Shown here in pieces: positions 1 to 64,000 of a stretch of DNA of 64,000 nt. The DNA lies in NCBI GenBank assembly GCA_017439345.1, contig JAFSJJ010000020.1, positions 1-64,000 on the forward strand, given 5' to 3'. The notes beneath the pieces are model-generated. The model worked only from the letters and a program-made list of their open reading frames with translations. It was not told the origin of the DNA and made no database searches. The position numbers were made by a program, and so were the translations under genes. This DNA comes from Synergistaceae bacterium. Its GTDB lineage: Bacteria; Synergistota; Synergistia; Synergistales; Aminobacteriaceae. Each line of letters opens with the position of its first letter. Within the stretch, counting starts at the first letter, position 1.

Positions 1-71
1 ACCTGTATCTGTGTTATAGTCTTTTTGCGGAGATTTAGAGTTTCGGCTTTAAATTTCTGAGATTAGACCGA

Positions 72-548
72 ATGACAGACAGGAAGTCCGGACGATTAAG
101 AAGTTCGGAAGCACGCGAATTTATTCGTGTGAGGCTTCACAACGGACTGCTTCATTATACTCACGCACTTGAGCACCCTCTAAGCGGAATGAAACCGGAA
201 TTGACTCACGGTCTTGGCCTGGCTATGCTGCTGCCTGCTGTAATCCTTGAGTGCTATCCTGCTAGAGCAAAAGTTTTTGCGGATTTGCTTGCCCCCATAG
301 TACCAGGACTCAAAGGCGATTCTGACGAGGCAAAGAAAGCTGCTTCAGGTGTTGAGAAATGGCTTGCTTCTGTAGGAGTCCCTCAGAAATTGACTGACGC
401 TGGCTTCACTGAGAAAGATATTGAACCGCTTGTGAAACTTGCTATGACTACTCCATCACTTGACGGGCTGTTGAGCTGTGCACCGGTTGAGTCATCGCCT
501 GAGAGGATAAAGACTATTTACACGAATTCTATGAAATCAATAGCATAA
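72..548 (+). pseudogene. C-terminal fragment of an iron-containing alcohol dehydrogenase
   Basis: The 158 residues match only the C-terminal helical, metal-binding part of Fe-type alcohol dehydrogenases: the YTHALEHPLSG segment followed by LTHGLGLAMLLPAVI corresponds to the family's conserved His-rich helices. The N-terminal NAD-binding Rossmann half (about 200 residues in full-length members) is absent. An in-frame stop lies at 36-38, and the first 71 bases show no dehydrogenase-like sequence in any forward frame. It is therefore a 5'-truncated remnant, or the tail of a gene broken just outside the window. It could still be translated from the ATG at 72, but would lack the cofactor domain. 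Family assignment is fairly sure; its status as dead is inferred. Confidence 0.6.
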
Positions 549-559
549 TATAATAAAAT

Positions 560-609
560 CCTCCTGAGTCTGCGAATAATAAATAATCTAACTCAGGGGG
601 AAATTTTTT
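560..609. terminator. Bidirectional intrinsic terminator between the ADH remnant and glmS
   Basis: A 10-bp stem (560-569 with 591-600, one G-U pair) is followed on the plus strand by a T-rich run (604-610). On the other side an A-rich stretch provides a U-tract for transcripts of the minus strand. It lies between the convergent ends of the ADH fragment and glmS and can serve both. Confidence 0.7.
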
Positions 610-612
610 TAC

Positions 613-2442
613 TTACTCAACAGTAACGCTCTTCGCAAGATTTCTAGGCTTGTCAACGTCTAACTTTCTCGCTACTGCAACATAATAGCCCATCAACTGC
701 AACGGGATAACAGCAAGACTTGCCGCAAAGTGTTCATCAGTTTCAGGAATATGGAAGATAAAATCTGCCTCGTCCTTCAGAGCCTCACACCCTCTTGTTG
801 ACACTATAAAGATATAGCCTCCGCGACTCTTTGCTTCGAGCATATTGCTTGCTATTTTCTGATATAAATTACTCTGAGTCATTATGCCTGCTACTAACAT
901 TCCTTTTTCGATAAGGCTTATAGGCCCGTGCTTCATTTCACCTGCCGCAATTGCTTCACTGTGAAGATAGCTTATCTCCTTCATCTTGAGGCTGCCTTCC
1001 ATTGCAACAGCATAGTCAATATTTCGGCCGAGATAGAAAGCGTTTTTGGCATTAACGAATCTTGCTGCGACTCTCTTCAAGACTCCTGACTCGTCAAGAA
1101 TAGCGTCAATCTTTTCGGGTAACTTCTGGATCTCCGTGAGCATTGACTCATATTTCTCATCGTCAATAGTTCCCAGAACCTTAGCGAACTGCATAGCTAT
1201 GACATAACATGCAATTAACTGCGCGCTGTATGCCTTAGTCGTTGCAACTGAAATCTCAGGGCCTGCCATTGTGTAAAATACGCTGTCTGCCTCTCGTGCT
1301 ATGGTGCTGCCTACAACGTTGACTATTCCCAGAGTTTTAATGCCGTGTTCGTGAGCTTTTCTCATTGCTGCAAGTGAGTCTGCTGTCTCTCCTGACTGTG
1401 AGATGATTATTGCTAATGCGTTCTTGTCTGTGGGCATGTTGCGATAACGAAACTCTGAAGCAAGCTCGATTCTAACTGGAATATGAGCTAAATCTTCTAT
1501 GACGTACTGGGCGACTGCTCCGACGTGATAAGCTGAACCGCAGGCGATAATATAAATCTGGGACGTTGATTTAATAATATCATCAGTGAGTCCTATTTCA
1601 TTAAGATTAATTGCTCCTGAGTGATACACTGCCCCGAAAGTGTCTTTAACTGCGCGTGCCTGTTCGTGAATCTCCTTCATCATGAAGTGTTCAAAGCCGC
1701 CCTTCTCTGCTGCCTGAGCATCCCATGTTACTTCGCTTAACTCTTTAGGCTTCGCATAACCGTCCATGTCAAAGAATCTAACGACTCCTTTATTGAGCTG
1801 AACAATTTCCATATTATCGAGATAATAAACCTGCTTGGTGTATTGCAGAATTGCTGAAACGTCAGACGCTAAGAATGACTCGCCCTCGCCCTGGCCTGCT
1901 ATTAACGGCAAATCTTTACGGACTCCCCAGACTTCGCCGGGATGATCTTGAAATAACACCACGAAACAATAAGAGCCTTCGATTTCTTTAATTGCACTAA
2001 TCAAAGCCTTCATAGGATCTTTTTCCTGCTTGTAGTAATAATCGATTAATTTTACTGCTGCTTCTGTGTCAGTCTGGGAATAAAATTTATAGCCGTGTCC
2101 TGATAATTTCTCTTTGAGTTCGCGATAGTTCTCGACGATTCCATTATGAACAGCTACAACAGTCATGTCATCGCTCCATATCGGGTGGGCGTTCAGGTCA
2201 GAAGGTGCTCCGTGAGTTGCCCATCGTGTGTGGCCGATTCCGCATGTCCCTGCAACGTCTCTGTCTTTGATTTTTTCCTCGAGAGCCTGAAGTCTGCCCT
2301 TGTTCTTCTCGACCTTGATTTTGTCGCCGTCCAATATTGCAATGCCCGCAGAGTCATAGCCCCTGTATTCGAGTTTCGCAAGTCCTGATAATAATATCTC
2401 GCTTGCCTGGTGATCGCCTGTGTAGCCAAGTATACCGCACAT
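613..2442 (-). CDS. glmS: Glutamine--fructose-6-phosphate aminotransferase (isomerizing)
   Basis: Makes glucosamine-6-phosphate from fructose-6-phosphate and glutamine, the entry to UDP-GlcNAc for peptidoglycan and lipid A. The 609 residues equal the family's usual length. Starting with Met-Cys-Gly, it exposes the catalytic Cys2 of the class II glutamine amidotransferase domain (about 1-230), with GHTRWATHG and the NGIVEN loop. Two SIS sugar-isomerase domains follow, and the C-terminus DKPRNLAKSVTVE is the typical sugar-site tail. It stands alone, divergent from the methyltransferase at 2577. The 134 bases upstream hold no recognisable glmS ribozyme. Confidence 0.97.
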   Translation of the reverse strand: MCGILGYTGDHQASEILLSGLAKLEYRGYDSAGIAILDGDKIKVEKNKGRLQALEEKIKDRDVAGTCGIGHTRWATHGAPSDLNAHPIWSDDMTVVAVHNGIVENYRELKEKLSGHGYKFYSQTDTEAAVKLIDYYYKQEKDPMKALISAIKEIEGSYCFVVLFQDHPGEVWGVRKDLPLIAGQGEGESFLASDVSAILQYTKQVYYLDNMEIVQLNKGVVRFFDMDGYAKPKELSEVTWDAQAAEKGGFEHFMMKEIHEQARAVKDTFGAVYHSGAINLNEIGLTDDIIKSTSQIYIIACGSAYHVGAVAQYVIEDLAHIPVRIELASEFRYRNMPTDKNALAIIISQSGETADSLAAMRKAHEHGIKTLGIVNVVGSTIAREADSVFYTMAGPEISVATTKAYSAQLIACYVIAMQFAKVLGTIDDEKYESMLTEIQKLPEKIDAILDESGVLKRVAARFVNAKNAFYLGRNIDYAVAMEGSLKMKEISYLHSEAIAAGEMKHGPISLIEKGMLVAGIMTQSNLYQKIASNMLEAKSRGGYIFIVSTRGCEALKDEADFIFHIPETDEHFAASLAVIPLQLMGYYVAVARKLDVDKPRNLAKSVTVE

Positions 2443-2576
2443 GAATAAAATTTCTCCTTTCGTGAATAAATAAAATTTACTTGCTAATTATATACTCACT
2501 GCGAATAATAAAATTTTCTTGATTCGTGATAATCTTTTACTCATGTTTAATTACACACGGAGGCTTTTATTAACTC

Positions 2577-3695
2577 ATGGCAGACAACAAAGCACTACAC
2601 AGGGCAGCAAAGGCTCAGCAGGACGAGTTCTACACTCAGACTTTCGACATAGAAAACGAACTGCGCTATTACTTGGATCACTTCAGGGGCAAAAAGATTC
2701 TCTGCAACTGCGACGATCCATATGAGAGCAACTTCTTTAAATACTTCGCTGTAAGATTCAACCTGCTGAACTTGGCAAAATTAACTGCAACTTGCTACTC
2801 AGGTTCACCAATTGCACACAGTCAATTAACGTTCAACTTTGATGATGAAGACTCGCAAACTCAATCACGGACTCCATACTGCGCAGAGATTACGGAACTC
2901 AAGGACTACAACGGCGACACTGCTGAAGATTTGCAGGATATTCGCTACATTCTTGAACATAACACAGGCGGAGGAGTCAGAAAACTTCAAGGCAGCGGAG
3001 ATTTTCGTTCACCGGAATGCATAGAGCTGCTCAAGGAGTCTGATATTGTCGTTACTAATCCCCCGTTCTCGTTATTTCGTGAGTTCGTTGCATTGTTAAT
3101 GAAGTACGAGAAAGAATTTATCATAATCGGAAATATCAACGCTATAACTTACAAAGAAATATTCCCGTTGTTCATGCAAAATAAAATCTGGCTCGGTCAT
3201 GGCTTCAGAAACGGCAACGCATATTTTTCACTGCCCGCATCAAGTCAATCTGAGAAAGAAAGATTTGCTGCCGGAGTTTATGACAAAGAGAAGAGACTCG
3301 TTAAATTCCGTAATGCCTGCTGGTTCACGAACTTAGATCACGGCTGGAGACATAGAGATATAATTCTACACAGAAGCTATGAACGAGAGCCGGAGCTTTA
3401 TCCTAAATATGATAACTATGACGCTATCGAGGTCAGCAAAGTTGATGACATACCGGAAGACTATTACGGAGTCATGGGAGTGCCTGTAACTTTCATGGAC
3501 AAATATAACCCGGAACAATTTGAGATTTTAGGAATCACTCAGAGAGATTCGCCATTGAAGACGAGAAATTACACAAAGGATGACTGCCCAAATTACGGCG
3601 ACATGAATGCACGTGCTACAATCAGAGATAACAACGGCAAATTACGCAGCACATACGTTAGAATATTAATCAGGAGAAAGAAGGCAGACTCATAA
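2577..3695 (+). CDS. EcoRI-type adenine-specific DNA methyltransferase
   Basis: A 372-residue protein of the M.EcoRI family of N6-adenine methyltransferases, which use S-adenosylmethionine. The catalytic motif IV is seen as TNPPFSLFREF around residues 160-171. The N-terminal ILCNCDDPYESNFFKYF segment corresponds to the family's cofactor region. The next gene, a DUF262-HNH nuclease, begins 3 bases after the stop, so the two are probably one transcript and one modification/restriction unit. The partner is not an EcoRI-type endonuclease, so the target need not be GAATTC. A GGAG ribosome-binding site precedes the ATG. Confidence 0.85.
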   Translation: MADNKALHRAAKAQQDEFYTQTFDIENELRYYLDHFRGKKILCNCDDPYESNFFKYFAVRFNLLNLAKLTATCYSGSPIAHSQLTFNFDDEDSQTQSRTPYCAEITELKDYNGDTAEDLQDIRYILEHNTGGGVRKLQGSGDFRSPECIELLKESDIVVTNPPFSLFREFVALLMKYEKEFIIIGNINAITYKEIFPLFMQNKIWLGHGFRNGNAYFSLPASSQSEKERFAAGVYDKEKRLVKFRNACWFTNLDHGWRHRDIILHRSYEREPELYPKYDNYDAIEVSKVDDIPEDYYGVMGVPVTFMDKYNPEQFEILGITQRDSPLKTRNYTKDDCPNYGDMNARATIRDNNGKLRSTYVRILIRRKKADS

Positions 3696-3698
3696 ATC

Positions 3699-4811
3699 AT
3701 GAAAATAGAGCTTCACAGGATACCAATTCGCGAGATAGTTCAAGGCTATCAAGACAACAAGGACGGCGGAGTTACAGGTTACAGCGGCAGATTAAATATA
3801 CGTCCTGCGTTCCAGAGAGAATTTATCTACGACGAATCACAGCGCGCGAAAGTCATTGACTCAATCATGAAAGATTTTCCGTTGAACGTAATGTACTGGG
3901 TCATAAACTCAGAAGGCAATTATGAAATGCTGGACGGCCAGCAGAGGACTATAAGCATCTGCCAATATGCCAGCGGCGACTTTGCATTAAACAACGTGGG
4001 CTATATGAATCTCACTGAAGAGAAGCGCAGAAAATTTCTTGACTATGAACTAATGATCTATTTCTGTGAAGGCACTGAAGACGAAAAACTTGACTGGTTC
4101 GAGATAATAAATATTTCCGGTGAGAGATTGACTCCTCAGGAGAGCCGCAATGCAGTTTACTCCGGAGCATGGCTTACTGACGCAAAGGAACATTTCAGCC
4201 GTATAAAGTGTGCAGCGTTTCAAGAAGCAAAAGATTACATGAAGGGCAGCGCAATTCGTCAGGATTATTTAGAGACTGCAATCAAGTGGGCAGCAGATTA
4301 TGACGGTATCAGAGAGAAGACTCCTGATAAGGCAATACGCGAATACATGAGGCTTCATCAGCATGACAAAGACTGCGGAGGACTGTGGCTTTACTTCAAG
4401 AGAGTCATTGACTGGGTGAAATTTTTATTTCCTGTAACACGTCCAATCATGAAGGGCATTCAATGGGGTATGCTCTACAACATTCACGGCGGTAAATCTT
4501 ATAATCCGAGTGAACTCGAAGAACGCATAAAGGCTTTAATCACAGATTATGATATTACTAACAAGGCAGGAATATATGAATACGTATTAGACGGCGAAAT
4601 AAAACACTTACACATTCGCAAATTCTCAGACAGGGACAAACTCACAGCGTATGAACGTCAAAACGGTATCTGTTCAGTGTGCGGGAAACATTTCGAGTTA
4701 TCAGAGATGCAGGCCGATCACATTATTGCATGGAGCCGGGGAGGACATACTGAGCCTGATAACTGCCAGGTACTCTGCAAAGAATGCAACAGGATGAAGG
4801 GCAGTAAATAA
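3699..4811 (+). CDS. DUF262 and HNH endonuclease domain protein
   Basis: A 370-residue protein with an N-terminal DUF262 (ParB/sulfiredoxin-like) domain. Its hallmark residues appear as RPAFQREFIYDESQRAKVIDSI and, near residues 85-95, MLDGQQRT. The C-terminal HNH nuclease (about 315-370) has CSVCGKHF, an ADHIIAWSRGG core and CKECNRMKG, which give the two zinc Cys pairs and the catalytic His. DUF262-HNH proteins occur as nucleases in defence loci (GmrSD and related). Immediate coupling to an adenine methyltransferase suggests it is the cutting partner of a restriction-modification pair. That it cuts unmodified DNA is inferred from position only. Confidence 0.8.
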   Translation: MKIELHRIPIREIVQGYQDNKDGGVTGYSGRLNIRPAFQREFIYDESQRAKVIDSIMKDFPLNVMYWVINSEGNYEMLDGQQRTISICQYASGDFALNNVGYMNLTEEKRRKFLDYELMIYFCEGTEDEKLDWFEIINISGERLTPQESRNAVYSGAWLTDAKEHFSRIKCAAFQEAKDYMKGSAIRQDYLETAIKWAADYDGIREKTPDKAIREYMRLHQHDKDCGGLWLYFKRVIDWVKFLFPVTRPIMKGIQWGMLYNIHGGKSYNPSELEERIKALITDYDITNKAGIYEYVLDGEIKHLHIRKFSDRDKLTAYERQNGICSVCGKHFELSEMQADHIIAWSRGGHTEPDNCQVLCKECNRMKGSK

Positions 4812-4832
4812 AGCTAATAAAGCTAATAAAGC
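4807..4832 (+). repeat. Short tandem repeat, 9-bp unit AATAAAGCT, about 2.9 copies
   Basis: Three near-perfect 9-bp units overlap the stop codon of the DUF262-HNH gene and run into the downstream spacer. It may be simple slippage; no function is evident. Confidence 0.6.
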
Positions 4833-4896
4833 AGGCTTGCAAGTTATAATGTTAGAATAAAACGCTAGATATATTTTCAACGGAGGAGTCATTAAC

Positions 4897-5973
4897 TTGT
4901 CACTTAGAAAAGGCCTGATAATATTTATCTTACTTGCTTTCGGTGCGGGAGCAGTAATCATTTTCCGCAGTGTTGACCATGACACTATAAATTCACTTCT
5001 TGCGGCTGATAAATGTAAATTATTACTTGCATTATGTGTAGTCTTTCTTGCATGGATCTGCGATGCAGGACGATTTTGCGCTCTCTCATTTGCTGCTCAG
5101 GAGAGAGTCTCTTTCTCATTGGGAATAGTCTTAACGTGGCTGAATTATTTCGGCAGTGCTGTAACTCCTATGCAGTCGGGCGGAGGGCCGTTTCAAGTGT
5201 ACGCGTTATACAAAAAGGGAGTCCCTGTAGGCAAGGGAATAGCTATAACGTTAATGCGGACGATGTTGACTGTATTAATATTATCGATTGCTGTACCTGC
5301 TGCGTTGTTATTAGATCCTGAGATTCTCGCAGGGAGTCCGTTTCTCAAAGGCTTGGTGTTCTATGTCTTTATCGTAATATTAGCGACATGGGCATTCATT
5401 GCTTTTACTGTCATAAGACCTGACTTAATAAAGAAATTGCTGCGAATAATAATCATGTGGCTTAGGCGATTCAATCTCATGAAATCAAACAGGAAAGTTA
5501 TAAAAATTTTCATATGGCTTGACCGTGAGACAGAGAATTACTTAATGAACTTCAAGTTAGCATTCAACACCGGCAAATTATGGCTCTTATTATCCGCTAT
5601 ATTGTCAGTATTGCATTTGTTAGCGTTGTTTACAGTGCTTCCTGTCTTGATGAGTGCTGTAGGTCTGCCGTTCAAGTATACCCAGACTATAGCAGTTCAG
5701 GCTGTCTTCATGTTTATATTATATTTCGTTCCTACTCCGGGAGCTTCAGGAGTTGCCGAAGGAGGGGGCGCGCTTCTTTACTCTATATTAATGCCTGAGA
5801 ACATGGCCGGAATAATGTCGATTATATGCAGATTCTTTACTGATTATATTTCGATCTTCATGGGAGTAATAGTCGTGATTCGTATGCTTGGCTGGGGAGT
5901 CAGCGAGAACTTGCACAAAGGTGCTTCACCTGAGTCAGAAGCGTTAAGAGAGGGCAGCAATGCAAAAGTTTAG
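4897..5973 (+). CDS. Flippase-like integral membrane protein (lysylphosphatidylglycerol synthase TM-region family)
   Basis: A 358-residue polytopic inner-membrane protein, with about eight hydrophobic segments, of the UPF0104/LPG_synthase_TM family (TIGR00374). The family signature is visible as NYFGSAVTPMQSGGGPFQVYAL near residues 87-108 and FVPTPGASGVAEGGG near 275-289. Members flip or modify lipids, but the substrate cannot be told here. No LPG-synthase catalytic domain is attached. The start is a TTG preceded by GGAGG. Its end overlaps the next gene, an ICMT-like methyltransferase, by 14 bases, implying translational coupling and possibly a shared lipid-linked substrate. Confidence 0.8.
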   Translation: MSLRKGLIIFILLAFGAGAVIIFRSVDHDTINSLLAADKCKLLLALCVVFLAWICDAGRFCALSFAAQERVSFSLGIVLTWLNYFGSAVTPMQSGGGPFQVYALYKKGVPVGKGIAITLMRTMLTVLILSIAVPAALLLDPEILAGSPFLKGLVFYVFIVILATWAFIAFTVIRPDLIKKLLRIIIMWLRRFNLMKSNRKVIKIFIWLDRETENYLMNFKLAFNTGKLWLLLSAILSVLHLLALFTVLPVLMSAVGLPFKYTQTIAVQAVFMFILYFVPTPGASGVAEGGGALLYSILMPENMAGIMSIICRFFTDYISIFMGVIVVIRMLGWGVSENLHKGASPESEALREGSNAKV

Positions 5974-6529
5974 AGAATTTATTTTCAAGATGCGCGGTGG
6001 AGTCTGGACTCTCTTATTCGTGATAATTTTATTCATGACTCGAAAGGCTGAGACTTCACAAATATATATTGCGGTATTAATAATCACCCTCGGCCAAGTG
6101 TGGCGGTTCTGGTCAGCGGGTTCAATAGGTCTTTACAGGGGCGAGAACGTCAAGGCAGCAAGACTCGCGACTAGGGGTGCATATGCATTGATGAGGAATC
6201 CGTTATACTTCGGCAATTTCTTAATCGGACTCGGCTGGAGCATCATAGCAGGCTTTCACGCAGTTATCATGTTTATCGTGAGCTTTTATGTTCTCTATGT
6301 GTTAATTATTATTCCTCATGAAGAAAAATTTTTACTCAGCAAGTTTAATTCCGAGTACGAGTCATACTGTTCTCGCGTTAAGAGATTTTTCCCGGCCTCA
6401 TTAAGACTTCATGATGTCATAGATAATAATTTTGACTCGAAAATTTTAATCAAGAGCGAAATTCACACTTTAATCACAACTTTAGCAGGAACGTTAATAA
6501 TTATTGCGGTGTCGTGTTATACTAGCTAA
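5960..6529 (+). CDS. Isoprenylcysteine carboxyl methyltransferase-family membrane protein
   Basis: A 189-residue membrane protein with four to five hydrophobic helices. The family signature TRGAYALMRNPLYFGNFLIG lies at about residues 73-92, followed by an IIPHEEKFL segment; both belong to the SAM-binding half of ICMT/PEMT-type methyltransferases. Bacterial members methylate poorly known lipids or small molecules. It overlaps the upstream flippase-like gene by 14 bases. The hydrophobic C-terminal tail (about 160-189) extends past the usual family end. Confidence 0.75.
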   Translation: MQKFREFIFKMRGGVWTLLFVIILFMTRKAETSQIYIAVLIITLGQVWRFWSAGSIGLYRGENVKAARLATRGAYALMRNPLYFGNFLIGLGWSIIAGFHAVIMFIVSFYVLYVLIIIPHEEKFLLSKFNSEYESYCSRVKRFFPASLRLHDVIDNNFDSKILIKSEIHTLITTLAGTLIIIAVSCYTS

Positions 6530-6573
6530 TTACGTGATTAAATAAAATAATTGAGGAGGCGCAGGAGGACATC

Positions 6574-7281
6574 ATGAGAGAACATGAAAATAATAATCAG
6601 TGGGAAACAGAGACTAACAGAGACAAGAGAAAACCTGCGAATAACATAACAGTAAATCAGCTTTTGTCAGCAATATCTAACTCGGAATACCCTGAATACG
6701 TCCTTGAAACAGTAGGCCGAGTCCGTGAATGGATGAGCGATATGATCTCAAGGCAGGAACATGAACAAGAACACGATGAGCAGGACATATTTGAAGCACT
6801 CTTCGGGCAGTTCTTCGAGGAAGAGGGCAGCGGCTTAATGAGTTTATTTTCGCGTCTCGATGATTTGAGGGAATTCGCTGATATTCTCCCCGGCCGTCAG
6901 GAACCAGCAGGCAAACCCGATACTATAGTGATAAGCATAACACCTCCGGACTACGAGAGCGGACTAAGAGCAGCTATAGATTATGCAGCAGTGTTTAACA
7001 GACCTAAATGCAAACGAATCTGGATAATCAGCGACACATTTATATTTAATGACATAATAAAATTCTCGCCTCACGTTGATGCTTTATCCGAACAAGGGAT
7101 AACTATGCGCTTCATTCTCGTGACTCCGTGGGGATGGGTTGAACTGCCTCTAAGCGGTAAGATGGCCTCGAAGCAGCAATTCTCGCTGAATACTCCGGAC
7201 CCTGACTCTGAAAACGGGAATAATAACAGGAACGATAGAAAGAAATCAATAACGAGACGGGGACGCAGGAATATATTATAA
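6574..7281 (+). CDS. Hypothetical acidic protein with basic tail
   Basis: 235 residues with no recognised family. The first 30 residues are polar and Asn-rich. Residues 60-90 are strongly acidic (repeated Glu/Asp with His). A central part (about 115-190) alternates predicted strands and helices (TIVISITPP, RIWIISDTF, MRFILVTPWGW) as in an alpha/beta fold. The last 25 residues are basic. There is no signal peptide or membrane segment. A strong GGAGG lies upstream. It is 44 bases after the ICMT-like gene and precedes a terminator, so it is probably the last gene of that operon. Function unknown. Confidence 0.65.
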   Translation: MREHENNNQWETETNRDKRKPANNITVNQLLSAISNSEYPEYVLETVGRVREWMSDMISRQEHEQEHDEQDIFEALFGQFFEEEGSGLMSLFSRLDDLREFADILPGRQEPAGKPDTIVISITPPDYESGLRAAIDYAAVFNRPKCKRIWIISDTFIFNDIIKFSPHVDALSEQGITMRFILVTPWGWVELPLSGKMASKQQFSLNTPDPDSENGNNNRNDRKKSITRRGRRNIL

Positions 7282-7321
7282 GTAAGTTAATAAGTTAATT
7301 AAGTTAATTAAGAAAGATATT

Positions 7322-7359
7322 CAGCAGGTCTTGAGAATGTACGGGGCCTGCTGTTTTTA
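7322..7359 (+). terminator. Intrinsic terminator after the hypothetical gene
   Basis: CAGCAGG (7322-7328) pairs with CCTGCTG (7347-7353), extended by two more pairs, and is followed by TTTTTAT. It ends the 4.9-7.3 kb plus-strand operon and lies between convergent genes. Confidence 0.75.
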
Positions 7360-7367
7360 TTGCGTGA

Positions 7368-7850
7368 TTAAAACGTGAGTCTCATTTGATACCAGACTGC
7401 TCCGCCGTGATTTGATTCGCTCATGCCTTCATTGACGAAGCCGAATTTAGCGTAATAGTGAATGAGTCTTTCTTTGCAGGTTAATACGAGTCCGAGTCTT
7501 CCCTGTTCGCGAGAGTCTTTTATTGCACGATTGATTAATTCTCCTGCACAGCCCCTATTGCGATATTCAGGCAGGGTGTTTAACCCAAATAACATCTGCC
7601 ACTTTCCTGACTCATTATGAAGTTCAGCACGTGCGAACATCTCATCAGTCAAGTCTTGCTCATCAGTAACAAAGCCGTCAAGGAAAGCAATTAATTTCTC
7701 ATCATCAAACATAAGCCAGAAGTGAGTCGGGTAATGCTTGAGTCTGTCTTCAAATCTTTCACGCGATGCAGCCTCAGCAGGGGGGAAGCATTCACTCTCA
7801 ACGCTTGCAATAGAATCTAAATCTTGTAGAGTCGCTGTCCTGATTAACAT
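7368..7850 (-). CDS. GNAT-family N-acetyltransferase
   Basis: A 160-residue protein spanning one GNAT fold. The acetyl-CoA-binding motif A appears as LNTLPEYRNRGCAGELINRA near residues 90-110, and the C-terminal strand has IHYYAKFGFVNEG. The substrate is unknown. Its start overlaps the end of the glycerate kinase gene by 7 bases, so it is co-translated with it. Confidence 0.8.
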   Translation of the reverse strand: MLIRTATLQDLDSIASVESECFPPAEAASRERFEDRLKHYPTHFWLMFDDEKLIAFLDGFVTDEQDLTDEMFARAELHNESGKWQMLFGLNTLPEYRNRGCAGELINRAIKDSREQGRLGLVLTCKERLIHYYAKFGFVNEGMSESNHGGAVWYQMRLTF

Positions 7851-9106
7851 GATATTAGAGCTATAGCGACATCATTAACGTTAGTCCCTGTCGGCCCGGT
7901 CATTAACAACGCGTCTGCTTTCTTGAGGGCGTTATATGCATCGTTATTCTTTAACACGTTGCTTATTGAGATACCTGCATTCTTGAGAATCGATTCTGTA
8001 TGTCCGTCTACAATGCCTCCCGCTGCGTCAGTCGGCCCGTCAGTTCCGTCTGAACCCAGAGAAGCAATCACTATGCCTTCGAGTCCTGATATTCCCGAAC
8101 TTGCAGATAACGCGAACTCCTGATTACGTCCTCCCATGCCTTTACCCGTCAAGTGAACTACAGTTTCACCGCCTGCGATAATTGCACAAGGAGCTTTTAC
8201 AGGTCTTCCGGAAGTCAACACTTCTCTTGCTATAGAAGCCATGAACGAACCTGCTTCACGTGCTTCACATGTCATTGTAGTAGTAAGAACTAACGGAGTA
8301 TAACCCTTCTCGCGTGCTATATTGCTTGCTGCCTCACAAAGAGCCGTAACACTCCCGGTAATCATTGCAGTAACGTTATTTAATTCTTTCGGAGTCTCCT
8401 GAGCAAGAATCTTCATTAATTCGGGCTTAACTTTCAGATCATATTTTTTCACGATATTAAGAGCTTCTTCACTCGTTGACATATCGGGAGCTGCAGGGCC
8501 TGAAGCTATGCTGTCGAGTCTGTCGCCCAGGACATCAGACAATACGACCATGAAGACATGGGCAGGAGCGCATAACTTTGCAAAACGTCCGCCTTTGACT
8601 CCTGATAAGTGCTTGCGTATAGTGTTAATCTCGACGATGTCAGCACCGCACGCTAATAATTGATTCGTAATATCTTTCATGTCAGAGAGGGTAACGCCTT
8701 CAGCAGGAAGCTCAAACAGTGCCGAACCTCCTCCGCTGACGAGAAATAATACAGTGTCATCTTGAGTCAAGTTCTTCACGTGTTCGAGTAACGCCTTAGT
8801 GCCTTTGATAGTATTCTCATCTAAGACAGGGTGTCCTGCCTCGTAGATTTCGAGTCCCTGAATATCTCCCATTGAGTGTTCATATTTCGTAACAACTGCG
8901 CCTGTTATATTGCTGCCGAGAATATCACTTGCTGCTTTGGCCATTCTCCAGGCTGCTTTACCTATTGACGCTACGATGATACGGCCTTTGTTCCTGCGTT
9001 CCTGAAAGTCTTTGCGAGAGAGAGCTTCTTTTACTGCTGACTCAGGCAGCACAGCTTTTATTGCACGGTCAATAATTTCACGCATATCAAGTTTTAAATC
9101 GGGCAT
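7844..9106 (-). CDS. Glycerate 2-kinase (MOFRL family)
   Basis: Phosphorylates D-glycerate to 2-phosphoglycerate, feeding aldarate or serine-derived carbon into glycolysis. The 420 residues match the type-2 glycerate kinase (GckA/TtuD-like) family. The N-terminal domain has ASIGKAAWRMA and the LVSGGGSALFELP loop. The C-terminal MOFRL domain shows GGETVVHLTGKGMGGRNQE and GSDGTDGPTDAAGG. Some homologues were historically labelled hydroxypyruvate reductase. The next gene downstream is a GNAT protein. Glucarate dehydratase at 12.5-13.8 kb makes a glucarate-to-glycerate route plausible, although the linking aldolase and reductase genes are not in the window. Confidence 0.9.
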   Translation of the reverse strand: MPDLKLDMREIIDRAIKAVLPESAVKEALSRKDFQERRNKGRIIVASIGKAAWRMAKAASDILGSNITGAVVTKYEHSMGDIQGLEIYEAGHPVLDENTIKGTKALLEHVKNLTQDDTVLFLVSGGGSALFELPAEGVTLSDMKDITNQLLACGADIVEINTIRKHLSGVKGGRFAKLCAPAHVFMVVLSDVLGDRLDSIASGPAAPDMSTSEEALNIVKKYDLKVKPELMKILAQETPKELNNVTAMITGSVTALCEAASNIAREKGYTPLVLTTTMTCEAREAGSFMASIAREVLTSGRPVKAPCAIIAGGETVVHLTGKGMGGRNQEFALSASSGISGLEGIVIASLGSDGTDGPTDAAGGIVDGHTESILKNAGISISNVLKNNDAYNALKKADALLMTGPTGTNVNDVAIALISC

Positions 9107-9199
9107 GATGATAATAATTCCTCCGTATGATTATTTAATTAATAATAAATTTTTTCATGGATAGAGTAATTATATATCAAGATGTCATCTCATAAGAAC

Positions 9200-10360
9200 T
9201 TAAGCCGGAATTTTGCCGTCAACAAATATTTTGAGCCACGTTTCCATGTTTATAGCCTTCCATACGCACATAGCATTTTGATAAATATTAAGAGAGTCCA
9301 TGCATTCAGCAAATACTTTCATGTCAAACATACCTCTTGAGGCCATACCGGGCATAACTTCACGCTTTATATATTCCATAAAGCCTGGAGAAGAAATATA
9401 TTCTGCAAACGGAATGCTTATCCATGATTTGGGCCTGAAAGCGAAATCTCTGCCATAAATTTTTTCACTAATCTTCTTGAAAATATATTTACCCTCGTAG
9501 AGACTGCCTATATCGCGCCTTTTTGCTGCACGAACATAACACGGATGCATAAGATATTTTTCAGGTATTGAGAACATCAGGTCAACTATTGCATTATCAA
9601 GAAATGGGACTCTGTTTTCTACAGAATGATACATGCATATTTTATTCTGCTTTTCCAGAACAGTTATGAGCCTGTCAACAAAATAGAGCTTCCTGACCTT
9701 GTCAAATGCCGTCCCTGTCATAGCGTTATATTCATGCTCCCTTGCCGCTATAGTCTCTGCAACTGAGAAAGCCGGATATATTCTCCTGCTCATCTCCATA
9801 CTTATGTTGCGTTCAAAATTTAAGAGAAAATTTCTGTCGTCATAAATAACTCCGTACCTTGAAAATCTTCTCAGTCTGCCCATAAATAAACGGCGAATCA
9901 ATTCCGAACCTTTCATAACCGAAAAATTGCGGTAGCCTCCAGCGATCTCGTCAGAACCTTCACCGCACAAAATAACTCTCACTTTCTCACTTGCATTCTT
10001 CACGAGTTCATATGTCCCCATTGACGGAGCATGAAGAATAGTCTCTGAAGCATATATTGACTGCTCAAAGGAACTCAGGAACGAGATATCATCAAAGTCA
10101 TACTTGTTAAGATCAATATTTATCCTTGAGGCCACGTGATCGATATAATTTTCCTCATTGAAATTCTTGAATCTCGTATTTATCAAAGAGAAGCCTTGAA
10201 TTATTCTGCCCGATGATGTATAAAAATCTGACGCATATTTCGCAGCAAGTGTAGAATCTATTCCGCCTGATAATAAAATGCCGAGATTTACGTCACCGAT
10301 CAACTGTCTCTCTACGCAGTCCCTCAGCACGGACTCTGTACGTTCTATGAGTTCGTTCAA
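9200..10360 (-). CDS. asnB: Asparagine synthetase B, synthetase half (downstream of a frameshift)
   Basis: The ATP-pyrophosphatase (PP-loop) half of a glutamine-hydrolysing asparagine synthetase. It has LGILLSGGIDSTLAAKYA near its start and the later GEGSDEIAGGY loop. The reading frame stays open upstream to about 10444, encoding the normal inter-domain linker (GALKLNKYFDLNDY), in a different frame from the glutaminase half. Removing one base from the five-C run at 10423-10427 joins the halves into a protein of about 645 residues. The start given here is only a TTG within the open frame. Unless the frame is corrected or slippage occurs, this half is probably not made properly. Confidence 0.75.
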   Translation of the reverse strand: MNELIERTESVLRDCVERQLIGDVNLGILLSGGIDSTLAAKYASDFYTSSGRIIQGFSLINTRFKNFNEENYIDHVASRINIDLNKYDFDDISFLSSFEQSIYASETILHAPSMGTYELVKNASEKVRVILCGEGSDEIAGGYRNFSVMKGSELIRRLFMGRLRRFSRYGVIYDDRNFLLNFERNISMEMSRRIYPAFSVAETIAAREHEYNAMTGTAFDKVRKLYFVDRLITVLEKQNKICMYHSVENRVPFLDNAIVDLMFSIPEKYLMHPCYVRAAKRRDIGSLYEGKYIFKKISEKIYGRDFAFRPKSWISIPFAEYISSPGFMEYIKREVMPGMASRGMFDMKVFAECMDSLNIYQNAMCVWKAINMETWLKIFVDGKIPA

Positions 10361-10406
10361 GCCTTGAGAACATCTGCTCTGACAGTAGTCATTGAGGTCA
10401 AAATAT

Positions 10407-11135
10407 TTATTGAGCTTTAATGCCCCCTGGGTAACGAGAAATACTTAGTGTGTAATAATGTCCGGCCGGGACGTTTTCGACATTTTTATACATGCAGTTT
10501 TTGGGATGATAATACATAATATTTTTCGAGACTGCCTCAAGATTAGGGCATCTGTCAAATTCATTCAGACCGAGAAAACCTTTAAGCTCGCTGCAATATA
10601 TTATCCTGTCCTTCTCAATTAACATATGCAGGGGAATTATTCCGTATCTGTCGCGTGCAATGTATATAGTGTCATGTCCTGTGTCTGCTATTATAATCGC
10701 AAACATTCCGTTCAGCATTCTGATTGTTTTGTCAAATCCGTAATGCATGTAAAGCTGAAGTATGACTTCTGTATCGGAATGTCCCCTGTATAAAATTTCT
10801 CCGAAATCACTGCTAAGTTTACGCCTGAGTTCTCCAGTGTTGTAGATTTCACCGTTGAATGTCAAAACAATTTTTCCATCTGGAGAGAGCATTGGCTGTT
10901 TACCTGCTTCAGAAATGTCCTGAATACTAAGCCTGTTGAACCCGAACATTGCCGTCATATTCCCGGTTAGCTGTTCTGCCTTATCTCTTACGCATAATAA
11001 TTCTCCTGACAGTCCGCATACTCCGGAGTCATCCGGGCCTCTGTGTTTGGTAAGCTCAAGCATTCTGCCTACTGAGTTACGCTCATATTCGCTGAGGCTG
11101 CCGTTACGCTTGATGATGCCTGCAAGTCCGCACAT
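10407..11135 (-). CDS. asnB: Asparagine synthetase B, glutaminase half (truncated by a frameshift)
   Basis: 242 residues forming the class II glutamine amidotransferase domain, with catalytic Cys2 in MCGLAG, KHRGPDDSG, and FNGEIYN near residue 93. The frame runs off at VPAGHYYTLSISRYPGGIKAQ and stops. Family members continue from this point into the linker and PP-loop domain, which lies in another frame downstream (9200 to about 10444). The shift coincides with a five-base homopolymer (GGGGG on the coding strand). It begins 3 bases after the upstream ATP-grasp gene ends, so the pair is an operon, as seen in cell-surface polysaccharide loci. Confidence 0.8.
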   Translation of the reverse strand: MCGLAGIIKRNGSLSEYERNSVGRMLELTKHRGPDDSGVCGLSGELLCVRDKAEQLTGNMTAMFGFNRLSIQDISEAGKQPMLSPDGKIVLTFNGEIYNTGELRRKLSSDFGEILYRGHSDTEVILQLYMHYGFDKTIRMLNGMFAIIIADTGHDTIYIARDRYGIIPLHMLIEKDRIIYCSELKGFLGLNEFDRCPNLEAVSKNIMYYHPKNCMYKNVENVPAGHYYTLSISRYPGGIKAQ

Positions 11136-11138
11136 ATT

Positions 11139-12179
11139 CTAAAGATACCTCCTGTAATGCTTCCAGAGGCCGTTTTGAGTTATAACCTGCTGTATATTGA
11201 AATTTCCGTATGTATTACCTTCAACAATAGCAACATCTTCATTCTTGATTACTGCTATATCCCATGAAGTATATTTCACTTTGCTGATTCTTTTTGCGCC
11301 TTCTATTGCAGCTTCTTTTACTCGTTCCCATAGAGGAATTTTTTTGCCTATCATGATTGTCCCTGTCAACGGATGACTTATGACTCTTTTATTCATCAGG
11401 TCGCAGAATGGTGAAATTACTATGCCTGTATCAACATCAATCCAAGATACGACTCCGCCTGCGCAGATATTATCAACCGGTTTATCTCCCTGTCCTGATC
11501 TGAGTATAGCATTTTGAATCTCAAACGAGCCGTGATTATTAATTACATTTACCCTCATTGTGTTTAATGTGCCTGGGTTAAGTTCTCTCATAATGCCATC
11601 CTGTTCGAGAACTTCTTCGATAGTGTATTTATGTGATGAGAAGCTCTCATAAGCGCGCCGTATATCTTCGTCACTATCTGAAGCCTTGAGAATGTAAATA
11701 TCATTGCCGTTATAGCCGTCAGCAGGTTTGATTATTACCCGGCCAAGTTCATTAAGAAACGCCTTAAACTTCTCTTCGCTGAGATTTTCTGATGATAAAG
11801 TCTTTCTCTTGGTGAAGTCTTTAAATACGTCTGAGAAAATGGTTTTGTCCTCAACTAAGATTCTTTCATCTTCAGAACCATTGTTGAAGCTGGCTATCAA
11901 GAATCTTGACCTGCGGAGAGTCACGAATTGGCTGCATTGTCTCCAGCTCTTATCGTAGAACTTGTAGATAAAGTAATCTTCGGTTGAAGTACCCAGAAAG
12001 AAATAGCACATAAGCCAATCACATAATAATATGCAATATGAGTAATTAATTTTGCGTTCGTGATACTCTTTGCTGAATTCTTTGACGTTAGAGCAAAATA
12101 CGCGGATTTTGTTAATGAAACGTCTTATAAATAAGCGAATGAACTTCGGGACTACAGTGCGGTAAATTTTTCTCAGCAT
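11139..12179 (-). CDS. Sugar-transfer-associated ATP-grasp protein
   Basis: A 346-residue protein. The ATP-grasp core (about 95-335) resembles the family found with glycan glycosyltransferases (ATPgrasp_ST). A KPADGYNGNDIYIL strand-loop binds ATP, an EEVLEQ hinge follows, and the metal-site region shows TMRVNVI, GGVVSWIDVDTG and a terminal VEGNTYGNFNIQQ. Such enzymes ligate amino acids or other carboxylates and are proposed to decorate surface sugars. The N-terminus is basic with a short hydrophobic stretch (CILLCDWLMCYFFLG). It is co-transcribed with the broken asnB 3 bases downstream. Confidence 0.75.
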   Translation of the reverse strand: MLRKIYRTVVPKFIRLFIRRFINKIRVFCSNVKEFSKEYHERKINYSYCILLCDWLMCYFFLGTSTEDYFIYKFYDKSWRQCSQFVTLRRSRFLIASFNNGSEDERILVEDKTIFSDVFKDFTKRKTLSSENLSEEKFKAFLNELGRVIIKPADGYNGNDIYILKASDSDEDIRRAYESFSSHKYTIEEVLEQDGIMRELNPGTLNTMRVNVINNHGSFEIQNAILRSGQGDKPVDNICAGGVVSWIDVDTGIVISPFCDLMNKRVISHPLTGTIMIGKKIPLWERVKEAAIEGAKRISKVKYTSWDIAVIKNEDVAIVEGNTYGNFNIQQVITQNGLWKHYRRYL

Positions 12180-12295
12180 GTCTGCAGCCTCCAGTCATTG
12201 AGACTAACAGGAAGCGAGTCAAATTTTGAGTAGTTTGCGTAAATTTGTGAAGTGTTAGAAAATTTGTTACTTGAGAGGATTAAAGCATAATAATA

Positions 12296-12362
12296 CGATA
12301 ACCGATAACCGATAACCGATAACCGATAACCGATAACCGATAACCGATAACCGATAACCGAT
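12296..12362. repeat. Heptanucleotide tandem repeat CGATAAC, about 9.6 copies
   Basis: Nine uninterrupted copies of a 7-bp unit plus four bases of a tenth. The tract lies in the long leader between a likely promoter (12416-12424) and the ATP-grasp start codon (12179), so it should be transcribed as repeated GTTATCG. A two-unit remnant of the same heptamer occurs at 31651-31665 in the opposite orientation. Perfect short heptamer arrays are prone to copy-number change. A short open frame across it merely reads the repeat and is not a gene. Confidence 0.9.
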
Positions 12363-12415
12363 TTTAGCGGATTATGAATCATGTGTCAAGCTCCTTTTAT
12401 ATGAATTTTTGCAAG

Positions 12416-12424
12416 ATTATATCA
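12416..12424 (-). promoter_or_regulatory. Extended -10 promoter for the ATP-grasp/asnB operon
   Basis: On the minus strand the sequence reads TG-A-TATAAT, a perfect -10 hexamer with an upstream TG. No convincing -35 is seen. It would give a leader of about 230 bases that includes the CGATAAC repeat. Confidence 0.45.
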
Positions 12425-12434
12425 CAGTAACTAA

Positions 12435-12460
12435 GCCCCCTGACTCATTCACCAGAGGGC
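12435..12460 (-). terminator. Intrinsic terminator after glucarate dehydratase
   Basis: An 8-bp stem (12435-12442 with 12453-12460, one G-U pair) lies just beyond the gudD stop. On the minus strand it is followed only by TTAGTTACT, a weak U-tract. Confidence 0.5.
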
Positions 12461-12472
12461 AAAAATATTTAT

Positions 12473-13825
12473 CTATCTCACTAAGCAGGGCTTCTTGCTG
12501 TCAAATTTCCAGTTAGGAATCAAATACTGCATTGCCATCGCATCATTTCTGTCATGAGTAGGTAATTTATTATAAAGCGCGTTTGCTTCCTCGAGTCTCT
12601 GCATGTTTAATTTCACTCCGAGTCCCGGTCTGGCTGGCACTTCAAGATAACCGTCTCTAATCTCCGGAGCGTCATCAAGTAAATTCTGTCCGTCCTGCCA
12701 TATCCAATGAGTGTCAAGAGCTGTAGGGTGTCCTGGAGCTGCTGCACCGACCTGAGCAAATGCTGCTAACGTAATATCAAAGTGATTGTTCGAGTGGCTG
12801 CCCCATGTTAAGCCCCAGTCATTTAATAACTGAGCGATTCTGATTGAACCTCCGAAGCCCCAGAAATGAGGATCCGCAAGAACTATATCTACTGATTTCA
12901 ACGCTGCCGAGTGATAAAACTGTCTCCAGTCCGTTGCTATCATGTTCGTAGCTACAGGAAGTTTAACGGCATTCTTGAACTCCGCCATAATCTCACGGCT
13001 TGAATAACCTGACTCAGGGCCGCAGGGGTCTTCTATGTAAGTTAGGACGCTCTCAAGGGGTTTGCAAAGTTCTATTGCTTCAGCGAGACTCCATGCTCCG
13101 TTAGGGTCTATATTAATTCGTCCGTTCGGGAATGCTTTTTTCAGGGCGCATACTGCCTTCATCTCTTCATGACCTGATAAGACTCCACCCTTGAGCTTGA
13201 AGTTGCGAAATCCGTACTTCTCGTGAAGACACTGTGCCTGCTCTACTATAGCTTCAGGGGTGAGCATTTCTTTGCGTCTCATTCTGTACCATGAATCAGG
13301 ACTCGATGATTCATCAAGATAATTTAATTCGTGAGCCTTCTCCTTATCACTCACATAGAATAAATAGCCTAATGTCTCGACTTTATCACGCTGTTTGCCG
13401 TCTCCCAGTAAGTCGCACATTTGAAGCCCTAAAGCCTGACCGAGTAAATCAAGCAATGCGCACTCAATCGCCCACTCAGCTTTAACGACAAATTTTAATT
13501 TAGAGATGTCAAGAGTCTGAATCCCCTCGCCGTCATCTTCTTTTGCTTTACGTGAATGCTTGTGAATATTATCAAGAATGCTGCGATATTTGCCTACTTG
13601 CTGACCTACAACAAGACTCGTGCAAGCTCTCAATGCCTCGCAGGTGTAATCGCCTCCGTGAATTTCGCCTATGCCCTGATGTCCTGAGTTATCCTCAAGA
13701 ATTACTATATTTCGTGTGAAATATGGCGCGTGGGCTCCTGATAGAGTCATTAACATTGAGTCATATCCTGCAACGGGTACAACTTTCATGCTTGTTACAA
13801 CTGGTGTGCTTCCGTAATTAGTCAT
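12473..13825 (-). CDS. gudD: Glucarate dehydratase
   Basis: Dehydrates D-glucarate (or L-idarate) to 5-keto-4-deoxyglucarate. 450 residues, matching GudD of the enolase superfamily (mandelate racemase subgroup). Visible elements are the KxK acid-base motif in NFKLKGGV, the metal ligands in INIDPNG, YIEDP and ATNM, and the His of the HSNNHFD motif that completes the dyad. It follows the TctBAC transporter and a Sel1 gene on the same strand. Its neighbours suggest the transporter imports an aldarate. Confidence 0.93.
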   Translation of the reverse strand: MTNYGSTPVVTSMKVVPVAGYDSMLMTLSGAHAPYFTRNIVILEDNSGHQGIGEIHGGDYTCEALRACTSLVVGQQVGKYRSILDNIHKHSRKAKEDDGEGIQTLDISKLKFVVKAEWAIECALLDLLGQALGLQMCDLLGDGKQRDKVETLGYLFYVSDKEKAHELNYLDESSSPDSWYRMRRKEMLTPEAIVEQAQCLHEKYGFRNFKLKGGVLSGHEEMKAVCALKKAFPNGRINIDPNGAWSLAEAIELCKPLESVLTYIEDPCGPESGYSSREIMAEFKNAVKLPVATNMIATDWRQFYHSAALKSVDIVLADPHFWGFGGSIRIAQLLNDWGLTWGSHSNNHFDITLAAFAQVGAAAPGHPTALDTHWIWQDGQNLLDDAPEIRDGYLEVPARPGLGVKLNMQRLEEANALYNKLPTHDRNDAMAMQYLIPNWKFDSKKPCLVR

Positions 13826-13846
13826 AAAATTTTCACCTCGTTTTAT

Positions 13847-14734
13847 TTATTGAATCTGCTTGAGTATATCCTGCGCTTCTGTGAGTCCCTGATTTGCTGC
13901 TTTCTTGAGCCATTTCACAGCCTCAGATTTATCCTGCTGGACTCCGTCACCGTTAGAATACATGAGTCCAAGATTATATTGCGCTGGCGGATGTCCTTGA
14001 TCTGCGGATTCCCTGAATAATCTTACAGCCTCGTTATAATCCTGTCTCACTCCGTCGCCCCGATAATAAAGAAATCCAAGATTATATTGCGCGGGTGCAT
14101 TTCCCTGCTCTGCTGCTTTCTTGAACCATTTAGAAGCCTCGTAATAATTTTGTTCTACTCCTTCACCGTTATAGTACATAGCTCCCAGATTTGACTGCGC
14201 TTCAGGGAGTCCGTGTCTTGCTGCTTCTCTGTACCACTTGAACGCTTCGGCTGAGTCTTGTTCTACACCGTTGCCGTATTGATACATGACAGCAAGATTA
14301 TTTTGAGCGTATGAATAACCCTGCTCGGCAGCTTTTCTGTACCATTTGGCAGCTTCTGATTTGTCCTGATTAACTCCTTTGCCGTTATCGTACATAAGGC
14401 CAAGATTGAACTGCGCTTCTGTGAGTCCATTCCCGGCGGCCTTCTTGAACCACTTTAACGCCTCTGAATAGTCCTGTGATACCCCTTCACCGAAACAATA
14501 CATGCAGCCTAAATTAAACTGGGCTTCAGGATCATTATTCTTTGCCTTCTTTACTACTTCTGAATGACTGTGAGTCTTAAGATATTTCTGCATCGAACTA
14601 TACGCAGCTTCAAATAACTTATCTGCAAGAGCGTCAACACGTCCCCCGGCTGTCTTATCAAGAAATCTGTAAAATATTCGTTTTAGAATCCAGCCCCCCG
14701 CAACGACAATAACGAGCCACAAAAAAGACTTCAT
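13847..14734 (-). CDS. Sel1-repeat (TPR-like) protein with N-terminal membrane anchor
   Basis: 295 residues. A hydrophobic N-terminus (LWLVIVVAGGWIL) could anchor or export it. From about residue 65 it carries six complete 36-residue Sel1 repeats and a partial seventh, each with the AQxNLGxMYxxGxGVxQD pattern. Such solenoids are protein-protein scaffolds, and no enzymatic part is visible. It sits between tctC and gudD, 21 bases upstream of the gudD start on the same strand. Confidence 0.85.
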   Translation of the reverse strand: MKSFLWLVIVVAGGWILKRIFYRFLDKTAGGRVDALADKLFEAAYSSMQKYLKTHSHSEVVKKAKNNDPEAQFNLGCMYCFGEGVSQDYSEALKWFKKAAGNGLTEAQFNLGLMYDNGKGVNQDKSEAAKWYRKAAEQGYSYAQNNLAVMYQYGNGVEQDSAEAFKWYREAARHGLPEAQSNLGAMYYNGEGVEQNYYEASKWFKKAAEQGNAPAQYNLGFLYYRGDGVRQDYNEAVRLFRESADQGHPPAQYNLGLMYSNGDGVQQDKSEAVKWLKKAANQGLTEAQDILKQIQ

Positions 14735-14782
14735 GAGACAATTTCTCCTCTTAACATAAATAAATTCTTTGCTAATAATAAT

Positions 14783-14808
14783 CCCCCCTGCATAATTTCA
14801 CAGAAGGG
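14783..14808 (-). terminator. Intrinsic terminator after tctC
   Basis: An 8-bp G-C-rich stem with two G-U pairs (14783-14790 with 14801-14808) is followed on the minus strand by GATTATTATTAG. It may partly separate the tct genes from the Sel1 and gudD genes. Confidence 0.5.
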
Positions 14809-14828
14809 ACGAGAATTAATCTTAAATC

Positions 14829-15770
14829 TTACTTCGCTAACTCGTCAGCTATTGACTTGAACGTATTGAAATATTCCGCGTCGTGCTTCTCTGAGTCCGC
14901 TGCTGAGAGATAATACGGCATCATTTCTACTTTCTTGATTGCTTCTACTGCTTCGGGCATTGAGTGCATTTTCTTCACGATGTCTTCATACCATGTGATT
15001 ACTTCTGCAGGAGTACCTTTAGGGAAATAGAACGAGAAATCACAGTCAGGATATACTAAATCGATTCCCTGCTCTTTGAAGGTCGGAATGTCCTTAATTA
15101 TCTCGTAGCGTTCTGCGCTGGGGACTCCGAGTGCTGCAAACTGTCCTGAAGCAAGATAATCTTTGCAGTTAATATAAGCTCCGGGCATCATGTCTACTTG
15201 TCCTGATAACATACCTACGATTTTATCAGAGTTAGAGCCGTAATCTACTAAATCAAGCTCGATCCCTGCTAACTGCTGGAACTTGAGAATTTCATAATAC
15301 GTGTATGCTCCGACTTCAGTACATGCAACGAGCTCGCCGGGCTTCTCTTTGGCTGCCTTGATGAACTCCTCGAGATTCTTGTACTTCTTGGGATTAACAT
15401 AGAGCTGCTGTGCAGGGTCCTTTGCGAACGTCGGCCCGAGTGTGAACGCTGTGTAATTATAATCAGTGATTCCCGCTACGTTAGCAACGTTGACGAGATT
15501 GTGGCCGTATAAAAACGTATGTCCGTCCGGAGCCGCTGCCCTGACCTGATCCGCTGCGATTGAACCCGCTGCACCGTTTGCATTTACTACTATGAAATCA
15601 CAGCCTGATAACTCCTTTGCGAACTGGGCGAAAACTCTTGCGCTTAAGTCAGTATTACCGCCTGCACCTGCCGGGACGATGATTGAGACTGTAGTTGTAG
15701 GCTTCCACTCAGCGAACGAACACGATACAGCTACAAGGACTACTAATAACGCTAACAAAAACTTTTTCAT
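14829..15770 (-). CDS. tctC: Tripartite tricarboxylate transporter substrate-binding protein (TctC)
   Basis: 313 residues with a clear signal peptide (MKKFLLALLVVLVAVSCSFA). The mature protein has the Bug/TctC periplasmic binding fold: VSIIVPAGAGGNTDLSARVFA at the N-lobe ligand loop and LSGQVDMMPG in the C-lobe. It captures a carboxylate in the periplasm and passes it to TctAB. The start lies 30 bases downstream of the tctA stop. The ligand is unknown; nearby gudD suggests an aldarate. Confidence 0.9.
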   Translation of the reverse strand: MKKFLLALLVVLVAVSCSFAEWKPTTTVSIIVPAGAGGNTDLSARVFAQFAKELSGCDFIVVNANGAAGSIAADQVRAAAPDGHTFLYGHNLVNVANVAGITDYNYTAFTLGPTFAKDPAQQLYVNPKKYKNLEEFIKAAKEKPGELVACTEVGAYTYYEILKFQQLAGIELDLVDYGSNSDKIVGMLSGQVDMMPGAYINCKDYLASGQFAALGVPSAERYEIIKDIPTFKEQGIDLVYPDCDFSFYFPKGTPAEVITWYEDIVKKMHSMPEAVEAIKKVEMMPYYLSAADSEKHDAEYFNTFKSIADELAK

Positions 15771-15800
15771 GATAAAGAATACAACTCCTTAACAAAAAAT

Positions 15801-17294
15801 TTATTTCGAGGCACGTGATGCCTTTACTTCCTTATACAATGACCAGAGAATTACGGCTACTGCAATAGCAAAGAATACGCAGAAAATCGGCCTTGAGAAA
15901 AACGCTCCGAAAGTCTTGAAACGCATTAAGCCCCGGCGCAGATACTCTTCTGTCATTCGTCCGATTAAGAAACATAATACAAACGGTGTCGTTGGTAATC
16001 TGAATTTATGGTAAAGATAACCTATTACTCCGAAAACGACTATAGACTGCACGTCAAATATTCTGTTGTTAGTTGCGTATGCTCCGACAGCGCAGAGAAC
16101 TAGAATTAACGGCAATAATACATGCTTTGGAACTTTGAGAACCTGAACAAATGCTTTAATGCACGTCCACTCAACTATAAGCATAATCAACGCACAAATC
16201 ATACACGCTGCGAATATGCCATATACAACATCAGCATTCTTGACGAATAACAACGGCCCTGCGCTCAAGCCGTGAATTAAGAAGCCTCCTAACATCATCG
16301 CTGTAACTCCGTCGCCGGGAATTCCGAGAACTAAAAGGGGAATCATTGCTCCTCCGATTGTAGCATTGTTAGCGCATTCAGTTGCTACGATGCCTTCAGG
16401 GTCTCCCTGCCCGAAAGTCTCAGGGTGTGAACTCATGTTCTTGGCCGTAACGTAGGCTAACATTCCTGACGTTGAGCCGCCTATACCTGGTAAAATTCCG
16501 ATTCCTGTTCCGATTAGTGCTGCTCGAATTGCCCCGGGGATCCACCTGAAAAATTCTGCAACACTGAAGCCGAAGCCCTTAACTTTCTTAACAGGTATAG
16601 TCTTTATGCCCTTGCCTATAGTCTCAGCACTTACGAGAATATCAGCGACCGCGAAAATTCCTATTAGAGTAGTAAGAGTGTTGAAGCCTCCTCGCATTTC
16701 AGGAATTCCGAAAGTAAATCTTGCTGTGCCGTCAATAGGTGCAAGTCCTACAAGAGCGAATACAAGCCCTAACATTCCCGCTAACAAGCCCTTGACCATG
16801 TTACCCGATGAGAGAACCGCGACCATCGTCAAAGCAAAGAAACATATTCCGAAATTATCAGGTGCTGCGAACTTCAACGCTACATCAGCAAGCCACGGAG
16901 CAAAGAAAGTTAATATCACGAACGAAAATATTGAACCTAAGAATGAAAACACTATTCCGACGCCAAGTGCCTTCATTGCCTCGCCCTTCTGAGCCATTGG
17001 GTAGCCGTCAAACGTCGTAGCTATTGAACTCGCTGTACCGGGCATGTTGAGCAATATTGCAGAGATTAAGCCTCCTGAAATTCCTCCGATATACACTGCG
17101 ACAAGGACATTCATTCCCAGCGATGAACTCATTGAGAAAGTCAAAGGCAGCATCAACGCAACGGCCATCGAAGCACTTAATCCGGGAATTGATCCGAAAA
17201 TAATTCCTATTGTAACGCCTGCAATCATTAATAATAACGAAGTAGGCTCGCAAACTCGTAAAGCTGCTGCTCCTAACTGTGATAAAGCTCCCAT
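15801..17294 (-). CDS. tctA: Tripartite tricarboxylate transporter large membrane subunit (TctA)
   Basis: 497 residues, about 12 membrane segments, the usual TctA length. The signature loops IIFGSIPGLSASMAVALMLP near residue 30 and GIGILPGIGGSTSGMLAYVTAK near residue 260 are the two inverted-topology substrate loops. It forms the sodium- or proton-driven permease with TctB and is fed by TctC. It starts 18 bases after tctB. Confidence 0.93.
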   Translation of the reverse strand: MGALSQLGAAALRVCEPTSLLLMIAGVTIGIIFGSIPGLSASMAVALMLPLTFSMSSSLGMNVLVAVYIGGISGGLISAILLNMPGTASSIATTFDGYPMAQKGEAMKALGVGIVFSFLGSIFSFVILTFFAPWLADVALKFAAPDNFGICFFALTMVAVLSSGNMVKGLLAGMLGLVFALVGLAPIDGTARFTFGIPEMRGGFNTLTTLIGIFAVADILVSAETIGKGIKTIPVKKVKGFGFSVAEFFRWIPGAIRAALIGTGIGILPGIGGSTSGMLAYVTAKNMSSHPETFGQGDPEGIVATECANNATIGGAMIPLLVLGIPGDGVTAMMLGGFLIHGLSAGPLLFVKNADVVYGIFAACMICALIMLIVEWTCIKAFVQVLKVPKHVLLPLILVLCAVGAYATNNRIFDVQSIVVFGVIGYLYHKFRLPTTPFVLCFLIGRMTEEYLRRGLMRFKTFGAFFSRPIFCVFFAIAVAVILWSLYKEVKASRASK

Positions 17295-17312
17295 GTTAAT
17301 ACAACCTCACCA

Positions 17313-17804
17313 CTAAAGCGAAAAGATTCCGGCAGGTAAGACTATCTTGAAGCCGTACCTGAACAGGAAGAACACAGCAAAGACAAATACAACATCAATA
17401 ATTGCATAAGTCAAAATATTTTTTGCGCTTCTCCTGTCGTTCGGAGCAAGGACTATGATTTGAAGGAATAAATATCCCAGTGTCGAAATAATAAAGCCGA
17501 CCGGAGCAAGAATATTCACGTAAATCACAACAAGTACTAACGAGGCTAGCACCCTCTTATAATCCGCTGTGTCAGGGCCTGCTGCTTCTGCTTTGGCTGA
17601 GTTAGCCTTGAAGTTTTTCACTGCACTGAACAAGAGCATTAGTGCTAACACGAGAATTATTGAGCCAATTACTAACGGCATGAAGTCCGGGCCTATCTTC
17701 ATGACTCGGGATTTTGGGAGCAGGCCTGCAAGATAAATGACGACTGCGCCCAGAACTGCATAGAAGAGTCCTGTTATGATGTCGCCGTATTTCCTGAAGA
17801 ACAA
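17313..17804 (-). CDS. tctB: Tripartite tricarboxylate transporter small membrane subunit (TctB)
   Basis: 163 residues with four hydrophobic helices, typical of TctB. It contains the family's GPDFMPLVIGSIILVLALMLLF segment near residues 38-59. It is the first gene of the minus-strand tctBAC unit, with an extended -10 promoter about 70 bases upstream. Confidence 0.85.
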   Translation of the reverse strand: MFFRKYGDIITGLFYAVLGAVVIYLAGLLPKSRVMKIGPDFMPLVIGSIILVLALMLLFSAVKNFKANSAKAEAAGPDTADYKRVLASLVLVVIYVNILAPVGFIISTLGYLFLQIIVLAPNDRRSAKNILTYAIIDVVFVFAVFFLFRYGFKIVLPAGIFSL

Positions 17805-17874
17805 GTTTTACTGCACTCCTTCCGAATTAAATATTAAAGAATAAAGAATTTATTAGTTTGGGAAAATTGAAATT

Positions 17875-17883
17875 ATTATAGCA
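17875..17883 (-). promoter_or_regulatory. Extended -10 promoter for tctBAC
   Basis: On the minus strand the sequence reads TG-C-TATAAT, about 70 bases upstream of the tctB ATG. It is identical to the motif at 27022, 34939 and 55950 in this window. Confidence 0.5.
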
Positions 17884-17905
17884 AATTATTACTTAAACAT
17901 AACAA

Positions 17906-17962
17906 AACGCCCTCAATTCATGAATCAAGAATCATGTTCTTGTCATTGACACTGAAGGCGTT
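17906..17962 (-). terminator. Terminator/structured end of the HIT gene transcript
   Basis: An outer stem AACGCC/GGCGTT (17906-17911 with 17957-17962), with inner pairing, encloses a perfect small hairpin (CAAGAA-loop-TTCTTG). On the minus strand it is followed by TTGTTATGTTT. It probably ends the flavodoxin-HIT transcript before tctB. Confidence 0.55.
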
Positions 17963-18004
17963 TATCTTTACTTTGACGACACTCACGAATAAAGCAGGTG
18001 TGCA

Positions 18005-18045
18005 GACTTGAGTCAGTTCACGAAATTCAAGATATAACTCAAGTC
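18005..18045. repeat. 9-bp perfect inverted repeat with a 23-base loop
   Basis: GACTTGAGT (18005-18013) and ACTCAAGTC (18037-18045) lie just beyond the HIT stop codon. There is no T-run at either end, so it is not an obvious terminator. It may stabilise the 3' end or bind a protein; the role is unknown. Confidence 0.5.
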
Positions 18046-18067
18046 CGCAATGAGATAATCACTATGC

Positions 18068-18487
18068 TTAGAGATTAGCTTTTATCTTCTCTATCAGTTC
18101 GTTATATTCCTGCTCTGACAAAAATTTTTTCTTTGGGTTCATCTCGAAGACTCCGCCCCACTCGAAGCCGTCTTTGTACTTGGGTACTAAGTGCATATGA
18201 AGATGACAGCCAGTATCTCCGTATGCTCCGTAGTTCACTTTGTCAGGGTGAAATGCTGCGTGAATGGCTTTCGCTGCCCTGTTGACGTCTGCAAAGAATG
18301 CATTTCGCTCTTCATCACTGATATTAACAATCTCGCTGACGTGGTCTTTATAAGCGACTATACAGCGTCCAAGATGACTCTGTTCTTTGAAGAGAATTAA
18401 TGAACTCACACTAAGATCGCAAATGTAAATTCCAAACTGTCCGAGTAACTCACCGCGCATACAATAACCGCAATTATTATCTTTCAT
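18068..18487 (-). CDS. HIT-family nucleotide hydrolase/transferase
   Basis: 139 residues. The histidine triad is clear as HLHMHLVPKY near residues 94-103, preceded by a typical substrate-binding core. An N-terminal CGYCMRGELL with a CxxC is zinc-binding in some HIT proteins. The likely activity is hydrolysis of nucleoside phosphoramidates or dinucleotides. It lies 19 bases downstream of the flavodoxin-like gene, probably in one transcript. Confidence 0.85.
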   Translation of the reverse strand: MKDNNCGYCMRGELLGQFGIYICDLSVSSLILFKEQSHLGRCIVAYKDHVSEIVNISDEERNAFFADVNRAAKAIHAAFHPDKVNYGAYGDTGCHLHMHLVPKYKDGFEWGGVFEMNPKKKFLSEQEYNELIEKIKANL

Positions 18488-18506
18488 GATTAATCATTCT
18501 CCCTTT

Positions 18507-19130
18507 TTAACGTATAAAGTTCGTGAAGTGTACTTCCTCAAGTTCTGGAGCCTTAATGCCTGCCTTCTTGCCTGCCTCGATTGACTTCAACAGCCACGCC
18601 ATATTTCTAGCAAGATTCCTAACAGTCTGCAAGCCCTCTATATCCTGCCTCACTTCATCAGGTGTGTTGCCGTGAACCTGATTCCAATAATGCGATGACA
18701 CTATAGGCATATTCGTAATCGTGAAGTACTTGTTGAGTCTGTCGAACGATGCCGAAGCCCCGCCCCTCCTGCAAGATACGATACAAGCTCCGGGTTTGTT
18801 GAAGAGTTTTGTCTTGTCGCACGAGAAAAATAATCTGTCCAAGAACGCGCAAATACTCCCCGCAGGCCCGGCATAATAAACAGGCGATCCGAATATAAAG
18901 CCGTCGAACTCATCGAGCCTTGAAGCTAACTTGTTCACATCATCATTAAATACACACCGGCCAAGCTCCCAACATTTAGAGCAGCCTATACAGCCCTGAA
19001 TTGCTTTCTTGCCTATCCAGAAAATTTCTGATTCGATGCCTTCTTGATTAAGAGTCCCTGCAGCTTCATTCAAAGCAGTAAACGTACAGCCCTTCTCATT
19101 GGGACTCCCATTGATTAATAATACTTTCAT
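18507..19130 (-). CDS. Flavodoxin-like NAD(P)H-dependent FMN oxidoreductase
   Basis: 207 residues of the NADPH-dependent FMN reductase/iron-sulfur flavoprotein family. The phosphate-binding loop INGSPNEKGCT is at residues 6-16, and the second FMN loop is GSPVYYAGPAG near 80-90. A CIGCSKC cluster near 47-53 could hold metal, although the compact CX2CX4-7C set of true iron-sulfur flavoproteins is not certain. It is a cytoplasmic redox enzyme; its electron partner is unknown. Confidence 0.8.
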   Translation of the reverse strand: MKVLLINGSPNEKGCTFTALNEAAGTLNQEGIESEIFWIGKKAIQGCIGCSKCWELGRCVFNDDVNKLASRLDEFDGFIFGSPVYYAGPAGSICAFLDRLFFSCDKTKLFNKPGACIVSCRRGGASASFDRLNKYFTITNMPIVSSHYWNQVHGNTPDEVRQDIEGLQTVRNLARNMAWLLKSIEAGKKAGIKAPELEEVHFTNFIR

Positions 19131-19227
19131 GACGAAAAATTTTACCCTCCTGATAAAAATTTTGGAATCAATTAATATTTTACACGTTATAATTACTTGT
19201 TAATAAAAATTTGGAGAGTGAATTCTA

Positions 19228-20511
19228 ATGCGAAAACTAATACATGATAAATTTTTCACAGCACTGCTATTTATCCTGCTATTGACTTCCTACTCATGGG
19301 CAGCTAAATGGGAGACGTTCAAATTCGACAGCGACATTTCAGGCAAACTTGCACAGCTTCAACACTACTGCAATATTAACGACATAACACTTGCGGACGT
19401 TCTATGGGCAAACAAAATTAATTCATCAGAAGACATCACGGCAGGCACTGAGATATTTTTACCAGCTAATAAGAACGACATGCTTGCAATCTGGCAGAAC
19501 AGGGGGGCATGGCAGCCTACAGCACTTATACCGGTAACTTCAAAAGTTGCAGCTAACAGAGCCGCTAACATCGATACGACTCCGACCCCTCAAGTCCCTG
19601 AAGTGAAGCTCCCGGAACCTGTGAAGCCTTCAACGCCTCCAATTCCTCAGCAGATACCTTCAAGACCTGAAGTAAGCCCGCCGACTCAGACTCAAGAAAT
19701 CGATTTACAGGCATTACTTAACGAAACGCAAAATCACAAAGCACGTTCACGCAAAGACATGATTAACGATGCAATCAGAGAGTCTTCACAGCCTGACGAA
19801 AGCCTTAAGACTCTTCCGGTTAAGAAAAGAGCTAATAATAATTACAACGTTCCAAACAATCCGATTATACTTCTTTCACCGAACGGCGACCCTTCATCAG
19901 GACCTATGAGACTCGTTATATCAGGTGATAAAGTCGAAGTTGTCCAGCTCCCGGCAAATGCAGCACCTAAGAGACCTTCAATGCTTGACCTTGATCACAC
20001 TTTCGGGACAGTTCCGGATTATCTTCAGCCTTATATGACTCTGCCTCCGAGAAGACCCGGCGATAATATCGTAATTCCCCGCGATCTCTCAGCACTTAAC
20101 GGCAAAATGTTATGGCCTGTCGACGGCAAAGTTACATCAGGTTTCGGACCTCGAGGCAAACGCAGGCACGCAGGTATAGATATTCCCATGCCGCTTAATA
20201 CGCCGATTAGAGCTGCTAAATCAGGAGTAGTCGCCAGGACCGGTGATAACTCAACGATGGGATTCAGGGGCTACGGAAATTTTGTCCTAATGGATCACGG
20301 CGGAGGAGTCAAGACTCTTTATTCTCACTGCTCGAAAGTCGCTGTCTCCGAAGGCATGAAGATTATGCAGGGTCAAATAATAGCTTACGTAGGCAGGACA
20401 GGCAGGGCTACGACAGAACATTTACACTTTGAAGTCAGAATCAATGACAAAGCCGTAAACCCTATTCCGTATCTTGCAGCAAATCCGCATGTAGCATCAA
20501 AGAAAAAATAA
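19228..20511 (+). CDS. Secreted M23-family peptidoglycan endopeptidase with N-terminal LysM-like segment
   Basis: 427 residues. A signal peptide (FTALLFILLLTSYSWA) is followed by a degenerate LysM-like module (NDITLADVLWANKI...GTEIFLPA, about 48-80), a long Pro/Ser/Thr linker, and a C-terminal LytM/M23 domain (about 300-420). The zinc ligands are seen as HAGIDIPM (HxxxD) and the HLHFEVR triad, so it should be catalytically active, unlike EnvC-type relatives. It lies 34 bases upstream of glyQ and may be co-transcribed with it. Confidence 0.88.
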   Translation: MRKLIHDKFFTALLFILLLTSYSWAAKWETFKFDSDISGKLAQLQHYCNINDITLADVLWANKINSSEDITAGTEIFLPANKNDMLAIWQNRGAWQPTALIPVTSKVAANRAANIDTTPTPQVPEVKLPEPVKPSTPPIPQQIPSRPEVSPPTQTQEIDLQALLNETQNHKARSRKDMINDAIRESSQPDESLKTLPVKKRANNNYNVPNNPIILLSPNGDPSSGPMRLVISGDKVEVVQLPANAAPKRPSMLDLDHTFGTVPDYLQPYMTLPPRRPGDNIVIPRDLSALNGKMLWPVDGKVTSGFGPRGKRRHAGIDIPMPLNTPIRAAKSGVVARTGDNSTMGFRGYGNFVLMDHGGGVKTLYSHCSKVAVSEGMKIMQGQIIAYVGRTGRATTEHLHFEVRINDKAVNPIPYLAANPHVASKKK

Positions 20512-20544
20512 ATTATTATTATTATTAAGGAGTTGTAATATAAC

Positions 20545-21447
20545 TTGAACTTTCAGGAAATCTATTTCAGACTTGAAAATTTCTGGAGTCGTCATGACTG
20601 TATCATTCAGCAGCCCTATGACATCGAAGTAGGAGCAGGAACTATGAACCCTGCAACAGCACTGCGGGTAATCGGCCCCGAACCTTGGCGCGTCGCTTAT
20701 GTCGAACCATCAAGAAGACCTTCTGACGGACGTTACGGCGAGAACCCTAACAGATTGCAGCACTATTATCAATATCAGGTCATAATCAAACCTGCACCGG
20801 CAAATATTCAGGATCTTTACATTGAGAGTCTTGCTTCACTCGGCATTAATCCTAACGAACATGATATTCGCTTCGTCGAAGATGACTGGGAGAACCCTTC
20901 AACAGGAGCATGGGGACTCGGCTGGGAAGTATGGCTTGACGGAATGGAAATAACACAGTTCACTTACTTCCAGCAATTGGGAGGCGTTGACATGGAGAGC
21001 GTTCCGGCAGAGATCACTTACGGAATCGAAAGAATCGCAATGTACGTTCAGAAAGTCAACAGCGTCTATGCTCTCAAGTGGTCAGGCAATGTAACATACG
21101 GCGATGTTCACTTACAGGGCGAAATCGAACACTCTCACTATAATTTCGAGATCGCTGATACTGATATGTTATTCAAGCTCTTTGCAATGTACGAGGCTGA
21201 AGCAGCAAGAATATTAGATAAAGGCTACGTCCTGCCCGCTTATGATTATGTGTTAAAGAGTTCCCACGCATTTAATTTACTCGATGCCAGAAACGCAATC
21301 AGTGTTACCGAACGAACAAGCTACATTGCACGAGTCAGAGCATTAGCCTGCAGATGTGCCGAAGCCTACAGGAAACAGCGCGAGGAAAAAGGCTTCCCGT
21401 TAATGAATAAATTTACGAACTCAACAGGAAAATTTTTTGATGATTAA
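20545..21447 (+). CDS. glyQ: Glycyl-tRNA synthetase alpha subunit
   Basis: 300 residues, the catalytic subunit of the bacterial alpha2beta2 class II glycyl-tRNA synthetase. Highly conserved blocks are visible: [41 protein letters not shown] and [20 protein letters not shown]. The start is a TTG with an AAGGAG upstream. The beta-subunit gene follows after 33 bases. The two-subunit form is typical of most bacteria outside Actinobacteria and some Firmicutes. Confidence 0.97.
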
Positions 21448-21480
21448 TCACAATCACAGACAGGAGAAAGATATTACACC

Positions 21481-23580
21481 ATGCCGATAGAAAATGTTTT
21501 ACTCGAAATAGGCACCGAAGAAATACCTTCAAGATTTATCCCGGATTCTCTTGACTCGCTCAAGTCAAAGGCAGAGAGTTTATTCACATCTAACAGGATA
21601 GATTTCAAGGACGTTAAGACTTATGCGACACCTAGAAGGCTCGTATTAATCGTAACTAAAGTCAATGACTCTCAGAATGAACAGGTCGAGAAGTTCAAAG
21701 GCCCTCCCGTAAGCACTGCATATGATGAGAACGGTGAAGCTACAAGAGCTGCTATAGGCTTCGCAAAGAGCCGCGGAGTTACTGTTGACGACTTGAGAGA
21801 CGAGGAGATTAACGGCGTTCATTATGTAGTCGCAGAGATCAAACATGAGAGCAGGCAGACTCTTGACGTATTGCCGGAAATCATGAAGTCATTGATAGAG
21901 TCGCTTTCATTCCCTAAGAGCATGTACTGGGACAAATTCGGAGTAAGATTCGCTCGTCCTATCAGGTGGCTTGTTGCTTTGGCAGACGATAAGATTATAC
22001 CCTTCAGCTACGGCGGAGTTGTCAGCGGCAGAGTTACAACGGGACATAGATTCATGGGACGCAGGGCAGTCGAGATTGCTAATGCGTCAGAATTTCTTGA
22101 TGTCCTGTATGACAATAACGTTATTCTTGATCAGGAAAAACGACTCCAGAAAATGAAGGCCATGATCGCAGACTTGCAGAAAGATTTACCCGGCAATCTT
22201 GAAGTCGAAATGGATGAGAAAATTTTAGAAGAGAATTTATATCTCGTTGAGTATCCTGTACCGTTCGCATCTTCATTTGGTGATGAAGGTGAAAAATATC
22301 TCGATATTCCTGAAGAAGTCCTGACTACTTCAATGAAGAAGAATCAGAAATATTTAGCAGTCCGCAACAAAGACAAGAAAGGCAGACTCGCAAGTTATTT
22401 CGTAGGAATCAGCAATAACAGAGTCCCCGACATGGACGTAATTCGCGAGGGCAATCAAAGGGTCTTACGCGCAAGACTTGAGGACGCAGTATTTTTCTGG
22501 AACGAAGATAGAAAGATTCCGTTAGCTTCATATGTTGAGAGACTCAAGAACGTAACTTATCAAGAGAAACTCGGCAGCGTTTACGATAAAGTCATGTTGA
22601 CCCGGACTCTTGCGTTATGGCTTTGCAAGAAATACGGTTTTGATGACATTGCTTCACTCGTTGACAGGGCAGCTTATCTCTCAAAGGCAGATTTAGTTAC
22701 GTCGATGGTCTTCGAGTTCCCGGAACTTCAGGGCATTATGGGCCGTGAATATGCTCGTTCAGCCGGTGAGGATCCTAGAGTCGCCCTTGCAATTCATGAA
22801 CAGTATCTGCCTCAGACAGCTTCTGATAAAGTCCCTACTGATGACGTAGGAGCATTGTTAGGCATTGCGGAAAGAATTCACATCATAACAGCATGTCATA
22901 AAGTCGGTCTTGAGCCAACAGGTTCGCAGGATCCTTACGCTTTGAGACGTGCAGCACGATGCATTAATGAAATATTATTCGCACGTAAATACAGCTTTGA
23001 CATAACAGAATTAATCAAAGAGGCTTGCATAATTAACGAGGTCAGCAATGACACTTGCACAAAGATTCTTGATTTCATGAAGCAGCGTTTGCAGGTTCAA
23101 TTAAGAGAGCGCGGCTATGATTATGAACTTGTCGCCCTTGCTGTAGAAGTCGCCGGCAATGTCCCCTATCAGGCTTTGAAGTTAATAATCGCACTTAATG
23201 ACGTAAAGAATAAAGACTGGTTCACAGGTCTTGTGAGTTCAGCTGTCAGAGTCAAGAATATCTTGCAGAAGAATGCTTCAGATTCAGAAGTGAAAGACTC
23301 AGAACCTGACGAGTCATTAATGAACGTTCAAGCTGAGAAAGATTTATTTGCAGAAGTCTCAAGACTCGAAGCTCCCGTTAAATACGCTCTTGAAGTCTAT
23401 GACTGGACAGAGTTGACTCACTTGTTATCAGAATTATCACCGGTCGTAGCAGCTTTCTTTGAGTCCGTTATGGTCATGGATAACGATTCAAGAGTCAGGG
23501 CAAACAGACTCGCATTACTTGCTAAGTGTAATAAATTATTCCAAGAGACCGGAGACTTGAGCGCACTCTCACACAAATAG
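21481..23580 (+). CDS. glyS: Glycyl-tRNA synthetase beta subunit
   Basis: 699 residues, the usual length for the tRNA-binding and editing-like subunit. It starts with VLLEIGTEEIPSRFI, has the RPIRWLVAL and TTGHRFMG blocks, a central HD-like region, and a C-terminal anticodon-binding DALR-type domain (VRVKNIL, later VMVMDNDSRVRANRLALL). It pairs with the adjacent glyQ. Confidence 0.96.
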   Translation: MPIENVLLEIGTEEIPSRFIPDSLDSLKSKAESLFTSNRIDFKDVKTYATPRRLVLIVTKVNDSQNEQVEKFKGPPVSTAYDENGEATRAAIGFAKSRGVTVDDLRDEEINGVHYVVAEIKHESRQTLDVLPEIMKSLIESLSFPKSMYWDKFGVRFARPIRWLVALADDKIIPFSYGGVVSGRVTTGHRFMGRRAVEIANASEFLDVLYDNNVILDQEKRLQKMKAMIADLQKDLPGNLEVEMDEKILEENLYLVEYPVPFASSFGDEGEKYLDIPEEVLTTSMKKNQKYLAVRNKDKKGRLASYFVGISNNRVPDMDVIREGNQRVLRARLEDAVFFWNEDRKIPLASYVERLKNVTYQEKLGSVYDKVMLTRTLALWLCKKYGFDDIASLVDRAAYLSKADLVTSMVFEFPELQGIMGREYARSAGEDPRVALAIHEQYLPQTASDKVPTDDVGALLGIAERIHIITACHKVGLEPTGSQDPYALRRAARCINEILFARKYSFDITELIKEACIINEVSNDTCTKILDFMKQRLQVQLRERGYDYELVALAVEVAGNVPYQALKLIIALNDVKNKDWFTGLVSSAVRVKNILQKNASDSEVKDSEPDESLMNVQAEKDLFAEVSRLEAPVKYALEVYDWTELTHLLSELSPVVAAFFESVMVMDNDSRVRANRLALLAKCNKLFQETGDLSALSHK

Positions 23581-23599
23581 AGCAATAGCAGCGATTAAA

Positions 23600-23631
23600 G
23601 CTCCTCGCACGACGGGGGGCTATTTTATTTT
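23600..23631 (+). terminator. Intrinsic terminator after glyS
   Basis: An 8-bp stem (23600-23607 with 23613-23620, two G-U pairs) with a 5-base loop is followed by TATTTTATTTT. Confidence 0.75.
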
Positions 23632-23826
23632 CAAAGCAAGTGTTGTATAATTCGCTTCACGAAAAATTTTCAGAGTTCCATCAACAAGAATATTTATTTA
23701 CCAGACGCATTAATTACTAATACATTTACTAATACAAAAATCGTTCGTAAAGTTTCATTGCGGGCTTTCTTACATCGTGCGGACGAATCAATAACTTGTT
23801 AATTTTACACGAGGTGATTATTTATC

Positions 23827-25437
23827 ATGTTATTAGGAGCATTAGCAGGAGACATCATCGGCAGTCCTTACGAACATCACAACGTAAAGACTAAAAATTT
23901 TCCGTTAATGTCAAAGCGTTCAAGATTCACTGACGACTCAGTTATGACTCTGGCAATAGCTCATGCGTTGACTAAGTGGCGCAAGGGTTCAAATATAAAC
24001 GAGTCGGAGTTCGAGAAGGCAGTAATTAAATCAATGCAGAAGTTCGGCAGACGTTATCCTCACGCAGGCTACGGCGATCGATTCAAACGTTGGCTTAAAG
24101 ATGACAGCCCTGAACCCTACAACAGCTGGGGCAACGGTTCAGCAATGAGAGTCTCACCTGTCGCATGGTACTTTGATAATTTAGATACAGTCGAAAAATT
24201 TGCAGAGATAACGGCGCGTGTTAGCCATAATCACCCTGAAGGCATAAAGGGAGCTCAAGCAACGGCAGCAGCTGTCTTCATGGCACGGACAGGAAGCACT
24301 AAAGATGAGATAAAAGCATATATCACGAACAAATATAATTATGACTTGACTCGGACTCTTGACGACATAAGACCCAATTATGAATTTGACGTAAGCTGTC
24401 AGAAAAGCGTCCCGGAGGCAATCATTGCATTTCTTGAAGCGTCAGACTTTGAGGACTCAATTAGAAACGCAATATCAATCGGCGGAGACTCTGACACCAT
24501 CGCAGCGATAACCGGCGCAATAGCTCAAGGCATGTGGGGAGTCCCTGAACGTATCGAAAAATTAATCAGACCCAAACTTGACGAGTTCCTGACCCGTGAG
24601 CTTGATAATTTCTACAAGGCTCTTGCAGGTGAGAAAATTCCGGACGTTGATTTAGAGTTAGACTCAGAATCAGAATCAGACTCAAAGCCTCATGAGAAAG
24701 TCAAGAACGGTATTACAGAGATGGTCTTCATTCTTGATCGCAGCGGCTCAATGTCGGGACTTGAGTCAGACACCATCGGGGGCTTTAACTCGATGATAGA
24801 GAAGCAGAAGGGTGAACAGGGTGAAGCAATTGTATCAACAGTTTTATTTGATCACGTAACAGAAGTCCTTCATGACAGAGTCAAATTATCAGAGATTAAG
24901 CCTATGACTGAATCAGAATATTTCACCAGAGGCAGCACAGCTCTTCTTGACGCGGTGGGAGGCTCTATATATCACATAGGGAACATTCACAAGTACGCGA
25001 GGCCCGAAGATGTTCCTGAGAAGACTATATTCGTGATAATAACTGACGGACAGGAAAATTCAAGCACTCACTTCACAGGCGCAAAGATTAAGTCTCTTGT
25101 CGAGAATCAGCAGTCAAAATATGGATGGGAATTCTTATTCATTGGCGCGAATATCGATGCAATCTCAGCAGCAGGAAATATAGGCATCAAGGCAAACAGA
25201 GCCGTTAATTACAGGTCTGACAGAAGAGGAACTGAAGCAGTTTACAGGAGTGTAAGCCGTGCAATGTCGTCCGCGAGAATGTGTGCAAGTGATGCAAGCG
25301 AGCCGATTCCTGATGATTGGTCAGCAGAAATTGAAGAAGACTTCAACAGCAGAGAGCCGATATTTAAATCGCCGTTTGATATAGATAACAATGACGAGAA
25401 TAATGACAATGCAAAAGATAACGGTATACCCTTTTAG
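23827..25437 (+). CDS. ADP-ribosylglycohydrolase fused to a von Willebrand factor A domain
   Basis: 536 residues with two domains. Residues 1-275 are a DraG/ARH-type ADP-ribosylglycohydrolase, with GALAGDIIGSPYE, the metal motif RFTDDSVMT, GNGSAMRVSP, SHNHPEG, and GGDSDTIAAITGA with the second metal cluster. After an Asp/Glu/Ser linker, residues 297-440 form a vWA domain with an intact MIDAS (DRSGSMSG, GSTALLDA, ITDGQEN). The tail is acidic. It should be cytoplasmic and remove ADP-ribose from protein or nucleic acid, with the vWA arm as metal-dependent adhesion module. The fusion is unusual. No ADP-ribosyltransferase is nearby, and the gene stands alone after a 195-base spacer. Confidence 0.88.
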   Translation: MLLGALAGDIIGSPYEHHNVKTKNFPLMSKRSRFTDDSVMTLAIAHALTKWRKGSNINESEFEKAVIKSMQKFGRRYPHAGYGDRFKRWLKDDSPEPYNSWGNGSAMRVSPVAWYFDNLDTVEKFAEITARVSHNHPEGIKGAQATAAAVFMARTGSTKDEIKAYITNKYNYDLTRTLDDIRPNYEFDVSCQKSVPEAIIAFLEASDFEDSIRNAISIGGDSDTIAAITGAIAQGMWGVPERIEKLIRPKLDEFLTRELDNFYKALAGEKIPDVDLELDSESESDSKPHEKVKNGITEMVFILDRSGSMSGLESDTIGGFNSMIEKQKGEQGEAIVSTVLFDHVTEVLHDRVKLSEIKPMTESEYFTRGSTALLDAVGGSIYHIGNIHKYARPEDVPEKTIFVIITDGQENSSTHFTGAKIKSLVENQQSKYGWEFLFIGANIDAISAAGNIGIKANRAVNYRSDRRGTEAVYRSVSRAMSSARMCASDASEPIPDDWSAEIEEDFNSREPIFKSPFDIDNNDENNDNAKDNGIPF

Positions 25438-25450
25438 CGAGTAAATAACA

Positions 25451-25496
25451 CAGGCTGCCGGGCAATAAAATCACTCGACGGCCTGAAAATTTTTTT
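25451..25496. terminator. Terminator between convergent DraG-vWA and lactamase-fold genes
   Basis: CAGGCTG (25451-25457) pairs with CGGCCTG (25479-25485) and is followed by AAAATTTTTTT on the plus strand. Confidence 0.7.
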
Positions 25497-26343
25497 ATTT
25501 GCTGAATAATGCTCCTGCGCTCATTTCGAGATATGCTTCTCCGTTGTAATCAGGGAACGCTGCTTTGACTCCTGAAATAAATTCTTCGCGGTTCTGTGAT
25601 GACTTTGCAAGCTCCAAAACTTTTTCGAGATACGCAATTTTTTCACTGACTGCTTCTTTTCCTTCAGGTGCGTGATGTGATGTTAATATTAGCGCGTAGT
25701 TCTTGCTCTGATAGTCTTTCAGCTCTGCAATTTCTGACTCGATATAAGATACAGCGGTCAAAATATTATGAGTCTTTGATCCCATCATGTGCCTGTAAAC
25801 TGCATTAACCGCAGGTATTTCGATTCCGTAATCTTCGCCGTCTGACTCGTGCAAAATTTTGAACTCGATTCCTGCAAGCGTTAAAGTCTGTCCCTCTTCG
25901 ATTATTTCTGCTGAGTCCGGTAAGTCTTCAGCTACTTTGTCACCGAGTGCCTTGATGAAACTCTGAGTGAGTCCCCAGACGCTCCCGCCCTCTGCCCAGC
26001 TCTTCAAGGCGTTCTTGGTCGCGTAAATTTTCACGTCTCCGTAAGATTTATAACCGTTCGGGTGATAAGACAATAATGCAGCTGTTAAAGGCTTTCCGAG
26101 TGATTTAATATATTCGGCCATAGCGTTGACGTTCTCTTTATAAGCCGTCGACTCGATAAGCACGAGACCTTCAGGAGTTTCGATTAAATAACAGTAATCA
26201 TTCATGTTGTCGCCCGTTGCATAAGCATGAAGTTTTATATTGTCAAAGTTGTAGACATCTATATTTCCGGCTTTGACAGTCTCAGCAGACGACATTGAAG
26301 ACAACGAGATAACTATTAACAGCGCGCATAAAATTTTTCTCAT
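25495..26343 (-). CDS. Secreted metallo-beta-lactamase-fold protein with degenerate metal site
   Basis: 282 residues. The signal peptide ends at MSSAE. The overall pattern is that of MBL-fold hydrolases (CYLIETPEGLVLIESTAY early strand-loop, later VNAVYRHMMGSKTHN and LILTSHHAPEG). However, the metal-binding HxHxDH motif is replaced by SYHPNGYKS, so at most one of its histidines remains. It may bind a ligand or be a non-catalytic relative. It precedes the NAD(P)-binding gene's end by 6 bases, in the same operon. Confidence 0.65.
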   Translation of the reverse strand: MRKILCALLIVISLSSMSSAETVKAGNIDVYNFDNIKLHAYATGDNMNDYCYLIETPEGLVLIESTAYKENVNAMAEYIKSLGKPLTAALLSYHPNGYKSYGDVKIYATKNALKSWAEGGSVWGLTQSFIKALGDKVAEDLPDSAEIIEEGQTLTLAGIEFKILHESDGEDYGIEIPAVNAVYRHMMGSKTHNILTAVSYIESEIAELKDYQSKNYALILTSHHAPEGKEAVSEKIAYLEKVLELAKSSQNREEFISGVKAAFPDYNGEAYLEMSAGALFSK

Positions 26344-26349
26344 GATAAA

Positions 26350-26979
26350 TTACTCCTTTACTACAGAAATTCTCTGCTGAATGTGATTCCCTTTTACTGC
26401 TTCATCAATCATAGCAATTGCGTAATCAGCATAACTAATGACGCTCTCACCCTTTGAATTAACCGTGAACTCTTCGCCCGCAAGAATATATTTCCCTGTG
26501 CGTTCACCGTCTGGCTGAAAATCTGCTGCTGGACTCACGAACGTCCATTTAACGTCACTGCGTTTTCTTAATTCGTCGAGTTCCTTTGCTTGAGCCGCAG
26601 CTAATGGTCTGTAGTCTTCAGGAAATTCCGGAGTCTTAAATAACTGCTGTGTGTGTTCAGGATTGACATAGAGACTTCCTGCTCCTCCGACAATTAAGAG
26701 TCTCGTATCAGTTCCGGAAAGAGCATCACATAAAGTTTTCAGAGTCTCGCTGTGAAGATAAAATTTCTCAGGGTCAAACACTCCGAAAGCGTCAATAACA
26801 ACGTCGAAACCTTTTAAATCATCTGCTTTGAGTTCCGTAATGTCCTTGATAACTGCGTGAGGTGCCTTAGTCTTGTTTGAGCCTCTGACTATTGCCGTAA
26901 CATCGAGACCGCGATTAACTGCTTCTTCTGTGATTAAGCTGCCTGCTTTACCGTTAGCGCATACTACTGCAAGTTTCAT
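26350..26979 (-). CDS. Atypical short-chain dehydrogenase / NAD(P)-binding protein (YwnB-like)
   Basis: 209 residues forming a single Rossmann fold of the NmrA/epimerase-like group. The nucleotide loop GKAGSLITEEA is near residues 10-20, with a DVVIDAFGVF strand and LLIVGGAGSLYV. Relatives are flavin-reductase-like or redox-sensing proteins. It probably has its own promoter at 27022-27030 and is followed 6 bases later by the lactamase-fold gene. Confidence 0.75.
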   Translation of the reverse strand: MKLAVVCANGKAGSLITEEAVNRGLDVTAIVRGSNKTKAPHAVIKDITELKADDLKGFDVVIDAFGVFDPEKFYLHSETLKTLCDALSGTDTRLLIVGGAGSLYVNPEHTQQLFKTPEFPEDYRPLAAAQAKELDELRKRSDVKWTFVSPAADFQPDGERTGKYILAGEEFTVNSKGESVISYADYAIAMIDEAVKGNHIQQRISVVKE

Positions 26980-27021
26980 TATAGATAATTCATCTCCTGT
27001 GAAAAATTTTGTAACTAAAAT

Positions 27022-27030
27022 ATTATAGCA
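27022..27030 (-). promoter_or_regulatory. Extended -10 promoter for the NAD(P)-binding/lactamase-fold pair
   Basis: TG-C-TATAAT on the minus strand, overlapping the stop codon region of the LysE gene and about 43 bases upstream of the next start codon. Confidence 0.45.
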
Positions 27031-27601
27031 AGATTTGCACTGCGCACCACAATAATATTATTCCCATCAAGATATTAAACGGTCTGAAATATTTTGCGAT
27101 AAATCTTTGAAGGAGTCCCCCCGCTGCTCCCCACGTGAACCAGCTCACGGCACTGATTGCGATGATAAATACTGCGTGTAACATCATCTCATAAAGTCCT
27201 GCGCCTGAAGGGATAATGTAAGCCGTTAAGATAGTAATGAGATATAGAATAACTTTGACATTCGAGAGTGCGAGAAAAAATGCTCCTGTGAAGCTCACTG
27301 AATTATTTTGCGACTCACTCGGCCTGCTCATTGCGATATGAACAGCAAGCCAGATAATATATAACGCTCCGACATATTTTAAATACTTTACGAGTTCAGG
27401 AAGATAAATCGAAAGCTCATGACAAAATAATATACATGCCAGCATTAATAACGAGAAGCCTGCGAATATCCCGGAAATTACTTCGCGCCCCTTCTTCCAT
27501 CCGTAAGAGCTGACAGAATAGAGCGACATAATATTATTCGGTCCCGGTGTGAAAGTCGTAACAAGTGCGTAGGGCAAATAAGAAAATATAACCTGAAGCA
27601 T
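27023..27601 (-). CDS. LysE-family amino-acid exporter
   Basis: About 192 residues with five to six membrane helices. The LysE/RhtB signature TFTPGPNNIMSLYSVSSYGW lies near the N-terminus, followed by KVILYLITI. These proteins export basic or small neutral amino acids or related metabolites. The open frame reaches a TTG at 27625, but the ATG at 27601 follows a GGAGG and is the more likely start. It is divergent from the cysK leader region. Confidence 0.8.
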   Translation of the reverse strand: MLQVIFSYLPYALVTTFTPGPNNIMSLYSVSSYGWKKGREVISGIFAGFSLLMLACILFCHELSIYLPELVKYLKYVGALYIIWLAVHIAMSRPSESQNNSVSFTGAFFLALSNVKVILYLITILTAYIIPSGAGLYEMMLHAVFIIAISAVSWFTWGAAGGLLQRFIAKYFRPFNILMGIILLWCAVQILL

Positions 27602-27645
27602 GAAAAAAATTTTTTCCTCCGTCAATAAATAAATAATTTTGCATA

Positions 27646-27673
27646 TTGATTCAGTTCGTTAATCATGTATAAT
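27646..27673 (+). promoter_or_regulatory. Promoter of the cysK-cysE operon
   Basis: TTGATT (27646-27651), a 16-base spacer and a perfect TATAAT (27668-27673). Transcription would start near 27680, about 28 bases before the poly-Cys leader ORF. Confidence 0.65.
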
Positions 27674-27707
27674 TTATGCACTAAAATTTTAATACGGGGT
27701 GAACAGT

Positions 27708-27785
27708 ATGTACATTAATTTATTATCAAGCAATACTCTTCATGAGACTCTGTGCTGCTGTTGTTGTCCCTTCTTCAAGTTCTAA
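27708..27785 (+). CDS. 25-residue poly-cysteine leader peptide upstream of cysK
   Basis: A short frame with its own ribosome-binding site (GGGGTGA, 27696-27702) and ATG. It encodes MYINLLSSNTLHETL, five consecutive Cys codons (TGC TGC TGT TGT TGT, 27753-27767), then PFFKF and a stop. Five adjacent Cys codons by chance are very unlikely, and the downstream operon makes cysteine, so it has the form of an attenuation leader that senses charged tRNA-Cys. Comparable poly-Cys leaders are known from mycobacteria. C-C-C-T-T just after the Cys run (27768-27772) is complementary to AAGG of the cysK ribosome-binding site at 27892-27897. This suggests stalling could free that site. The mechanism is inferred. 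Confidence 0.8.
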   Translation: MYINLLSSNTLHETLCCCCCPFFKF

Positions 27786-27909
27786 ATTTCTCACACACAT
27801 TTAACACGCGCTGATAATTTTTCACACAAATAATTTTTCAGTCATTACGCATTAATTAACTTTACTGCGCAGAATTTTTTCACATACTATAAAGGAGCGT
27901 ATTATCATC
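27786..27909 (+). promoter_or_regulatory. Leader region between the poly-Cys ORF and cysK
   Basis: 124 bases, A+T-rich, with several TTTTTC tracts. I see no strong intrinsic terminator. The best candidate is a four-pair CGCA/TGCG stem ahead of TTTTTT at 27881-27889, which is weak. Control may instead be by ribosome-binding-site occlusion or Rho. The cysK ribosome-binding site AAGGAG is at 27892-27897. Confidence 0.45.
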
Positions 27910-28839
27910 ATGAAAATTTATACGTCAATTGATCAGTTAATAGGCCGCACCCCTCTTCTTGAGCTGGTACGAGTCGAGAAGCATTTTAACCTGAACGCAA
28001 AGATTCTCGCGAAACTTGAATACTTCAACCCCGCAGGCAGCGTCAAGGACAGAATCGCAAAGTCAATGATAGACGACGCAGAGTCATCAGGCAAGCTCAA
28101 ACCCGGCAGCGTCATAATCGAACCTACAAGCGGCAACACTGGAATCGGTTTATCATCTGTCGCAGCTTCACGAGGCTATAGAATAATAATCGTCATGCCC
28201 GAAACTATGTCAGTTGAAAGAAGGCTCTTAATGAAGGCTTACGGTGCTGAACTCGTTTTGACTCCGGGAAATAAAGGCATGATGGGAGCTATAGAGAAGG
28301 CTTCGGAACTTGCAAGCGAAATCCCTAACAGCTTTATTGCAGGGCAGTTCGTGAATCCCTCGAACCCTAAAGCTCATCGAGAGACTACAGGCCCGGAAAT
28401 CTGGCAGGACACTGACGGCCAAGTTGATATATTTATCTCAGGAGTCGGCACAGGAGGCACCCTCACAGGAACGGCGGAATATCTCAAGTCTCAGAACAGC
28501 AATATAAAAGTTATCGCTGTCGAACCGTTTAACTCTCCTGTCTTGTCATCAGGTCGATCCGGAGCTCACAAGATTCAAGGCATAGGAGCAGGCTTTGTCC
28601 CTGAAGTCCTGAACACTAGAATCTATAATGAGATTATTACTGTCAAAGATGAAGATGCTCTCTCAACGGGAAAACTAATCGGCAGGCTTGAGGGCTTCTT
28701 GGCTGGTATATCATCAGGAGCTGCGTTACATGCTGCGGTTCTCACTGCTCAGAAGTCAGAGAACGAAGGCAAAAATATAGTCGTAATTCTTCCTGATACG
28801 GGCGAACGTTATTTATCGACTCAGTTATTCAGCGAGTAA
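27910..28839 (+). CDS. cysK: Cysteine synthase (O-acetylserine sulfhydrylase)
   Basis: Combines O-acetylserine and sulfide to give cysteine. 309 residues, full length for CysK. The PLP lysine lies in NPAGSVKDRIA near residue 40, TSGNTGIGLS binds the substrate carboxylate, GVGTGGTLTG is the PLP phosphate loop, and the C-terminal SSGAALHAA is typical. cysE follows 8 bases after its stop. Expression is probably controlled by the poly-Cys leader upstream. Confidence 0.96.
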   Translation: MKIYTSIDQLIGRTPLLELVRVEKHFNLNAKILAKLEYFNPAGSVKDRIAKSMIDDAESSGKLKPGSVIIEPTSGNTGIGLSSVAASRGYRIIIVMPETMSVERRLLMKAYGAELVLTPGNKGMMGAIEKASELASEIPNSFIAGQFVNPSNPKAHRETTGPEIWQDTDGQVDIFISGVGTGGTLTGTAEYLKSQNSNIKVIAVEPFNSPVLSSGRSGAHKIQGIGAGFVPEVLNTRIYNEIITVKDEDALSTGKLIGRLEGFLAGISSGAALHAAVLTAQKSENEGKNIVVILPDTGERYLSTQLFSE

Positions 28840-28847
28840 TATAACTC

Positions 28848-29651
28848 ATGACGTTAGACGAAGCATTAAAAACTTCATGTGAGTCGCTTGCAGGATTGAC
28901 AGCTAACGACGGCGAGGCATTCAACGGACTTAGAGAACGGGTCGAGTCGGCGTTCAGGAATCTTCAGGCGGCTATGTTCCCTTCACATGCTAACTCTAAG
29001 TGCAGAAGTATTAACGAGAGCTTGACACGTGCAGCAGATAAATTGACTCATGCAATAACGAAAACTACAGGCAGCGAGTCAGAGTCAGAAACTATCACAG
29101 CAAAGTTAATCGCGAGACTTCCTGATATTCGCAAAATTTTATGGAGTGATATAACGGCAGCTTATCAGGGCGACCCCGCAGCAAAGAGTCCTGATGAGAT
29201 TATATTAGCTTACCCCGCTTTTACTGCGATAAGTGCGTACAGAGTAGCTCACGAACTTTATATCATGAACGCAAATTTAATATCGCGAATTATCACAGAG
29301 TATGCTCACAGACTGACAGGCATTGACATTCATCCGGGAGCTTCAATCGGTGAGAATTTTTTCATAGATCACGGCACGGGAGTCGTAATCGGCGAGACTT
29401 CAACAATCGGGAAGCGGGTCAAGATTTATCAGAACGTTACAATCGGCGCGAAGAGCTTTGATGTTGCTCCTGACGGCTCACTTGTTAAGGGAATAAAGAG
29501 GCACCCTGACATAGGCAATGACGTAGTAATTTATGCAGGAGCTACGATATTGGGAGGCGATACTGTCATCGGCGATAATTGCGTAATCGGGGGCAATGTG
29601 TGGCTGACTCACTCGGTGAAGGCGGGAAGCGTTGTCTTGAATGAGAGATAA
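28848..29651 (+). CDS. cysE: Serine O-acetyltransferase (EpsC/CysE type)
   Basis: Acetylates serine to O-acetylserine, the substrate of CysK. 267 residues. The N-terminal helical part is followed by a left-handed beta-helix of hexapeptide repeats with the catalytic block DIHPGASIGENFFIDHGTG and VVIGETSTIGKRVKIYQNV. The C-terminal GGNVWLTHSV is characteristic of the EpsC-like branch. The C-terminus is short after the beta-helix, which may weaken CysK binding. Confidence 0.93.
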   Translation: MTLDEALKTSCESLAGLTANDGEAFNGLRERVESAFRNLQAAMFPSHANSKCRSINESLTRAADKLTHAITKTTGSESESETITAKLIARLPDIRKILWSDITAAYQGDPAAKSPDEIILAYPAFTAISAYRVAHELYIMNANLISRIITEYAHRLTGIDIHPGASIGENFFIDHGTGVVIGETSTIGKRVKIYQNVTIGAKSFDVAPDGSLVKGIKRHPDIGNDVVIYAGATILGGDTVIGDNCVIGGNVWLTHSVKAGSVVLNER

Positions 29652-29669
29652 ATGCTAAAATTTTGACTC

Positions 29670-30461
29670 ATGAATTACTGGACAAGACAAAGCATAGAAT
29701 TTGCACAGCAGAGAAATTATTTAGATGAGTTATTCAAAGTTTACCCGTTGAATCCTAATTTGCGCCGCGAACTTTCGGGAGAGCAGATAGACAAGATTTA
29801 TCATGCTTACAGTGAACGTGATAATATTGCGCTCGTTGAGACTCTCCTGAAGTCCGAACTTTTCCCGATTAAAGACTCGTATGTACCTTTTCTGCGTCAT
29901 GACACGGGGGCTTTATTGCGTAATCCTCAGACAGTAAACAGAATAGCAGGCAGTCTCTATCAAATGGGAATCGAAACTATATTAGAGAAATGCACATCTC
30001 CCAAAGAGACAAACAGACAAATAGGGCCGTTGTTCAAGAACTGGATTCAAAGAGGTACGCTCGGAGTCCCTGTACTGAATAATCCTGATGAGTTCATAAA
30101 TTGCGAAAGTGATTGCGTATTCAACTCTTCTGACGCGATTATGCAGGACTTTGCACAAAACTTTTTAGGCTTCAAGCGAAACAAGGGCATTGACTTTATA
30201 GCGAGATTCAATAATAAATACATCGTCGGAGAGGCAAAATTTTTAACTGACTTCGGAGGCCATCAGAACGCACAGTTTGAGGACGCTCTTAATACACTTC
30301 ACAGCTTCAGGAAAGTAAATAATGACGTGATACCAATAGCAATTATTGACGGAGTAATTTATATCCCAAACAACGGCAAAATGTATAAATACCTGAGCAG
30401 CCATGATAAAGAATATATATTTTCTGCTCTTGTACTGCGCGAGTTCCTTTACTCTTTATAA
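29670..30461 (+). CDS. Type II restriction endonuclease (PD-(D/E)XK fold)
   Basis: 263 residues. The catalytic core is visible as GIDFIARFNNKYIVGEAKFL at about 190-209, giving the D...ExK motif, followed by TDFGGHQNAQF. An adjoining N6/N4 methyltransferase one base downstream makes it a restriction enzyme. I recall a resemblance to the Tsp45I family (GTSAC), but cannot confirm specificity. It begins 18 bases after cysE, so transcription from the cys promoter is possible. Confidence 0.75.
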   Translation: MNYWTRQSIEFAQQRNYLDELFKVYPLNPNLRRELSGEQIDKIYHAYSERDNIALVETLLKSELFPIKDSYVPFLRHDTGALLRNPQTVNRIAGSLYQMGIETILEKCTSPKETNRQIGPLFKNWIQRGTLGVPVLNNPDEFINCESDCVFNSSDAIMQDFAQNFLGFKRNKGIDFIARFNNKYIVGEAKFLTDFGGHQNAQFEDALNTLHSFRKVNNDVIPIAIIDGVIYIPNNGKMYKYLSSHDKEYIFSALVLREFLYSL

Positions 30462-30462
30462 A

Positions 30463-31551
30463 ATGATACAGCTTGTATTTGACGATAAACCCTCACGCCG
30501 TGAAATCCTGAATAAAATATTGCTTGAGTCAAGAAATATAACATTACCAGTCTCCGGAAATATTTTAATCAAGTCCGAAAATTTTACAGCTTTGTCACTT
30601 CTCCTGAATCATTACCGTGAAAGAATTGATTTAGTCTACATAGATCCGCCGTTCAATACAATGCAGGACTTCTTTATTTCAGACAGGCGCGCTAACTCCG
30701 TGAGTTCCGTGAAAGAACACAGGGCATATACTGACAAGATGACTCCTGAAAAATTTCTTGCGTTCATGTACGAGAGATTAATAATTATTCATGAGCTTTT
30801 ATCAGTCAGGGGCTCTTTATATCTTCACATTGACTGCAAGACCGGGCATTACGTTAAAATCATTCTTGATGAGATATTCGGCACTGAAAATTTTATTAAT
30901 GATATAGCACGCATTAAATCAAATCCTAAAAATTTTTATCGCAGGGCATGGGGCAACGAACGCGACATGATTTTATTCTATGCAAAGGATTCGCGATACA
31001 ACATCTGGAACGACATTAAAGACTCGATTAACTCAGACGAACTCGCGAGAAGATTCCCAAAAATTGACTCTCAAGGCAGGCGTTATACTACAATTCCCCT
31101 TCATGCTCCAGGCGAGACTCGTGACGGCGTAACCGGCCAAGCGTGGCGAAATATTCCGGTTCCTGAAGGCAGACATTGGAGGACTGACCCCGCAGAATTC
31201 GACAGGCTGGACTCTCTGGGCTTAATAGAATGGTCAAAGACGGGCAACCCGCGAATAATAAAATATGCTGACGAACATAACGGCAAAAAGATTCAAGACG
31301 TATGGACGTTTAAAGATCCTCAAAATCCCGTTTACCCTACAGAAAAGAATCACGACATGCTGAAATTAATTATTGCTCAGTCCTCACTTCCTGAGAGCAT
31401 TATTCTTGACTGTTTTGCAGGGAGCGGGGCTTCTTTATTATGTGCCTCTGAACTTGGCCGTCACTGGATAGGAATAGATAAATCGAAACAGGCAATAAAT
31501 ATTATGCGGAAAAATTTAACGTGTGAATATGCTTTTATTGAGCTGCAGTGA
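30463..31551 (+). CDS. DNA N6-adenine/N4-cytosine methyltransferase, beta class
   Basis: About 362 residues when started at the ATG at 30463, which lies 1 base past the endonuclease stop. An upstream ATG at 30403 is in frame but within the endonuclease gene. Motif IV (LVYIDPPFNT, near residue 60) precedes motif I (DCFAGSGASLL, near 320), the order of beta-class enzymes. It protects sites cut by the preceding endonuclease, forming a compact type II system. Confidence 0.88.
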   Translation: MIQLVFDDKPSRREILNKILLESRNITLPVSGNILIKSENFTALSLLLNHYRERIDLVYIDPPFNTMQDFFISDRRANSVSSVKEHRAYTDKMTPEKFLAFMYERLIIIHELLSVRGSLYLHIDCKTGHYVKIILDEIFGTENFINDIARIKSNPKNFYRRAWGNERDMILFYAKDSRYNIWNDIKDSINSDELARRFPKIDSQGRRYTTIPLHAPGETRDGVTGQAWRNIPVPEGRHWRTDPAEFDRLDSLGLIEWSKTGNPRIIKYADEHNGKKIQDVWTFKDPQNPVYPTEKNHDMLKLIIAQSSLPESIILDCFAGSGASLLCASELGRHWIGIDKSKQAINIMRKNLTCEYAFIELQ

Positions 31552-31650
31552 AAAAATTTTTGTTTTTATGTTAGAATTAATGCAAAAATAATTTATAGAA
31601 AGGACAAAAAGACTCTTGACAAGTTCAATCATAGTCAGTAGTCAGTAAAA

Positions 31651-31665
31651 TCGGTTATCGGTTAA
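31651..31665. repeat. Two-unit remnant of the CGATAAC heptamer, opposite orientation
   Basis: TCGGTTATCGGTTA matches the reverse complement of two units of the array at 12296-12362. It is preceded by a separate small direct repeat (AGTCAGT twice, 31633-31646). It lies in the 247-base spacer after the methyltransferase, where no gene is seen. Confidence 0.6.
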
Positions 31666-31741
31666 TTCTGTCCTTAGTTAATTATCTTAATAATAATTAT
31701 TCCCATATAACATATAAAACTTTGAACTTGAAAATTTTGCG

Positions 31742-31776
31742 CCTTGTCGTATTTCTTTTGCGGCAGGGTAATTTTT
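31742..31776 (+). terminator. Terminator or attenuator just ahead of the TylF-like gene
   Basis: CCTTGTCG (31742-31749) pairs with CGGCAGGG (31761-31768), two G-U pairs, followed by TAATTTTT. It ends only 8 bases before the GGAGG of the next gene. It is also 190 bases past the methyltransferase stop, so it may attenuate the downstream gene rather than end the upstream one. Confidence 0.55.
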
Positions 31777-31798
31777 CGTGCCTGGAGGAAAATATTTA

Positions 31799-32479
31799 AT
31801 GCTCGTATCAGCTTTGTGGAAAGGTAAACTTTTTAACGCTTCATTATTTTTTCAACGATTAGTAGCTAAAAAATTCGGACGTGATATTTATATAGTTACG
31901 GCTTCTGACGGCAAACTTCACGATTATGAGCCGAGAGCAGCGACACTTGAATTGATGTCACGTGAAATCAAACGCTACAACATTGAAGGCTCATGCGCAG
32001 AACTGGGAGTCTACAGGGGAGATTTTGCAAGATTGATAAATAATTATTTCCCAGACAGAAAATTATATTTGTTCGACACGTTCACAGGCTTTGACTCAAG
32101 AGATGCAAATATTGAGAAGAGCGAAAATTTTTCAGAAGCGAAACAAGATTTTTCAGGGACTAGCGAAGAGTTTGTGTTAAATAAAATGTCTCATCCCGAA
32201 CAATGCATAATAAAAAAAGGCTGGTTTCCTGATACAACAGAAGGAGTAACAGATAAATTTTGTTTTGTCAGAATTGACGCAGATTTATATCAGCCGACGA
32301 TAGCAGGGCTTGAATTTTTCTATCCAAGATTAGTACACGGCGGAGTAATAATGATTCATGACTTCAATAATAACGAGTATAAAGGTATCAGGATTGCTGT
32401 AAAAGAATTCTGTGATAAAAATAATACCGGCTATGTATGCATAACAGATAACTGCGGTTCTATAGTGATAGCAAAATAA
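31799..32479 (+). CDS. TylF/macrocin O-methyltransferase-family protein
   Basis: About 226 residues. An N-terminal CAELGVYRGDFARLI SAM loop, YLFDTFTGFDSRD, a metal/catalytic RIDADLYQPTI, and a later IMIHDFNNNEYKGI are all TylF-family hallmarks. These enzymes methylate sugars in natural products and surface glycans. The ATG at 31799 has GGAGG at ideal spacing; an upstream GTG at 31778 would include that site. It is monocistronic and ends convergent with the ABC operon. Confidence 0.85.
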   Translation: MLVSALWKGKLFNASLFFQRLVAKKFGRDIYIVTASDGKLHDYEPRAATLELMSREIKRYNIEGSCAELGVYRGDFARLINNYFPDRKLYLFDTFTGFDSRDANIEKSENFSEAKQDFSGTSEEFVLNKMSHPEQCIIKKGWFPDTTEGVTDKFCFVRIDADLYQPTIAGLEFFYPRLVHGGVIMIHDFNNNEYKGIRIAVKEFCDKNNTGYVCITDNCGSIVIAK

Positions 32480-32513
32480 AAATTTTCCCCCTGCTGACTC
32501 GCTCAACAAGGGG
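32476..32513 (-). terminator. Terminator of the amino-acid ABC operon
   Basis: On the minus strand CCCCTTG pairs with CAGGGGG (32507-32513 with 32487-32493, one G-U pair), followed by AAAATTTTTATTTT. Confidence 0.7.
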
Positions 32514-32523
32514 ACTTAATATC

Positions 32524-33273
32524 TTAACGCCTCAACACTTTAGAGAGAAATTCTATAGTTCTCGGCTGCTTAGGGTGATCAAAGACTTCATCAGGAGTCC
32601 CTTCTTCACTGATAACGCCTTTGTCGATGAATAATATCTTGTCGGCGACTTTGTGAGCAAATCCCATCTCATGAGTCACCAAATACATCGTCATACCTGA
32701 GTCAGCAAGTTCCTTCATGACATCGAGAACTTCGCCTATCATTTCCGGGTCAAGTGCGCTCGTAGGTTCGTCGAATAATAATACATCAGGACTCATGGCC
32801 ATAGCACGGGCAATAGCGACTCTCTGCTTCTGACCGCCTGATAATCTTTCCGGCCACTCGTCAATTTTGTCTGCAAGTCCGACTCGTTCAAGCAATACTT
32901 TAGCGCGTTCGTCTGCTTCGTCCTGAGTCATAATCTTCAAGTCAACAGGTGCAAGCGTTAAATTCTTTCTGACTGTCAAATGAGGGAACAAATAGAAATG
33001 CTGGAACACCATGCACATTTTGCGCCTCACGAGATTTATATTGCACTTAGGGGAAGTAATATCTTCGCCGTTGAAAGTTATGATGCCCGATGTAGGCTCT
33101 TCCATTCGGTTCAAGCAGCGTAAGAAAGTTGATTTCCCCGAACCTGAAGGCCCGATTACTGCAATCTTCTCGCCCTTGTTAATCTGAGTCGTTATCCCGT
33201 TGAGAACGTCTAATTTTCTGCCGTCGGAAAGCGTAAAAGTTTTGCGAAGGTCTTTAACTTCAATTATTGCCAT
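32524..33273 (-). CDS. glnQ: Polar amino-acid ABC transporter ATPase
   Basis: 249 residues. Walker [10 protein letters not shown] near 39-47, Q-loop [10 protein letters not shown], signature [14 protein letters not shown], Walker [15 protein letters not shown] and switch [13 protein letters not shown] are all intact. It has GlnQ/ArtP/HisP-type length. It powers the permease encoded immediately upstream and, with the binding protein, imports an amino acid. The symbol is by family resemblance; the substrate is not known. Confidence 0.9.
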
Positions 33274-33280
33274 GATTTAA

Positions 33281-34102
33281 TTACCTCCTGCCCCTGCTGA
33301 GCCACTCTTCAAGTTTCCTGACAAATCGAGTCAAGAGCATGACTATGACAAGATATATAATCGCGACCATGACTAACGGCTGAGAGTGTTCGAGAGTCAA
33401 CGCCTGGATATTCTGGCCTGCGCGTGTCAAGTCATCGATACCGATATAACCTGCAACGGAAGTTTCTTTTAACAACGCAATGAACTCATTAAATAACATG
33501 GGAATAATATTTCTCAACGCTTGAGGCAGCACAACTTTTTTCATTGAAGTCCCGTACGTTAATCCAAGAGAGCGCGCTGCTTCCATTTGACCGGGATCAA
33601 TTGACTCGATTCCTCCCCTGAAAATTTCTGCTATATATGCTCCTGAGTTCAACCCAAATGCTAAGATTGCAATATACTGAGTGTTCAAGTCTCTGGCTGA
33701 AGCAAAAATTGTGAAGTTCCAAATTAATAACTGCACCATTGCCGGAGTCCCTCGCAAGACAGTGACGTAAGTGTTAGCAATTGCATTCAGAACGGGAATA
33801 TGTGCGCCTCCCTTGTGAGCTACTCGAATAACGCTGAGAATTAACCCTACAACGAGTCCGATTAACGTAGCTCCTGAAGTCATGAATAACGTAGACTTGA
33901 GACCGTCTACAAGCATCATATAACGGCGATCTTTAATGAAGTTCTGATAAAATCTCCGGTTGAAGTCAGCCCACGCAGCCTCAGTGAAGAAGCCTGAGTC
34001 ATAAAGCAGATACAGCAGGAACAAGCCGAATATCGCTAAAACTATATCGCCCCGGCCTGCCCCTGAATAAGTGTGTGAACGTGAATTATTTCTCATAGTC
34101 AT
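33281..34102 (-). CDS. Polar amino-acid ABC transporter permease
   Basis: 273 residues of the HisMQ/GlnP type. A single hydrophobic helix near residues 20-35 precedes the core of about five helices. The coupling-helix EAA motif is visible as EIFRGGIESIDPGQMEAARSLGLT, and LRGTPAMVQLLIWNF is conserved. Its start overlaps the end of the binding-protein gene by 17 bases, and the ATPase follows 7 bases downstream. Confidence 0.92.
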   Translation of the reverse strand: MTMRNNSRSHTYSGAGRGDIVLAIFGLFLLYLLYDSGFFTEAAWADFNRRFYQNFIKDRRYMMLVDGLKSTLFMTSGATLIGLVVGLILSVIRVAHKGGAHIPVLNAIANTYVTVLRGTPAMVQLLIWNFTIFASARDLNTQYIAILAFGLNSGAYIAEIFRGGIESIDPGQMEAARSLGLTYGTSMKKVVLPQALRNIIPMLFNEFIALLKETSVAGYIGIDDLTRAGQNIQALTLEHSQPLVMVAIIYLVIVMLLTRFVRKLEEWLSRGRR

Positions 34103-34892
34103 CTGCTCTGACTAACGCAACCTGCTTAGCTCCTACGACGTAATTATCAGAGAAGTCCATATTTTCCTTGCGTTCGTCCGTTACTGTGATGCCTGCGCAG
34201 ATAATATCTACTTTACCGGTTGATACTGCCATCGGGAGAGCGTCAAAGTTCATGTGTTCAACGACTAATTCTTTATCAAGTTTCTTAGCGATTGCAGCAC
34301 ACATCTCTATATCAATGCCTATGAATCCCGAACCTACTTTTAACTCATACGGTGCAAAGCCTGCCTCAGTTCCTACGAATAATTTACCGCCTTTAGCTCC
34401 CTTGTTGAAGTCTATATCTTCAGGCTTAACTGTCGTCATGTAGTCTTCTGTTAAGTATTTCGTGAAGATTTTATCAAGTGTCCCGTCTGCCTTGATCTCT
34501 GCAAGAGCTTTGTTGACCTGATTAACGAGTTCAGTATTTCCCTTCTTGAAGCCCATTGCGTAATTCTCTTCTGAGAGAGCCTCTTCCATGATTGCGAGTC
34601 CTTCGAATGAGTCAACGAATCTTTTTGCGGGAATCTCGTCCATGACTATAGCGCGTAACTTACCCTGCTTGAGTGCTGCAACTGCGTCAACGTATTTCTC
34701 GTAAGTAGTGAGTAATTCGCCCTTCTTGTCGCCGAGTAAATCTTCAGCTAAGAACTGTCCTACAGTGCCTCTCTGAGCCGCTAACTTCTCCGTCTTGAGC
34801 TGTGAGATGCTCTTTAACTTGGCCGGTGAGTCAGCTCCGAAAGCAGATGAGCATAATACTAGAATGAATAATAATGCAAGAAATTTCTTCAT
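34086..34892 (-). CDS. Amino-acid ABC transporter substrate-binding protein, circularly permuted
   Basis: 268 residues with a signal peptide (FLALLFILVLCSSAFG). The family 3 binding-protein sequence is present, but in swapped order. Residues 26-150 are what is normally the second half (SISQLKTEKLAAQRGTVGQF, KQGKLRAIVMDEIPAKRFV, TLDKIFTKYL). After a linker (TEDYMTTVKPEDIDFNKG), residues 168-268 are what is normally the first half (GKLFVGTEAGFAPYELK, FIGIDIEMCAAIAKKL, STGKVDIICAGITVTDERK, MDFSDNY). It ends at the hinge where ordinary members continue. All ligand-site motifs remain, including the carboxylate-binding Arg of TDERK. It is the first gene of the operon. Confidence 0.88.
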   Translation of the reverse strand: MKKFLALLFILVLCSSAFGADSPAKLKSISQLKTEKLAAQRGTVGQFLAEDLLGDKKGELLTTYEKYVDAVAALKQGKLRAIVMDEIPAKRFVDSFEGLAIMEEALSEENYAMGFKKGNTELVNQVNKALAEIKADGTLDKIFTKYLTEDYMTTVKPEDIDFNKGAKGGKLFVGTEAGFAPYELKVGSGFIGIDIEMCAAIAKKLDKELVVEHMNFDALPMAVSTGKVDIICAGITVTDERKENMDFSDNYVVGAKQVALVRADDYEK

Positions 34893-34938
34893 GATGAAAG
34901 TTTTACCTCCTAAGATAAATTTTTATTTACAGCGCAAG

Positions 34939-34947
34939 ATTATAGCA
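34939..34947 (-). promoter_or_regulatory. Extended -10 promoter of the amino-acid ABC operon
   Basis: TG-C-TATAAT on the minus strand, about 47 bases upstream of the binding-protein ATG and just past the mgtE stop codon. An AGGAGG ribosome-binding site follows in the leader. Confidence 0.55.
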
Positions 34948-34956
34948 CCCTGAAAT

Positions 34957-36291
34957 TCACACGTTCATAACTTTACTTGCAACGGCGAAATAAAGAGTCA
35001 AACTCCCTGCATCTACAATAGTCGTAACTATAGGCGAGGCCATCAAAGCAGGGTCAAAACCTACGGCCTTAGCGAGAAGGGGCAGCATTCCTCCGATTGT
35101 CTGGGCAAATATGACTGTCCCGAAAAGACTTATCCCGACAGTTACAGACAATAATAAATCTCCGCTCATTGCATATTTATATATCAGGTTCACGAGGGCT
35201 AAACCTCCTCCGACAATGAGACTGACTTTTAACTCTTTAAATAAAACTTTCAGGGCATCCTTTAGCTTGAGTTCACCGACAGCAATACCTCTTATGACCA
35301 GAGTCGACGATTGAGAGCCTGCATTGCCCCCTGTGTCCATCAACATTGGGATCGAAGCAATTAGTGCGGGCAGAGCTGCAAACACTGACTGATAATGAGT
35401 GATTATTGCTCCTGAGAAAGTCGCCGAGATCATTAAGACCATCAGCCAAATAACGCGCTTTCTTGCAAGTTCTCCTACGCTCATATCGAGATAAGGCTCA
35501 TCCATAGGAAGCATAGCGGCCATCTTGTGAAAGTCTTCGGTGCTCTCTTCCTCTAAGACCTGCATAGCATCATCGACCGTAACAATTCCGACTAAATGAT
35601 TTTGAGAGTCTACAACTGGAATAGCCATAAAGTCATATTTCTGAAATAGTTCCGTAACTTTCTCTCTGTCATCATTCGTATTAACGCTGATTATATTTGA
35701 GTCAGTCATGATGTCGCAGATTTTATCTTCATATTTTGAGAGCAGCATTGTTCTTACAGTAACGACTCCGATTAACACGCCTCTTGTATCAATGACGTAG
35801 CATGTATATAGAGTCTCTTTGTCAGTGCCTACTTCTCGAATATGCCTGAAAGACTCTTCAACGTTCATGTCTGGCTTAAGAGAAATATACTCAGTTGTCA
35901 TGATACTACCTGCTGAGTCCTCTTGATATTGCAAGAGCTGATTTATTCCCCTTCGAGTCTCAGGGCTTGCGTTCTCTAATATTCGCTTCACAACGTCTGC
36001 GGGTAACTCTTCGACCAAGTCGGCAGCGTCATCAAGAAATAATTCATCGACAATGCGTCCGAGTTCTGGTGCTGTGAGCTGTGAGACAAGAGCTTCTTTC
36101 GTATCAGGAGTCAAATAAGCGAATACATCTGCGGCCAAGTCCCTACTGAGTGCCCTGAATAATATAACGCGTCCTTCAGGCTCAAGTTCTTCAACAGCGT
36201 CTGCAATATCTGCTTCGTTCATGTCTTCAGTGAGGAGTCTTAAGTCTTTAATGTTCTTGGATTCAACGAGTGATTTTATACTTTCGAGCAT
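34957..36291 (-). CDS. mgtE: Magnesium transporter MgtE
   Basis: 444 residues with the full MgtE layout: an N-terminal helical Mg-sensing domain (about 1-130), tandem CBS domains (about 130-255), a connecting helix, and five membrane helices. The pore-helix signature IPMLMDTGGNAGSQSSTLVIRG is at about 312-333. It is a Mg2+-gated channel in the inner membrane. The 5' region on the minus strand shows no recognisable Mg-sensing riboswitch. Confidence 0.95.
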   Translation of the reverse strand: MLESIKSLVESKNIKDLRLLTEDMNEADIADAVEELEPEGRVILFRALSRDLAADVFAYLTPDTKEALVSQLTAPELGRIVDELFLDDAADLVEELPADVVKRILENASPETRRGINQLLQYQEDSAGSIMTTEYISLKPDMNVEESFRHIREVGTDKETLYTCYVIDTRGVLIGVVTVRTMLLSKYEDKICDIMTDSNIISVNTNDDREKVTELFQKYDFMAIPVVDSQNHLVGIVTVDDAMQVLEEESTEDFHKMAAMLPMDEPYLDMSVGELARKRVIWLMVLMISATFSGAIITHYQSVFAALPALIASIPMLMDTGGNAGSQSSTLVIRGIAVGELKLKDALKVLFKELKVSLIVGGGLALVNLIYKYAMSGDLLLSVTVGISLFGTVIFAQTIGGMLPLLAKAVGFDPALMASPIVTTIVDAGSLTLYFAVASKVMNV

Positions 36292-36335
36292 GTGTTATGC
36301 ACCTCCGGAGATTTGTAGATTCAAGCTAATGCAAA

Positions 36336-36344
36336 ATTTTATCA
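36336..36344 (-). promoter_or_regulatory. Extended -10-like promoter for mgtE
   Basis: TG-A-TAAAAT on the minus strand, about 45 bases upstream of the mgtE start and followed by a CCGGAGG ribosome-binding site. Confidence 0.35.
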
Positions 36345-36353
36345 CGGAGAGTT

Positions 36354-36393
36354 AATAAAAAAATATCAGGAGAGCCGTTAATGACTCCCCTGA
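36354..36393 (-). terminator. Terminator of the murG/coiled-coil transcript
   Basis: A 9-bp stem with one G-U pair (36366-36374 with 36385-36393) is followed on the minus strand by TATTTTTTTA. It closes the long minus-strand dcw transcript after the coiled-coil gene. Confidence 0.75.
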
Positions 36394-36429
36394 CGTTTTA
36401 TAGCACACGGCTAATGATTAATTCACCGC

Positions 36430-37329
36430 TCAATAATAAGTCGTCTGTGTCTCAGGTTCAGGGAAATTAATATCTTCTGTATCAATATTAATCTGTGACG
36501 GCGATGGATTTTGCGCTTCAGGTTCCGAGTTATATCCTGAGTCAGATTCTTCTTCTTCAATCTCTACGGACTCTGCTGACTCTTCAGGCGGTCTGATGGT
36601 CATTGAACTTTGCCTGAGAATAATAAACGCTTCACCTGATGTGAAAGTTTTGCCGTTGTTCGAGTCTTTATTGCTTTCGTTGTCGAGTGCTGAACCTGCA
36701 ATATTCTCCGAGTCCTCGATCTTAGCGACAAAGCCTGCCCTTGAGTCAACGTTCACAGTCCAGCCTTCAGGAACTACGATCTGCAAGCCTTCAGGGAGTT
36801 TGTCAATCAAGTAGAATTTATCTTCACCGCGAGTCCTGAATCTTGCTGTCTTAGTCGAAGTCTTTCTGCTCTTCCTGTCAAGAACTGTGAGGACAACCTG
36901 CCTGCTGCTCTTCAAGAAATTCCATGCTATGACCTGAGACTTTGCTTTCTTGTGCCAGCTCCTTACGTCTTCACCGTTATTTAACTGCGCTCTCAAGCTC
37001 TCGATTTCCTGAGTCTTGTCCGCTATTTCCTGTTCAAGTGCTTCTGTCTTCTTGTTAAGAGCTGTAGTTCTGCCCTCAACTTTCTTTTTCTTGCGCTGAG
37101 TCTTTGCATTGTCTTCAAGTCCCTGAAGTTCGCTGAGTCTGTCTGTTACCTGTTGAATCTTTGCGTTGTTGGCAGAGAGACTCTTTCGAAGCGTCATAAG
37201 TGATGTGAGCTGTTCTGCAAGTTTCGAGTAAGTCTCATCTTTGTCTGAAGCCGCAAAACTTCCCGTAACTGATAAAGCAAGGACTGCAATAATCGTAACC
37301 AGCAATAATAACTTGTTGTGCCTAATCAT
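36430..37329 (-). CDS. Exported coiled-coil protein of unknown function
   Basis: 299 residues. A signal peptide (LLLVTIIAVLALSVTGSFA) is followed by a long coiled coil (about 35-120, rich in Glu/Lys/Gln/Leu heptads), a beta-rich segment (about 130-215: VVLTVLDRKSRKT, FYLIDKLPEGLQIVVPEGW), and an acidic, low-complexity Pro/Glu/Ser tail. No family is recognised. It is the last gene after murG (24-base gap), so an envelope or division role is suggested by position only. Confidence 0.7.
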   Translation of the reverse strand: MIRHNKLLLLVTIIAVLALSVTGSFAASDKDETYSKLAEQLTSLMTLRKSLSANNAKIQQVTDRLSELQGLEDNAKTQRKKKKVEGRTTALNKKTEALEQEIADKTQEIESLRAQLNNGEDVRSWHKKAKSQVIAWNFLKSSRQVVLTVLDRKSRKTSTKTARFRTRGEDKFYLIDKLPEGLQIVVPEGWTVNVDSRAGFVAKIEDSENIAGSALDNESNKDSNNGKTFTSGEAFIILRQSSMTIRPPEESAESVEIEEEESDSGYNSEPEAQNPSPSQINIDTEDINFPEPETQTTYY

Positions 37330-37353
37330 AAAAACTTGCCTCCCATAAAAAAA

Positions 37354-38310
37354 TTATTTCAAGTAATTATATAAAATTTTCACTAGTTTTTCGGGATTTT
37401 CGCTTTCATAAAATATACATGAATTCTTTGCGAGCTTGATAAATTCCTGAGCGTTCTTGACCTGGTGATTGTCTGCTGCCCCCGGCCAAGGGATTATTAC
37501 TGAAGGGATCTCCCACTTGAGAAGCTCTGCAAGAGTCGAACCTCCTGCCCTGCATACTATGAGATCGCAAGCCGAGTAAAACGGATTCATGTCCCACTGA
37601 GGCAGAATATAATGCTTGTTGTTATCATTGTGACTCTCTCTTGATGACAAAAATATGAACTGGTAATCCTTGCATGAGTCCGCAGTATGAGTCAAAATCT
37701 CGCTCAACGGCCCGGAACCTAATGAACCTCCAGCAATGCCTATGATCTTTGCATGTGAATCAATCTCGAGTCCAAGAGTCTTTAGTGCCTGCTCCCTTGA
37801 TAATCTTTCAGGTTCTCTGACTGGGATACCTGTATATGTGAAATTCTTGATGCCCTGACACTCAGGCCACCCCGTGATAATCTTTGCGCCTATTCTCTCT
37901 GCGAAACGAGTTACTTTGCCTGCCGCTGCGTTCTGTTCATGAAGGGTGACAGGAATTCTCTTAGCACGTGCAATGATTAAAGGAGCGAACGAGATATAAC
38001 CGCCGAATAAATATATATGGTCAGGCTTGAAAGTTTTTATATACTCTGAGATTTGACCGAGCGACTTAAATATATTTATTATCCTTGAAAATATTTTCGT
38101 GATAGAACGAGTACCCAGAGGCGAACCTTCAAGAGGCAGGATTATGGGCTTGATATTCTCTGACTCGTAAATTTCGCTCTCAAGTTTTCGTGAACCGCAA
38201 ATCCATGACACGCACGAACCTTGAGACTCTAAATTCTTTCCGAAGACTATTGCAGGGAAAATGTGCCCTCCTGTTCCTCCTGCTGCGATTAATATTTTAT
38301 TGCTGTTCAT
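37354..38310 (-). CDS. murG: UDP-N-acetylglucosamine--lipid I GlcNAc transferase
   Basis: Converts lipid I to lipid II at the inner face of the membrane. About 318 residues, slightly shorter than E. coli MurG. The GT-B motifs are the N-terminal AAGGTGGHIFPAIVF loop, IAGGSLGSGPLSEIL, and the C-terminal donor-binding VCRAGGSTLAELL. The ATG at 38310 with AGGAG upstream is preferred over a TTG at 38337. The start lies inside the 3' end of ftsW (14-base overlap), implying coupled translation. Confidence 0.93.
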   Translation of the reverse strand: MNSNKILIAAGGTGGHIFPAIVFGKNLESQGSCVSWICGSRKLESEIYESENIKPIILPLEGSPLGTRSITKIFSRIINIFKSLGQISEYIKTFKPDHIYLFGGYISFAPLIIARAKRIPVTLHEQNAAAGKVTRFAERIGAKIITGWPECQGIKNFTYTGIPVREPERLSREQALKTLGLEIDSHAKIIGIAGGSLGSGPLSEILTHTADSCKDYQFIFLSSRESHNDNNKHYILPQWDMNPFYSACDLIVCRAGGSTLAELLKWEIPSVIIPWPGAADNHQVKNAQEFIKLAKNSCIFYESENPEKLVKILYNYLK

Positions 38311-39394
38311 GTTTATTCCTTCTCCTGTTTGAGTCAATTTTTATCGACATAAGCAGACCTACTTTAGCCCACATAAATATCATTGAGCTGCCTCCTGAAC
38401 TTATAAACGGCATTGGAATCCCGGATAACGGCAATAATTTCGTAACTCCTGCAACGTTCATAAACATGGGAAATATTACAGAAGCAGTTAATCCAAGAGC
38501 AAGAGACTTGGTGAACGCCGTCTTAGCATCGCGGTAAATATAATATGCCCTCCACGTCCATAACGCATAAAGAATTAATAAGAACATTGTCCCGACGAGT
38601 CCGAACTCTTCACCGATTGCAGGAAATATATAATCCGTGTCAGCCTCAGGGAGATAACGCTCCTCTTGAAGTCCTTTGCCTATGCCGACTCCAGTTAGTG
38701 AGCCGTTAGCAAACGCAACTAGACCTTGAATAATCTGAAAGCCTTTACCGGTAGGATCTGACCATGGATCCCAGAAGGCCGTGAACCTGCTCATTCTGTA
38801 TGGAGCTATGAGAATCAACACGACTATTGCAGCAAGTCCAATAAATGCGCCTATAATCGGATACGTCCAGCCCCTGCGCTCTATATGCATGGTAAAACAG
38901 ATTGCAGTTACTATGATTGCTCCTCCTAGTGTCGGCTGAAGCAGTAATACCCCTGCACACATCATTACGATCATTAGGGTCGGCCTCATGAAGGACTCAA
39001 AGTTGCCCCGCTTAGTCAAAGACTCTGAGTCAGTTAATCTATCAGCCATGAATACAGGCAGTGCGAATAACAAGAACTCGAAAGGCTGAAACCTGAAGCC
39101 TGCGATATTCAGCCACCGCCTTGCACCTCCGACTTTTACGCCTATACCCGGAATAATCGAGAGCAGTAATAAAAAGAATGCTGCTGCAAAAATTTTACCG
39201 CTGTGTTTACGTAATTTTTCAGGGTTAAAGCCTCCCATACACAGAGCCATTACGGTCAAGCCTAAGCCTATGAACTGGAACTGTTTCAACGGTGCAGAGT
39301 AGGGATTCCCTCCGGCCATGCTGTTACGCAATGACAATGAAGAGATCATCACCAGACCGCAGCCGCTTAATATCAGTGGTAATATGATTTCCAT
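38297..39394 (-). CDS. ftsW: Septal peptidoglycan polymerase FtsW (SEDS family)
   Basis: 365 residues, about nine or ten membrane helices. Hallmarks include GGARRWLNIAGFRFQPFEF, the QPTLGGA segment, the GKGFQIIQGLVAFANGSLTGVGIGKG block, LPEADTDYIFPAIGEEFG and the C-terminal PFISSGGSSM. It polymerises lipid II with its partner FtsI, encoded in the same cluster. The N-terminal cytoplasmic part is minimal. Confidence 0.95.
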   Translation of the reverse strand: MEIILPLILSGCGLVMISSLSLRNSMAGGNPYSAPLKQFQFIGLGLTVMALCMGGFNPEKLRKHSGKIFAAAFFLLLLSIIPGIGVKVGGARRWLNIAGFRFQPFEFLLFALPVFMADRLTDSESLTKRGNFESFMRPTLMIVMMCAGVLLLQPTLGGAIIVTAICFTMHIERRGWTYPIIGAFIGLAAIVVLILIAPYRMSRFTAFWDPWSDPTGKGFQIIQGLVAFANGSLTGVGIGKGLQEERYLPEADTDYIFPAIGEEFGLVGTMFLLILYALWTWRAYYIYRDAKTAFTKSLALGLTASVIFPMFMNVAGVTKLLPLSGIPMPFISSGGSSMIFMWAKVGLLMSIKIDSNRRRNKHEQQ

Positions 39395-39400
39395 TATGAG

Positions 39401-40762
39401 CTATGAATTATTATTATTTATCTTATCTCGAATTATCCTGCAAAAGTGTTCGCCCCGAGCCTTGTAGCTTTTATACATGTCCCAGCTTGTACACGCAGGC
39501 GATAATAATACAACCATCCCCGGAGTCGTAATGCTTTCTGCGATGTCCAAAGCCTCCTCCATTGAAGCAGCCCTGTGAAAATTTTTGTAGCCTGTTGACT
39601 CTAGTGCGTTTTGAATCTTATTTGCTTCTTCACCGATTAAGATTGCAGACTCACACTCAGACTTTACGGCTTCTGCTAACGGTGTGTAGTCTTCGCCTTT
39701 GCCTTGACCTCCCAGAATGATAACTTTACGCCCTTTGATACATGTCATAGCTGTAATAGTTGCTGCTACGTTAGTACCTTTTGAGTCATCGATATAGTGA
39801 ACGCCTTTGAACGTCCCTGCATCCTCGCACCTGTGGGGAAGGGGCTTAAATCCTGAGAGCAGATTCTTGACATCATGGACTTCATGAATTAACTTGACTG
39901 CACAGAGACTCATCGCAACGTTTTCAAGATTATGCGAGCCTATTAAATCAGTGTCATCGTAATTAAATAGAGTCTGAGTCTGATTATTAAGAGTCAATAA
40001 AGCCTTTGAGTCGCTCATGAAAATATGACCTGTGAATTCATGTTCCGGCTTCTCGTTCCAGCTTAGAGTTATTATCTTGCCTGAAGGATTCAACATGTCT
40101 GAGTCACGATCTTGAATTATTCCCCAGCCTTCAGGGTCTCTGAGTGATAATACCCGCGATTTAGCTTCAACGTAATTCTCATAGCTTCCGTGCCAGTCGA
40201 TATGATCCGGAGCTAAATTCGTGATTATAGATACGATTGAACGCAGATTATTTTTCGCCCTTGCAAGTTGAAAGCTGCTTAACTCAAGAACTACTGCGTC
40301 AAAATCTTCCTGAGTGAATCTTGCTGAAGCTGTGCCCAGATTTCCGCCTGCTCCTGCTTTGAGACCTGCTTTATTAAGAATATGACCTATCAGTGAAGTA
40401 ACTGTGCTCTTGCCGTTGCTTCCTGTAACGCAGATTAAATTATGAGTCTTAATGTGAGGCAGGACGTAATCAAGTTCTCCGGTCATCTTGATATTATGCT
40501 TTGCTGCCTCGTGTAAAATCTCAGACTGAGGGGGAATTCCTGAGCTGATTAATATTTCATCGCCTTCAAAGACTCTTTGCGAGTGTCCGTTCTCTTCATA
40601 GGCTATATTATTCTGAGAAAATAATGCTTTTGCCTCGTCAGTAATATTTTTCTGTTCAGAGACAAGAACATTTGCTCCGAGTGAACGTGCTAGAAGTGCT
40701 AAACCCTGACCGCTGACTCCTGCACCGATGATGACTATATTTTTTGTTTCAGGCATGAACAA
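39401..40762 (-). CDS. murD: UDP-N-acetylmuramoylalanine--D-glutamate ligase
   Basis: Adds D-Glu to UDP-MurNAc-L-Ala. 453 residues in the three-domain Mur ligase layout: an N-terminal Rossmann-like IIGAGVSGQGLALLA, ATP loop VTGSNGKSTVTSLIG near 112-126, and C-terminal YIDDSKGTNVAAT and ILGGQGKGEDY. It ends 6 bases before ftsW starts. The usual partner mraY is separated from it by two non-dcw genes. Confidence 0.95.
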   Translation of the reverse strand: MFMPETKNIVIIGAGVSGQGLALLARSLGANVLVSEQKNITDEAKALFSQNNIAYEENGHSQRVFEGDEILISSGIPPQSEILHEAAKHNIKMTGELDYVLPHIKTHNLICVTGSNGKSTVTSLIGHILNKAGLKAGAGGNLGTASARFTQEDFDAVVLELSSFQLARAKNNLRSIVSIITNLAPDHIDWHGSYENYVEAKSRVLSLRDPEGWGIIQDRDSDMLNPSGKIITLSWNEKPEHEFTGHIFMSDSKALLTLNNQTQTLFNYDDTDLIGSHNLENVAMSLCAVKLIHEVHDVKNLLSGFKPLPHRCEDAGTFKGVHYIDDSKGTNVAATITAMTCIKGRKVIILGGQGKGEDYTPLAEAVKSECESAILIGEEANKIQNALESTGYKNFHRAASMEEALDIAESITTPGMVVLLSPACTSWDMYKSYKARGEHFCRIIRDKINNNNS

Positions 40763-40821
40763 TTTGCCTCCTGTTTGAGTTAATATAATTAATTTTACGT
40801 ATTATATTATAACTAGTTATA

Positions 40822-42156
40822 CTAATTTATTAACCGCATGAGCTTCCATTGACCCTGCCTGTAACGCAGATAAAACGCTGAACCCTTTATAAGCCAGTCG
40901 CACACAGCAGCCCAAGTAACGCCGACTATTCCTATTCCTAAAATAATTCCGAAGACATAAGACAATACGAGTCTCACGAACAGAGTCGAAAATATGCTCG
41001 TCATCATCTCAAATTTCACATCGCCCGCTGCCCTGAGTCCATTGGGAAGACCATTAGCAAGAGGCCAAGTGAGCGTACTAAACGAACAGTGAATGAATAC
41101 AAGTTTTGCAGCCAGCGATTTAATCTCACTAGATAAGGGATAATAATTCATAGCTAACGGAGTCAGGCAAATAGTTATGACGTTCGACACAATAGAAGCA
41201 ATAATCGTAATCTTAGTGAGCTTCCTGAAATAATAATCGGCCTCGTTAATATCTCCTGCTCCCATGCACTGGCCTATCACTGTTATATATGCGAAACTCA
41301 TCACAGTTACTGTAACACTTGCGAGATTGCAAATGCTTTGATATATTCCATTTGCTGCAATTTGAATCGTCCCGAACGTTGCTATTATGGTCGTTAAAAT
41401 AGTCTTTGTTAATTGATACGCTCCGTTTTCGACTGCTCCGGGAATTGCTACGGTCAAGATTTGGCGGATTATTTTCGAGTCAACCTGCAAAATATTCTTG
41501 AGTGAGTACGAGACAAAATTTTTTCTGCTAAGACAAAATAGAGTCATTGCAAGAGCTGAATACGACCTAGCTATGAACGACGGCCAGGCTATACCCGCAA
41601 CACCTGCTTTGAAGATAAATATTCCCGCGTAATTTCCTGCTAAGTTAATAATATTTGCTATGACAGAAACTTTTAATATAACGTCAGTCCTGTTGATGCT
41701 CCTGCATATGGCTGCACCTGAGTTATATATTCCAAGAGGCACGAACGATAACGCTATGACTGATAAATAACTTGTTCCTGCTTCCATGACTTGATTATCA
41801 ACTTTAGGGAACAAGGCATGAAATATATAACGATTCAAGAATATAGTTATGACAGAAATAATCAGAGTAATAATCACTGAGATCATCAAGAGCTGCCCGG
41901 CAGAGTGATCAGCATTTGCTTTGTCATTGCGTCCTATGTACTGGCTTATGATGACCGCTCCACCTGAGCCTACAGCAGTGAAGATATAAATTAATAATGT
42001 AACAGGCATGTTGACCAGTGAGACTCCTGAGACTGCATGAGCCCCCGCAAAACTTACCATGAAGACATCAGCTATACCGACAAGCAAGATTAATAGCTGC
42101 TCCCAGAAAATAGGAATGATTAACTTGCGCAAGTCATGATTTGAAAATCTGTGCAT
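40822..42156 (-). CDS. MATE-family efflux transporter
   Basis: 444 residues with twelve membrane helices in two related halves (MatE domains). It starts with LRKLIIPIFWEQLLILLVGIADVFMVSFAG and has AVGSGGAVIISQYIGRND, both typical. It exports cationic drugs or metabolites by Na+ or H+ antiport. It is located inside the dcw cluster between mraY and murD, 7 bases downstream of a cyclophilin-like gene. It is not a lipid II flippase of the MurJ family by sequence. Confidence 0.88.
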   Translation of the reverse strand: MHRFSNHDLRKLIIPIFWEQLLILLVGIADVFMVSFAGAHAVSGVSLVNMPVTLLIYIFTAVGSGGAVIISQYIGRNDKANADHSAGQLLMISVIITLIISVITIFLNRYIFHALFPKVDNQVMEAGTSYLSVIALSFVPLGIYNSGAAICRSINRTDVILKVSVIANIINLAGNYAGIFIFKAGVAGIAWPSFIARSYSALAMTLFCLSRKNFVSYSLKNILQVDSKIIRQILTVAIPGAVENGAYQLTKTILTTIIATFGTIQIAANGIYQSICNLASVTVTVMSFAYITVIGQCMGAGDINEADYYFRKLTKITIIASIVSNVITICLTPLAMNYYPLSSEIKSLAAKLVFIHCSFSTLTWPLANGLPNGLRAAGDVKFEMMTSIFSTLFVRLVLSYVFGIILGIGIVGVTWAAVCDWLIKGSAFYLRYRQGQWKLMRLIN

Positions 42157-42163
42157 TATTATT

Positions 42164-42565
42164 TTATTCTAGTGAAATCTCAAGAGTTACTCCTGATTTA
42201 TTAAGCATATTCTTTAGCTCTGATTGAGTCTTTCCTGTTATCCTGCCCAGCTTAGTATATGCCCACGAGTTAGAGCCGTGAAATATCACTATCTGATTAC
42301 CAGAATAAAGCACTATGTCTCCGGGCTGAGTCGTTATGCTAATATCACTTCGAGGGAGATTATGTCCCAGTGAACCGACCTGTTCAAAGCCTCCATAAGC
42401 TGACATTTTCACAGTCAGGGGCGCAAACTTTTTCAGGGCATTGACGCTCTCGTTATTTTCCCATTCGACAGGAATATTTTCGCCGTCAATCATGATATTA
42501 AGCTCAGAAGCATGACACGAACAAGCAAGCATTAATATAAACGCTGCAACAATTATTAACCGCAA
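42164..42565 (-). CDS. Exported cyclophilin-like fold protein
   Basis: A mature part of about 115 residues matches the small cyclophilin-like (DUF4115-unrelated, Cyclophil_like2-type) proteins: LNIMIDGENIPVEWENNESVNAL, MSAYGGFEQVGSLGHNLPRSD, PGDIVLYSGNQIVIFHGSNSWAYTKLG. A hydrophobic signal segment with LACSCHA precedes it. The frame is open further upstream to 42673, but that part reads through the 49-bp palindromic repeat, so I prefer a TTG start at 42565 with AAAGGA 12 bases ahead. The start is uncertain. Function unknown. Confidence 0.65.
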   Translation of the reverse strand: MRLIIVAAFILMLACSCHASELNIMIDGENIPVEWENNESVNALKKFAPLTVKMSAYGGFEQVGSLGHNLPRSDISITTQPGDIVLYSGNQIVIFHGSNSWAYTKLGRITGKTQSELKNMLNKSGVTLEISLE

Positions 42566-42609
42566 AATTTTTTCACATCCTTTGCAATATATTATTGAAC
42601 TGCATCCGT

Positions 42610-42658
42610 TATTTACCCCCACCCGCCCACCCTCACTACTGCGTAGCGAGGGTAAATA
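42610..42658 (-). repeat. 49-bp G-rich palindromic element, copy A
   Basis: Read on the minus strand: TATTTAC terminus, an 11-bp hairpin arm closing over a GCA loop (CTAC-GCA-GTAG core), a tract GGGTGGGCGGGTGGGG, then GTAAATA, which complements the first terminus. It is exactly the same length as copy B at 49672-49720 and about 84% identical, in the opposite orientation. Stem differences between the copies are compensatory. The G-tract could form a quadruplex. Confidence 0.85.
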
Positions 42659-42681
42659 GGTAGAAGAATTCATTCGTCTCT

Positions 42682-43608
42682 CTAAATTAATATTAACGCA
42701 ATTATAACCGAGCCTACTGCATGAACAAGCCAGAATCTTATTGTTACTGCCGTCTCATCGAGTCCCTTTAGCTGGTAGTGATGATGCAGAGGAGCCATCA
42801 GGAAAACTTTTTTGTTGAGCTTTCTTATCGTGAAAATCTGAATCGCTGAAGACAACATCTCGATTATAAATATAAATCCCGCAGGAATTATCGCAAGAGT
42901 ACGGCCGTTCATGACACATAGAGCCGCTAATGCCCCTCCCAAAAAGTGCGAACCTGTATCACCCATGAAAGTCTTTGCAGGACGTATATTAAAGAATAAG
43001 AAACCTGCTGTCATAAAGAATAACTCAATCAAAATTTTTGCGTTGAGACCTTCAACAGGTATTAATAGCAGGAAGACTCCGAGTGAGATAATAAAGCTCC
43101 CTCCTGCAAGTCCGTCAAGTCCGTCCGTAATATTTACTGCGTTAATTGTCCCGGCTGTCATCAAGAACGCTAGGGGAATCGCTAAGACTCCGTTCATGTC
43201 CCAGAGTCCAGGCCACAGAGCTAATTTGTTCATAAAGAATATCGCTAAGACCCAGACAGCGCAGAGAATTAATTGACACTTTAACTTCGCAAGACTCCTG
43301 AAGCCCTCGCTTGTGTGAGATCTAAACTTCATCCAGTCATCAATAAAGCCTATTAAGCCGCTCAAAACAGGAAGACTCCAGAAGATAAAACTATCAAACG
43401 AGAAATCTATTATCATTGCAAGTAAAGCTAACAACAAAAAAACGACTCCCCCCATAGAAGGAGTAGCCGCTTTAATCTCATTATCTATATTGACTCCGTA
43501 CCATTTTTGCTGCTGTGTAATATGTATTCTATTCTGAATCTTTATCCAGATAAATTGCAAAACTATGCTCAAGACAAAGAATATAATTCCCGTTAGAAAT
43601 AATTTCAT
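42682..43608 (-). CDS. mraY: Phospho-N-acetylmuramoyl-pentapeptide transferase
   Basis: Transfers phospho-MurNAc-pentapeptide to undecaprenyl phosphate, giving lipid I. 308 residues, about ten membrane helices, a little shorter than usual. Conserved Asp motifs are seen: NITDGLDGLAGG (about 155-166), FMGDTGSHFLGG (about 215-226), and the MAPLHHHYQLKG His motif near the C-terminus. Its start overlaps the murF stop by 4 bases. Confidence 0.95.
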   Translation of the reverse strand: MKLFLTGIIFFVLSIVLQFIWIKIQNRIHITQQQKWYGVNIDNEIKAATPSMGGVVFLLLALLAMIIDFSFDSFIFWSLPVLSGLIGFIDDWMKFRSHTSEGFRSLAKLKCQLILCAVWVLAIFFMNKLALWPGLWDMNGVLAIPLAFLMTAGTINAVNITDGLDGLAGGSFIISLGVFLLLIPVEGLNAKILIELFFMTAGFLFFNIRPAKTFMGDTGSHFLGGALAALCVMNGRTLAIIPAGFIFIIEMLSSAIQIFTIRKLNKKVFLMAPLHHHYQLKGLDETAVTIRFWLVHAVGSVIIALILI

Positions 43609-44957
43609 GCTTTGATTAAGTCCTTTACTATGTTAGAGAGTCCAAGACTGTTAGAGCCCTTGATTAATATTCCGTGCCAGCCGTTAGACATGACTTTATG
43701 AAGCTCATCAAGTGCCGTCTGCCATGTATCGCAATATACATAGCGTGAGTCATCGTTAAGTGCCTCGTGCCAAATTTCGCCGATTAATATTACTGACTCT
43801 ATTTCGTCAAGCAGAGGCTTTAAATTTTCATGATACTTTGCAGAATTTTCACCAAGTTCGCGCATTTCGCCTAAGACCGCAATTTTTCCCAGAGTCTTAA
43901 CTTTTGCGAACGTAGATAACGATGCACCCATTGAGGCAGGATTAGCGTTATATGAATCATCGACTATAAATTTGCTCTCGTTGACAAAAATTACTCTGCC
44001 CCGTCCCGGTAAAGCCTGAAAGTCTCTTAGAGAGTCAGCGCATTCTTTCAGACTCAAGCCGAGTTCACGTCCTGCAGCTCCGGCAATTGCCAGGGGTAAG
44101 GCGTTATGTTTTCCCCAGACGTTCGCAGTGAATCTCGCTATTTCCTGACTCTCCCTGTGAGCTAATACGAATGACATTGCAGGCAGATTATATTCTGATG
44201 AGTCATGACTGATCACATAATCTGAATATTTGTGAACTCCTACTCCCATAGATTTAACTACATACTTAAATGCTTCTGCGAGTAACTCATTGTCATTATT
44301 GAATATTATCTTATTTAGTATCGGCGAGTGAATGATTTCTAATTTCTCGTTCAAGACCCCGTTAATATCCCCGAAGCCCTCAAGGTGAACAGGAGCTACA
44401 GCAGTCAATATTGACATCGACGGCGGAAAATACTGCGTTAACTCTTTTATCTCTCCGGGCTTATTGGCTCCGAATTCAAGTATTAATATCTCTGTCTCTA
44501 AAGGCATTGCCATTATCGTAGCAGTACAGCCTATCAACGTGTTAAAACTGCGTTCGGGTGCATGGACGTTGAAGCGTGGACTCAAAACTTTTTGAATCGC
44601 TGCCCTTGTCGTTGTCTTGCCTACACTGCCGGTGATTGCAATTATCTCATGTAAGTTATGAGCCTTTAACTTATCCGAAGCAATTTGCGCTAAGTCCCGT
44701 TCAGGTTCGTCAAGTTCGATAACAGGCACGCTAACATTTTCGGGAGCTTTACCGGTTCTGACGATTAATAATCCTGCTCCGTTCTGTATAGCTTGAGGAA
44801 TATATTTATGACCGTCAGTCTTCTCGCCTTCAAGAGCTATAAACGCGCCCCCGTTGATAACATCTCTACTGTCGGTCGCTAAGTGTGAAGGGAAATCAAG
44901 ATTTGCGAACTCACTTTTTACCCTGTCGCCGAATAATTTTTCAAGAGTCGTATTCAT
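43605..44957 (-). CDS. murF: UDP-MurNAc-tripeptide--D-alanyl-D-alanine ligase
   Basis: About 450 residues. It has ATP loop ITGSVGKTTTRAAI, central EFGANKPGEIKEL, and C-terminal VDDSYNANPASMGASL, all characteristic of MurF. The ATG at 44957 lies 2 bases past the murE stop with GGAGGG upstream; a TTG at 44978 is also in frame. It overlaps mraY by 4 bases. Confidence 0.95.
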   Translation of the reverse strand: MNTTLEKLFGDRVKSEFANLDFPSHLATDSRDVINGGAFIALEGEKTDGHKYIPQAIQNGAGLLIVRTGKAPENVSVPVIELDEPERDLAQIASDKLKAHNLHEIIAITGSVGKTTTRAAIQKVLSPRFNVHAPERSFNTLIGCTATIMAMPLETEILILEFGANKPGEIKELTQYFPPSMSILTAVAPVHLEGFGDINGVLNEKLEIIHSPILNKIIFNNDNELLAEAFKYVVKSMGVGVHKYSDYVISHDSSEYNLPAMSFVLAHRESQEIARFTANVWGKHNALPLAIAGAAGRELGLSLKECADSLRDFQALPGRGRVIFVNESKFIVDDSYNANPASMGASLSTFAKVKTLGKIAVLGEMRELGENSAKYHENLKPLLDEIESVILIGEIWHEALNDDSRYVYCDTWQTALDELHKVMSNGWHGILIKGSNSLGLSNIVKDLIKA

Positions 44958-44959
44958 GA

Positions 44960-46441
44960 TTAGTGCGAGTCCCTCCAATGCTTTACGTGTTCAGTGTCGT
45001 TAAACGGTATCTTCTTATCTTTGATCGTAATAAATTTCTCCGGGCCCTTGCCTGTGATTACGAGTATGTCGCCTGCCTTCATCGAGTCAAGTGCTGATGT
45101 TACAGCTTCTCCCCTATCAGTAATTATCTTGTAGGGAACTGTAACACCTGACGCTATAGACACTGCAATTTTCATAGGATCTTCGTCTCTTGCATTATCT
45201 GACGTAATTATAACTTCATTAGCAAATTCTGAAGCTGCCCTGCCTAATTCAGGTCTATTTTGTTCGTAGCGTCCTCCGCCGTGGCCGAATATAGAAATTA
45301 TTCTCCTGTCAGAACCTGAGAGCTTTCTCAATGTGCCTAATACACTTCTCAAAGCTGAAGGGGTATGAGCGAAATCTACGAAGACACTTGCACCGTTATT
45401 CAAATCTATTCGTTCGAGTCTGCCGGGAACTTGGGGAACATTAGCGACTCCCCTGATAATTGCATCATCGTCAACTCGTCCGCGCATTGCTGTAACTGCA
45501 CACAAAGTATTCATTATATTGAAATCTCCTATTAACGGGCTGTGAAGTTCAAGTGTCTTAAATCCTTTGGCCTCGATAACTAAATCAGTTCCGTTAATGC
45601 TTGTCTGCGAGTGAATGACCCTTGAAGCTGCCCCCTCAGTCAGTCCGAAGCCTTGAAGTCTGCCGATCTCAGCGAGTAATCTTTTGCCGTATGAGTCATC
45701 AAAATTTGCTGCTCCTGTGAAGTCCGGCTTAGTATATTTCGTGAATAATAACTTCTTGGCCTCGAAATAATTTTCCATGTCCTTGTGAAAGTCCAGATGT
45801 TCCGGATATAAATTCGTGAACACTGCTACGTCATATAATGCTCCCTTGAGTCTTCCCAAGTAAAGACCGTGTGATGAAGTCTCCATGACGCAGGCACCGC
45901 AGCCGTTCTTGACCATGTTAGCAAGTTGTCTCTGAACAATGCAGCTCTCTGGAGTCGTCCTGTCAGCGTCCTTGTCATTGACTCCATCGCTTTCGATTAT
46001 AGTACCAAGCAAGCCCGTGCGAATTCCTGAAGCCTGAAGAATACTTCTGATTATGTAGGTCGTTGTAGTCTTGCCGTTAGTGCCTGTAACTCCGACCATT
46101 AATAACTTGCCTGCCGGATTGTCATAAACGAGTGAAGATACTTCGCCTAAATAATCTCTTACATGATTAACTATAATTTGAGGAAGCTCTGAGTCAACTT
46201 CCCGCTCGCATAATATTGCACACGCACCCTTTGACTCTGCGCTGTTTATAAAGTCATGTCCGTCGGAGTTCCCGCCCTTGATAGCTGCGAATAAAGTACC
46301 CGGTTTAACGTCTCTGCTGTCTGAAATTACATCGCTGATAAAAGTTTCTGCACTAAAATTGTCCTGATTCTTTACACGGACAGTATTATTTATATCTCTT
46401 GCCTGTATAAAGTTCAGGACATCTTTAAAGTTTACGCTCAA
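44960..46441 (-). CDS. murE: UDP-MurNAc-dipeptide--diamino acid ligase
   Basis: 493 residues in the Mur ligase layout with GVTGTNGKTTTTYIIRS, TPESCIVQRQLANM and FVDFAHTPSALRSVL. The amino-acid-specificity loop reads SDNARDEDPMKIA. It keeps the Arg of the DNPR motif found in meso-diaminopimelate-adding MurE, rather than the Lys-type variants, so mDAP peptidoglycan is predicted. Confidence 0.94.
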   Translation of the reverse strand: MSVNFKDVLNFIQARDINNTVRVKNQDNFSAETFISDVISDSRDVKPGTLFAAIKGGNSDGHDFINSAESKGACAILCEREVDSELPQIIVNHVRDYLGEVSSLVYDNPAGKLLMVGVTGTNGKTTTTYIIRSILQASGIRTGLLGTIIESDGVNDKDADRTTPESCIVQRQLANMVKNGCGACVMETSSHGLYLGRLKGALYDVAVFTNLYPEHLDFHKDMENYFEAKKLLFTKYTKPDFTGAANFDDSYGKRLLAEIGRLQGFGLTEGAASRVIHSQTSINGTDLVIEAKGFKTLELHSPLIGDFNIMNTLCAVTAMRGRVDDDAIIRGVANVPQVPGRLERIDLNNGASVFVDFAHTPSALRSVLGTLRKLSGSDRRIISIFGHGGGRYEQNRPELGRAASEFANEVIITSDNARDEDPMKIAVSIASGVTVPYKIITDRGEAVTSALDSMKAGDILVITGKGPEKFITIKDKKIPFNDTEHVKHWRDSH

Positions 46442-46490
46442 GTTTTAAACCTGCTTTCGTGAAAAAATTTTTATGAGTATATATTATTTA

Positions 46491-48179
46491 TCACGAAAAG
46501 TATTCAAGTTCTGCCATTTCCTCGACTATTGCCTTGAACGGTGGAGCAGCTAATTCACCGCCGTAATATCTTCCGCTGGTAGGTTCGCCGATAACGACGA
46601 GCATTAAATATTTTGGATCACTGTACGGCCAGAAGCCTATAAACGAAGCAACGTATCTATTTCGCGAATATCTGCCTCCTTCAGGTACCTGAGCAGTTCC
46701 CGTCTTGCCTGCTAATTCCGTGATTGTCGTAGCTGCCCTCTTGCCTGTACCTTCAAGGACTACCCTGCGCATTGCCGCTCGAATCCATTCTGCTGTCTCA
46801 GGTGTATAGACTTCCCGCATGACTTTAGGTTCACCCTTGTAGACTACTTCACCCAGTGAATTAACAGCTTCTTTCACGATATAGGGACTCATTAACTTGC
46901 CTCCATTGACTATTGCAGACATCGCCGTAGCCAATTGCAAAGGAGTTACTGCCAAGCCCTGACCTATTGCTATATTCGCAGGAGTAACACCTCGCCAGTT
47001 CTCAGGATATGGAAGGATGCCCCTTGCCACTCCGGGAAGTTCTATATCGCTCTCAGTGCCGAAGCCCAATGCAAGCAAGCTCTCATACATTTTAGTCTTC
47101 TCTGCTCTGACTCCTATTTGAGCCATTCCTACATTTGAAGATTTTATTAATAAATGCGCTGTATCTATATTGCCCATTGCCGTAGGATATGCTTCTGTTA
47201 TATAACCGTCAGCAACTTTGTATCTTGCAGGACAGAAGAACATCTCATCACGTCTTGCCCAGCCCCTTTCGAGAGCTACTCCCAAATATATAGGCTTGAA
47301 AGTTGATCCGGGTTCATAGCCTCGACTCACTACGCCGTTAGATAACGCTTCCATAGTTAAAGACTTTCTGTTATCAGGGTCATACGTAGGCCAGCTTGCC
47401 ATCGCGTAAATTTCTCCTGTATTAGGATTCATGCAGACACATGCTGCCCATTTAGCTCCGTCATCTTTTGCTGCCTTGAATAAATGCTTCTCGACTACGT
47501 ATTGAATTCTGCTGTCAAGTGTCAGCGTAACAACTGGAGTAACGTGCCTGCGTTCGGGTTCGCGTTCTAACATTGAGGCCGGCTGAGTCCCCGGTCTGCG
47601 AACAACTATTTTTTGTCCTGGAGGATTATATAAAGTCGAGTCCCATGCCTGCTCTATTCCTGCGAGTCCCCTGTTGTCGGTGTTGCAGAAGCCTAAAACG
47701 TGAGACATTAATCTTTGATTCGTATATTTCCTGTAGGGTTCATCTATTTCGATAAGTGCCTTAGTGTTTCGCATTAACAATCTGAATCTTTTCGTTAAGT
47801 TTTCAGGTGCCTTGTGAGTTATCCATAGAAAGCGCGACTTAGTACCCATTGCATTAGTTATCTTTTGCATTATATCCGGTGAGATAACTTGTGCGAGTTC
47901 GGGAAGGTCTTCCTGATTTATCATCGATGGATCAATTGCAAACGCAGGGAGGGCTTCTGTCATGACTAAAGCATTTCCCTTAACGTCCTGAATAATTCCG
48001 CGCGTAGACTTAAGAGGAACTTTCCGCCAGTACTGGTGCTGAGACTGCTGAACTACTCTAGGATTCGGCCAGCAGTGTCTGGCTGTCAAAGTTGCGCCTA
48101 TGATGATAAAGAATAATACAAATAATATCCAAGGGTTGCCAGCTCTGCCCCTGCGGACTCGTTTCTTGTGTGAAGCCAT
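46491..48179 (-). CDS. ftsI: Penicillin-binding protein, septal transpeptidase FtsI-like
   Basis: 562 residues. A single N-terminal membrane helix (WILFVLFFIIIGATLTA) is followed by a PBP dimerisation domain and a transpeptidase domain. The active-site motifs are SxxK in EPGSTFKPI, SxN in KSSNVGMA and KTG in AGKTGTAQVPEGG. No PASTA domains are attached. It cross-links septal peptidoglycan in partnership with FtsW. It lies 30 bases after the ftsL-like gene, in the canonical dcw position. Confidence 0.93.
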   Translation of the reverse strand: MASHKKRVRRGRAGNPWILFVLFFIIIGATLTARHCWPNPRVVQQSQHQYWRKVPLKSTRGIIQDVKGNALVMTEALPAFAIDPSMINQEDLPELAQVISPDIMQKITNAMGTKSRFLWITHKAPENLTKRFRLLMRNTKALIEIDEPYRKYTNQRLMSHVLGFCNTDNRGLAGIEQAWDSTLYNPPGQKIVVRRPGTQPASMLEREPERRHVTPVVTLTLDSRIQYVVEKHLFKAAKDDGAKWAACVCMNPNTGEIYAMASWPTYDPDNRKSLTMEALSNGVVSRGYEPGSTFKPIYLGVALERGWARRDEMFFCPARYKVADGYITEAYPTAMGNIDTAHLLIKSSNVGMAQIGVRAEKTKMYESLLALGFGTESDIELPGVARGILPYPENWRGVTPANIAIGQGLAVTPLQLATAMSAIVNGGKLMSPYIVKEAVNSLGEVVYKGEPKVMREVYTPETAEWIRAAMRRVVLEGTGKRAATTITELAGKTGTAQVPEGGRYSRNRYVASFIGFWPYSDPKYLMLVVIGEPTSGRYYGGELAAPPFKAIVEEMAELEYFS

Positions 48180-48209
48180 GTTGTGAATGAGAATGAGTGA
48201 ATTGTTATC

Positions 48210-48596
48210 TTACTGTCTCCCGAAGAGCCATGCGAGACTCGATCTCCAGCCCGTGCGCCTTGAGTCATTATTATTATTCGATGCCGCAAGACCTGTGCTT
48301 CTGACTCTGATTGAAAGGGTCTCAGCCTTGAGAACTTTCTGCATTCCCAGACTCTCTTTGCAGTACGAGTAAATTCTTATGGGTGCAACAAGAGCAGATA
48401 ACTCCTGACGCAGCATAACTTCTTCATCTGAATATTTCTGAATGGATTGATTGACTGACTCAAGATAATAAGCCAATCGTGCAGCATGGAATCTCAATAT
48501 GCCGAGTCCTATAACAAGACCTACTGCTACACTTAAGGCAGCGACAAATTTTAATGTTATCCTGAATTTGTTTTTGTTTTTATTTGATTTACGCAC
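48210..48596 (-). CDS. FtsL-like small division protein
   Basis: 128 residues. It has a basic N-terminus, one membrane helix (KFVAALSVAVGLVIGLGILRF) and a short periplasmic coiled coil (YLESVNQSIQKYSDEEVMLRQELSAL), then a variable tail. Sequence alone is weak, but topology and its place between rsmH and ftsI fit FtsL, which bridges FtsQ and FtsI/FtsW. Confidence 0.7.
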   Translation of the reverse strand: MRKSNKNKNKFRITLKFVAALSVAVGLVIGLGILRFHAARLAYYLESVNQSIQKYSDEEVMLRQELSALVAPIRIYSYCKESLGMQKVLKAETLSIRVRSTGLAASNNNNDSRRTGWRSSLAWLFGRQ

Positions 48597-48654
48597 TCTC
48601 CTTCGCCCCCTGATTCCTTCCCTGAAAAAATTTTGAAAAACTTATTGCGTGAAT

Positions 48655-48663
48655 ATAATAGCA
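48655..48663 (-). promoter_or_regulatory. Internal extended -10 promoter ahead of ftsL
   Basis: TG-C-TATTAT on the minus strand in the 90-base gap between rsmH and the ftsL-like gene. It may allow part of the cluster to be transcribed independently of rsmH. Confidence 0.4.
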
Positions 48664-48686
48664 TAATTTGCTAAAAATACCTAGTG

Positions 48687-49598
48687 CTAAATCAGAAATT
48701 TTGCGTTGTATTTTATCGTTAAGAATGCCCTTAACTTTGCGCTTCGAGCTTTGTAGTTATTCCCGATCTCTGAATCCGAAGGCGTCAACGGGTGCTTTGT
48801 CAATATTCTGCCTTTGTTATCATTCTGCCATTGTCTGAACGAGTGCTTTATTATCCTGTCCTCGAGCGAATGATACGACACGAATATAATTAATGCATCG
48901 TGATTTATTTTTTCAAGAGTCATTATCACCCTTTCAAGTTCTTCTGTTTCATTATTCACGTAAATTCTTAATGCCTGAAAGACTCTCCGCGCCGGGTGAG
49001 TTCCCATTTTTCTTTGGACAGGCTGAGGCAATGCACTTCTTATCACATTAACAAGTTCTGAAGTCGTATTGATGGCTGATTTATTTTTCTTTATCGCAGA
49101 AGCTATTAACCGTGAAAATTTCTCTTCGCCGTAATCATAAAAAATTTTCGCAAGAGTCTTCTCATCAGATTCTCTTAACACGTCCGCAGCAGTCATCGAG
49201 TCGCCTGAAGGATTCATTCTCATGTCTAAGAGTCCTTCAGAGTTGAACGAGAAGCCGCGCTCAGGAAGAGTCAACTGCATGTTAGAGACTCCTAAATCAA
49301 ACATGAAGACATCAAACGGAGCGTGATTATTAATTATCGTGTCCATGTCTCCGAAGTTTGCGTGAATGGCTTCAAAGCGTGAAGTGTCCTCGTAGTCTTT
49401 GAGTCTCTCTCGTGAGAGTCTTATTGCTTCTTCGTCTCTATCAAGGCCAAGAACGTACGAGTCACCGAATCTTTCGAGCACTGCCTGAGAGTAGCCGCCG
49501 AGTCCGAGTGTTGCGTCAAGTATTCTTAAGTGTGATTTATTTGCATGAGTCGTAATTAATTCGAGAACTTCATTTAACATTACAGGTATGTGATTCAT
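48687..49598 (-). CDS. rsmH: 16S rRNA (cytosine(1402)-N(4))-methyltransferase
   Basis: 303 residues, the first gene of the dcw cluster here. It has HIPVMLNEVLELI at the start, SAM loop DATLGLGGYSQAVLE, MFDLGVSNMQL, and C-terminal YHSLEDRIIKHSFR. It methylates C1402 of 16S rRNA. The usual upstream mraZ is not present. Confidence 0.95.
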   Translation of the reverse strand: MNHIPVMLNEVLELITTHANKSHLRILDATLGLGGYSQAVLERFGDSYVLGLDRDEEAIRLSRERLKDYEDTSRFEAIHANFGDMDTIINNHAPFDVFMFDLGVSNMQLTLPERGFSFNSEGLLDMRMNPSGDSMTAADVLRESDEKTLAKIFYDYGEEKFSRLIASAIKKNKSAINTTSELVNVIRSALPQPVQRKMGTHPARRVFQALRIYVNNETEELERVIMTLEKINHDALIIFVSYHSLEDRIIKHSFRQWQNDNKGRILTKHPLTPSDSEIGNNYKARSAKLRAFLTIKYNAKFLI

Positions 49599-49626
49599 TT
49601 TGTGATTCGATTCCTTTTTTGCGAGT

Positions 49627-49635
49627 ATGATAGCA
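49627..49635 (-). promoter_or_regulatory. Extended -10 promoter of the dcw (rsmH) operon
   Basis: TG-C-TATCAT on the minus strand, about 29 bases upstream of the rsmH ATG. It lies in the 350-base spacer between rsmH and the divergent winged-helix gene. That spacer otherwise holds only the palindromic repeat copy B and A+T-rich sequence. Confidence 0.45.
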
Positions 49636-49671
49636 CATCGATAAAGTCAGCGTGCGAATGAATCTTTTACT

Positions 49672-49720
49672 TATTTACTCAGTCTACGCAGTAGGCTGGG
49701 TGGGTGGGTGGGGGTAAATA
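49672..49720 (+). repeat. 49-bp G-rich palindromic element, copy B
   Basis: TATTTAC terminus, an 11-bp hairpin (ACTCAGTCTAC over GCA to GTAGGCTGGGT, G-U pairs allowed), the tract GGGTGGGTGGGG, and complementary terminus GTAAATA. Copy A (42610-42658) is inverted relative to it. The two bracket the rsmH-ftsL-ftsI-murE-murF-mraY block. The shape recalls REP-type elements mobilised in trans. Confidence 0.85.
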
Positions 49721-49948
49721 ACACTTGCCTTTTACGTGCCTTGCATAAACATTGAAGAGCTAGCAAAAATTTTTTCTGTGTGAAGTCTTGCAGCTTATAA
49801 ACGAGTCAAAACTTTTTGTATTAGTAATTGTATTAGTAACTCGGTGAGTGATTTGTGAATAAGCAAACATGCAGTAAAATTATAAATCACGTTCAGAATA
49901 ATATAAATAACAGCCAGACAAAATTTTTTTAGCAAGGTGTGATCATCA

Positions 49949-50734
49949 ATGCCCGTAAAAAATGCTGTTGAAATCGTACAGGAAATTATTAACATGCAGA
50001 AACGCCCCTTCATGACAGTCAAGAACTTAGCTCTTGTAATGGGTGCTCAGTTACGAAGGCAGTTAGGACTCGAAGACTGTAAAACAAGTGCAGAAATAAA
50101 ACGCGCTCTTGAACCCCTACTAGGCGGCAAATTTATTTTTCACAAGAAAGGTGCTTTTCTTTATATTCTCGTTCCCTGTGATCCTGTTGACTTAGTCAGA
50201 ACCGAACTCTCAACCGAACAGCCCAAAGGTGCAGCAGGTATCGCTTCAGTATTGCCGTACTCGAAAGCTGACGTATCGAGAATATTGAATCACCTGTTAG
50301 ACACAGGAGAAGCGAAATTGATTCTTAGTGAAAATCTTGCAACTAGAATTATAGCTACAGGTCATAAAGCAGCCGATACGCATGAAGTTTACGAGTTTAA
50401 CTCAGAGTCAGAGTCAGAGCCTGAGCCGGAGTCTAAAGCACAGCAGGGACTCGAGCAAGTGCAGGAGTCAAATTTAAGTTTCAGTCAGAAGAAATTCATT
50501 AACGCACTTAGAGAACTTGACAACGGAAATTATTTCGTGAAAATTTTTGCATTGCGTCAAAAACTTAACTGGCCCCGCGAAGTCTTTGATGACATGTTAA
50601 GAGAACTCAGGGACAAAGAAATTATTCAGATGCACATAGCTGACACGACTCTAATGACTCCTGATGAAGTTAATGACTGCTTTATCGACGAGAATAATTA
50701 CAGAATGGGAACGGTAACGCTAAATGCCAGATAA
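49949..50734 (+). CDS. Multi-winged-helix protein, first gene of an ATPase/nuclease/pseudopilin operon
   Basis: 261 residues, no family recognised with confidence. Three winged-helix-like segments can be seen: residues 5-85 (NAVEIVQEII...KGAFLYILVP), 95-135 (GIASVLPYSKADVSRILNHLLDTGEAKLIL) and 170-235 (SFSQKKFINALREL...FDDMLRELRDKEIIQMHI). The second and third are split by an acidic Ser-Glu-Pro linker. No membrane segment is present. Its end overlaps the ATPase start by 11 bases. It is probably a DNA-binding or adaptor partner of that ATPase. Confidence 0.65.
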   Translation: MPVKNAVEIVQEIINMQKRPFMTVKNLALVMGAQLRRQLGLEDCKTSAEIKRALEPLLGGKFIFHKKGAFLYILVPCDPVDLVRTELSTEQPKGAAGIASVLPYSKADVSRILNHLLDTGEAKLILSENLATRIIATGHKAADTHEVYEFNSESESEPEPESKAQQGLEQVQESNLSFSQKKFINALRELDNGNYFVKIFALRQKLNWPREVFDDMLRELRDKEIIQMHIADTTLMTPDEVNDCFIDENNYRMGTVTLNAR

Positions 50735-52667
50735 CAACGCAATAATTCAAGCACTCAAAGAAAACAATCCGTTTATGTCGTCAGCTTCTCCCCTGCCTTG
50801 GGATAACAATACGCCTGACTTGGTGCAGCTCAACCGTGAAGCTTCGGATGAGATAGAGCAGCTTATACTTCACAAGAGACGTTTGCCTTCAACTCCTCTT
50901 GCAGGTTTAGTCTTAGGTGAACCGGGCAGCGGAAAGACCCACATGCTGACCAGAATGCTTAGGAAACTGAGGAAACATGCAAAGCTGGCTATATTCGTTA
51001 CTGTAAAGACATTCGTAGACTCTGAAAGCGTAACATATGATCTTCTCTCAGAGATTCTTATAAGCCTTTCGCAGGTTCACAGTTCCGGCAAGTCCCAATT
51101 TGATATGCTGGTTAATGAAGTCATGAGATCATATAATGAACGCAGACTCAATGACGGCTTCACTGACATCAGCAAAATTGACATGAGGACTTATCTGGCT
51201 AAAGACATGAAAGGGATAAATAAAAACGTCCTGAAGTGTTTAATGCTCTACATAACGACTACTGACGAGAGCGTTAAATGGCAGATTATTGACTGGCTGC
51301 GTGAAGGTCTCGATGAGGAAGAATCGCACCAGCTTGGCCTGCCTGTCCGTGATGTAAGCTCGATGTCTATTGCAACGCGCGAGAATGAAGCTCAGAAAAT
51401 TTTATTATCTCTGGGATTACTGCTAAGTTATGCTAATGTGCCTATGATTATATGCTTTGACCAGCTCGACGCAATGAAGAGTCATGAATTAATAGCAGCA
51501 TGGGGCAGCGTAATTAATCTGCTCGTAAATGACTTGCAGGGTGTCCTGCCTTTATGCTTCCTGAGATTCACTATATGGAACGACTTTATCAAGCCTTATT
51601 TAGATACTCCTGTTATACAGCGTCTTGAACATCACATAATCGTAATGAAAGAGTGTTCGCTTGCTCAGGCAAAGTTATTAATTCGCGGCAGAGTAGACGC
51701 AGCCTTCGAGAATAGTAATCCCGAAGAGAAATATAACTGGTTAATGTCTAGACTCGATAAAAAATTAAAGCCGGGATTCTCCCCTCGAATGGTAATCGAT
51801 CTTGCTAATAAAGAAATACAAGATGCAAAGCCTGATGATGATAACGGAGGCAGTAAAGACGGCAGCGGCAGTAATAATAATAATGATGACAAGAAAGAAA
51901 TCTTCAAGATTATCCGGAATGCCTATAGCGAAGAATGCAGAAAGATAAAAGCTCAGCCCTCAGCATATCCCCCGAATCCTGATCACATAGCTATAGCTCT
52001 TGAAGTGTGGCTGAAGTTTCATGAAGGCTTTGAAGCAACCAGATACAAAGATAAACGGCACTTGAAGATTCGCGGCAGATACAAGGGCAGAGATTACGCG
52101 TTCTATATAGTTACGGCAAAGATAGCTTACTTGGCAATCGGTGCTATGAAACAGGGAATAAAATTAATGGAAGATAATCCCGGCATGCGGTGCTTTTATA
52201 TTTCAGAGGCAAAATTTCACGCTCCAAGCAGGAAGAAGTCAAATGAGACTCTTGAAGACTTCAAAGACTCCGGCGGACGTGCTTATATTATCAAAGAAGA
52301 TGATCGCGCAGGCTGGTACGGACTCAAAGCTCTTATAGACAGAGTAGACAACGGCGATGTTGATTTATTATTAGCTTCAGGGATCAGGACGGCAACACGT
52401 GAGGACATGAAAGACTTCATGCTTAGTCTAAAACCTGTAGAGATTGAAATTGATTATAACAAACTCGGCTATAAACTTATGGACATAATAAAAGTTTCGC
52501 CCATGAAGATATTAGCGGCTAATAAGGCAGTCGAGCTTCTGGCAGAGAAGAAAATAATAATTTCTGACTCAGAGTTAATTGCGTTCGTGAAATCTAATCT
52601 TGATGTATTCAAAATATTTGAGTCAAAGAATGAGATGTTAATAGGCTTGACCGGCAAGAGTAAATAA
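50724..52667 (+). CDS. AAA-type P-loop ATPase of an undefined nuclease module
   Basis: 647 residues. Walker A GLVLGEPGSGKTHML is near residues 62-76, and Walker B MIICFDQLDAM near 236-246. An N-terminal NPFMSSASPLPW motif and an ORC/Cdc6- or KAP-like helical region (about 80-380) are followed by a Gly/Ser/Asn/Asp-rich linker (about 372-392). A separate C-terminal alpha/beta domain (about 410-560: HLKIRGRYKGRDYAFYIV, RCFYISEAKFH, RAYIIKEDD) has an E-x-K-like spot but no confirmed nuclease motif. It is cytoplasmic. The Cas4-like gene follows after 3 bases. The function is not known; DNA processing or defence is inferred from the partners. Confidence 0.7.
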   Translation: MPDNNAIIQALKENNPFMSSASPLPWDNNTPDLVQLNREASDEIEQLILHKRRLPSTPLAGLVLGEPGSGKTHMLTRMLRKLRKHAKLAIFVTVKTFVDSESVTYDLLSEILISLSQVHSSGKSQFDMLVNEVMRSYNERRLNDGFTDISKIDMRTYLAKDMKGINKNVLKCLMLYITTTDESVKWQIIDWLREGLDEEESHQLGLPVRDVSSMSIATRENEAQKILLSLGLLLSYANVPMIICFDQLDAMKSHELIAAWGSVINLLVNDLQGVLPLCFLRFTIWNDFIKPYLDTPVIQRLEHHIIVMKECSLAQAKLLIRGRVDAAFENSNPEEKYNWLMSRLDKKLKPGFSPRMVIDLANKEIQDAKPDDDNGGSKDGSGSNNNNDDKKEIFKIIRNAYSEECRKIKAQPSAYPPNPDHIAIALEVWLKFHEGFEATRYKDKRHLKIRGRYKGRDYAFYIVTAKIAYLAIGAMKQGIKLMEDNPGMRCFYISEAKFHAPSRKKSNETLEDFKDSGGRAYIIKEDDRAGWYGLKALIDRVDNGDVDLLLASGIRTATREDMKDFMLSLKPVEIEIDYNKLGYKLMDIIKVSPMKILAANKAVELLAEKKIIISDSELIAFVKSNLDVFKIFESKNEMLIGLTGKSK

Positions 52668-52670
52668 TAA

Positions 52671-53333
52671 ATGAACGCTGGAAATAGAAAAGTATATACA
52701 ACTGTGAGCGATATTGCCCTGTGTCAAAAATGTCCTGCTCTGCTTGCGTATAAAATTCATATGGGCTTCAAGTCTGCGTTCAGAGTCGGAATCAAAGGCA
52801 GCGGAGATCCTTACGGGACGATCTTTCACAAGAATATAGCTCAAGTATTCTTTGAGGCAGCAGCTAACCCTAGAAATCATCTGCACGGTGAAATTATTCA
52901 TGCTGTGTCAGGCGGCTTCAGGTCTCTTGAGAATGTCATACGCGATAAAATATTTCTGCCGTTCATAGATGCTAACTCGCGGAATTTAACATCAGGGCAG
53001 ATAATCTCTATGGCTTCAGGAGTCAGAGTCTGGGTTCGTGCAATGTCGGAATTCTTCAGGGGAATACGTTCACTGACTCAGGAGGTCTTTATCAGGCCCG
53101 AATTAAGACTGCAGGGCGAATATACTTTCATGAATGCAGACAGCCTTGTTATAACAGGACGCTATGACGCATTATTATTCAATCCTGACAGGGGCGAGGC
53201 AAGATTATTCGAATTCAAAGGATATAATAAGAGCGATATAGTTGTGCCGTTGTCTCAAAGTCTAGTTTACTCATGGCTTATAGAACGCATGACAGGTATA
53301 ACGCCTTCAGTTGAGATAATATATTTAAGATGA
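52671..53333 (+). CDS. Cas4/RecB-like PD-(D/E)XK nuclease, truncated by a frameshift
   Basis: 220 residues. The Cas4-type order is seen: CQKCP (Cys18, Cys21) at the first Fe-S position, His53 in GTIFHKNIA, Asp166 in TGRYDALLF, Glu181 and Lys183 in EFKG, and the QxxxY motif (Gln196, Tyr200). The frame ends at VEIIYLR, where Cas4 proteins normally continue about 50 residues to a C-x2-C-x5-C Fe-S motif. That motif is present downstream in another frame, from 53329 on (DERSIEPDVF and further). Skipping one base near 53328 restores it. There is no cas1, cas2 or CRISPR array nearby. Confidence 0.75.
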   Translation: MNAGNRKVYTTVSDIALCQKCPALLAYKIHMGFKSAFRVGIKGSGDPYGTIFHKNIAQVFFEAAANPRNHLHGEIIHAVSGGFRSLENVIRDKIFLPFIDANSRNLTSGQIISMASGVRVWVRAMSEFFRGIRSLTQEVFIRPELRLQGEYTFMNADSLVITGRYDALLFNPDRGEARLFEFKGYNKSDIVVPLSQSLVYSWLIERMTGITPSVEIIYLR

Positions 53334-53352
53334 AAGGAGCATAGAACCAGAC

Positions 53353-54048
53353 GTGTTTAGTTCAAGTACAGTAAGTGATTTAATGAAGTCGGGACTCGAA
53401 AATTTATTTGAATCAGTCTTTAACGTTGTATCACTGAAAAATTTATCGTTCATGAAAAATATTAATACAGGCAAAAAATTATGTTCTGAGTGTATGTTTT
53501 CAGGACGGTGCAGAAGCGATATTGCTTCAAGATTTAATAACAGGCGGAAGGGAATATCGTTATTAAGCGTAATTATATTCACGGCATTTGCTTTCATGGT
53601 CATATCTCAGGTATTCTTTTACTCGGTGAATTCAAATGAGTCAGTAATCGAAGAGCGCGAAATCATGAGAGTCAGAATAATTCTCGGGGACATGATAAGG
53701 CAGGCCAAGAGTCACACAAGTTCAGCAGCTTCAATCTTAAAAGGCGAAATAAAATATAACGAGTTCAGAAAAGAGTCACCTAATAACTTTTATAAGCTGT
53801 CAGGAACGCCTTCAAATGTGAGTGTCGAGATTCATAATCTTAATTACACTTTTGACGACTCAGGCTTTAGCCACTCAGAATGGATGAAGCTCAAGCCGTA
53901 TGAACATATATTTGACCAGATTCCGGGAGCGTATTTAATCCGTGCATATTCACCGGTTACTAAGGACAGGAGTTTAATGATTCAAGCCGTAGTGAACAGT
54001 TCAGGGAATATATTAACTTGGCAAGAAGTCTGGTACACTAAAGAATGA
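53353..54048 (+). CDS. Nuclease Fe-S tail joined in frame to a pseudopilin
   Basis: 231 residues in two parts. Residues 1-60 are the displaced end of the Cas4-like nuclease with CSECMFSGRC (Cys44, 47, 53). From residue 64, RRKGISLLSVIIFTAFAFMV looks like a prepilin cleavage site (after Gly67) and the hydrophobic helix of a type IV pilin-like protein. A globular periplasmic domain follows. No stop separates the two parts. A pilin start could be the ATG at 53494, within the Cys motif, giving a short prepilin leader. The next gene overlaps by 4 bases. Confidence 0.65.
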   Translation: MFSSSTVSDLMKSGLENLFESVFNVVSLKNLSFMKNINTGKKLCSECMFSGRCRSDIASRFNNRRKGISLLSVIIFTAFAFMVISQVFFYSVNSNESVIEEREIMRVRIILGDMIRQAKSHTSSAASILKGEIKYNEFRKESPNNFYKLSGTPSNVSVEIHNLNYTFDDSGFSHSEWMKLKPYEHIFDQIPGAYLIRAYSPVTKDRSLMIQAVVNSSGNILTWQEVWYTKE

Positions 54049-55484
54049 ATTTATTTTTCAAGAGAGTCAGCGGCGGCGTTGAAGCAGGCTTATCGATTCA
54101 TAATAAATTTCTGCGCTACGTTGAACTCGATGAAATGCACGAAAGAATCCGTGAAGTTACTATTGATCTTCCAGAAGGCTGCGTCGTCAATAGTTCGATA
54201 AAAAATTTTTCGCTGCTGGAACAGTCTTTTGTCAAACTCAGAGAGACGATCAGAGATTTTCATGCTCCTGTAGTAATCGGTCTGCCTTCAGGTGATGTGA
54301 ATATAAAGCCTCTGCCGTTTCCTGATATGCCGATAGAAGATATAAAGAGTGTTATTTCTACGAACTTCGAGGAACATTTTACGCTTCCTGCGAATGACTC
54401 TGTATTTGATGCCGTAATAGTTTCGACTCCTCCGTCATCACAGCATAAAGTTAATAATATAACAGCTATTGCAGTTGCTGCACGAAGATCGCGGGTAGAT
54501 TTACTGCTTGAGACTGCACGAAAAGCCGGAATGACAATTAAAGCAATTGAACCGTCAAGTTTCTCGCTGTTAAGATCAATCACGGAAGACTCTGAAGGGT
54601 TATGCATTTTCGCTGACCCTAGATCTATAATCGCTACATGGCAGGGGCACGGAATATTGTTCAGGTCGGCTGATAACACAAACAGCTTTAACGCCATGAG
54701 AAGCACAATACAATTTGTAGAGAGTACATACAGGGGAGTCAGAGTAAGCAAAATAATTCTCGCTCAGGTAAATTTTCAGCTTACGTCAACTCCTGAAGTC
54801 CAAGTCGTAAATATTAAAGATATGTATTATTCTGCAGAAGGTCTTGCATTGCGTGAAAGTTCTGATTTAGTGTTAGATTTGCGTCCTGCTGATTATGTCG
54901 CCCTCGAGAAGAGAAGAAATTCATTGAATGCCAGCCGTATAGTTCTTGCGTCGTTGACTTCGGCTTTCCTGCTCTTATCGCTGGGAACTGTAATTTTTAC
55001 GTTCGTCAGGATGACATTGATTCAGAACGCCATAGAGATAAATCACCTGCTTGTCAATGAACTTGCATTGAAGCGCAATGACTTGATAAAAGATAATGCC
55101 CGCCTTCAGAAAATAAAAGCTCAGACTGAGAGAAATATAGATTTCCTGATTGATGACATGCCCGTACTTGAAGTATTGAACTCTATAGAAGTCAACGCAG
55201 GAACAGGCATAAAGATAGACGACACAAGTTTTGCACGTTCCGGCCAAGTCTTAACAGTGAGCATAAACGGTACAGCTTCAGATGAGAAATCACTAATTTC
55301 ACTGAGTGAAGGACTCAAAGCAACAGGAATGTTTCAAGATGTCATGATGCCCACGACTCAAAAGAATGCTGCTAATGAGTCTGACTCAAGTTCAAATGTA
55401 AATAACGTTAATAACGTAAAATTCAGCATAACTCTTACACTAAGGAGTGAAAATAACGATGACGCTAACAAGAATCAAAGCTAA
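54045..55484 (+). CDS. PilM-PilN fusion, type IV pilus/secretion assembly protein
   Basis: 479 residues. The first about 285 resemble the actin-like PilM/GspL cytoplasmic domain (VEAGLSIHNKFLRYVEL, VVIGLPSGDVNIKPLPFPDM, VAARRSRVDLLLETARKAGM). A membrane helix (IVLASLTSAFLLLSLGTVIF, about 305-324) and a PilN-like coiled coil and ferredoxin-like domain follow. PilM and PilN are normally separate proteins that bind each other at the inner membrane; here they are joined, as in GspL. It lies between two pseudopilin genes. No assembly ATPase or PilC gene is in the window. Confidence 0.75.
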   Translation: MNLFFKRVSGGVEAGLSIHNKFLRYVELDEMHERIREVTIDLPEGCVVNSSIKNFSLLEQSFVKLRETIRDFHAPVVIGLPSGDVNIKPLPFPDMPIEDIKSVISTNFEEHFTLPANDSVFDAVIVSTPPSSQHKVNNITAIAVAARRSRVDLLLETARKAGMTIKAIEPSSFSLLRSITEDSEGLCIFADPRSIIATWQGHGILFRSADNTNSFNAMRSTIQFVESTYRGVRVSKIILAQVNFQLTSTPEVQVVNIKDMYYSAEGLALRESSDLVLDLRPADYVALEKRRNSLNASRIVLASLTSAFLLLSLGTVIFTFVRMTLIQNAIEINHLLVNELALKRNDLIKDNARLQKIKAQTERNIDFLIDDMPVLEVLNSIEVNAGTGIKIDDTSFARSGQVLTVSINGTASDEKSLISLSEGLKATGMFQDVMMPTTQKNAANESDSSSNVNNVNNVKFSITLTLRSENNDDANKNQS

Positions 55485-55908
55485 AGGCTTCACTTTGACC
55501 GAGCTGATTATATGCATGGGAATAATGTTATTAGTTGTATATATCTCTATGGGTTCACACATAGGCGACCAGACAGCCAAACAGGAGGCCGAGAAGCTCG
55601 AGATATGGCTTGCACGAATCACCCAGCAGGCAATAAGAACAAGACGCGGCTTTGAACTTACTGCATCAGGTTCAGACGTAAAGATTACATGGAGCGATAA
55701 TCTGAAGACAGAAAGATTTGACGCGACTCCGGGCTGCACTTTCGCATATAGTAAAAATAAGATTATATACAATCCTTCAGACAACGGCGTTGGAACTACT
55801 AACGGACACTTTACAGTTACAGGCCAGGACAAGAGCAAATATTATATATACGTAAGCACTACAGGCAGGATAAGACTTTCAGATTCAGGCTCAGAGGCTG
55901 AAGACTAA
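55459..55908 (+). CDS. GspH/FimT-like pseudopilin
   Basis: 149 residues from the ATG at 55459. A GTG at 55447 overlaps the ribosome-binding site. A classic type III prepilin leader, MTLTRIKAKG followed by FTLTELIICMGIMLLVVYI, carries the conserved Glu5 after the cleavage Gly. The remainder is a beta-rich minor-pilin domain with an acidic tail. It overlaps the PilM-PilN gene by 26 bases and ends the operon. Confidence 0.85.
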   Translation: MTLTRIKAKGFTLTELIICMGIMLLVVYISMGSHIGDQTAKQEAEKLEIWLARITQQAIRTRRGFELTASGSDVKITWSDNLKTERFDATPGCTFAYSKNKIIYNPSDNGVGTTNGHFTVTGQDKSKYYIYVSTTGRIRLSDSGSEAED

Positions 55909-55949
55909 ATTAAATCAGGGCACATTCTGAGTAAAATTAAAGATAATAT

Positions 55950-55958
55950 TGCTATAAT
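55950..55958 (+). promoter_or_regulatory. Extended -10 promoter for mltG-ftsK
   Basis: TG-C-TATAAT, about 39 bases ahead of the mltG start; no clear -35. Confidence 0.45.
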
Positions 55959-55996
55959 AAAGCGAAATTTTTATTTTTTAACAGGATGTGCTCAAC

Positions 55997-57100
55997 TTGC
56001 AAAACAAATCACTACAGCCTAAAGCTAAAACTAGAACAAGAAAACGAAGCCGCAAAATATTCTTTGTCTTCATATTGCTATTTCTGCTCTTATGGTCAGC
56101 CATAGCCGCCGCAGCCATATCTTATTATTACAAAGCACCGTTGAACTTTTGGGAGGGTATTATACCGTTACCCGAAGGCAGCAAAATCAATGTCGTAATC
56201 GAGCAGGGAATGAATGCGAGTCAGGCAGCCCGAGCTTTCGAGATTCAGGGGGCATTAGAGAAAGGGACTCCTTCACAGTTAGCGCATTGGATGGTCAAAT
56301 TTGGGATCGACAAAAAGATTCGAGCAGGTCATTACAGCGTTGTGCCTTCTGATCCATGGAACTTGGCCAGACAGTTAAAGACTCTTAAGCCTGCGTTGTT
56401 GAAGCTCCAGATTTTGCCGGGACTTGATATATTCTCGTTGATGGACTCACTTGCGAGTCAGGATAATAAAATCACCCAGCAAAGTTTCACAGAAGCATTA
56501 TTGCGCGATGAGAATTACCCTCCCGAAATGGCTGAAATTATAAAGCTGTTAGTTGACGATGAATTCACCCGGGCTGCGTTCTTGCTGCCTGAGACTTATA
56601 TGTTGGTTGACAGGACTCCCGACGAAGCCGTTAATGCTGCTGCCTCTGCATGGTGGAAGCAATGGGGAGGCTTTATCAATGCTAACAAACTGACAGCTCA
56701 GGACTTGATAAATTCTGCAATTGCTGCCTCAATGATAGAACGTGAAGTCCTGCGCGATTCTGAATGCAAAATAGTATCAGGGGTAATCAAGAACAGACTC
56801 GCTAAGAAAATGCTGCTTCAGATTGATGCTACTGTGGTGTATGCATGGAGACTCGCAGGCCGGAAATTGACCCGAGTGCTGAATAAAGATTTAGAGATCG
56901 AGTCGCCCTATAACACTTACAAGAACGCAGGACTCCCGCCAAGACCTATTTGCGTTCCCGGTTCAGCAGCATGGGAAGGAGCTTTAAACCCCGAAGAGAA
57001 TGATTATTATTATTACGTAGCAAGAAAGAACGGTTATCATTATTTCTCGAAGACTTACAACGAACACTTGAGAAATATCAAGCTGGCACGTTCTGAATAA
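55997..57100 (+). CDS. mltG: Endolytic transglycosylase MltG (YceG family)
   Basis: About 367 residues. A basic N-terminus and one membrane helix (IFFVFILLFLLLWSAIAAAA) precede a LysM-like segment and the YceG domain. The catalytic Glu lies in AASMIEREV, followed by GVIKNRL, LQIDATVVYA, SPYNTYKNAGLPPRPI and YHYFSKTYNEH, all family hallmarks. It cleaves nascent glycan strands and sets chain termination. The TTG at 55997 is about 10 bases from AGGA and is preferred over a GTG at 55988. Confidence 0.9.
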   Translation: MQNKSLQPKAKTRTRKRSRKIFFVFILLFLLLWSAIAAAAISYYYKAPLNFWEGIIPLPEGSKINVVIEQGMNASQAARAFEIQGALEKGTPSQLAHWMVKFGIDKKIRAGHYSVVPSDPWNLARQLKTLKPALLKLQILPGLDIFSLMDSLASQDNKITQQSFTEALLRDENYPPEMAEIIKLLVDDEFTRAAFLLPETYMLVDRTPDEAVNAAASAWWKQWGGFINANKLTAQDLINSAIAASMIEREVLRDSECKIVSGVIKNRLAKKMLLQIDATVVYAWRLAGRKLTRVLNKDLEIESPYNTYKNAGLPPRPICVPGSAAWEGALNPEENDYYYYVARKNGYHYFSKTYNEHLRNIKLARSE

Positions 57101-57131
57101 ATAATAATTATTATGATAAGGAGTGAATTAT

Positions 57132-59300
57132 TTGGCTCGAAAGAATAAAAACAAAGGCAGCTGGGCAGAGTTAATCTTATTCGTGATGATAATATTCTGT
57201 TTCTTCTGCATTCTTTCACTGTTCGACAGTCCATTGACCGGAGACTCAGGGCGCGAATGGGGGAAATATCTTCGTTCGTCATGGGGAGGCGCGTTAATTG
57301 TCCCGTTGATGTTCGTGCTTTATCTGTGCATAGCAAAATTATTCAAGTTACGGGTTATCAGAATTCCGCGTCAGATTTTGGGAACTATACAGCTTTATGT
57401 TTCGTTTGCCTTCATGCTTGGCTTACTCAAAGAGACGGGCTGGGACTCGGAACGGACTCTATTTATACCAGGCAGCTTTGGTCATGGACTTGCAAAATTT
57501 TTCGTGTTGAACATAGGGACATTCTTGACGCTGATATTAGTAATATGTTCGTTTATTCTGACGGCGTATTTATTCGGCTCTAAGATATTGACTCTCTCTA
57601 TACCTCAGATTTCCATGAAGTCGTTAAAGTCTCTTAGATTCAAGAAGAGTTCAGGCTCATCATCTAGACGAAGACCGCGCAGAGAAATGGAATACGAAAA
57701 CGAGCGCAGTTACCCTGAAGGCAGACCCGAAAATATATTATTCCCGTTTGACATTCCTGAGCCTAAATTTAATGATGAATATTCAGACTCAGAATCAGAC
57801 TCAGACTCTGTGCAGTTCTCCCAGAGAATTCCCGATCCTGTATTCAAGCCAGAGCCTAAGCCTAAGCCCGAAGCTCAGCACTTAGACCCGTTCAAGAAGG
57901 CAATAAATCTTTTCGATGACTTGATTATTTCTCTTGAAGCCGGTGAAATGAATGCCCCCGGTAAAAGAAAGCATGTAAATAGAACAGTACGCAAGATCAG
58001 AAGGCCATTGCCTACGGTGAGTATTCCTGCTCCTGATCCTGTTGATGATGATAAAGCTAAAGCAAAAGTGAAAGCGTCATCGTCAAAGCCTGAGTCAAAG
58101 CGCGAGTCCAAGTCAGAGTCAAAATCACAGGGCGAACCTCCAGCATTTCCTCCGCCGATTGATATATTTGGCATCAAGCAGCCGTTCGAGACCGATAAAA
58201 ATATCATGAAAGACTCAGAGAAGCAGGGACGTGAAGTTATTGCAGCTCTTAAAAATTTTGGAGTCAGTGCTTCAATTGCGAATATTATCAACGGTCCGTC
58301 AGTCATTCAATATCAATTAGAGTTAGCACCGGGTACTAAAGTAAATAAACTTCTTGAACTGTCTGATGATTTGGCTATGTCTCTTGCAGTTATTGCAGTC
58401 AGGATAGAAGCTCCGATATTAGGGACTCACTATGCCGGCGTTGAAGTTCCTGCACCTGAGCGCAGAATAGTATCATTGAGAAATATTCTTGAGTCTCCAG
58501 AATATCAAGACAGCACAGACAGACTCCCTTTGGCTTTGGGAATGCAGTCAAACGGAAAAATTTTCGTTCAAGGACTTAACGAGATTCAGCACTTATTAAT
58601 AGCAGGTTCTTCCGGGAGCGGCAGGAGCGTGTTTATAAATTCGTGTATATTAAGCATGTGCTTCAAGAGGAGTCCTGATGAGTTAAAGTTAATCTTGATT
58701 GACACAAGGCACTCTGACTTTACGCTTTATGAATATCTGCCTCACTTAATAGCTGCTCCTGTCAATGACGTTAAGCACTCAATAAAGGCTCTGAACTGGG
58801 CGTTAAATGAAGTCGAGTCTCGCTGTTCAAAGTTCTTGAATGCCAAAGTCAAGAATCTCTCAGCGTACAACCGCAAACTTGCAAAAGAAAAAAGACTCCC
58901 TGAAATCGTAATTATTATTAATGAACTTGCGGATTTAATGTACTCTTCAGGAACAGAGACAGAAAATTTGATAATCAGGCTTGCTCAGAAGGCAGGACTT
59001 GCCGGGGTTCACATGATATTAGCGGCAAAGACTCCATCAAGCGAGATAATTACTAACCCTATAAGAGCGAATATACCTGCTAAAGTTGCGTTGACGTTGT
59101 CTTCAGCGAATGAGTCGATTAATATTCTTGATTCTGCTGGCTCAGAGAAGCTCACGGGCAAGGGCGATATGTTATTCAAGAGTTCGAGTCTGCCGTTACC
59201 CGTAAGAATTCAGGCACCGTTTATCAGTGAAGAGAAAGTTTCGGAGTTCGTTGACTATCTTGCAGGTAATTTGAATCCTCCGGACTTGATAAAGTTTTAG
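57132..59300 (+). CDS. FtsK/SpoIIIE-like protein with substituted ATPase motifs
   Basis: About 722 residues. Four N-terminal membrane helices, a Pro/Ser/Glu-rich linker with several Lys-Pro-Glu-Ser runs, then FtsK alpha and beta domains; the DNA-orienting gamma domain is absent. Key residues differ from functional translocases: Walker A reads AGSSGSGRSV (Arg for the catalytic Lys), Walker B reads VIIINELADLM (Asn for Asp), and the LATQRPS block is LAAKTPS. The family's IDPKRVE is IDTRHSD. It is therefore likely a non-hydrolysing or altered FtsK relative. The TTG start has AAGGAG 8 bases upstream. It follows mltG by 31 bases. Confidence 0.85.
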   Translation: MARKNKNKGSWAELILFVMIIFCFFCILSLFDSPLTGDSGREWGKYLRSSWGGALIVPLMFVLYLCIAKLFKLRVIRIPRQILGTIQLYVSFAFMLGLLKETGWDSERTLFIPGSFGHGLAKFFVLNIGTFLTLILVICSFILTAYLFGSKILTLSIPQISMKSLKSLRFKKSSGSSSRRRPRREMEYENERSYPEGRPENILFPFDIPEPKFNDEYSDSESDSDSVQFSQRIPDPVFKPEPKPKPEAQHLDPFKKAINLFDDLIISLEAGEMNAPGKRKHVNRTVRKIRRPLPTVSIPAPDPVDDDKAKAKVKASSSKPESKRESKSESKSQGEPPAFPPPIDIFGIKQPFETDKNIMKDSEKQGREVIAALKNFGVSASIANIINGPSVIQYQLELAPGTKVNKLLELSDDLAMSLAVIAVRIEAPILGTHYAGVEVPAPERRIVSLRNILESPEYQDSTDRLPLALGMQSNGKIFVQGLNEIQHLLIAGSSGSGRSVFINSCILSMCFKRSPDELKLILIDTRHSDFTLYEYLPHLIAAPVNDVKHSIKALNWALNEVESRCSKFLNAKVKNLSAYNRKLAKEKRLPEIVIIINELADLMYSSGTETENLIIRLAQKAGLAGVHMILAAKTPSSEIITNPIRANIPAKVALTLSSANESINILDSAGSEKLTGKGDMLFKSSSLPLPVRIQAPFISEEKVSEFVDYLAGNLNPPDLIKF

Positions 59301-59310
59301 CATATAAAGC

Positions 59311-59364
59311 CAGCAGGGAGAAGATTATCAAATTATCTTAATCCTTCCTGCTGAATTTATTTTA
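59311..59364. terminator. Bidirectional terminator between ftsK-like and licD-like genes
   Basis: CAGCAGG (59311-59317) pairs with CCTGCTG (59347-59353), with further inner pairing, followed by AATTTATTTTA. It lies between convergent genes. Confidence 0.75.
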
Positions 59365-60177
59365 CTTTTTTATATATACTGTCTTGAAGCTCCTGTTTAT
59401 TGGCGTCATGTAGTCGCTGCCGTAAATTATTTTAAGTAATTCATCATAACCTGCAGGACATGGCATGTTCATATCCTCGAAGGGCATATAAACAGTTTCT
59501 GAGAATATCGAAGCAGAAAATTTGCTGTGTTCCCATCCGTAAGTTGAAGCAAAGCTCACAATAGAAGTCTTATCCGGTGAATTGTTAGTGATTGTCTTAC
59601 GGTAGATTTTATTTATGAGCTTAGTTGAGAAAAGTTTCAAGACAGATAACTTCAACAGCCCTTCAATGCTCCTGCAGTGTCTGAATTTCTGACGTCTAGG
59701 GTAAACTATCTTAGTGTGAAGAAATTTGCAGCGATTATATTTCTTCTCTGTTTCCTTAATGTCCGTGAAGCAATAATCAAGAGGATAAATGTCAACCCAA
59801 AGCCCTGTGTGAAATTTATGTTCATTCCATCCTCCGCCTGCAATAGTGTTATTCATGCAGACTCTCGAAAGAAACGGCAGGAAAAAGAACTCATCAGTAT
59901 CAACGTTGTCGAGAAAAAATCTTGAATCAGGATAATCGTTAAATACTTTGCAGAAACGTTCATAATCTTCACGCAGCATGAATAAATCAGCGTCATCGTC
60001 CCATGGGATAAAACCGTGTTCTCTCACCGCACCGATCAATGTTCCAAAAGCAGCGAAGTATCTTATATTTGCTTTAGCACATACTTTGTCAATATGTTTT
60101 ATTATTTCAAGAAGTGCAGAGTGAGTCTCATCAACTGAAGCTCTTCTCATTGAAGACATATCGATCTCGTTTATCAT
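59362..60177 (-). CDS. LicD-family phosphotransferase
   Basis: 271 residues. The nucleotidyltransferase-like core shows FGTLIGAVREHGFIPWDDDADLFMLREDY (metal-binding Asp cluster, about 45-73) and GLWVDIYPLDYCF, both LicD hallmarks. Such enzymes attach phosphocholine or similar groups to surface glycans. It stands alone on the minus strand between the FtsK-like gene and murC. With the ATP-grasp and TylF-like genes it suggests decorated surface polysaccharide. Confidence 0.85.
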   Translation of the reverse strand: MINEIDMSSMRRASVDETHSALLEIIKHIDKVCAKANIRYFAAFGTLIGAVREHGFIPWDDDADLFMLREDYERFCKVFNDYPDSRFFLDNVDTDEFFFLPFLSRVCMNNTIAGGGWNEHKFHTGLWVDIYPLDYCFTDIKETEKKYNRCKFLHTKIVYPRRQKFRHCRSIEGLLKLSVLKLFSTKLINKIYRKTITNNSPDKTSIVSFASTYGWEHSKFSASIFSETVYMPFEDMNMPCPAGYDELLKIIYGSDYMTPINRSFKTVYIKK

Positions 60178-60363
60178 GCAGCAGAACCTCCATATGTTTC
60201 AGTATAAAGTAATGTAAGCATGTAAGTTTTTCTTCTTTCGTAATAATTTTTGAGCAATTATATAACAAAAACAAAAATGCCAAATTTTTTTTGCGAAGAC
60301 TAATAATATTAATAAAAGAATAAAGACTCATAAAATTTATTAGGAGTGAAAAATTTTTCTGCC

Positions 60364-61743
60364 ATGATTGAGAATATAAAGGCTGTTCACCTTATGGGAG
60401 CAGGCGGAGCAGGTATGAGCGCGCTTGCAAAACTCTTAGGGGCAGCGGGACTTGAAGTCAGCGGATGTGATCTGCAGCAACCGCACTATGATTTAGAAAA
60501 TATTTTGATAAGCCCGTGCATAATCGGACATTCGCCGGAACATATAGATAAATTCAAACCTCAGGCATTAATATTAAGCAGTGCAGTAAGTCATGATAAT
60601 CCTGAAGTGTTAAGAGCAAAAGAGTCAGGCATAAAGATTTATTCGCGGGCTCAGGTCTTAAGCGAATTATTCAACAACGCTCAAGGCATAGGCATAGCAG
60701 GAGCTCACGGCAAGACAACGACAACTTCAATGACAGGCTTAATATTTCTTCAGGCAGGCTTAGACCCTACCATTTATGTAGGCGCAAACGTTCCCGACAT
60801 AGGCAGCAACGCAGTATCAGGACATGGACAGGAAAAATATTTTATCGCTGAACTTGACGAGTCAGACGGAACATTTGAACTCTTTCACCCTTCAATAGCA
60901 ATAATAACTAATGCAGACTGGGATCACGTAGATCACTACAAGACACGCAATGAAGTTATTGAAGCCTTCACAAGATTTGCAGACGGACGCAAGAAATTTT
61001 TAATCATGTGCGCTGAGGACGAGGGAACTTCACACGTTTACGAGAAATTAATAAATCATGAAAATGTTTTGCGCTACGGCTGGGGGAAAAATTTCGACTG
61101 GGGAGCCTATGACATAGTGAATAACCCCGGCGGCGGCATTTCCTGTAAAGTTTCGCATCACGGCTCTGAACTTGGCAGGCTCGAATTATCAGTTTCAGGT
61201 GAGCATAATATATTGAATTCACTTGCGGCAATGGCTGCTGCTGACTTGTGCGGTGTTGACTTCAAGACTTCGGCAGAAATATTAAAGCACTTTCACGGCT
61301 CAGAAAGACGGATGCAGGTTAAGGGTTCGCGAAATAATATTTTGGTGATCGATGATTACGCCCATCACCCATGTGAAATAAAAGCGACACTGAATGCAGT
61401 ACGTGGCATTTATCCTGATAAGAGAATAATATTAATTTACCAGCCTCATAGATTTTCACGGACTGCGAAATTTGCTCCTGATATAGCGCGCGCTTTGAAT
61501 CTTGCTGACGAAATATTTTTGCTTCCTGTTTACTCAGCCGGTGAGAAAGAGTTATCGCACAGTTCTTCAGATGAGATAATAAAGCTCAGTGAGAAAGCTG
61601 TAACGCGTATAAATAATAATGATGACGCATTGAACGTGATAGAGCCTCGACTCAAATCCGGAGATATATTGCTAACAATGGGTGCAGGCGATGTATATAA
61701 AATCGGCGAAAAATTTTTAGGACATCATGGACACGTTGAATAA
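60364..61743 (+). CDS. murC: UDP-N-acetylmuramate--L-alanine ligase
   Basis: About 459 residues. N-terminal VHLMGAGGAGMSALAKLL, ATP loop GIAGAHGKTTTTSMTGLI, AELDESDGTFELF, and C-terminal VIDDYAHHPCEIKATL with YQPHRFSR are MurC signatures. The ATG at 60364 gives the usual N-terminus; the GTG at 60346 overlaps the AGGAG site. First gene of the second dcw half; it overlaps murB by 17 bases. Confidence 0.94.
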   Translation: MIENIKAVHLMGAGGAGMSALAKLLGAAGLEVSGCDLQQPHYDLENILISPCIIGHSPEHIDKFKPQALILSSAVSHDNPEVLRAKESGIKIYSRAQVLSELFNNAQGIGIAGAHGKTTTTSMTGLIFLQAGLDPTIYVGANVPDIGSNAVSGHGQEKYFIAELDESDGTFELFHPSIAIITNADWDHVDHYKTRNEVIEAFTRFADGRKKFLIMCAEDEGTSHVYEKLINHENVLRYGWGKNFDWGAYDIVNNPGGGISCKVSHHGSELGRLELSVSGEHNILNSLAAMAAADLCGVDFKTSAEILKHFHGSERRMQVKGSRNNILVIDDYAHHPCEIKATLNAVRGIYPDKRIILIYQPHRFSRTAKFAPDIARALNLADEIFLLPVYSAGEKELSHSSSDEIIKLSEKAVTRINNNDDALNVIEPRLKSGDILLTMGAGDVYKIGEKFLGHHGHVE

Positions 61744-62614
61744 ATTAAATATTATCGAGAAGGGACGAAATTTAGCTTCTCTGTGTACGTTAGGAGTCGG
61801 AGGCATTGCAGAATTTTTCGCAGAACCTGACTCTCTTGAAGGCGTTCAAGAATTAATAAAACTTGCTAAAGGTTATCCCGTTTATGTTCTAGGCGGGGGC
61901 AGCAATGTTATTTACCCTGATGATTTAATTCACGGACTCGTTATATCGACTCGGAATATAAATAAAATCACATGGCATGATGACTTGAGCGCAGATATTG
62001 AATCAGGTTATAAACTTCCTGGTCTGGTGAAAAATATTCGTGAAAAGAATCTCGCAGGCTTGGAGTTCGCGGCAGGGATTCCAGGTTCACTCGGCGGGGC
62101 AGTCTCAGGCAATGCAGGAGCAGGAGGTCACGGAGTCTGTGAGCTGATAGAGAGCGTTCTTGCAATTGACTCATCAGGAAATTTCAGGAAATATAATAAT
62201 AAAGATTTCAGCTTTGAGTATCGAAAATGTTCGCTTTCATGTGAAAATATAATAATACTCTCAGTGAAAATGAAATTTAGGGCATCAAGACCTGAAGACG
62301 AAGAGATATATCAAAAATTTTTGTCTCTCAGGAAAAATCAGCCTTTGAATTTCAAGAGCGCAGGATGTACATTCAAGAATCCTGAAGGTTACTCGGCAGG
62401 AAAATTATTAGACGACTGCGGATGTAAAAATTTAAGAGTCGGCGGTGCAGTAGTTTCTGACAGACATGCAAATTTTATATTGAATACAGGTAATGCTTCA
62501 AGTTTTGATATTATGGATTTGATAAAGATTTGCAGAGATAAAGTATACGGCATTACGGGAATAATGCTCGAACAGGAAATCAAGAACGCTGAGCCGTGTT
62601 TCATAGCGTCATAG
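61727..62614 (+). CDS. murB: UDP-N-acetylenolpyruvoylglucosamine reductase
   Basis: 295 residues, FAD-dependent, type II MurB. TLGVGGIAEFF, VLGGGSNVIYPD, GIPGSLGGAVSGNAGAGG and FSFEYRKCSL are visible. The general-acid Ser found in many MurB proteins is Cys here (SAGCTFKNPEG), a natural variant I believe occurs in other phyla. The terminal Glu motif is present as EQEI. It overlaps murC by 17 bases, and the ftsQ-like gene follows after 9. Confidence 0.94.
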   Translation: MDTLNKLNIIEKGRNLASLCTLGVGGIAEFFAEPDSLEGVQELIKLAKGYPVYVLGGGSNVIYPDDLIHGLVISTRNINKITWHDDLSADIESGYKLPGLVKNIREKNLAGLEFAAGIPGSLGGAVSGNAGAGGHGVCELIESVLAIDSSGNFRKYNNKDFSFEYRKCSLSCENIIILSVKMKFRASRPEDEEIYQKFLSLRKNQPLNFKSAGCTFKNPEGYSAGKLLDDCGCKNLRVGGAVVSDRHANFILNTGNASSFDIMDLIKICRDKVYGITGIMLEQEIKNAEPCFIAS

Positions 62615-62623
62615 TGAATTGCT

Positions 62624-63403
62624 GTGCGTGTTCGTCGACGTATTCGTCTTAGATTTTTCATGCTGATAGTGTTTATTGCAGGCTGTGTGTTTCGTATTGC
62701 TGAGTATAAATCATTTTTCGCCTTGAAGTATTACAGGGTCGAAGCTCAGTCTCAGGCCCTCGAGCAAAGACTATGGGATATATTTCCGGCTAGGTGCTTG
62801 ACGTTTTGGCCGTATCTGCTTAAGGACTCTCAGGGGATCAGCGAATTTCTTGAACGTGATATGCCCGTTACAGTCGAGACTCACATGGAAGGATTCGGGA
62901 GATTCAAGACTGTTATAAACTGGCTCAAAGCATGGGTTAAAGTCCAATGGCGGGGCAAAATCTGGTGCATATCCCGTGACGGCAAAATGTGGCTCTCTGA
63001 GAACGGAAGGCCTAACGAGGACGAAGCAGGACGCGTAATCTGGAAAATTCCGGAAGAAGGCAGCACTCGAGACGGCGTAGAAATTACAACTCCTGAGTTC
63101 GGTGTATTTGATTCGCCGATTGCTACTGAAGTAATTTCTGAATTTGTCGAGGAGTTCAGGGGCTACAAATGGTTTGACTCAGCTAATGAAATCACATGGG
63201 AGAGACGTGCAGGAATGGATTTATTTATATTAAAGCTCTCTCACGGACGGCAGAAATTCGAGTTATTCCTGCAAAAAGAAAAATATCCCGGCCAAGATGT
63301 CGGTGCTATACTTGATGAATTATTCTCACGGTTAATCACTGAGGGCGGGAGTCATATAATAGACGCAACTTATGAAGGAAAAATTTTATTGCGTAATTTA
63401 TAA
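62624..63403 (+). CDS. ftsQ: FtsQ/DivIB-like division protein
   Basis: 259 residues. A basic N-terminus (VRRRIRLR) and one membrane helix (FFMLIVFIAGCVF) precede a POTRA-like region (about 70-120, FLERDMPVTVETHMEGFGRF) and a larger beta domain. Sequence similarity is weak, but topology and place between murB and ftsA fit FtsQ. GTG start. Confidence 0.75.
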   Translation: MRVRRRIRLRFFMLIVFIAGCVFRIAEYKSFFALKYYRVEAQSQALEQRLWDIFPARCLTFWPYLLKDSQGISEFLERDMPVTVETHMEGFGRFKTVINWLKAWVKVQWRGKIWCISRDGKMWLSENGRPNEDEAGRVIWKIPEEGSTRDGVEITTPEFGVFDSPIATEVISEFVEEFRGYKWFDSANEITWERRAGMDLFILKLSHGRQKFELFLQKEKYPGQDVGAILDELFSRLITEGGSHIIDATYEGKILLRNL

Positions 63404-63498
63404 CACGTATTTTATAAACATATATGATAGGATAAAATAAATAAATTTTTAAGCATGATTATAAATTTTAAAGTTTAAAGAAGGGAACGTAAAACAAT

Positions 63499-64000
63499 AT
63501 GCCGGTAAAATCAGACAGCCTGCTTGTGGGGCTAAGTATGGGAACAACGAAAACTATTATGATAGTAGCAAAAAGGGATCGCAATTATCCTGATTCGATT
63601 CATGTGATAGGCTTCGGGGATGCTCCTTCACGCGGAATTTCAAAGGGTATCATAGTAAGTGTTCCTGAAGCCCAGCAGTCCGTAATGGAGGCTCTGAAAA
63701 AAGCTCAAGGTATGACCGGCATAAATCCGAAAGAGCTGAGCAACGTAATGGTCGCTTTCAATGCATGGGACGTACGCAGCGAGTCCACTCACGGAATGAT
63801 AACTCTTGGGGGCCGTGACTCGAAGTCCGATGCAGTAGCCCGCGAAGATTTAGACCGGGTAATAGAGCGCGCCAGAGATGAGTCGGAATTAAATATAAAC
63901 ATGTACCCCCTTCACTTGATCCCGACCAGCTACGAACTTGACGGCCGTCCTGTTGATGAACCCTTAAGCATGAACGGAACGCGTTTAGATATGTGGCTTC
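63499..64000 (+). CDS. ftsA: Cell division protein FtsA, 5' part (continues beyond the window)
   Basis: 167 codons before the window ends. An actin-like N-terminus LLVGLSMGTTKTIMIVAKRD (phosphate-1 loop) is followed by IGFGDAPSRGISKGIIVSVPEAQQSV, the SHS2 domain region and LIPTSYELDGRP. FtsA tethers FtsZ to the membrane, and ftsZ is expected next. The start follows GAAGGGAAC about 11 bases upstream. Confidence 0.88.
   Translation, partial: MPVKSDSLLVGLSMGTTKTIMIVAKRDRNYPDSIHVIGFGDAPSRGISKGIIVSVPEAQQSVMEALKKAQGMTGINPKELSNVMVAFNAWDVRSESTHGMITLGGRDSKSDAVAREDLDRVIERARDESELNINMYPLHLIPTSYELDGRPVDEPLSMNGTRLDMWL

Follow-up and report, generated by a model that had tools for sequence, protein, structure and literature searches.

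A putative cysteine-reading leader with a self-pairing ribosome-binding site upstream of cysK-cysE in Synergistaceae

Described cysteine leaders and the cysK-cysE locus

Cysteine leaders without terminators have been predicted in Mycobacterium, P. acnes and B. longum, and Rho has been suggested to act there (Seliverstov et al. 2005, PMC1262725). The mycobacterial examples, leaderless short ORFs (sORFs) encoding polycysteine, have reportedly been tested (Canestrari et al. 2020, Mol Microbiol 114:93). In Rhodobacterales, uORFC-8-2 precedes cysS and carries tandem Cys codons at about positions 14-15 in the first stem, which was read as ribosome-mediated attenuation (PMC8632094). CruR (bp2923) of Bordetella pertussis senses copper through a CXXC motif and a C-terminal RAPP arrest motif, and the lead ribosome, or its translation arrest, limits the access of Rho (PMC9426467). 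The sequence-only reading of the present DNA had named mycobacteria as the place where polycysteine leaders are established. This is correct and incomplete, since the tandem-Cys uORFs of Rhodobacterales have to be added. Its remark that none is described in this kind of organism agrees with the literature searched, in which none was found for Synergistota and from which most subscription journals fall outside.

The window, the whole stretch of 64,000 nucleotides analysed here, belongs to a genome of 2.54 Mb whose near named relatives are uncultured Synergistaceae/Synergistales of ruminant origin. The features of the locus are collected in Table 1. The promoter, the Shine-Dalgarno sequence (SD), the frame of 25 codons with its five Cys codons and the downstream cysK and cysE, all of which had been proposed from the letters of the sequence, were each found where they had been placed. 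The genus-wide promoter consensus at the aligned position is TTGATTtagtg.gt.atTCgTGgCATAATT (leader alignment), and the predicted 5' UTR of the leader is about 28 nt long as estimated from the -10 position. The leader stop and the cysK start are separated by 124 nt, and cysK and cysE by 8 nt. The cysE product also scores 156 bits against TIGR01172, under the cut-off of 211.

Table 1. Features of the leader locus and their positions in the window
Feature	Coordinates	Strand	Basis
Sigma-70-type promoter, TTGATT-16-TATAAT	27646..27673	+	consensus scan and alignment
-35 element TTGATT, followed by 16-nt spacer	27646-27651	+	
-10 element TATAAT	27668-27673	+	
Leader SD and spacer, hairpin 5' arm; genus consensus GAGGTGAAACAGT	27696..27707	+	sequence, alignment, pairing
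Leader SD GGGGTG	27696-27701	+	
Leader start codon ATG	27708-27710	+	
Leader ORF, MYINLLSSNTLHETLCCCCCPFFKF, 25 codons and stop	27708..27785	+	kept in 28/38 same-genus genomes
Five Cys codons in a row, TGC TGC TGT TGT TGT, presumed sensor	27753..27767	+	column conservation
Hairpin 3' arm (27751-27762 and 27767-27770), spanning the Cys run and CCC	27751..27770	+	MFE structure; arm-swap and recoding tests, 27 species
Leader stop codon	27783-27785	+	
Gap, C-rich, G-poor and weakly structured; candidate Rho-loading region	27786..27891	+	C-G excess
cysK SD AAGGAG	27892..27897	+	sequence
cysK, cysteine synthase A	27910..28839	+	TIGR01139, 445 bits (cut-off 351)
cysE-type serine O-acetyltransferase	28848..29651	+	NF041874 EpsC, 152 bits (cut-off 150)
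LysE-family transporter, divergent (context only)	27023..27625	-	PF01810, above cut-off

Several neighbouring features may be mentioned here. The best NCBIfam match of the divergent LysE-family gene is the cysteine/O-acetylserine exporter model NF007653 (133 bits, under the cut-off of 193). The intergenic region is common to this gene and the cysteine operon, and joint control of cysteine export and synthesis is therefore possible. Many cysK promoters (loci L026, L030, L113, L152-L154) carry a motif overlapping their -35/-10 spacer, TATTGNNTTAGTRGG, whether or not a leader follows. The motif may be an operator, and the copy in the window (region 27646-27673) is diverged. The genome contains one clear Rrf2-family regulator. 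Directly behind cysE, a Tsp45I-type restriction enzyme and an N6/N4 DNA methylase are encoded in overlapping reading frames (29670-31551, + strand). The gene at 23827-25437 (+ strand) has an ADP-ribosylglycohydrolase domain in residues 1-238 (Pfam). Its C-terminal part, which has no Pfam match, looks von Willebrand A-like by eye (ILDRSGSMSG).

Like the mycobacterial polycysteine sORFs, the leader is a short ORF with a Cys run near the stop, located upstream of cysteine genes and with no recognisable intrinsic terminator. However, the mycobacterial sORFs are leaderless and occur at several loci per genome, while the leader presented here is led by an SD that is conserved in the genus and has one clear site per genome. 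Its Cys run is predicted to pair with the SD of the leader itself, with no sign that a downstream SD is masked. The two groups belong to different phyla, and the leaders have no traceable homology. We do not place the leader in the mycobacterial class, since initiation is not leaderless, there is no set of several loci per genome and the predicted folds gave no signal of a masked downstream SD. The leader resembles uORFC-8-2 in being a structured leader whose uORF has its tandem Cys codons within the first stem, but that system has an intrinsic terminator and precedes cysS, whereas no shared terminator is found here and the genes are cysK-cysE.

Conservation and distribution of the leader

The comparison took in the DNA upstream of cysK from the 43 genomes that make up the genus; 38 of these had readable sequence there and were assessed. 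An equivalent leader is found in 28 of them and is absent in the other ten, so it is not essential. These relatives, in which the Cys run is kept and the flanks drift, show that the leader is more than a chance reading frame. The alignment-based statistics refer to 27 leaders. They have 19-25 codons and consist of an SD of the consensus given in Table 1, a Cys run and, 1-8 codons past the run, the stop. Anchored on the first Cys, columns 0, +1 and +2 contain 100%, 96% and 93% Cys, while the flanking residues are conserved to no more than 52%, the stop position excepted. Cys is the sole strongly fixed residue; both TGC and TGT are used, and the third bases vary. The run usually has 3-6 residues (range 2 to 6), with one leader reading CFCC. 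A frame-blind script found the SD-linked start in frame with the Cys run at all 26 scorable loci. The leader of L011 escaped the pattern of the script, yet its start is in frame by eye. The distance from leader to cysK is usually 62-125 nt, reaching 190 nt at L006 and more than 500 nt in G005.

On sequence alone, the initiation signals of the leader, the conserved Cys run and the cysK/cysE context fit an amino-acid leader attenuator. The cysteine-responsive control by a poly-Cys leader that had been proposed for this locus thus appears well supported on comparative grounds: the Cys codons are retained amid drifting flanks, and cysteine is what the two genes produce. In most leaders of the genus, an SD-like [GA]AGG (Glu/Lys-Ala/Val codons) is also conserved 6-9 nt 5' of the Cys run. 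Extended hairpin pairing accounts for it in some species only, and it may act as an internal signal for pausing.

A search with a covariance model of the leaders gave a single clear site in each genome, and this site invariably lay before cysK. The two sites in G041 go with an assembly that has two copies of the locus. In further genomes the model gave only weak off-target matches, in three of them, and a genome-wide Cys4 scan of the window's own genome detected no second SD-led leader of the same design. A multi-locus Cys-leader regulon was rejected in view of the single clear site per genome and the lack of any other convincing Cys4 match in the window's own genome. The absence of the leader from ten of the 38 genomes might also be expected if the small gene were passive, or encoded a Cys-rich peptide acting in trans, and did not regulate cysK. 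However, the leader always lies directly before cysK, with one site per locus, and an RNA-level constraint appears to link its SD to the Cys codons (see below). We consider a passive or trans-acting role scarcely credible.

Most leaderless members of the genus have a similar promoter, TTGCATATTGNTTTAGTAGGTTATATAAT, which is sited close to the cysK SD, and the cysK tree fits, as one of several possible histories, a single gain of the leader within the genus followed by about three losses. In sister genera a separate type of Cys-containing leader is found at the same place, for example MRDFLLKILISEIHSGEMCCRCHACVAFS; in these leaders the N-terminus is conserved and the Cys residues are spaced. 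In one genome of a different genus, the leader before cysK begins VAHIYDRLAKTSFPLSELACRCCRCTDD. A second family of the order, represented by 20 regions upstream of cysK, yielded no Cys leader, and neither did the DNA upstream of cysK paralogues. Three loci of a further family (L248-L250), in which the cysK start was not located, gave no output and are not counted as evidence. The presence of Cys leaders in the genus and in its sister genera makes cysteine leaders before cysK a repeated theme of the family.

The spaced Cys residues and conserved N-terminus of the sister-genus leaders would also be in keeping with a nascent Cys-rich peptide that senses metal or redox state, as in CruR, rather than with the reading of tRNA-Cys charging. 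In CruR, termination depends on Rho, and the uORF has a Cys motif and is accompanied by a C>G bubble (PMC9426467); the leader presented here is likewise a Cys-containing uORF followed by an unstructured C>G stretch. It has, however, no CXXC/RAPP motif pair. The run varies from 2 to 6 residues and once reads CFCC, which means that no fixed metal motif is kept in the genus; no strictly conserved arrest motif follows the run, and the downstream genes make cysteine. Metal or redox sensing is therefore regarded as very improbable.

Pairing between the leader SD and the cysteine codons

In the predicted fold of the window, the Cys run and the following CCC are placed against the SD and start codon of the same leader, with CCC 27768-27770 paired to the SD. 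The Cys run and the next codons are able to pair with the leader's own SD/start codon in all 27 aligned leaders. The consensus obtained with RNAalifold on the MAFFT alignment is weak (-1.67 kcal/mol) because the repeated UGY codons permit two pairing registers, and arm-swap and recoding tests were therefore used instead. Over the 27 species the cognate arms gave a mean of -22.1 kcal/mol and the swapped arms -18.3 kcal/mol, and none of 20000 permutations was as good as the cognate arrangement (P<5e-5). These pairing tests ignore sequence relatedness, but the swapping of arms should favour the cognate pair only under a pairing constraint. Synonymous recoding gave a weaker fold in 26 of the 27 leaders (mean z -1.73); in the window's own leader the hairpin is only marginally stabler than its recodings (z -0.17).

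The third base of the codon before UGU follows the SD spacer. Where the spacer contains ACAG, the sequence is CUGU (24 of 24 leaders), and where it contains ACAA, the sequence is UUGU with no CUGU (3 of 3). Two of the three ACAA leaders are closely related, and this covariation amounts to about two events. Out of 15 region pairs tested, SD/start with Cys is alone in showing a strong effect. The leader SD with the cysK SD (nominal P 0.011) and two 5'-UTR pairs (P 0.03) do not survive correction for the 15 tests. The RNA of the window as a whole folds no better than its shuffles (z 0.39), and the hairpin of the type-2 leaders of the sister genera has no covariation support (P 0.28, n=7). The arm-swap, recoding and covariation results indicate that an RNA-level constraint ties the leader SD to the Cys codons in the genus.

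In mycobacteria, the downstream SD is reportedly masked and becomes accessible only through ribosome stalling at the Cys tract. A similar translational attenuation had been put forward for the present locus, in which the cysK SD would be hidden by CCCTT of the leader RNA and freed by a ribosome that stalls at the Cys codons. The idea has a reported mycobacterial precedent (Canestrari et al. 2020), AAGG and CCCTT are complementary in the window, and the predicted accessibility of the cysK SD rises weakly, from a mean of 0.37 to 0.42, if the Cys codons are taken to be occupied by a ribosome (nominal P 0.046). However, this change is small and its direction is inconsistent between species. CCCTT is not kept in all leaders, and no cognate preference for the cysK SD region was detected in the Cys region (permutation P 0.65, z +0.45) or in the gap (P 0.56). 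The masking by CCCTT is thus not upheld by the comparison, and translational attenuation of cysK seems unlikely.

The gap before cysK and the proposed mechanism

The scan of the window detected nothing terminator-like in the vicinity of the leader, in accordance with the earlier remark that no strong terminator hairpin is visible. No stem with a U tract is common to the relatives, L011 alone having one locally terminator-like stem, and no signal of a competing antiterminator-type pairing was obtained among the 15 region pairs. The leader shares with the classical trp, his and ilv leaders a run of codons for the end product of the pathway, but the alternating antiterminator/terminator pair of those leaders was not detected here. 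A classical attenuator with an intrinsic terminator was rejected, there being no shared terminator and no alternative pairing. A T-box or Rfam riboswitch was also rejected, as the window has no Rfam match at the gathering score.

Some repeated elements were observed in the gaps. A short inverted repeat, GCCTGA...TCAGGC, is present in many of them (for example L010, L015, L016 and L025), in most cases with no U run. In L251 (577-944, G005:C89), a 114-bp tandem repeat of 3.2 copies with 95% match lies between leader and cysK, and each copy bears an SD-like AAGGAGG.

Pause hairpins are part of the classical trp and his attenuators. By analogy, the SD/Cys hairpin could serve mainly as a pause or coupling hairpin at which RNA polymerase awaits the pioneer ribosome, with attenuation exerted through a downstream signal such as the GCCUGA...UCAGGC stem. 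The occurrence of this inverted repeat in many gaps is in its favour. On the other hand, most copies of the short stem have no U run, several genomes with a leader do not contain the stem, and the pairings of the gap with the cysK SD and with the Cys region are without signal. This arrangement is considered quite unlikely.

The gap of the window has a C-G excess of 0.107, which ranks it in the highest 3.8% when set against 131 control upstream regions from the same genome. The mean over 27 species is 0.078 against -0.009 for the controls (P = 6e-10), where the 131 controls come from one genome and the gaps from 27 species. The gaps are also less structured than the controls (-0.106 and -0.143 kcal/mol per nt, respectively). 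A rho gene is present in the genome; at the level of the sequence, both the C-rich, weakly structured post-leader region and the rho gene expected for a Rho-dependent leader attenuator of the tnaC/CruR type are there. These gap features are compatible with Rho, C>G regions being weak predictors of Rho termination. The lack of a shared terminator, the low-structure C>G gap and the presence of rho together allow us to favour Rho-dependent attenuation.

We propose, with a probability of roughly 0.6, that the leader is a ribosome-mediated cis attenuator of cysK-cysE which reads charged tRNA-Cys, closes its own ribosome-binding site and probably depends on Rho. The reading of charged tRNA-Cys follows from the Cys codons and the gene context. 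A ribosome would load on the nascent leader and arrive at the run of Cys codons, usually 3-6 in number, shortly ahead of the stop. If cysteine were ample, it would complete the leader and depart, after which the Cys codons and the following CCC/UUC would fold back on the leader's own SD/AUG, so that no second ribosome could load. The C-rich, weakly structured gap would be left bare, and Rho would probably stop the polymerase ahead of cysK or in its early part. Under cysteine shortage, the ribosome would park on the Cys codons and the hairpin could not close; more ribosomes would queue, the access of Rho would be limited and cysK-cysE would be transcribed. The leader would be freely loadable only before the Cys codons are transcribed or while a ribosome occupies them.

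The translation of the leader, the stalling at Cys codons and the direction of control are inferred from sequence comparison. The Rho step is the most uncertain part of the mechanism, and, with a ribosome at the first Cys codon, a large part of the gap would still lie open to Rho. It is possible, and we put it forward tentatively, that the sensing codons form part of the anti-SD of their own leader and that the position of the ribosome decides on reloading. The leader would then be a single-shot, self-closing cysteine sensor, with neither a terminator/antiterminator pair nor masking of a downstream SD.

Sensor codons that pair with the ribosome-binding site of the same leader were not found among the Cys leaders described in the literature examined. 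Here such pairing is supported by arm swapping, recoding and synonymous-site covariation in 27 leaders. A search beyond Actinobacteria for short unannotated ORFs with Cys runs in front of sulfur genes is worthwhile. The proposed attenuator would extend cysteine-codon attenuation to Synergistota and suggests that the counting of cysteine codons as a means of control arose several times.

Follow-up and report, generated by a model that had tools for sequence, protein, structure and literature searches.

The gene under study lies on the minus strand of the window (the whole stretch of 64,000 nucleotides that was analysed, from a gut bacterium of the Synergistaceae) and encodes an amino-acid-binding protein, followed downstream on the same strand by the genes of an ABC permease and an ABC transporter ATPase (Table 1). 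The permease start overlaps the stop of the binding-protein gene by 17 nucleotides, and such an overlap or close spacing is kept in relatives. The permease scores 63.1 bits with TIGR01726 (cut-off 42.2) and the ATPase 134 bits with ABC_tran (cut-off 25): a HEQRo/3TM-type permease and a GlnQ-like ATPase adjoining a binding-protein gene on one strand are the make-up of a PAAT importer, and the operon is intact, as the original prediction had it. No sigma-70-like promoter was found directly upstream of the binding-protein ORF; the terminator-like hairpin behind the ATPase gene belongs to a class of which no more were found than in shuffled sequence. The neighbouring gene on the same strand, recognised by eye as that of an MgtE-like magnesium transporter (window positions 34957-36291, minus strand), ends 64 nucleotides before the start of the binding-protein gene.

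Table 1. Features of the locus in the window, and Bacillota lipoproteins with a second cut point (positions within their own loci)
Feature	Position	Strand	Basis or remark
Permuted SBP_bac_3 amino-acid-binding protein, 268 aa, ATG start	34086..34892	-	ORF, profile and PDB matches
Shine-Dalgarno sequence AGGAGGT, 12 nt 5' of the ATG	34905..34911	-	read from sequence
Signal peptide MKKFLALLFILVLCSSAFGA	34833..34892	-	cleavage after residue 20 inferred from sequence
Block normally the second half, residues 21-152; contains Q40, D85, Y111	34437..34832	-	
New linker over the former C- and N-termini, residues ~149-167	34392..34448	-	limits approximate
Block normally the first half (lobe 1), residues 168-265; contains E176, F179, F216, T236, R241	34098..34391	-	
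Amino-acid ABC permease, 273 aa	33281..34102	-	BPD_transp_1, HEQRo_perm_3TM
ABC transporter ATPase, 249 aa	32524..33273	-	closest curated model GlnQ, below the GlnQ cut-off
Terminator-like hairpin, 12 pairs and T-rich tail, 3' of the ATPase gene	32486..32514	-	consensus match only
Second-cut-point Bacillota lipoproteins	L170:585-1550, L171:1393-2217, L176:1396-2262		permease and ATPase genes downstream

The binding protein is unusual in the order of its parts: the signal peptide leads into what is usually the second block (lobe 2 together with the C-terminal return to lobe 1); a linker follows, and the usual first block comes last. The new termini fall at the first inter-lobe cross-over, the hinge. 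Both the direct joining of the signal peptide to the former middle of the protein and a new linker of 18-20 residues had been predicted; the block order with MKKFLALLFILVLCSSAFGA at the N-terminus agrees with the former and the linker found, about 20 residues long, with the latter.

Several independent comparisons give this order. The Pfam family SBP_bac_3 (PF00497) matches the protein in two stretches, the better of which (residues 172-265, profile positions 2-94, the normal first half; 113.2 bits, E 1e-32) lies far above the curated cut-off of 26.4 bits and places the protein in the family, but the two halves stand in the reverse of the profile's order; the protein is therefore classed as a permuted variant of SBP_bac_3 and not as an ordinary member. 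In a phmmer search of the PDB, residues 169-263 correspond to residues 10-105 of AncQR (4zv1) and residues 25-147 to residues 108-231, which yields the two offset diagonals that had been proposed as a check for a natural circular permutation. When the blocks are restored to normal order, a single match to AncQR (139.5 bits) covers residues 4-227, and almost all the other solved binding proteins also align in one stretch. Models of the two blocks (C for the normally second, N for the normally first), built from 30 normal-order Synergistota proteins, place C before N in the window family and N before C in normal homologues. The E-values, and an order conserved in 30 loci of other genomes, exclude a chance origin of the signal. 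None of the best 60 PDB matches listed for a permuted profile was a single-domain chain with this order.

The residues that hold the ligand have survived the rearrangement. In an alignment with Escherichia coli GlnBP, T70, R75, D157, F13 and F50 of GlnBP correspond to T236, R241, D85, F179 and F216 of the window protein, so that this core is retained, as predicted, including the contacts to the alpha-amino and carboxylate groups of the ligand backbone (T236, R241 and D85). D10, K115 and H156 correspond to E176, Q40 and M84, of which AncQR shares E176 and Q40; because these three positions differ from GlnBP, side-chain specificity is not predicted.

An AlphaFold2 model computed from 38 aligned permuted sequences has a mean pLDDT of 96.5 and a pTM of 0.90. 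Foldseek aligns in sequence order only and gives partial superpositions for a permuted protein: the first match is the GlnPQ tandem 6h30, the next are OpuAC, OpuBC and EgtU (TM about 0.5, 12-14% identity), and a match of lobe 1 to a glutamine-binding protein spans 83 residues with 1.0 A rmsd and 43% identity. The confidence of the model and these partial matches suggest that the protein folds as an ordinary two-lobed clamp. The gene is under purifying selection: dN to five relatives is 0.12-0.14, while dS is at least 1.4 or saturated, mostly the latter. Intact operon, retained ligand core, purifying selection and a confidently predicted fold all favour the earlier view that the protein is probably functional.

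By analogy with its family, the protein most likely works as the ordinary binding subunit of a polar-amino-acid ABC importer. It would be exported to the periplasm as a free protein and bind an L-alpha-amino acid between its lobes, the carboxylate presumably held by R241 and T236 and the amino group by D85; the loaded protein would then dock on the dimer of the adjacent permease with its ATPase, and import would be driven by ATP as in type I importers. The original prediction had also proposed that the swap alters which lobe meets each transmembrane half first. This part finds no support: permutation changes connectivity and the position of the termini but would not be expected to change the place of the lobes in space, and in a protein predicted to be free in the periplasm chain order sets no order of docking. 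That the protein is instead a domain-swapped dimer or a receptor outside transport is very improbable. Permuted constructs of a ribose-binding protein did have swapped elements (reported in PMC10601554), but here the AlphaFold2 monomer model is confident over the whole length, linker length is conserved, and the gene is coupled to those of a permease and an ATPase.

The permuted order is shared by relatives. Of 40 loci retrieved in a scan of species genomes, 30 are from Synergistota and have C-then-N order (65-84% identity), two are partial and eight, mostly from Clostridia, have normal order. All 30 permuted relatives have a permease ORF directly downstream, often overlapping. Within the genus, a match running across the linker is present in each of 43 sampled genomes (the window's own included), and 38 of the 43 have an orthologue with at least 70% identity; the rest have fragments of the orthologue and/or a paralogue of 53-57% identity. 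In the phylum as a whole, full-length matches with 66-84% identity were found in the window's genus (g1) and in g13, g8 and g6, and with 49% identity in g14, all five genera belonging to one family; most other Synergistota genera gave weak or half-length matches only, with normal order wherever this was checked. The proposal of an evolutionary rearrangement is supported.

In the window's own genome every SBP_bac_3 gene with both blocks detectable is permuted. The paralogues include one on contig C5 (53% identity), one on contig C6 (41%) and a cluster on contig C36 (L061, G000:C36:40000-54000) of five adjacent, divergent binding proteins of permuted type ('VAVTGDLPPIDF' type; the C block was not called in one of the five), followed by a permease ORF (L061:4484-5170). 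These data bear on the suspicion that the block order is an artefact, produced when assembly or binning misjoined a gene of normal order. The genome is indeed a draft of 46 contigs; however, the same order and the same downstream permease recur in the 30 relatives, whose genomes were assembled independently, the genome itself has ten permuted genes (the window gene included) on seven contigs, and reading frame, signal peptide and linker are intact. Conservation across independent assemblies refutes the artefact, and its probability is practically nil.

Permuted order is the rule for family-3 binding proteins in the genus. The permutation itself was correctly foreseen, but the view of it as one odd gene was not: it is genus-wide, occurs also in Bacillota and arose more than once. 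Two genus-mates have a 762-aa ORF (L101:4967-7255 and L102:3157-5445) with an N-terminal part resembling a sodium:alanine symporter, as judged by eye, and a normal-order family-3 domain; the genus is therefore not free of such domains.

Among Bacillota, the permuted unit was found in at least 16 of 398 sampled genomes, each checked with the block models (a lower bound, as at most six candidates per genome were scored). Free-standing permuted lipoproteins occur in the Bacillota genomes reached through loci L056, L057 and L060, and normal-order kin with the same type of operon are also present in this phylum (L182, L183, L190). Two groups are cut elsewhere. The lipoproteins of L170, L171 and L176 (Table 1) start about 30 residues into the second block and carry the missing piece at their end ('...GKKIGVQIGTTGDLAITELVEGK' in L170), an arrangement present in three of the 398 genomes; judged by their sequences, these proteins appear to be permuted at a second cut point, and an AlphaFold2 model of L171, computed with two relatives (three sequences only), has a pLDDT of 33.8. 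The lipoproteins of L167, L169 and L173 show a third pattern: their start lies about 10 residues inside the second block, their last residues are 'GPEDLK' or similar, and their C-to-N linker is longer, 32-33 residues by domain ends.

Permuted units are also found fused to permeases, both in the taxonomic order of the window organism and in Bacillota (L142, L143, L145, L160, L161), and normal-order tandems exist among the relatives (L165, L166); tandem forms of the kind needed as intermediates of a permutation thus exist. The largest fusion is a single ORF of 3252 aa (L097:3848-13606, G105:C39) with 12 consecutive permuted binding domains and a C-terminal permease domain confirmed by Pfam (PF00528); its leading C block was missed by the model and recognised by eye. 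Another ORF of 2254 aa (L098:3161-9925, G100:C62) has eight permuted binding domains. In the arrays the distance from C to N is 12-16 residues, mostly 15, whereas that from N to C varies from 4 to 18 (1-4 in normal proteins). With near-constant C-to-N and variable N-to-C spacing, the unit is most likely the permuted C-N domain, and a reading of the arrays as normal-order units is ruled out. Open frames of 1000-2261 aa were seen in more than ten genus-mates among the matches listed, with none listed for the window's genome.

The fusions raise the possibility that the free-standing permuted protein is the product of a split fusion of permuted binding protein and permease. Such fusions exist in the same taxonomic order and in Bacillota, the two genes at the locus overlap by 17 nucleotides, and the permease domain of L160 is among the closest non-Synergistota matches to the window permease. 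Yet L160 is the only fusion that stands among free-standing kin, the other fusions forming a separate clade of binding domains (98/93), and either direction of change fits these data; we regard a split fusion as unlikely.

How often the permutation arose was examined in trees of the binding proteins, with blocks re-ordered and aligned to common models, and of the permeases; both trees are unrooted and have a weak backbone, and since the groups were defined by block order after the first tree had been seen, p-values are to be taken as a guide. The normal-order score of L163 on the first tree proved to be an artefact of a truncated locus. The window family forms one clade (100/100) inside a larger, mostly Bacillota group that contains both orders. 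The AU test rejects the grouping of all permuted forms in one clade, both for the binding proteins (p-AU 1e-6) and for the permeases (p-AU 7e-6). It does not reject a clade of the window family and the free-standing Bacillota forms (p 0.21); with the fusions added, the clade is rejected on the binding-protein tree (p 0.023), though a similar grouping on the permease tree is not (p 0.07).

One ancient permutation, ancestral to every permuted family-3 protein including the window family and followed by reversions to normal order, would agree with a hinge cut at nearly the same place and a C-to-N linker of 13-20 model-corrected residues in most permuted groups, and with the unrejected clade of window family and free Bacillota forms. 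It is nevertheless decidedly improbable: both trees reject a grouping of all permuted forms, inclusion of the fusion lineage is rejected on the binding-protein tree, two groups have other cut points, and each return to normal order would need a further duplication and trimming. Permutation has happened more than once in the family, in Synergistota and in Bacillota: at least two events, probably three or more. They are taken as gains and not losses because the permuted order is uncommon across the family as a whole; unrooted trees by themselves cannot tell the two apart. We tentatively suggest, at somewhat less than even confidence, that permutation is recurrent and perhaps selected, with at least three events, at least two cut points and units that build permease-fused arrays of up to 12 domains per chain. 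If so, a chain of 12 domains would mean 24 per transporter should the permease dimerise.

The most plausible route is duplication and truncation. A normal gene would have been duplicated and fused to give N-C-N-C; loss of the first N and the last C block would leave C-linker-N, in which the former inter-domain linker serves as the new one. GlnPQ illustrates this: its SBD1-SBD2 tandem (6h30) aligns with residues 23-265 of the native window protein in one stretch that starts in the second block of SBD1, crosses the inter-domain linker (14 residues; PMC8025302) and ends in the first block of SBD2, just what this route predicts. Taken as a whole, we are highly confident in a PAAT-importer binding protein, permuted at the hinge by duplication and trimming, in a family that has been permuted repeatedly.

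It is rare for a natural permutant to have close relatives in normal order as well as visible tandem forms. As likely parents, intermediates and products coexist here, the duplication-truncation route is directly testable, and evolution is seen repeatedly re-cutting a common nutrient-uptake protein. The proteins are natural variants in which to ask whether tether point and hinge connectivity tune clamp dynamics in transport, and they are ready-made scaffolds for amino-acid biosensors. In annotation they are easily overlooked: standard family models silently divide permuted proteins into two partial matches.

In comparison with known systems, the window protein resembles the family-3 proteins GlnH/GlnBP, HisJ, LAO and ArtJ in sequence family, ligand-contact core, operon type and predicted fold, and differs from them in its swapped blocks, its termini at the hinge and the extra linker. 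Natural permutation is known from other binding proteins. CPSARST found OpuAC to be related in this manner to ProX, molybdate-binding proteins and CysB (PMC2395249). This group is a natural permutation of class II binding proteins like the one described here, and OpuAC, OpuBC and EgtU are near fold matches; however, it comprises other families with other ligands and permutants below 24% identity, in contrast to the close kinship of permuted and normal forms here, and the resemblance is one of fold only, with no OpuAC family match in the window protein (Pfam, E 0.001). TpMglB-2 (Tp0684), the 'Type Ic' glucose-binding protein of Treponema, is a natural permutant that has kept ligand binding (PMC4990184); unlike the window protein, it has the class I sugar-binding fold, is cut inside the N lobe and has gained a fourth cross-over. 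SBP_bac_3 is the sole Pfam match of the window protein, with no match to a class I sugar-binding family. For family 3 (SBP_bac_3), no report of a natural circular permutation was found in the open-licence literature. The permease-fused proteins of L142, L143, L145, L097 and L098 share the C-then-N unit of the window protein, with a linker of 13-16 model-corrected residues, but have 1-12 units per chain, and their aligned units are 23-30% identical to it. GlnPQ (6h30; PMC8025302) probably represents the kind of intermediate involved: its stretch from SBD1 lobe 2 through SBD2 lobe 1 is collinear with the window protein. Both of its domains are complete, in normal order and fused to the permease; the window has one permuted domain and a separate permease ORF, and is not a fused importer of the GlnPQ type with its tandem domains.

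Follow-up and report, generated by a model that had tools for sequence, protein, structure and literature searches.

A probable superfamily of small, dispersed REP/MITE-like repeats with a conserved G-quadruplex motif in a Synergistaceae bacterium and its relatives

The elements described here share a conserved heart, four GGG tracts on one strand joined by loops of a single pyrimidine, set in a duplex that has been rebuilt by compensatory change. They probably represent a dispersed, nonautonomous superfamily of REP/MITE-like repeats, almost confined to one genus, in which the quadruplex is the conserved part. A preliminary description had reported only two inverted copies, in the 64-kb stretch of DNA analyzed here (the window), and had likened them to REP elements bracketing dcw genes. 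The superfamily is real, larger and more unusual than that; it is neither a Y1-type REP family nor a feature of the dcw cluster.

Both 49-mers lie where they had been placed, at positions 42610-42658 on the minus strand (copy A) and 49672-49720 on the plus strand (copy B). The homology is longer than 49 bp: a repeat search of the window returned inverted 60-nt arms that are 83% complementary, and the family aligns over about 76 nt, so the full members occupy 42594-42669 (copy A, minus; covariance model score 95.4, E 1.8e-21) and 49661-49736 (copy B, plus; score 97.3, E 5.6e-22). A pattern search of the window gave these 2 matches against 0.24 expected, and no third copy. Across the home genome (2.54 Mb in 46 contigs), seven full 49-mers were found at three or fewer mismatches, with none in the reversed-pattern control, and two more copies differ within the G-tract, by a swap or by one added base. 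The genome-wide covariance-model search that had been suggested returned nine strong matches to the 76-nt family (E <= 3e-20) and at least four weaker variants, one clear (contig C5, E 1.3e-7) and three weak. In three of these four, GGGGAAAAGTCCCTNAATGGGAGTTTTCGGGG or something near it takes the place of the G-tract; the remaining one follows a full copy as a second unit. The copies are thus dispersed, and not the isolated pair that would have emptied the earlier proposal. Variant units with a GAAAAGTCCCTNAATGGGAGTTTTC palindrome in the place of the G-tract are found at C5:95552, C20:6885 and C20:39859 and, as second units, on C16 and C18; two of these variants immediately follow a quadruplex unit. 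The window also holds another dispersed repeat, TTTTTGTATTAGTAATTGTATTAGTAA, at 49813-49839 (plus; 93 bp from copy B) and 23714-23740 (minus), which is resembled by TGTATTAGTAAATGTATTAGTAA near position 3615 (minus) of L049 and beside which we set TGTAGTTGTAAATGTAGTTG, found upstream of rsmH in relative G017. At 12296-12369, the 7-bp unit CGATAAC is repeated in a short tandem array.

On the G-rich strand, the window type runs from an arm [TC]ATTTAC[CT]C through a 7-bp inner hairpin with loop GCA or GTA and the tract GGGTGGG[CT]GGGTGGG to the arm G[AG]GTAAAT[AG]; an outer stem of 8-9 bp thereby encloses the 7-bp hairpin and a perfect GGGTGGGYGGGTGGG motif. Covariation and fold assign the stems, and motif search and fold the quadruplex motif. 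In copy A (minus strand), the 5' arm of the outer stem, TATTTACCC (42650-42658), pairs with GGGTAAATA (42610-42618), flanking the inner hairpin TCGCTAC-GCA-GTAGTGA (42633-42649) and the four-tract motif GGGTGGGCGGGTGGG (42618-42632). In copy B (plus strand), TATTTACTC (49672-49680) pairs with GGGTAAATA (49712-49720) through one T-G wobble, around the inner hairpin AGTCTAC-GCA-GTAGGCT (49681-49697) and the motif GGGTGGGTGGGTGGG (49698-49712). All 16 pairs are standard in every cell of the alignment of the nine home-genome copies (100% paired), and five of them have changed on both sides, which bears out the earlier claim of compensatory stem changes. When three relatives are added, 12 of the 16 pairs change on both sides among the four species, a count that leans toward structure because the alignment was fitted to it; one example is the replacement of TATTTAC/GTAAATA by TATTCTAC/GTAGAATA. 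The covariation score with the relatives is 0.503, versus 0.18 for shuffled and at most 0.10 for slid controls.

All 12 G residues of the tracts are invariant in the nine home-genome copies, and the quadruplex loops are T or C; a relative's copy, L064, has only three G-tracts. With its four GGG tracts, short loops and conservation, the motif has the makings of a G-quadruplex, whose physical formation is a prediction. Copy A is predicted to fold at -47.9 kcal/mol with the quadruplex and -21.7 kcal/mol without it, the DNA quadruplex energies being computed with RNA quadruplex parameters. In the predicted fold, quadruplex, outer stem and inner hairpin are stacked with zero linkers. Moreover, the wobbles in window-type stems, read on the G strand, are nine G-T and no A-C, which, although the counts are not independent, points to the G strand as the one that folds; hairpin-type stems offered too few cases for the same comparison. 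None of 14 element loci matched an Rfam 15 covariance model at E values up to 1.

Beyond the home genome, a second covariance model located about 20 window-type copies in relative G062; for G016 and G017 the number is one to a few. In its weak matches, the motif forms the loop of a hairpin with unrelated stems. At least three architectures have the motif in common: the window type, this hairpin type, and a type flanked by short direct repeats. In the hairpin type, the motif often sits on a tandem GA step, GAGC[motif]AGCGA, and the stems are copy-specific: stems of at least 7 bp occur in 82% of cases in G063 and 55% in G024, versus 0.35% with shuffled flanks and 21% (G063) and 3% (G024) with flanks swapped within the genome. 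The stems are species-specific, and the motif is not. Flanks of the three architectures do not align; their putative union in one superfamily rests on the shared motif, together with a shared habit.

Counts of GGGYGGGYGGGYGGG reach 79 in G017, 61 in G062, 32 in G063 and 24 in G024; among the 43 genus genomes its occurrence is otherwise sporadic, and most of them have few or no copies. Six G062 contigs (C6, C36, C71, C73, C132 and C133) stop at or inside elements, so the true copy numbers are probably higher. Outside the genus, the order was represented by 137 genomes, and only five of these carry the motif, one or two times each. A scan of 84,980 species, a set from which the home genome may be absent, gave zero matches to the window type; the GC-rich hairpin type was found there only in Chthonomonas sp. 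UBA2362, and viral contigs had none. This unrelated organism carries a perfect stem-quadruplex-stem, CTGGCCGGGCCGCCGG[GGGTGGGCGGGTGGG]CCGGCGGCCCGGCCAG (L243 near 5100, L244 near 3340), either by convergence or by transfer.

Each architecture has its own preferred intergenic niche, as judged with simple ORF calls taken as genes. The copies are mostly intergenic and oriented, a point the preliminary description had left to be checked: 10 of the 12 window-type sites in the home genome start 0-40 bp past a same-strand stop codon, and in tandem contexts across species the window type is sense in 15 cases and antisense in 2 (p = 0.002). Hairpin-type elements lie between converging genes at 19 of 33 classified sites; the direct-repeat type does so at only 4 of 43 (p = 8e-6) and favors divergent junctions (p = 3e-4). 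An ordinary intrinsic terminator stands directly before some hairpin-type copies; at copies A and B, no intrinsic terminator was called and no U-tract (T-tract) follows the stem. About eight junctions bear an element in two species, versus two to three expected by a rough estimate (copies times copies over 2000 genes). These include the junction behind mraY, used by copy A in the home genome and by an element in G063, and others involving the home C16 and C31 copies and G062 copies. Such reuse by different families would be produced equally by insertion hot spots.

Copy A starts 12 bp past the stop of mraY (42682-43608, minus) on the same strand and is followed by a cyclophilin-like gene (42164-42565, minus; PF18050; TTG start at 42565 inferred from the G030 homologue), and copy B lies between the divergent rsmH (48687-49598, minus) and a gene at 49949-50734 (plus) with no Pfam match. 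The copies do bracket six dcw genes, rsmH to mraY, in inverted orientation, which might suggest a functional pair that inverts or insulates the dcw operon. However, the family is dispersed, and two of its copies can be expected to fall this near each other by chance (P 0.18 with 9 copies, 0.36 with 13). Where relatives have kept the neighboring genes, the element is missing from both junctions: the junction of rsmH with the gene at 49949 is retained in five species without it, and in G030, G031 and G032 the same cyclophilin-like gene directly follows mraY with the element absent. Copy A therefore did not create the interruption of the cluster, at which it had been noted to sit, and a dcw-specific pair is improbable in the extreme. 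A second reading takes the repeats for classical REPs mobilized by a Y1 (RAYT/TnpA-REP) transposase. The elements are dispersed palindromes near gene ends with GTAG in a hairpin, and copies inside genes are known for REPs too (PMC3733652). Like REPs, they are repeated, folded and mostly extragenic, with many copies, the home genome being low at 9-13, and this much of the proposed REP likeness stands, with a quadruplex in addition. In contrast, the GTAG that had inspired the comparison forms the 3' side of the inner hairpin stem, beside the loop and paired with CTAC, and it reads GCAG or GCGG in relatives. Searches with PF01797 found in the home genome only an IS605-type tnpA beside tnpB and a fragment at a contig end, with no solo Y1 gene in this draft, and found none in the draft genomes of G062, which has about 20 window-type copies, and G017; the Y1 transposase that had been proposed as the mover thus has no counterpart beyond the intact IS605 tnpA. 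This IS605-type element (L049, 7829-9419) carries terminal hairpins CTCCTACTTCCATAAGTGGGAG and GCTCCCGCTTCTATAAGCGGGGG; its ends were considered as a source of the repeats and rejected, being unlike the element. Classical Y1-driven REPs are therefore very unlikely.

Several observations suggest that the elements have moved. Four hairpin copies lie in frame within protein genes, those for DnaX, Der, a YedF-like protein and a CobD-like protein. In G024, the inter-GTPase linker of Der measures 47 residues versus 9 in PDB 2hjg, and in the CobD-like protein an insert of 48 residues holds the motif where PDB 3fkd has one or two; in G063, DnaX and the YedF-like protein have the peptide SAAPSHPPTPVAA in common. 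An ORF under one of two nearby G024 motifs (L280), considered as a transposase, is not one and corresponds to the CobD-like insertion. At an orthologous converging junction, G017 and G062 bear hairpin-type elements in opposite orientation (L204/L126). The conserved junctions that lack the element in relatives, for both window copies, and the species-specific stems around a motif that is not species-specific also speak for movement. On the other side, the C5 and C20 variants carry a different insert in place of the quadruplex motif, and the L064 copy has one G-tract fewer. Inverted arms TATTTAC/GTAAATA are present, yet the conserved sequence extends beyond them. No target-site duplication was recognized by eye in nine copies, no exact empty site was found among the relatives compared, none of which is close, and no mobilizer gene was identified, Y1 genes having been searched by PF01797; movement is accordingly something we infer rather than observe.

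The principal competing explanation is that these are host-maintained transcription or mRNA 3'-end elements that mark, stabilize or terminate transcripts, with dispersal a by-product of need. The placement of window-type copies just behind same-strand stops and their sense bias in tandem contexts speak for it, as do the concentration of the hairpin type between converging genes, the exclusive G-T wobbles on the G strand and, on the rough estimate above, the excess of junctions bearing an element in two species. Against it, both window copies lack a U-tract and a terminator call, and hairpin-type elements often have an ordinary intrinsic terminator ahead of them. Moreover, in tandem contexts the mRNA carries the C-rich strand of hairpin-type copies (10 to 3) but the G-rich strand of window-type ones, which counts against one shared RNA role; most genomes of the genus have few or no copies; and in-frame copies in coding linkers are not 3'-end elements. 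We regard such a host function as unlikely, although niche preference and repeated junction use fit it too. Under the dispersed-repeat reading, which we favor, the nonautonomous elements would be spread in trans by an enzyme acting on the folded G-rich single strand, an action that would parallel that of Y1 transposases on REP hairpins. Most insertions would be removed by selection, so that survivors would be found past stop codons, upstream of genes and in the gaps where genes converge. As a side effect, the fold may block or mark transcript ends. More tentatively, and with some doubt on our part, the G-quadruplex may itself be the mobility signal, one trans enzyme acting on any cassette with GGGTGGGYGGGTGGG in a foldable frame; with GGGTGGGYGGGTGGG as the recognition signal, stems and flanks would be free to diverge into several families in one genus.

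Parallels to individual features exist. Rickettsia palindromic elements are known as in-frame insertions in protein genes, a feature they share with the present elements, and both they and MITEs are small nonautonomous repeats with inverted ends, as the present elements may be; here, however, neither a cognate transposase nor a target duplication was found, and the center is conserved rather than the ends. Quadruplex-duplex hybrids form a structural class in which a duplex stem is stacked on a quadruplex. The same stacking is predicted for the hairpin type, which differs in being a naturally repeated bacterial element family. REPs lie near stop codons, between tandem or converging genes and occasionally inside genes (PMC3733652). 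The present repeats are like REPs, BIMEs and REPINs in being short dispersed palindromes with compensatory stems, similar positions and occasional in-gene copies, but they have no unpaired GTAG/CGTC tag and no cognate Y1 gene, and what stays constant in them is a four-tract G-quadruplex, not a tag plus hairpin. Tetraplex formation in solution is known for REP oligonucleotides, as two- or four-stranded structures in equilibrium with other forms (PMC7709200). The GGGNATC quadruplex repeats of Xanthomonas and Nostoc are simple, stemless tandem heptamers; they too are dispersed, mostly noncoding, quadruplex-forming and often on the sense strand near stop codons (PMC4692102), whereas here a single fixed-loop motif sits in a covarying duplex and coding insertions occur. 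No earlier description of the family was found in the literature on quadruplexes combined with MITEs, REPs, Synergistetes or prokaryotic quadruplex-duplex structures, in a search that scarcely covered subscription journals.

Tags and hairpins are the hallmarks of small dispersed repeats in bacteria; in the present elements, which have several unrelated flanks and include in-frame copies within conserved genes, it is a quadruplex that stays invariant. If that quadruplex acts as the signal by which they spread, it would be a new substrate for a DNA-mobilizing enzyme. If the elements instead serve their host, the dozens of quadruplexes that occur naturally at gene ends, with a bias in orientation, would provide a clean system for the effect of quadruplexes on bacterial transcription.

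What the first reader, a model, noticed from the sequence alone, without database searches (positions are those of the whole stretch)
49949..55908. Undefined operon joining a winged-helix protein, AAA ATPase, Cas4-like nuclease and type IV pilin-like genes
Six genes are tightly packed on one strand with overlaps of 4-26 bases and gaps of 3-19 bases. The first three form a DNA-processing module (multi-winged-helix, ATPase with separate C-terminal domain, PD-(D/E)XK nuclease with Fe-S cysteines) that matches no defence system I can name. The rest are two pseudopilins and a PilM-PilN fusion. Co-transcription could mean DNA uptake or handling coupled to a pilus, or a defence module that has landed in a pilus locus.
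Basis: inference. Interest (0 to 1): 0.75.

Follow-up and report, generated by a model that had tools for sequence, protein, structure and literature searches.

The report
Phage-defence-like nuclease fused to pilin
A gut bacterium and its relatives carry a DNA-cutting module that resembles predicted anti-invader systems, but its DNA-pumping motor is gone and its nuclease has been joined to a building block of a type IV pilus (a surface hair), hinting at a defence or DNA-processing device built into the pilus.

Summary
The six genes are real and packed as described, with one correction: in this genome the nuclease is broken by one extra base near 53,326-53,333, so its three C-terminal cysteines lie in the next ORF, in frame with the pilin. 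In relatives, nuclease and GspK/PilX-like pilin form one uninterrupted ORF in 20 of 30 loci; in 10 of 30 they are separate neighbouring genes. The ATPase occurs in 39 of 43 genomes of the genus (gut Synergistaceae), and the module's divergence follows that of flanking housekeeping genes. In sister genera the same winged-helix and ATPase genes sit next to a nuclease fused instead to an FtsK motor. That full form, found in several phyla, matches the 'Orc/CDC6 - HerA/FtsK capture systems' predicted by Rakesh, Aravind and Krishnan (2024). The finding is therefore a new variant of a known, still untested kind: the pump was lost and a pseudopilin took its place. Most likely the module acts on DNA at the type IV pilus, and prepilin peptidase may cut the fusion into nuclease and pilin. 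The anatomy is well supported; the function is inferred.

The parts
49949..50734 (+). multi-winged-helix (wHTH) protein, 261 aa
   Evidence: ORF; only weak MarR/TrmB hits; conserved family A2/A5 with a strong C-terminal wHTH-like block; directly upstream of the ATPase in 30 of 30 loci that hold both
50724..52667 (+). Orc/Cdc6-fold AAA+ ATPase with an alpha/beta domain (about 410-550, order of elements like a restriction-endonuclease fold) inserted before a C-terminal winged helix, 647 aa
   Evidence: Pfam AAA_22/KAP; AF2 pLDDT 87; best structural matches Cdc6/ORC, Z 16.2 to 1fnn; Walker A and Walker B residues invariant or nearly so
52671..53333 (+). Cas4/AddB-type PD-(D/E)XK nuclease, N-terminal and catalytic part (220 aa), cut short by a frameshift
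   Evidence: H, D, E-x-K and Q-x3-Y motifs and N-terminal Cys invariant or nearly so in relatives; Cas4 hits of full-length relatives; AF2 fold of L031
53326..53333 (+). site of the one-base frameshift relative to relatives; the TGA at 53331-53333 ends the first frame
   Evidence: sequence against uninterrupted relatives; profile match of the window genome splits here
53332..53553 (+). nuclease C-terminus with Fe-S-type cysteines (codons at 53482, 53491, 53509), running in frame into a prepilin-type leader ending RRKG
53554..54048 (+). GspK/PilX-like minor pilin, no Glu at +5
   Evidence: AF2 of relative L031 residues 324-460 matches minor pilin 7o5y (Z 7.1) and GspK 3ci0_K (Z 7.0); homologous stand-alone pilX next to pilM and pilN in a sister genus
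54045..55484 (+). PilM-PilN fusion, type IV pilus inner-membrane platform
   Evidence: Pfam PilM_2/PilN, NCBIfam pilM
55447..55908 (+). GspH/ComGD-like minor pilin (alternative ATG start 55459)
   Evidence: N_methyl/GspH, ComGD/GspH
55988..57100 (+). mltG (YceG), conserved downstream neighbour, housekeeping
   Evidence: Pfam YceG 4e-59; synteny
57123..59300 (+). housekeeping ftsK without gamma domain, conserved downstream neighbour; not the module's FtsK
   Evidence: tree; gamma domain found in sister genera but not here

Best explanation
A mobile Orc/Cdc6-type 'HerA/FtsK capture' module (winged-helix protein, Orc/Cdc6-like AAA+ ATPase, Cas4-type nuclease fused to an FtsK DNA pump) was inherited or acquired in the family Synergistaceae. 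In the ancestor of this genus it became fixed directly upstream of a type IV minor-pilin/PilM-PilN operon, the FtsK motor was lost, and the nuclease was joined to the pilin pilX. Proposed working: nuclease and pilin are made 1:1 as one polyprotein (or from overlapping genes). The nuclease stays on the cytoplasmic side of the inner membrane at the pilus platform and is then released by prepilin peptidase at the conserved basic-Gly site, or stays tethered if not cut. The wH protein and the ATPase load on incoming or foreign double-stranded DNA and activate the nuclease, so that DNA arriving through or at the pilus is degraded or trimmed, with the pilus taking the place of the lost pump. Shown: anatomy, conservation, absence of the FtsK part, fusion ORFs, folds (predicted). 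Inferred: processing, location, DNA substrate, defence role.
For: ATPase in 39 of 43 genus genomes, one of them a fragment only. Module and pilX adjacent in 29 of 29 judgeable loci of 32. Fused ORF in 20 of 30 loci. Module distances track flanking housekeeping genes (for example nuclease against PBP, Mantel r 0.89, 0 of 999 permutations). Catalytic residues and cysteines invariant or nearly so in 27 sequences, Walker motifs in 29. Sister genera: nuclease-FtsK fusion in 8 loci (for L112 FtsK_SpoIIIE 7e-38, FtsK_alpha 2e-7 and PDDEXK_1 1e-8 in one protein). ATPase has an Orc/Cdc6 fold. A published predicted class has the same parts. The genome has PilB/PilT-type ATPases, a prepilin peptidase and ComEC.
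Against: No experiment. Ten of 30 loci keep nuclease and pilin as separate genes and the state changes at least 6 times on the tree (4 forced by starred branches), so covalent fusion is not required. In the window itself the nuclease is frameshifted. If prepilin peptidase cuts at the Gly, the nuclease ends as a free cytosolic enzyme and the pilus link is one of co-expression only. In L050 the module plus pilX has no pilMN next to it (that genome's pilMN is on another contig). The capture class itself is a computational prediction.
Confidence: 0.5

Rival explanations
1. The module is an ordinary cytosolic capture/defence system that happens to be co-transcribed with pilus genes. The fusion is a harmless read-through, because prepilin peptidase removes the nuclease as an oversized leader, so fused and split genes give the same mature proteins.
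For: Fused and split states interconvert repeatedly; the basic-Gly cleavage site is kept in fused ORFs; two fused loci (L048, L053) carry a GTG with a ribosome-binding-like site five codons before the cleavage Gly; prepilin peptidase is present.
Against: Adjacency to pilX in 29 of 29 loci over deep divergence although several loci have other upstream neighbours; the window's three nearest labelled relatives are all fused; the absence of the FtsK part coincides with the pilin link.
Confidence: 0.27
2. The module has been domesticated for natural transformation: the Cas4-type nuclease and Orc-like ATPase process DNA taken up by the pilus for ComEC transport or recombination, rather than destroying it.
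For: The GspH-like pilin scores with competence ComGD; ComEC in the own genome and in 52 of 61 genomes examined; the module is vertically inherited like a core function.
Against: ComEC occurs equally in families without the module, so uptake does not need it; the nuclease would be cytoplasmic, after the step at which one strand is usually removed (recalled); the module's relatives look like restriction systems.
Confidence: 0.13
3. Neutral remnant: after losing the FtsK motor the module is non-functional and the fusion is decay.
For: The window copy is frameshifted; a few genus members have no match to the ATPase (G001, G019, G036, G095) or keep only a fragment (G025).
Against: Active-site residues, cysteines and Walker motifs are kept across 27-29 diverged sequences; 39 of 43 genus genomes keep the ATPase.
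Confidence: 0.1

Closest known systems
Orc/CDC6-type HerA/FtsK capture systems (Rakesh, Aravind, Krishnan 2024, PMC10853773; predicted)
   Same: Orc/Cdc6-like AAA+ with a domain inserted before a C-terminal wHTH; separate wHTH gene; active-looking nuclease; in sister genera an FtsK motor with FtsK-alpha fused to the nuclease, and in a cyanobacterium an added 3'-5' exonuclease domain, all as described there
   Different: In the focal genus no FtsK motor is attached; the nuclease is joined to a type IV minor pilin; chromosomal, vertically inherited locus. The words pilin, Cas4, Synergist- and Planctomycet- do not occur in the main text of that paper.
Cas4 / AddB / Argonaute-associated Cas4 (ACE1) nucleases
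   Same: Fold, PD-(D/E)XK motifs and four-cysteine arrangement
   Different: No CRISPR or Argonaute context was seen among the neighbours; joined to pilin or FtsK
Modular type IV pilins (for example S. sanguinis PilB, PMC8179133; only the start of the abstract seen, in the listing)
   Same: A pilin carrying an additional domain
   Different: There the extra module is on the mature, exported side (recalled); here the extra domain precedes the signal and would be cytoplasmic
SspH / DndH / MADS mad8
   Same: Contain an FtsK/HerA motor
   Different: The profile matches are not specific: the window's housekeeping FtsK hits SspH about as strongly

Membership tests
Orc/CDC6-type HerA/FtsK capture system | Orc/CDC6-family AAA+ ATPase | tested here: met
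   AF2 model; Cdc6/ORC top matches; NCBIfam Orc1-type hit 3e-5, below its cut-off
Orc/CDC6-type HerA/FtsK capture system | inactive REase domain between AAA+ and C-terminal wHTH | tested here: inconclusive
   An alpha/beta domain with REase-like order of elements lies between AAA+ and wH; it was not folded or searched alone
Orc/CDC6-type HerA/FtsK capture system | active REase domain | tested here: met
   Cas4/AddB-type nuclease with intact motifs in relatives. The window copy is frameshifted. Whether it is one of the two REase families of the paper was not tested.
Orc/CDC6-type HerA/FtsK capture system | HerA/FtsK motor in the system | tested here: not met
   Absent from the module in the focal genus; present in 8 sister-genus loci as nuclease-FtsK and in L104 as ATPase-FtsK. 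The ftsK at 57123-59300 belongs to the housekeeping clade.
[quoted passage not shown]
   261-aa wH protein, fastest-evolving of the three (mean distance 0.55-0.57); number of wHTH units not determined
Cas4-type Fe-S nuclease | PD-(D/E)XK motifs plus one N-terminal and three C-terminal Cys | tested here: met
   fold; in the window split over two frames
Cas4 of CRISPR-Cas | next to cas1/cas2 | not tested
   No cas1/cas2 search was run; neighbours shown are cell-wall and pilus genes
Type IV minor pilin GspK/PilX | basic residues + Gly leader followed by a hydrophobic helix and pilin fold, no Glu5 | tested here: met
SspFGH / DndFGH | specific SspH/DndH match and partner genes | tested here: not met
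   SspH match is generic FtsK (control); no SspF/SspG/DptF/DptG hits among the proteins scanned

The most novel reading that the evidence does not exclude
A counter-invader restriction system that exchanged its DNA pump for a type IV pilus: the nuclease is synthesised as the cytoplasmic 'leader' of a minor pilin and, with an Orc-like loader, intercepts DNA as it enters at the pilus. This would be a pilus-coupled restriction machine and a natural nuclease-pilin polyprotein processed by prepilin peptidase.
Probability: 0.3. Interest if true: 0.87.

Novelty: new variant of a known kind. Interest (0 to 1): 0.68.

Why it matters
For the predicted Orc/CDC6-type HerA/FtsK capture systems I found no experimental test. 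A lineage that swapped the pump for a pilin is a natural experiment on what the motor is for, and it suggests a place (the pilus, an entry route for phage and transforming DNA) where such systems may act. A nuclease as a prepilin leader would also be an unusual polyprotein, testable with a simple prepilin-peptidase assay.

Tried and rejected
Membership in Ssp/Dnd/MADS: PADLOC SspH (2e-58) and mad8 hits of the sister-genus fusion looked specific until the control, the window's own housekeeping FtsK, gave SspH 3e-53; rejected. Recently mobile defence cassette: rejected for the focal genus, where distances track flanking genes. The ATPase gave no match in viral contigs, plasmids or phages, and none in the 104 of 185 phylum genomes outside the family (family size 81). 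Window ftsK derived from the module's FtsK: rejected by the tree. Programmed frameshift at 53331: not excluded, but relatives have no shift and I saw no slippery or RF2-like site (reading); assembly error and true mutation could not be told apart. Sequence profiles of ATPase and wH against PDB found nothing. Paper searches for a nuclease-pilin fusion or for this module: (open-licence PMC only); none lists a nuclease-pilin fusion, judged from the listings.

Rows dropped: A1 used 29 ATPases (window + 28 of 32 loci; L043, L060, L061, L062 left out as truncated); A3 used 27 of 30 nuclease loci (L035, L054, L061 truncated); L047 was counted as fused although its pilin part stops early; L058 was counted as split although its pilX start is unclear; the script missed the pilin of L054, which the printed sequence shows and which I counted as fused. 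The tree labels 20 fused and 10 split rows; the window row was unlabelled.
Full report
Observation. The six ORFs exist at the stated places with the stated packing. The main correction concerns the junction of genes three and four. The 220-aa nuclease ORF (52671-53333) ends at a TGA, and the missing nuclease C-terminus, with C-x2-C-x5-C, continues in the +1 frame and runs without a stop into the pilin (53332-54048). In relatives both parts are in one frame, and a profile search of the window genome splits there. So this genome carries a frameshifted copy.

The fusion. In 20 of 30 relative loci one ORF (about 450-550 aa where complete) holds the Cas4-type nuclease, its cysteine cluster, a 13-28 residue linker rich in basic residues and ending in Gly, and a pilin; in 10 of 30 nuclease and pilin are separate, mostly with a 4-base overlap. 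Seven fused loci (L031, L032, L040, L042, L055, L057, L061) have no ATG, GTG or TTG between the last cysteine and the Gly, and in these the nearest in-frame start lies 20 or more codons before the Gly. Others have nearer starts, and in L048 and L053 a GTG with a ribosome-binding-like site lies five codons before the Gly, so those may make a free pilin as well. On the ATPase tree the state changes at least 6 times (at least 4 forced by starred branches), with several all-fused clades, among them the window's relatives L031, L032 and L061. AlphaFold2 of L031 (pLDDT 82.9) gives two parts: residues 1-292 like AdnA (Z 15.2, rmsd 3.7, 222 aligned), AddB, ACE1 and Cas4, and residues 324-460 like a minor pilin (7o5y, Z 7.1, rmsd 4.2, 111 aligned) and GspK (3ci0_K, Z 7.0, rmsd 3.2, 95 aligned).

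Conservation. The ATPase profile matches 53 of 185 genomes of the phylum, all in the window's family: 39 of 43 of its genus (G025 by a fragment only) and 14 others (family size 81). Of 32 loci, 29 hold wH-ATPase-nuclease-pilX in that order, 22 hold pilMN, and 18 have rsmH divergent upstream; several of the rest end with the contig, but some (for example L033, L034, L050, L056) have other upstream neighbours. Distances of wH, ATPase and nuclease correlate with those of PBP, MltG, RsmH and MurE (r 0.34-0.89; 0 of 999 permutations in 11 of 12 tests, 15 of 999 for wH-MurE), so the module is vertically inherited in the genus, evolving faster than its neighbours. Active-site and cysteine positions are invariant or nearly so in 27 nucleases, Walker motifs in 29 ATPases.

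What the module is. In sister genera the same wH and ATPase are followed by a nuclease fused to an FtsK motor (8 loci), with FtsK_SpoIIIE, FtsK_alpha, PDDEXK_1 and Cas4 hits in one protein (L112). In F. fastidiosum (L104) the ATPase itself is fused to the motor and no nuclease ORF was found at the locus. Some loci have a nuclease ORF without motor (L106, L114, L115; L114 has motor fragments behind it). A scan of the collection of 84,980 species found 109 relatives, 80 kept: Synergistaceae, termite-gut Planctomycetaceae, a Methanomicrobiales archaeon (wH and ATPase only), and distant ATPases in Planctomycetes, Deltaproteobacteria, Cyanobacteria and Acidobacteria. I examined 19 of these 80 loci. 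Of the 11 distant ones among them, 9 carry an FtsK-bearing ORF right behind the ATPase; the nuclease part is clearly recognised in 4 (L174, L178, L184, L193) and not, or only below threshold, in the other 5. In the cyanobacterium L184 a 3'-5' exonuclease precedes the nuclease. The ATPase model (pLDDT 87) matches Cdc6 and ORC best (1fnn Z 16.2, 313 aligned, rmsd 20.5 over several domains; TnsC 7mcs Z 13.9, 252 aligned, rmsd 3.7).

Comparison with the literature. Rakesh, Aravind and Krishnan 2024 (PMC10853773; abstract and outline, passages, sections 22 and 26 whole) describe neighbourhoods with an Orc/CDC6 ATPase, an inactive REase inserted before its C-terminal wHTH, an active REase, a HerA/FtsK (one set with FtsK-alpha), a 2-4 wHTH protein, and sometimes a 3'-5' exonuclease. 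They propose interception of invader DNA during segregation, transfer or packaging. The full form found here fits that description. The 2026 BREX paper (PMC12839542; passages, first of four parts of the reference list) repeats the idea. The focal genus fails one defining feature, the HerA/FtsK motor. It is therefore filed as a derived variant, not a member in the strict sense; it may still work like one. PADLOC 2.0.0 gives only generic hits, and its SspH hits were shown to be unspecific.

Function. The genome has PilB/PilT-type ATPases, a prepilin peptidase and ComEC, so a working type IV pilus and DNA uptake are plausible. A prepilin leader is cytoplasmic (established for class III signals, recalled), so the nuclease would face the cytoplasm at the pilus base. 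Cleavage after the Gly would release it and make fused and split genes nearly equivalent, which would explain why the state flips on the tree. I therefore favour a polyprotein that ensures joint production, with the module acting on DNA arriving at the pilus. That the target is foreign DNA rests on the company the module keeps elsewhere, not on a test. Competence processing and an independent cytosolic role remain open.

Verdict. My estimates: anatomy about 0.9 sure; pilus-coupled action on DNA about 0.5; defence through the pilus about 0.3.

Noticed in passing
window 57123-59300; L222, L212, L215: The genus's housekeeping FtsK lacks the C-terminal gamma (DNA-reading) domain: 19-32 residues follow the motor in the 14 focal FtsKs, against 76-142 in 10 sister-genus FtsKs; Pfam FtsK_gamma hits in L212 and L215 but not in the window or L222. 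XerC/D and dif were not examined.
   Followed up: partly
L104:8006-11305, L163:6710-9763: ATPase and FtsK motor fused into one protein (1,099 and 1,017 aa) without the nuclease, in F. fastidiosum and in a termite-gut planctomycete MAG: the same rearrangement in two phyla.
   Followed up: partly
L174:11050-13623, L184:11053-13683: Cyanobacterial version: L184 carries a 3'-5' exonuclease, a PD-(D/E)XK nuclease and an FtsK motor in one protein (Pfam); L174 has the same length and profile match.
   Followed up: partly
L159:8289-10755: A Methanomicrobiales archaeon MAG has only the wH and ATPase genes; transfer or binning error not separated.
   Followed up: no
L117 (G025:C3) and L062 (G025:C6): A genus member with stand-alone pilX-pilMN-pilH and only a fragment of the ATPase elsewhere: apparent loss of the module.
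   Followed up: partly
L111:4024-5805: Between ATPase and nuclease of one sister-genus locus lie a second short wH-like ORF and a 470-aa ORF of unknown nature.
   Followed up: no
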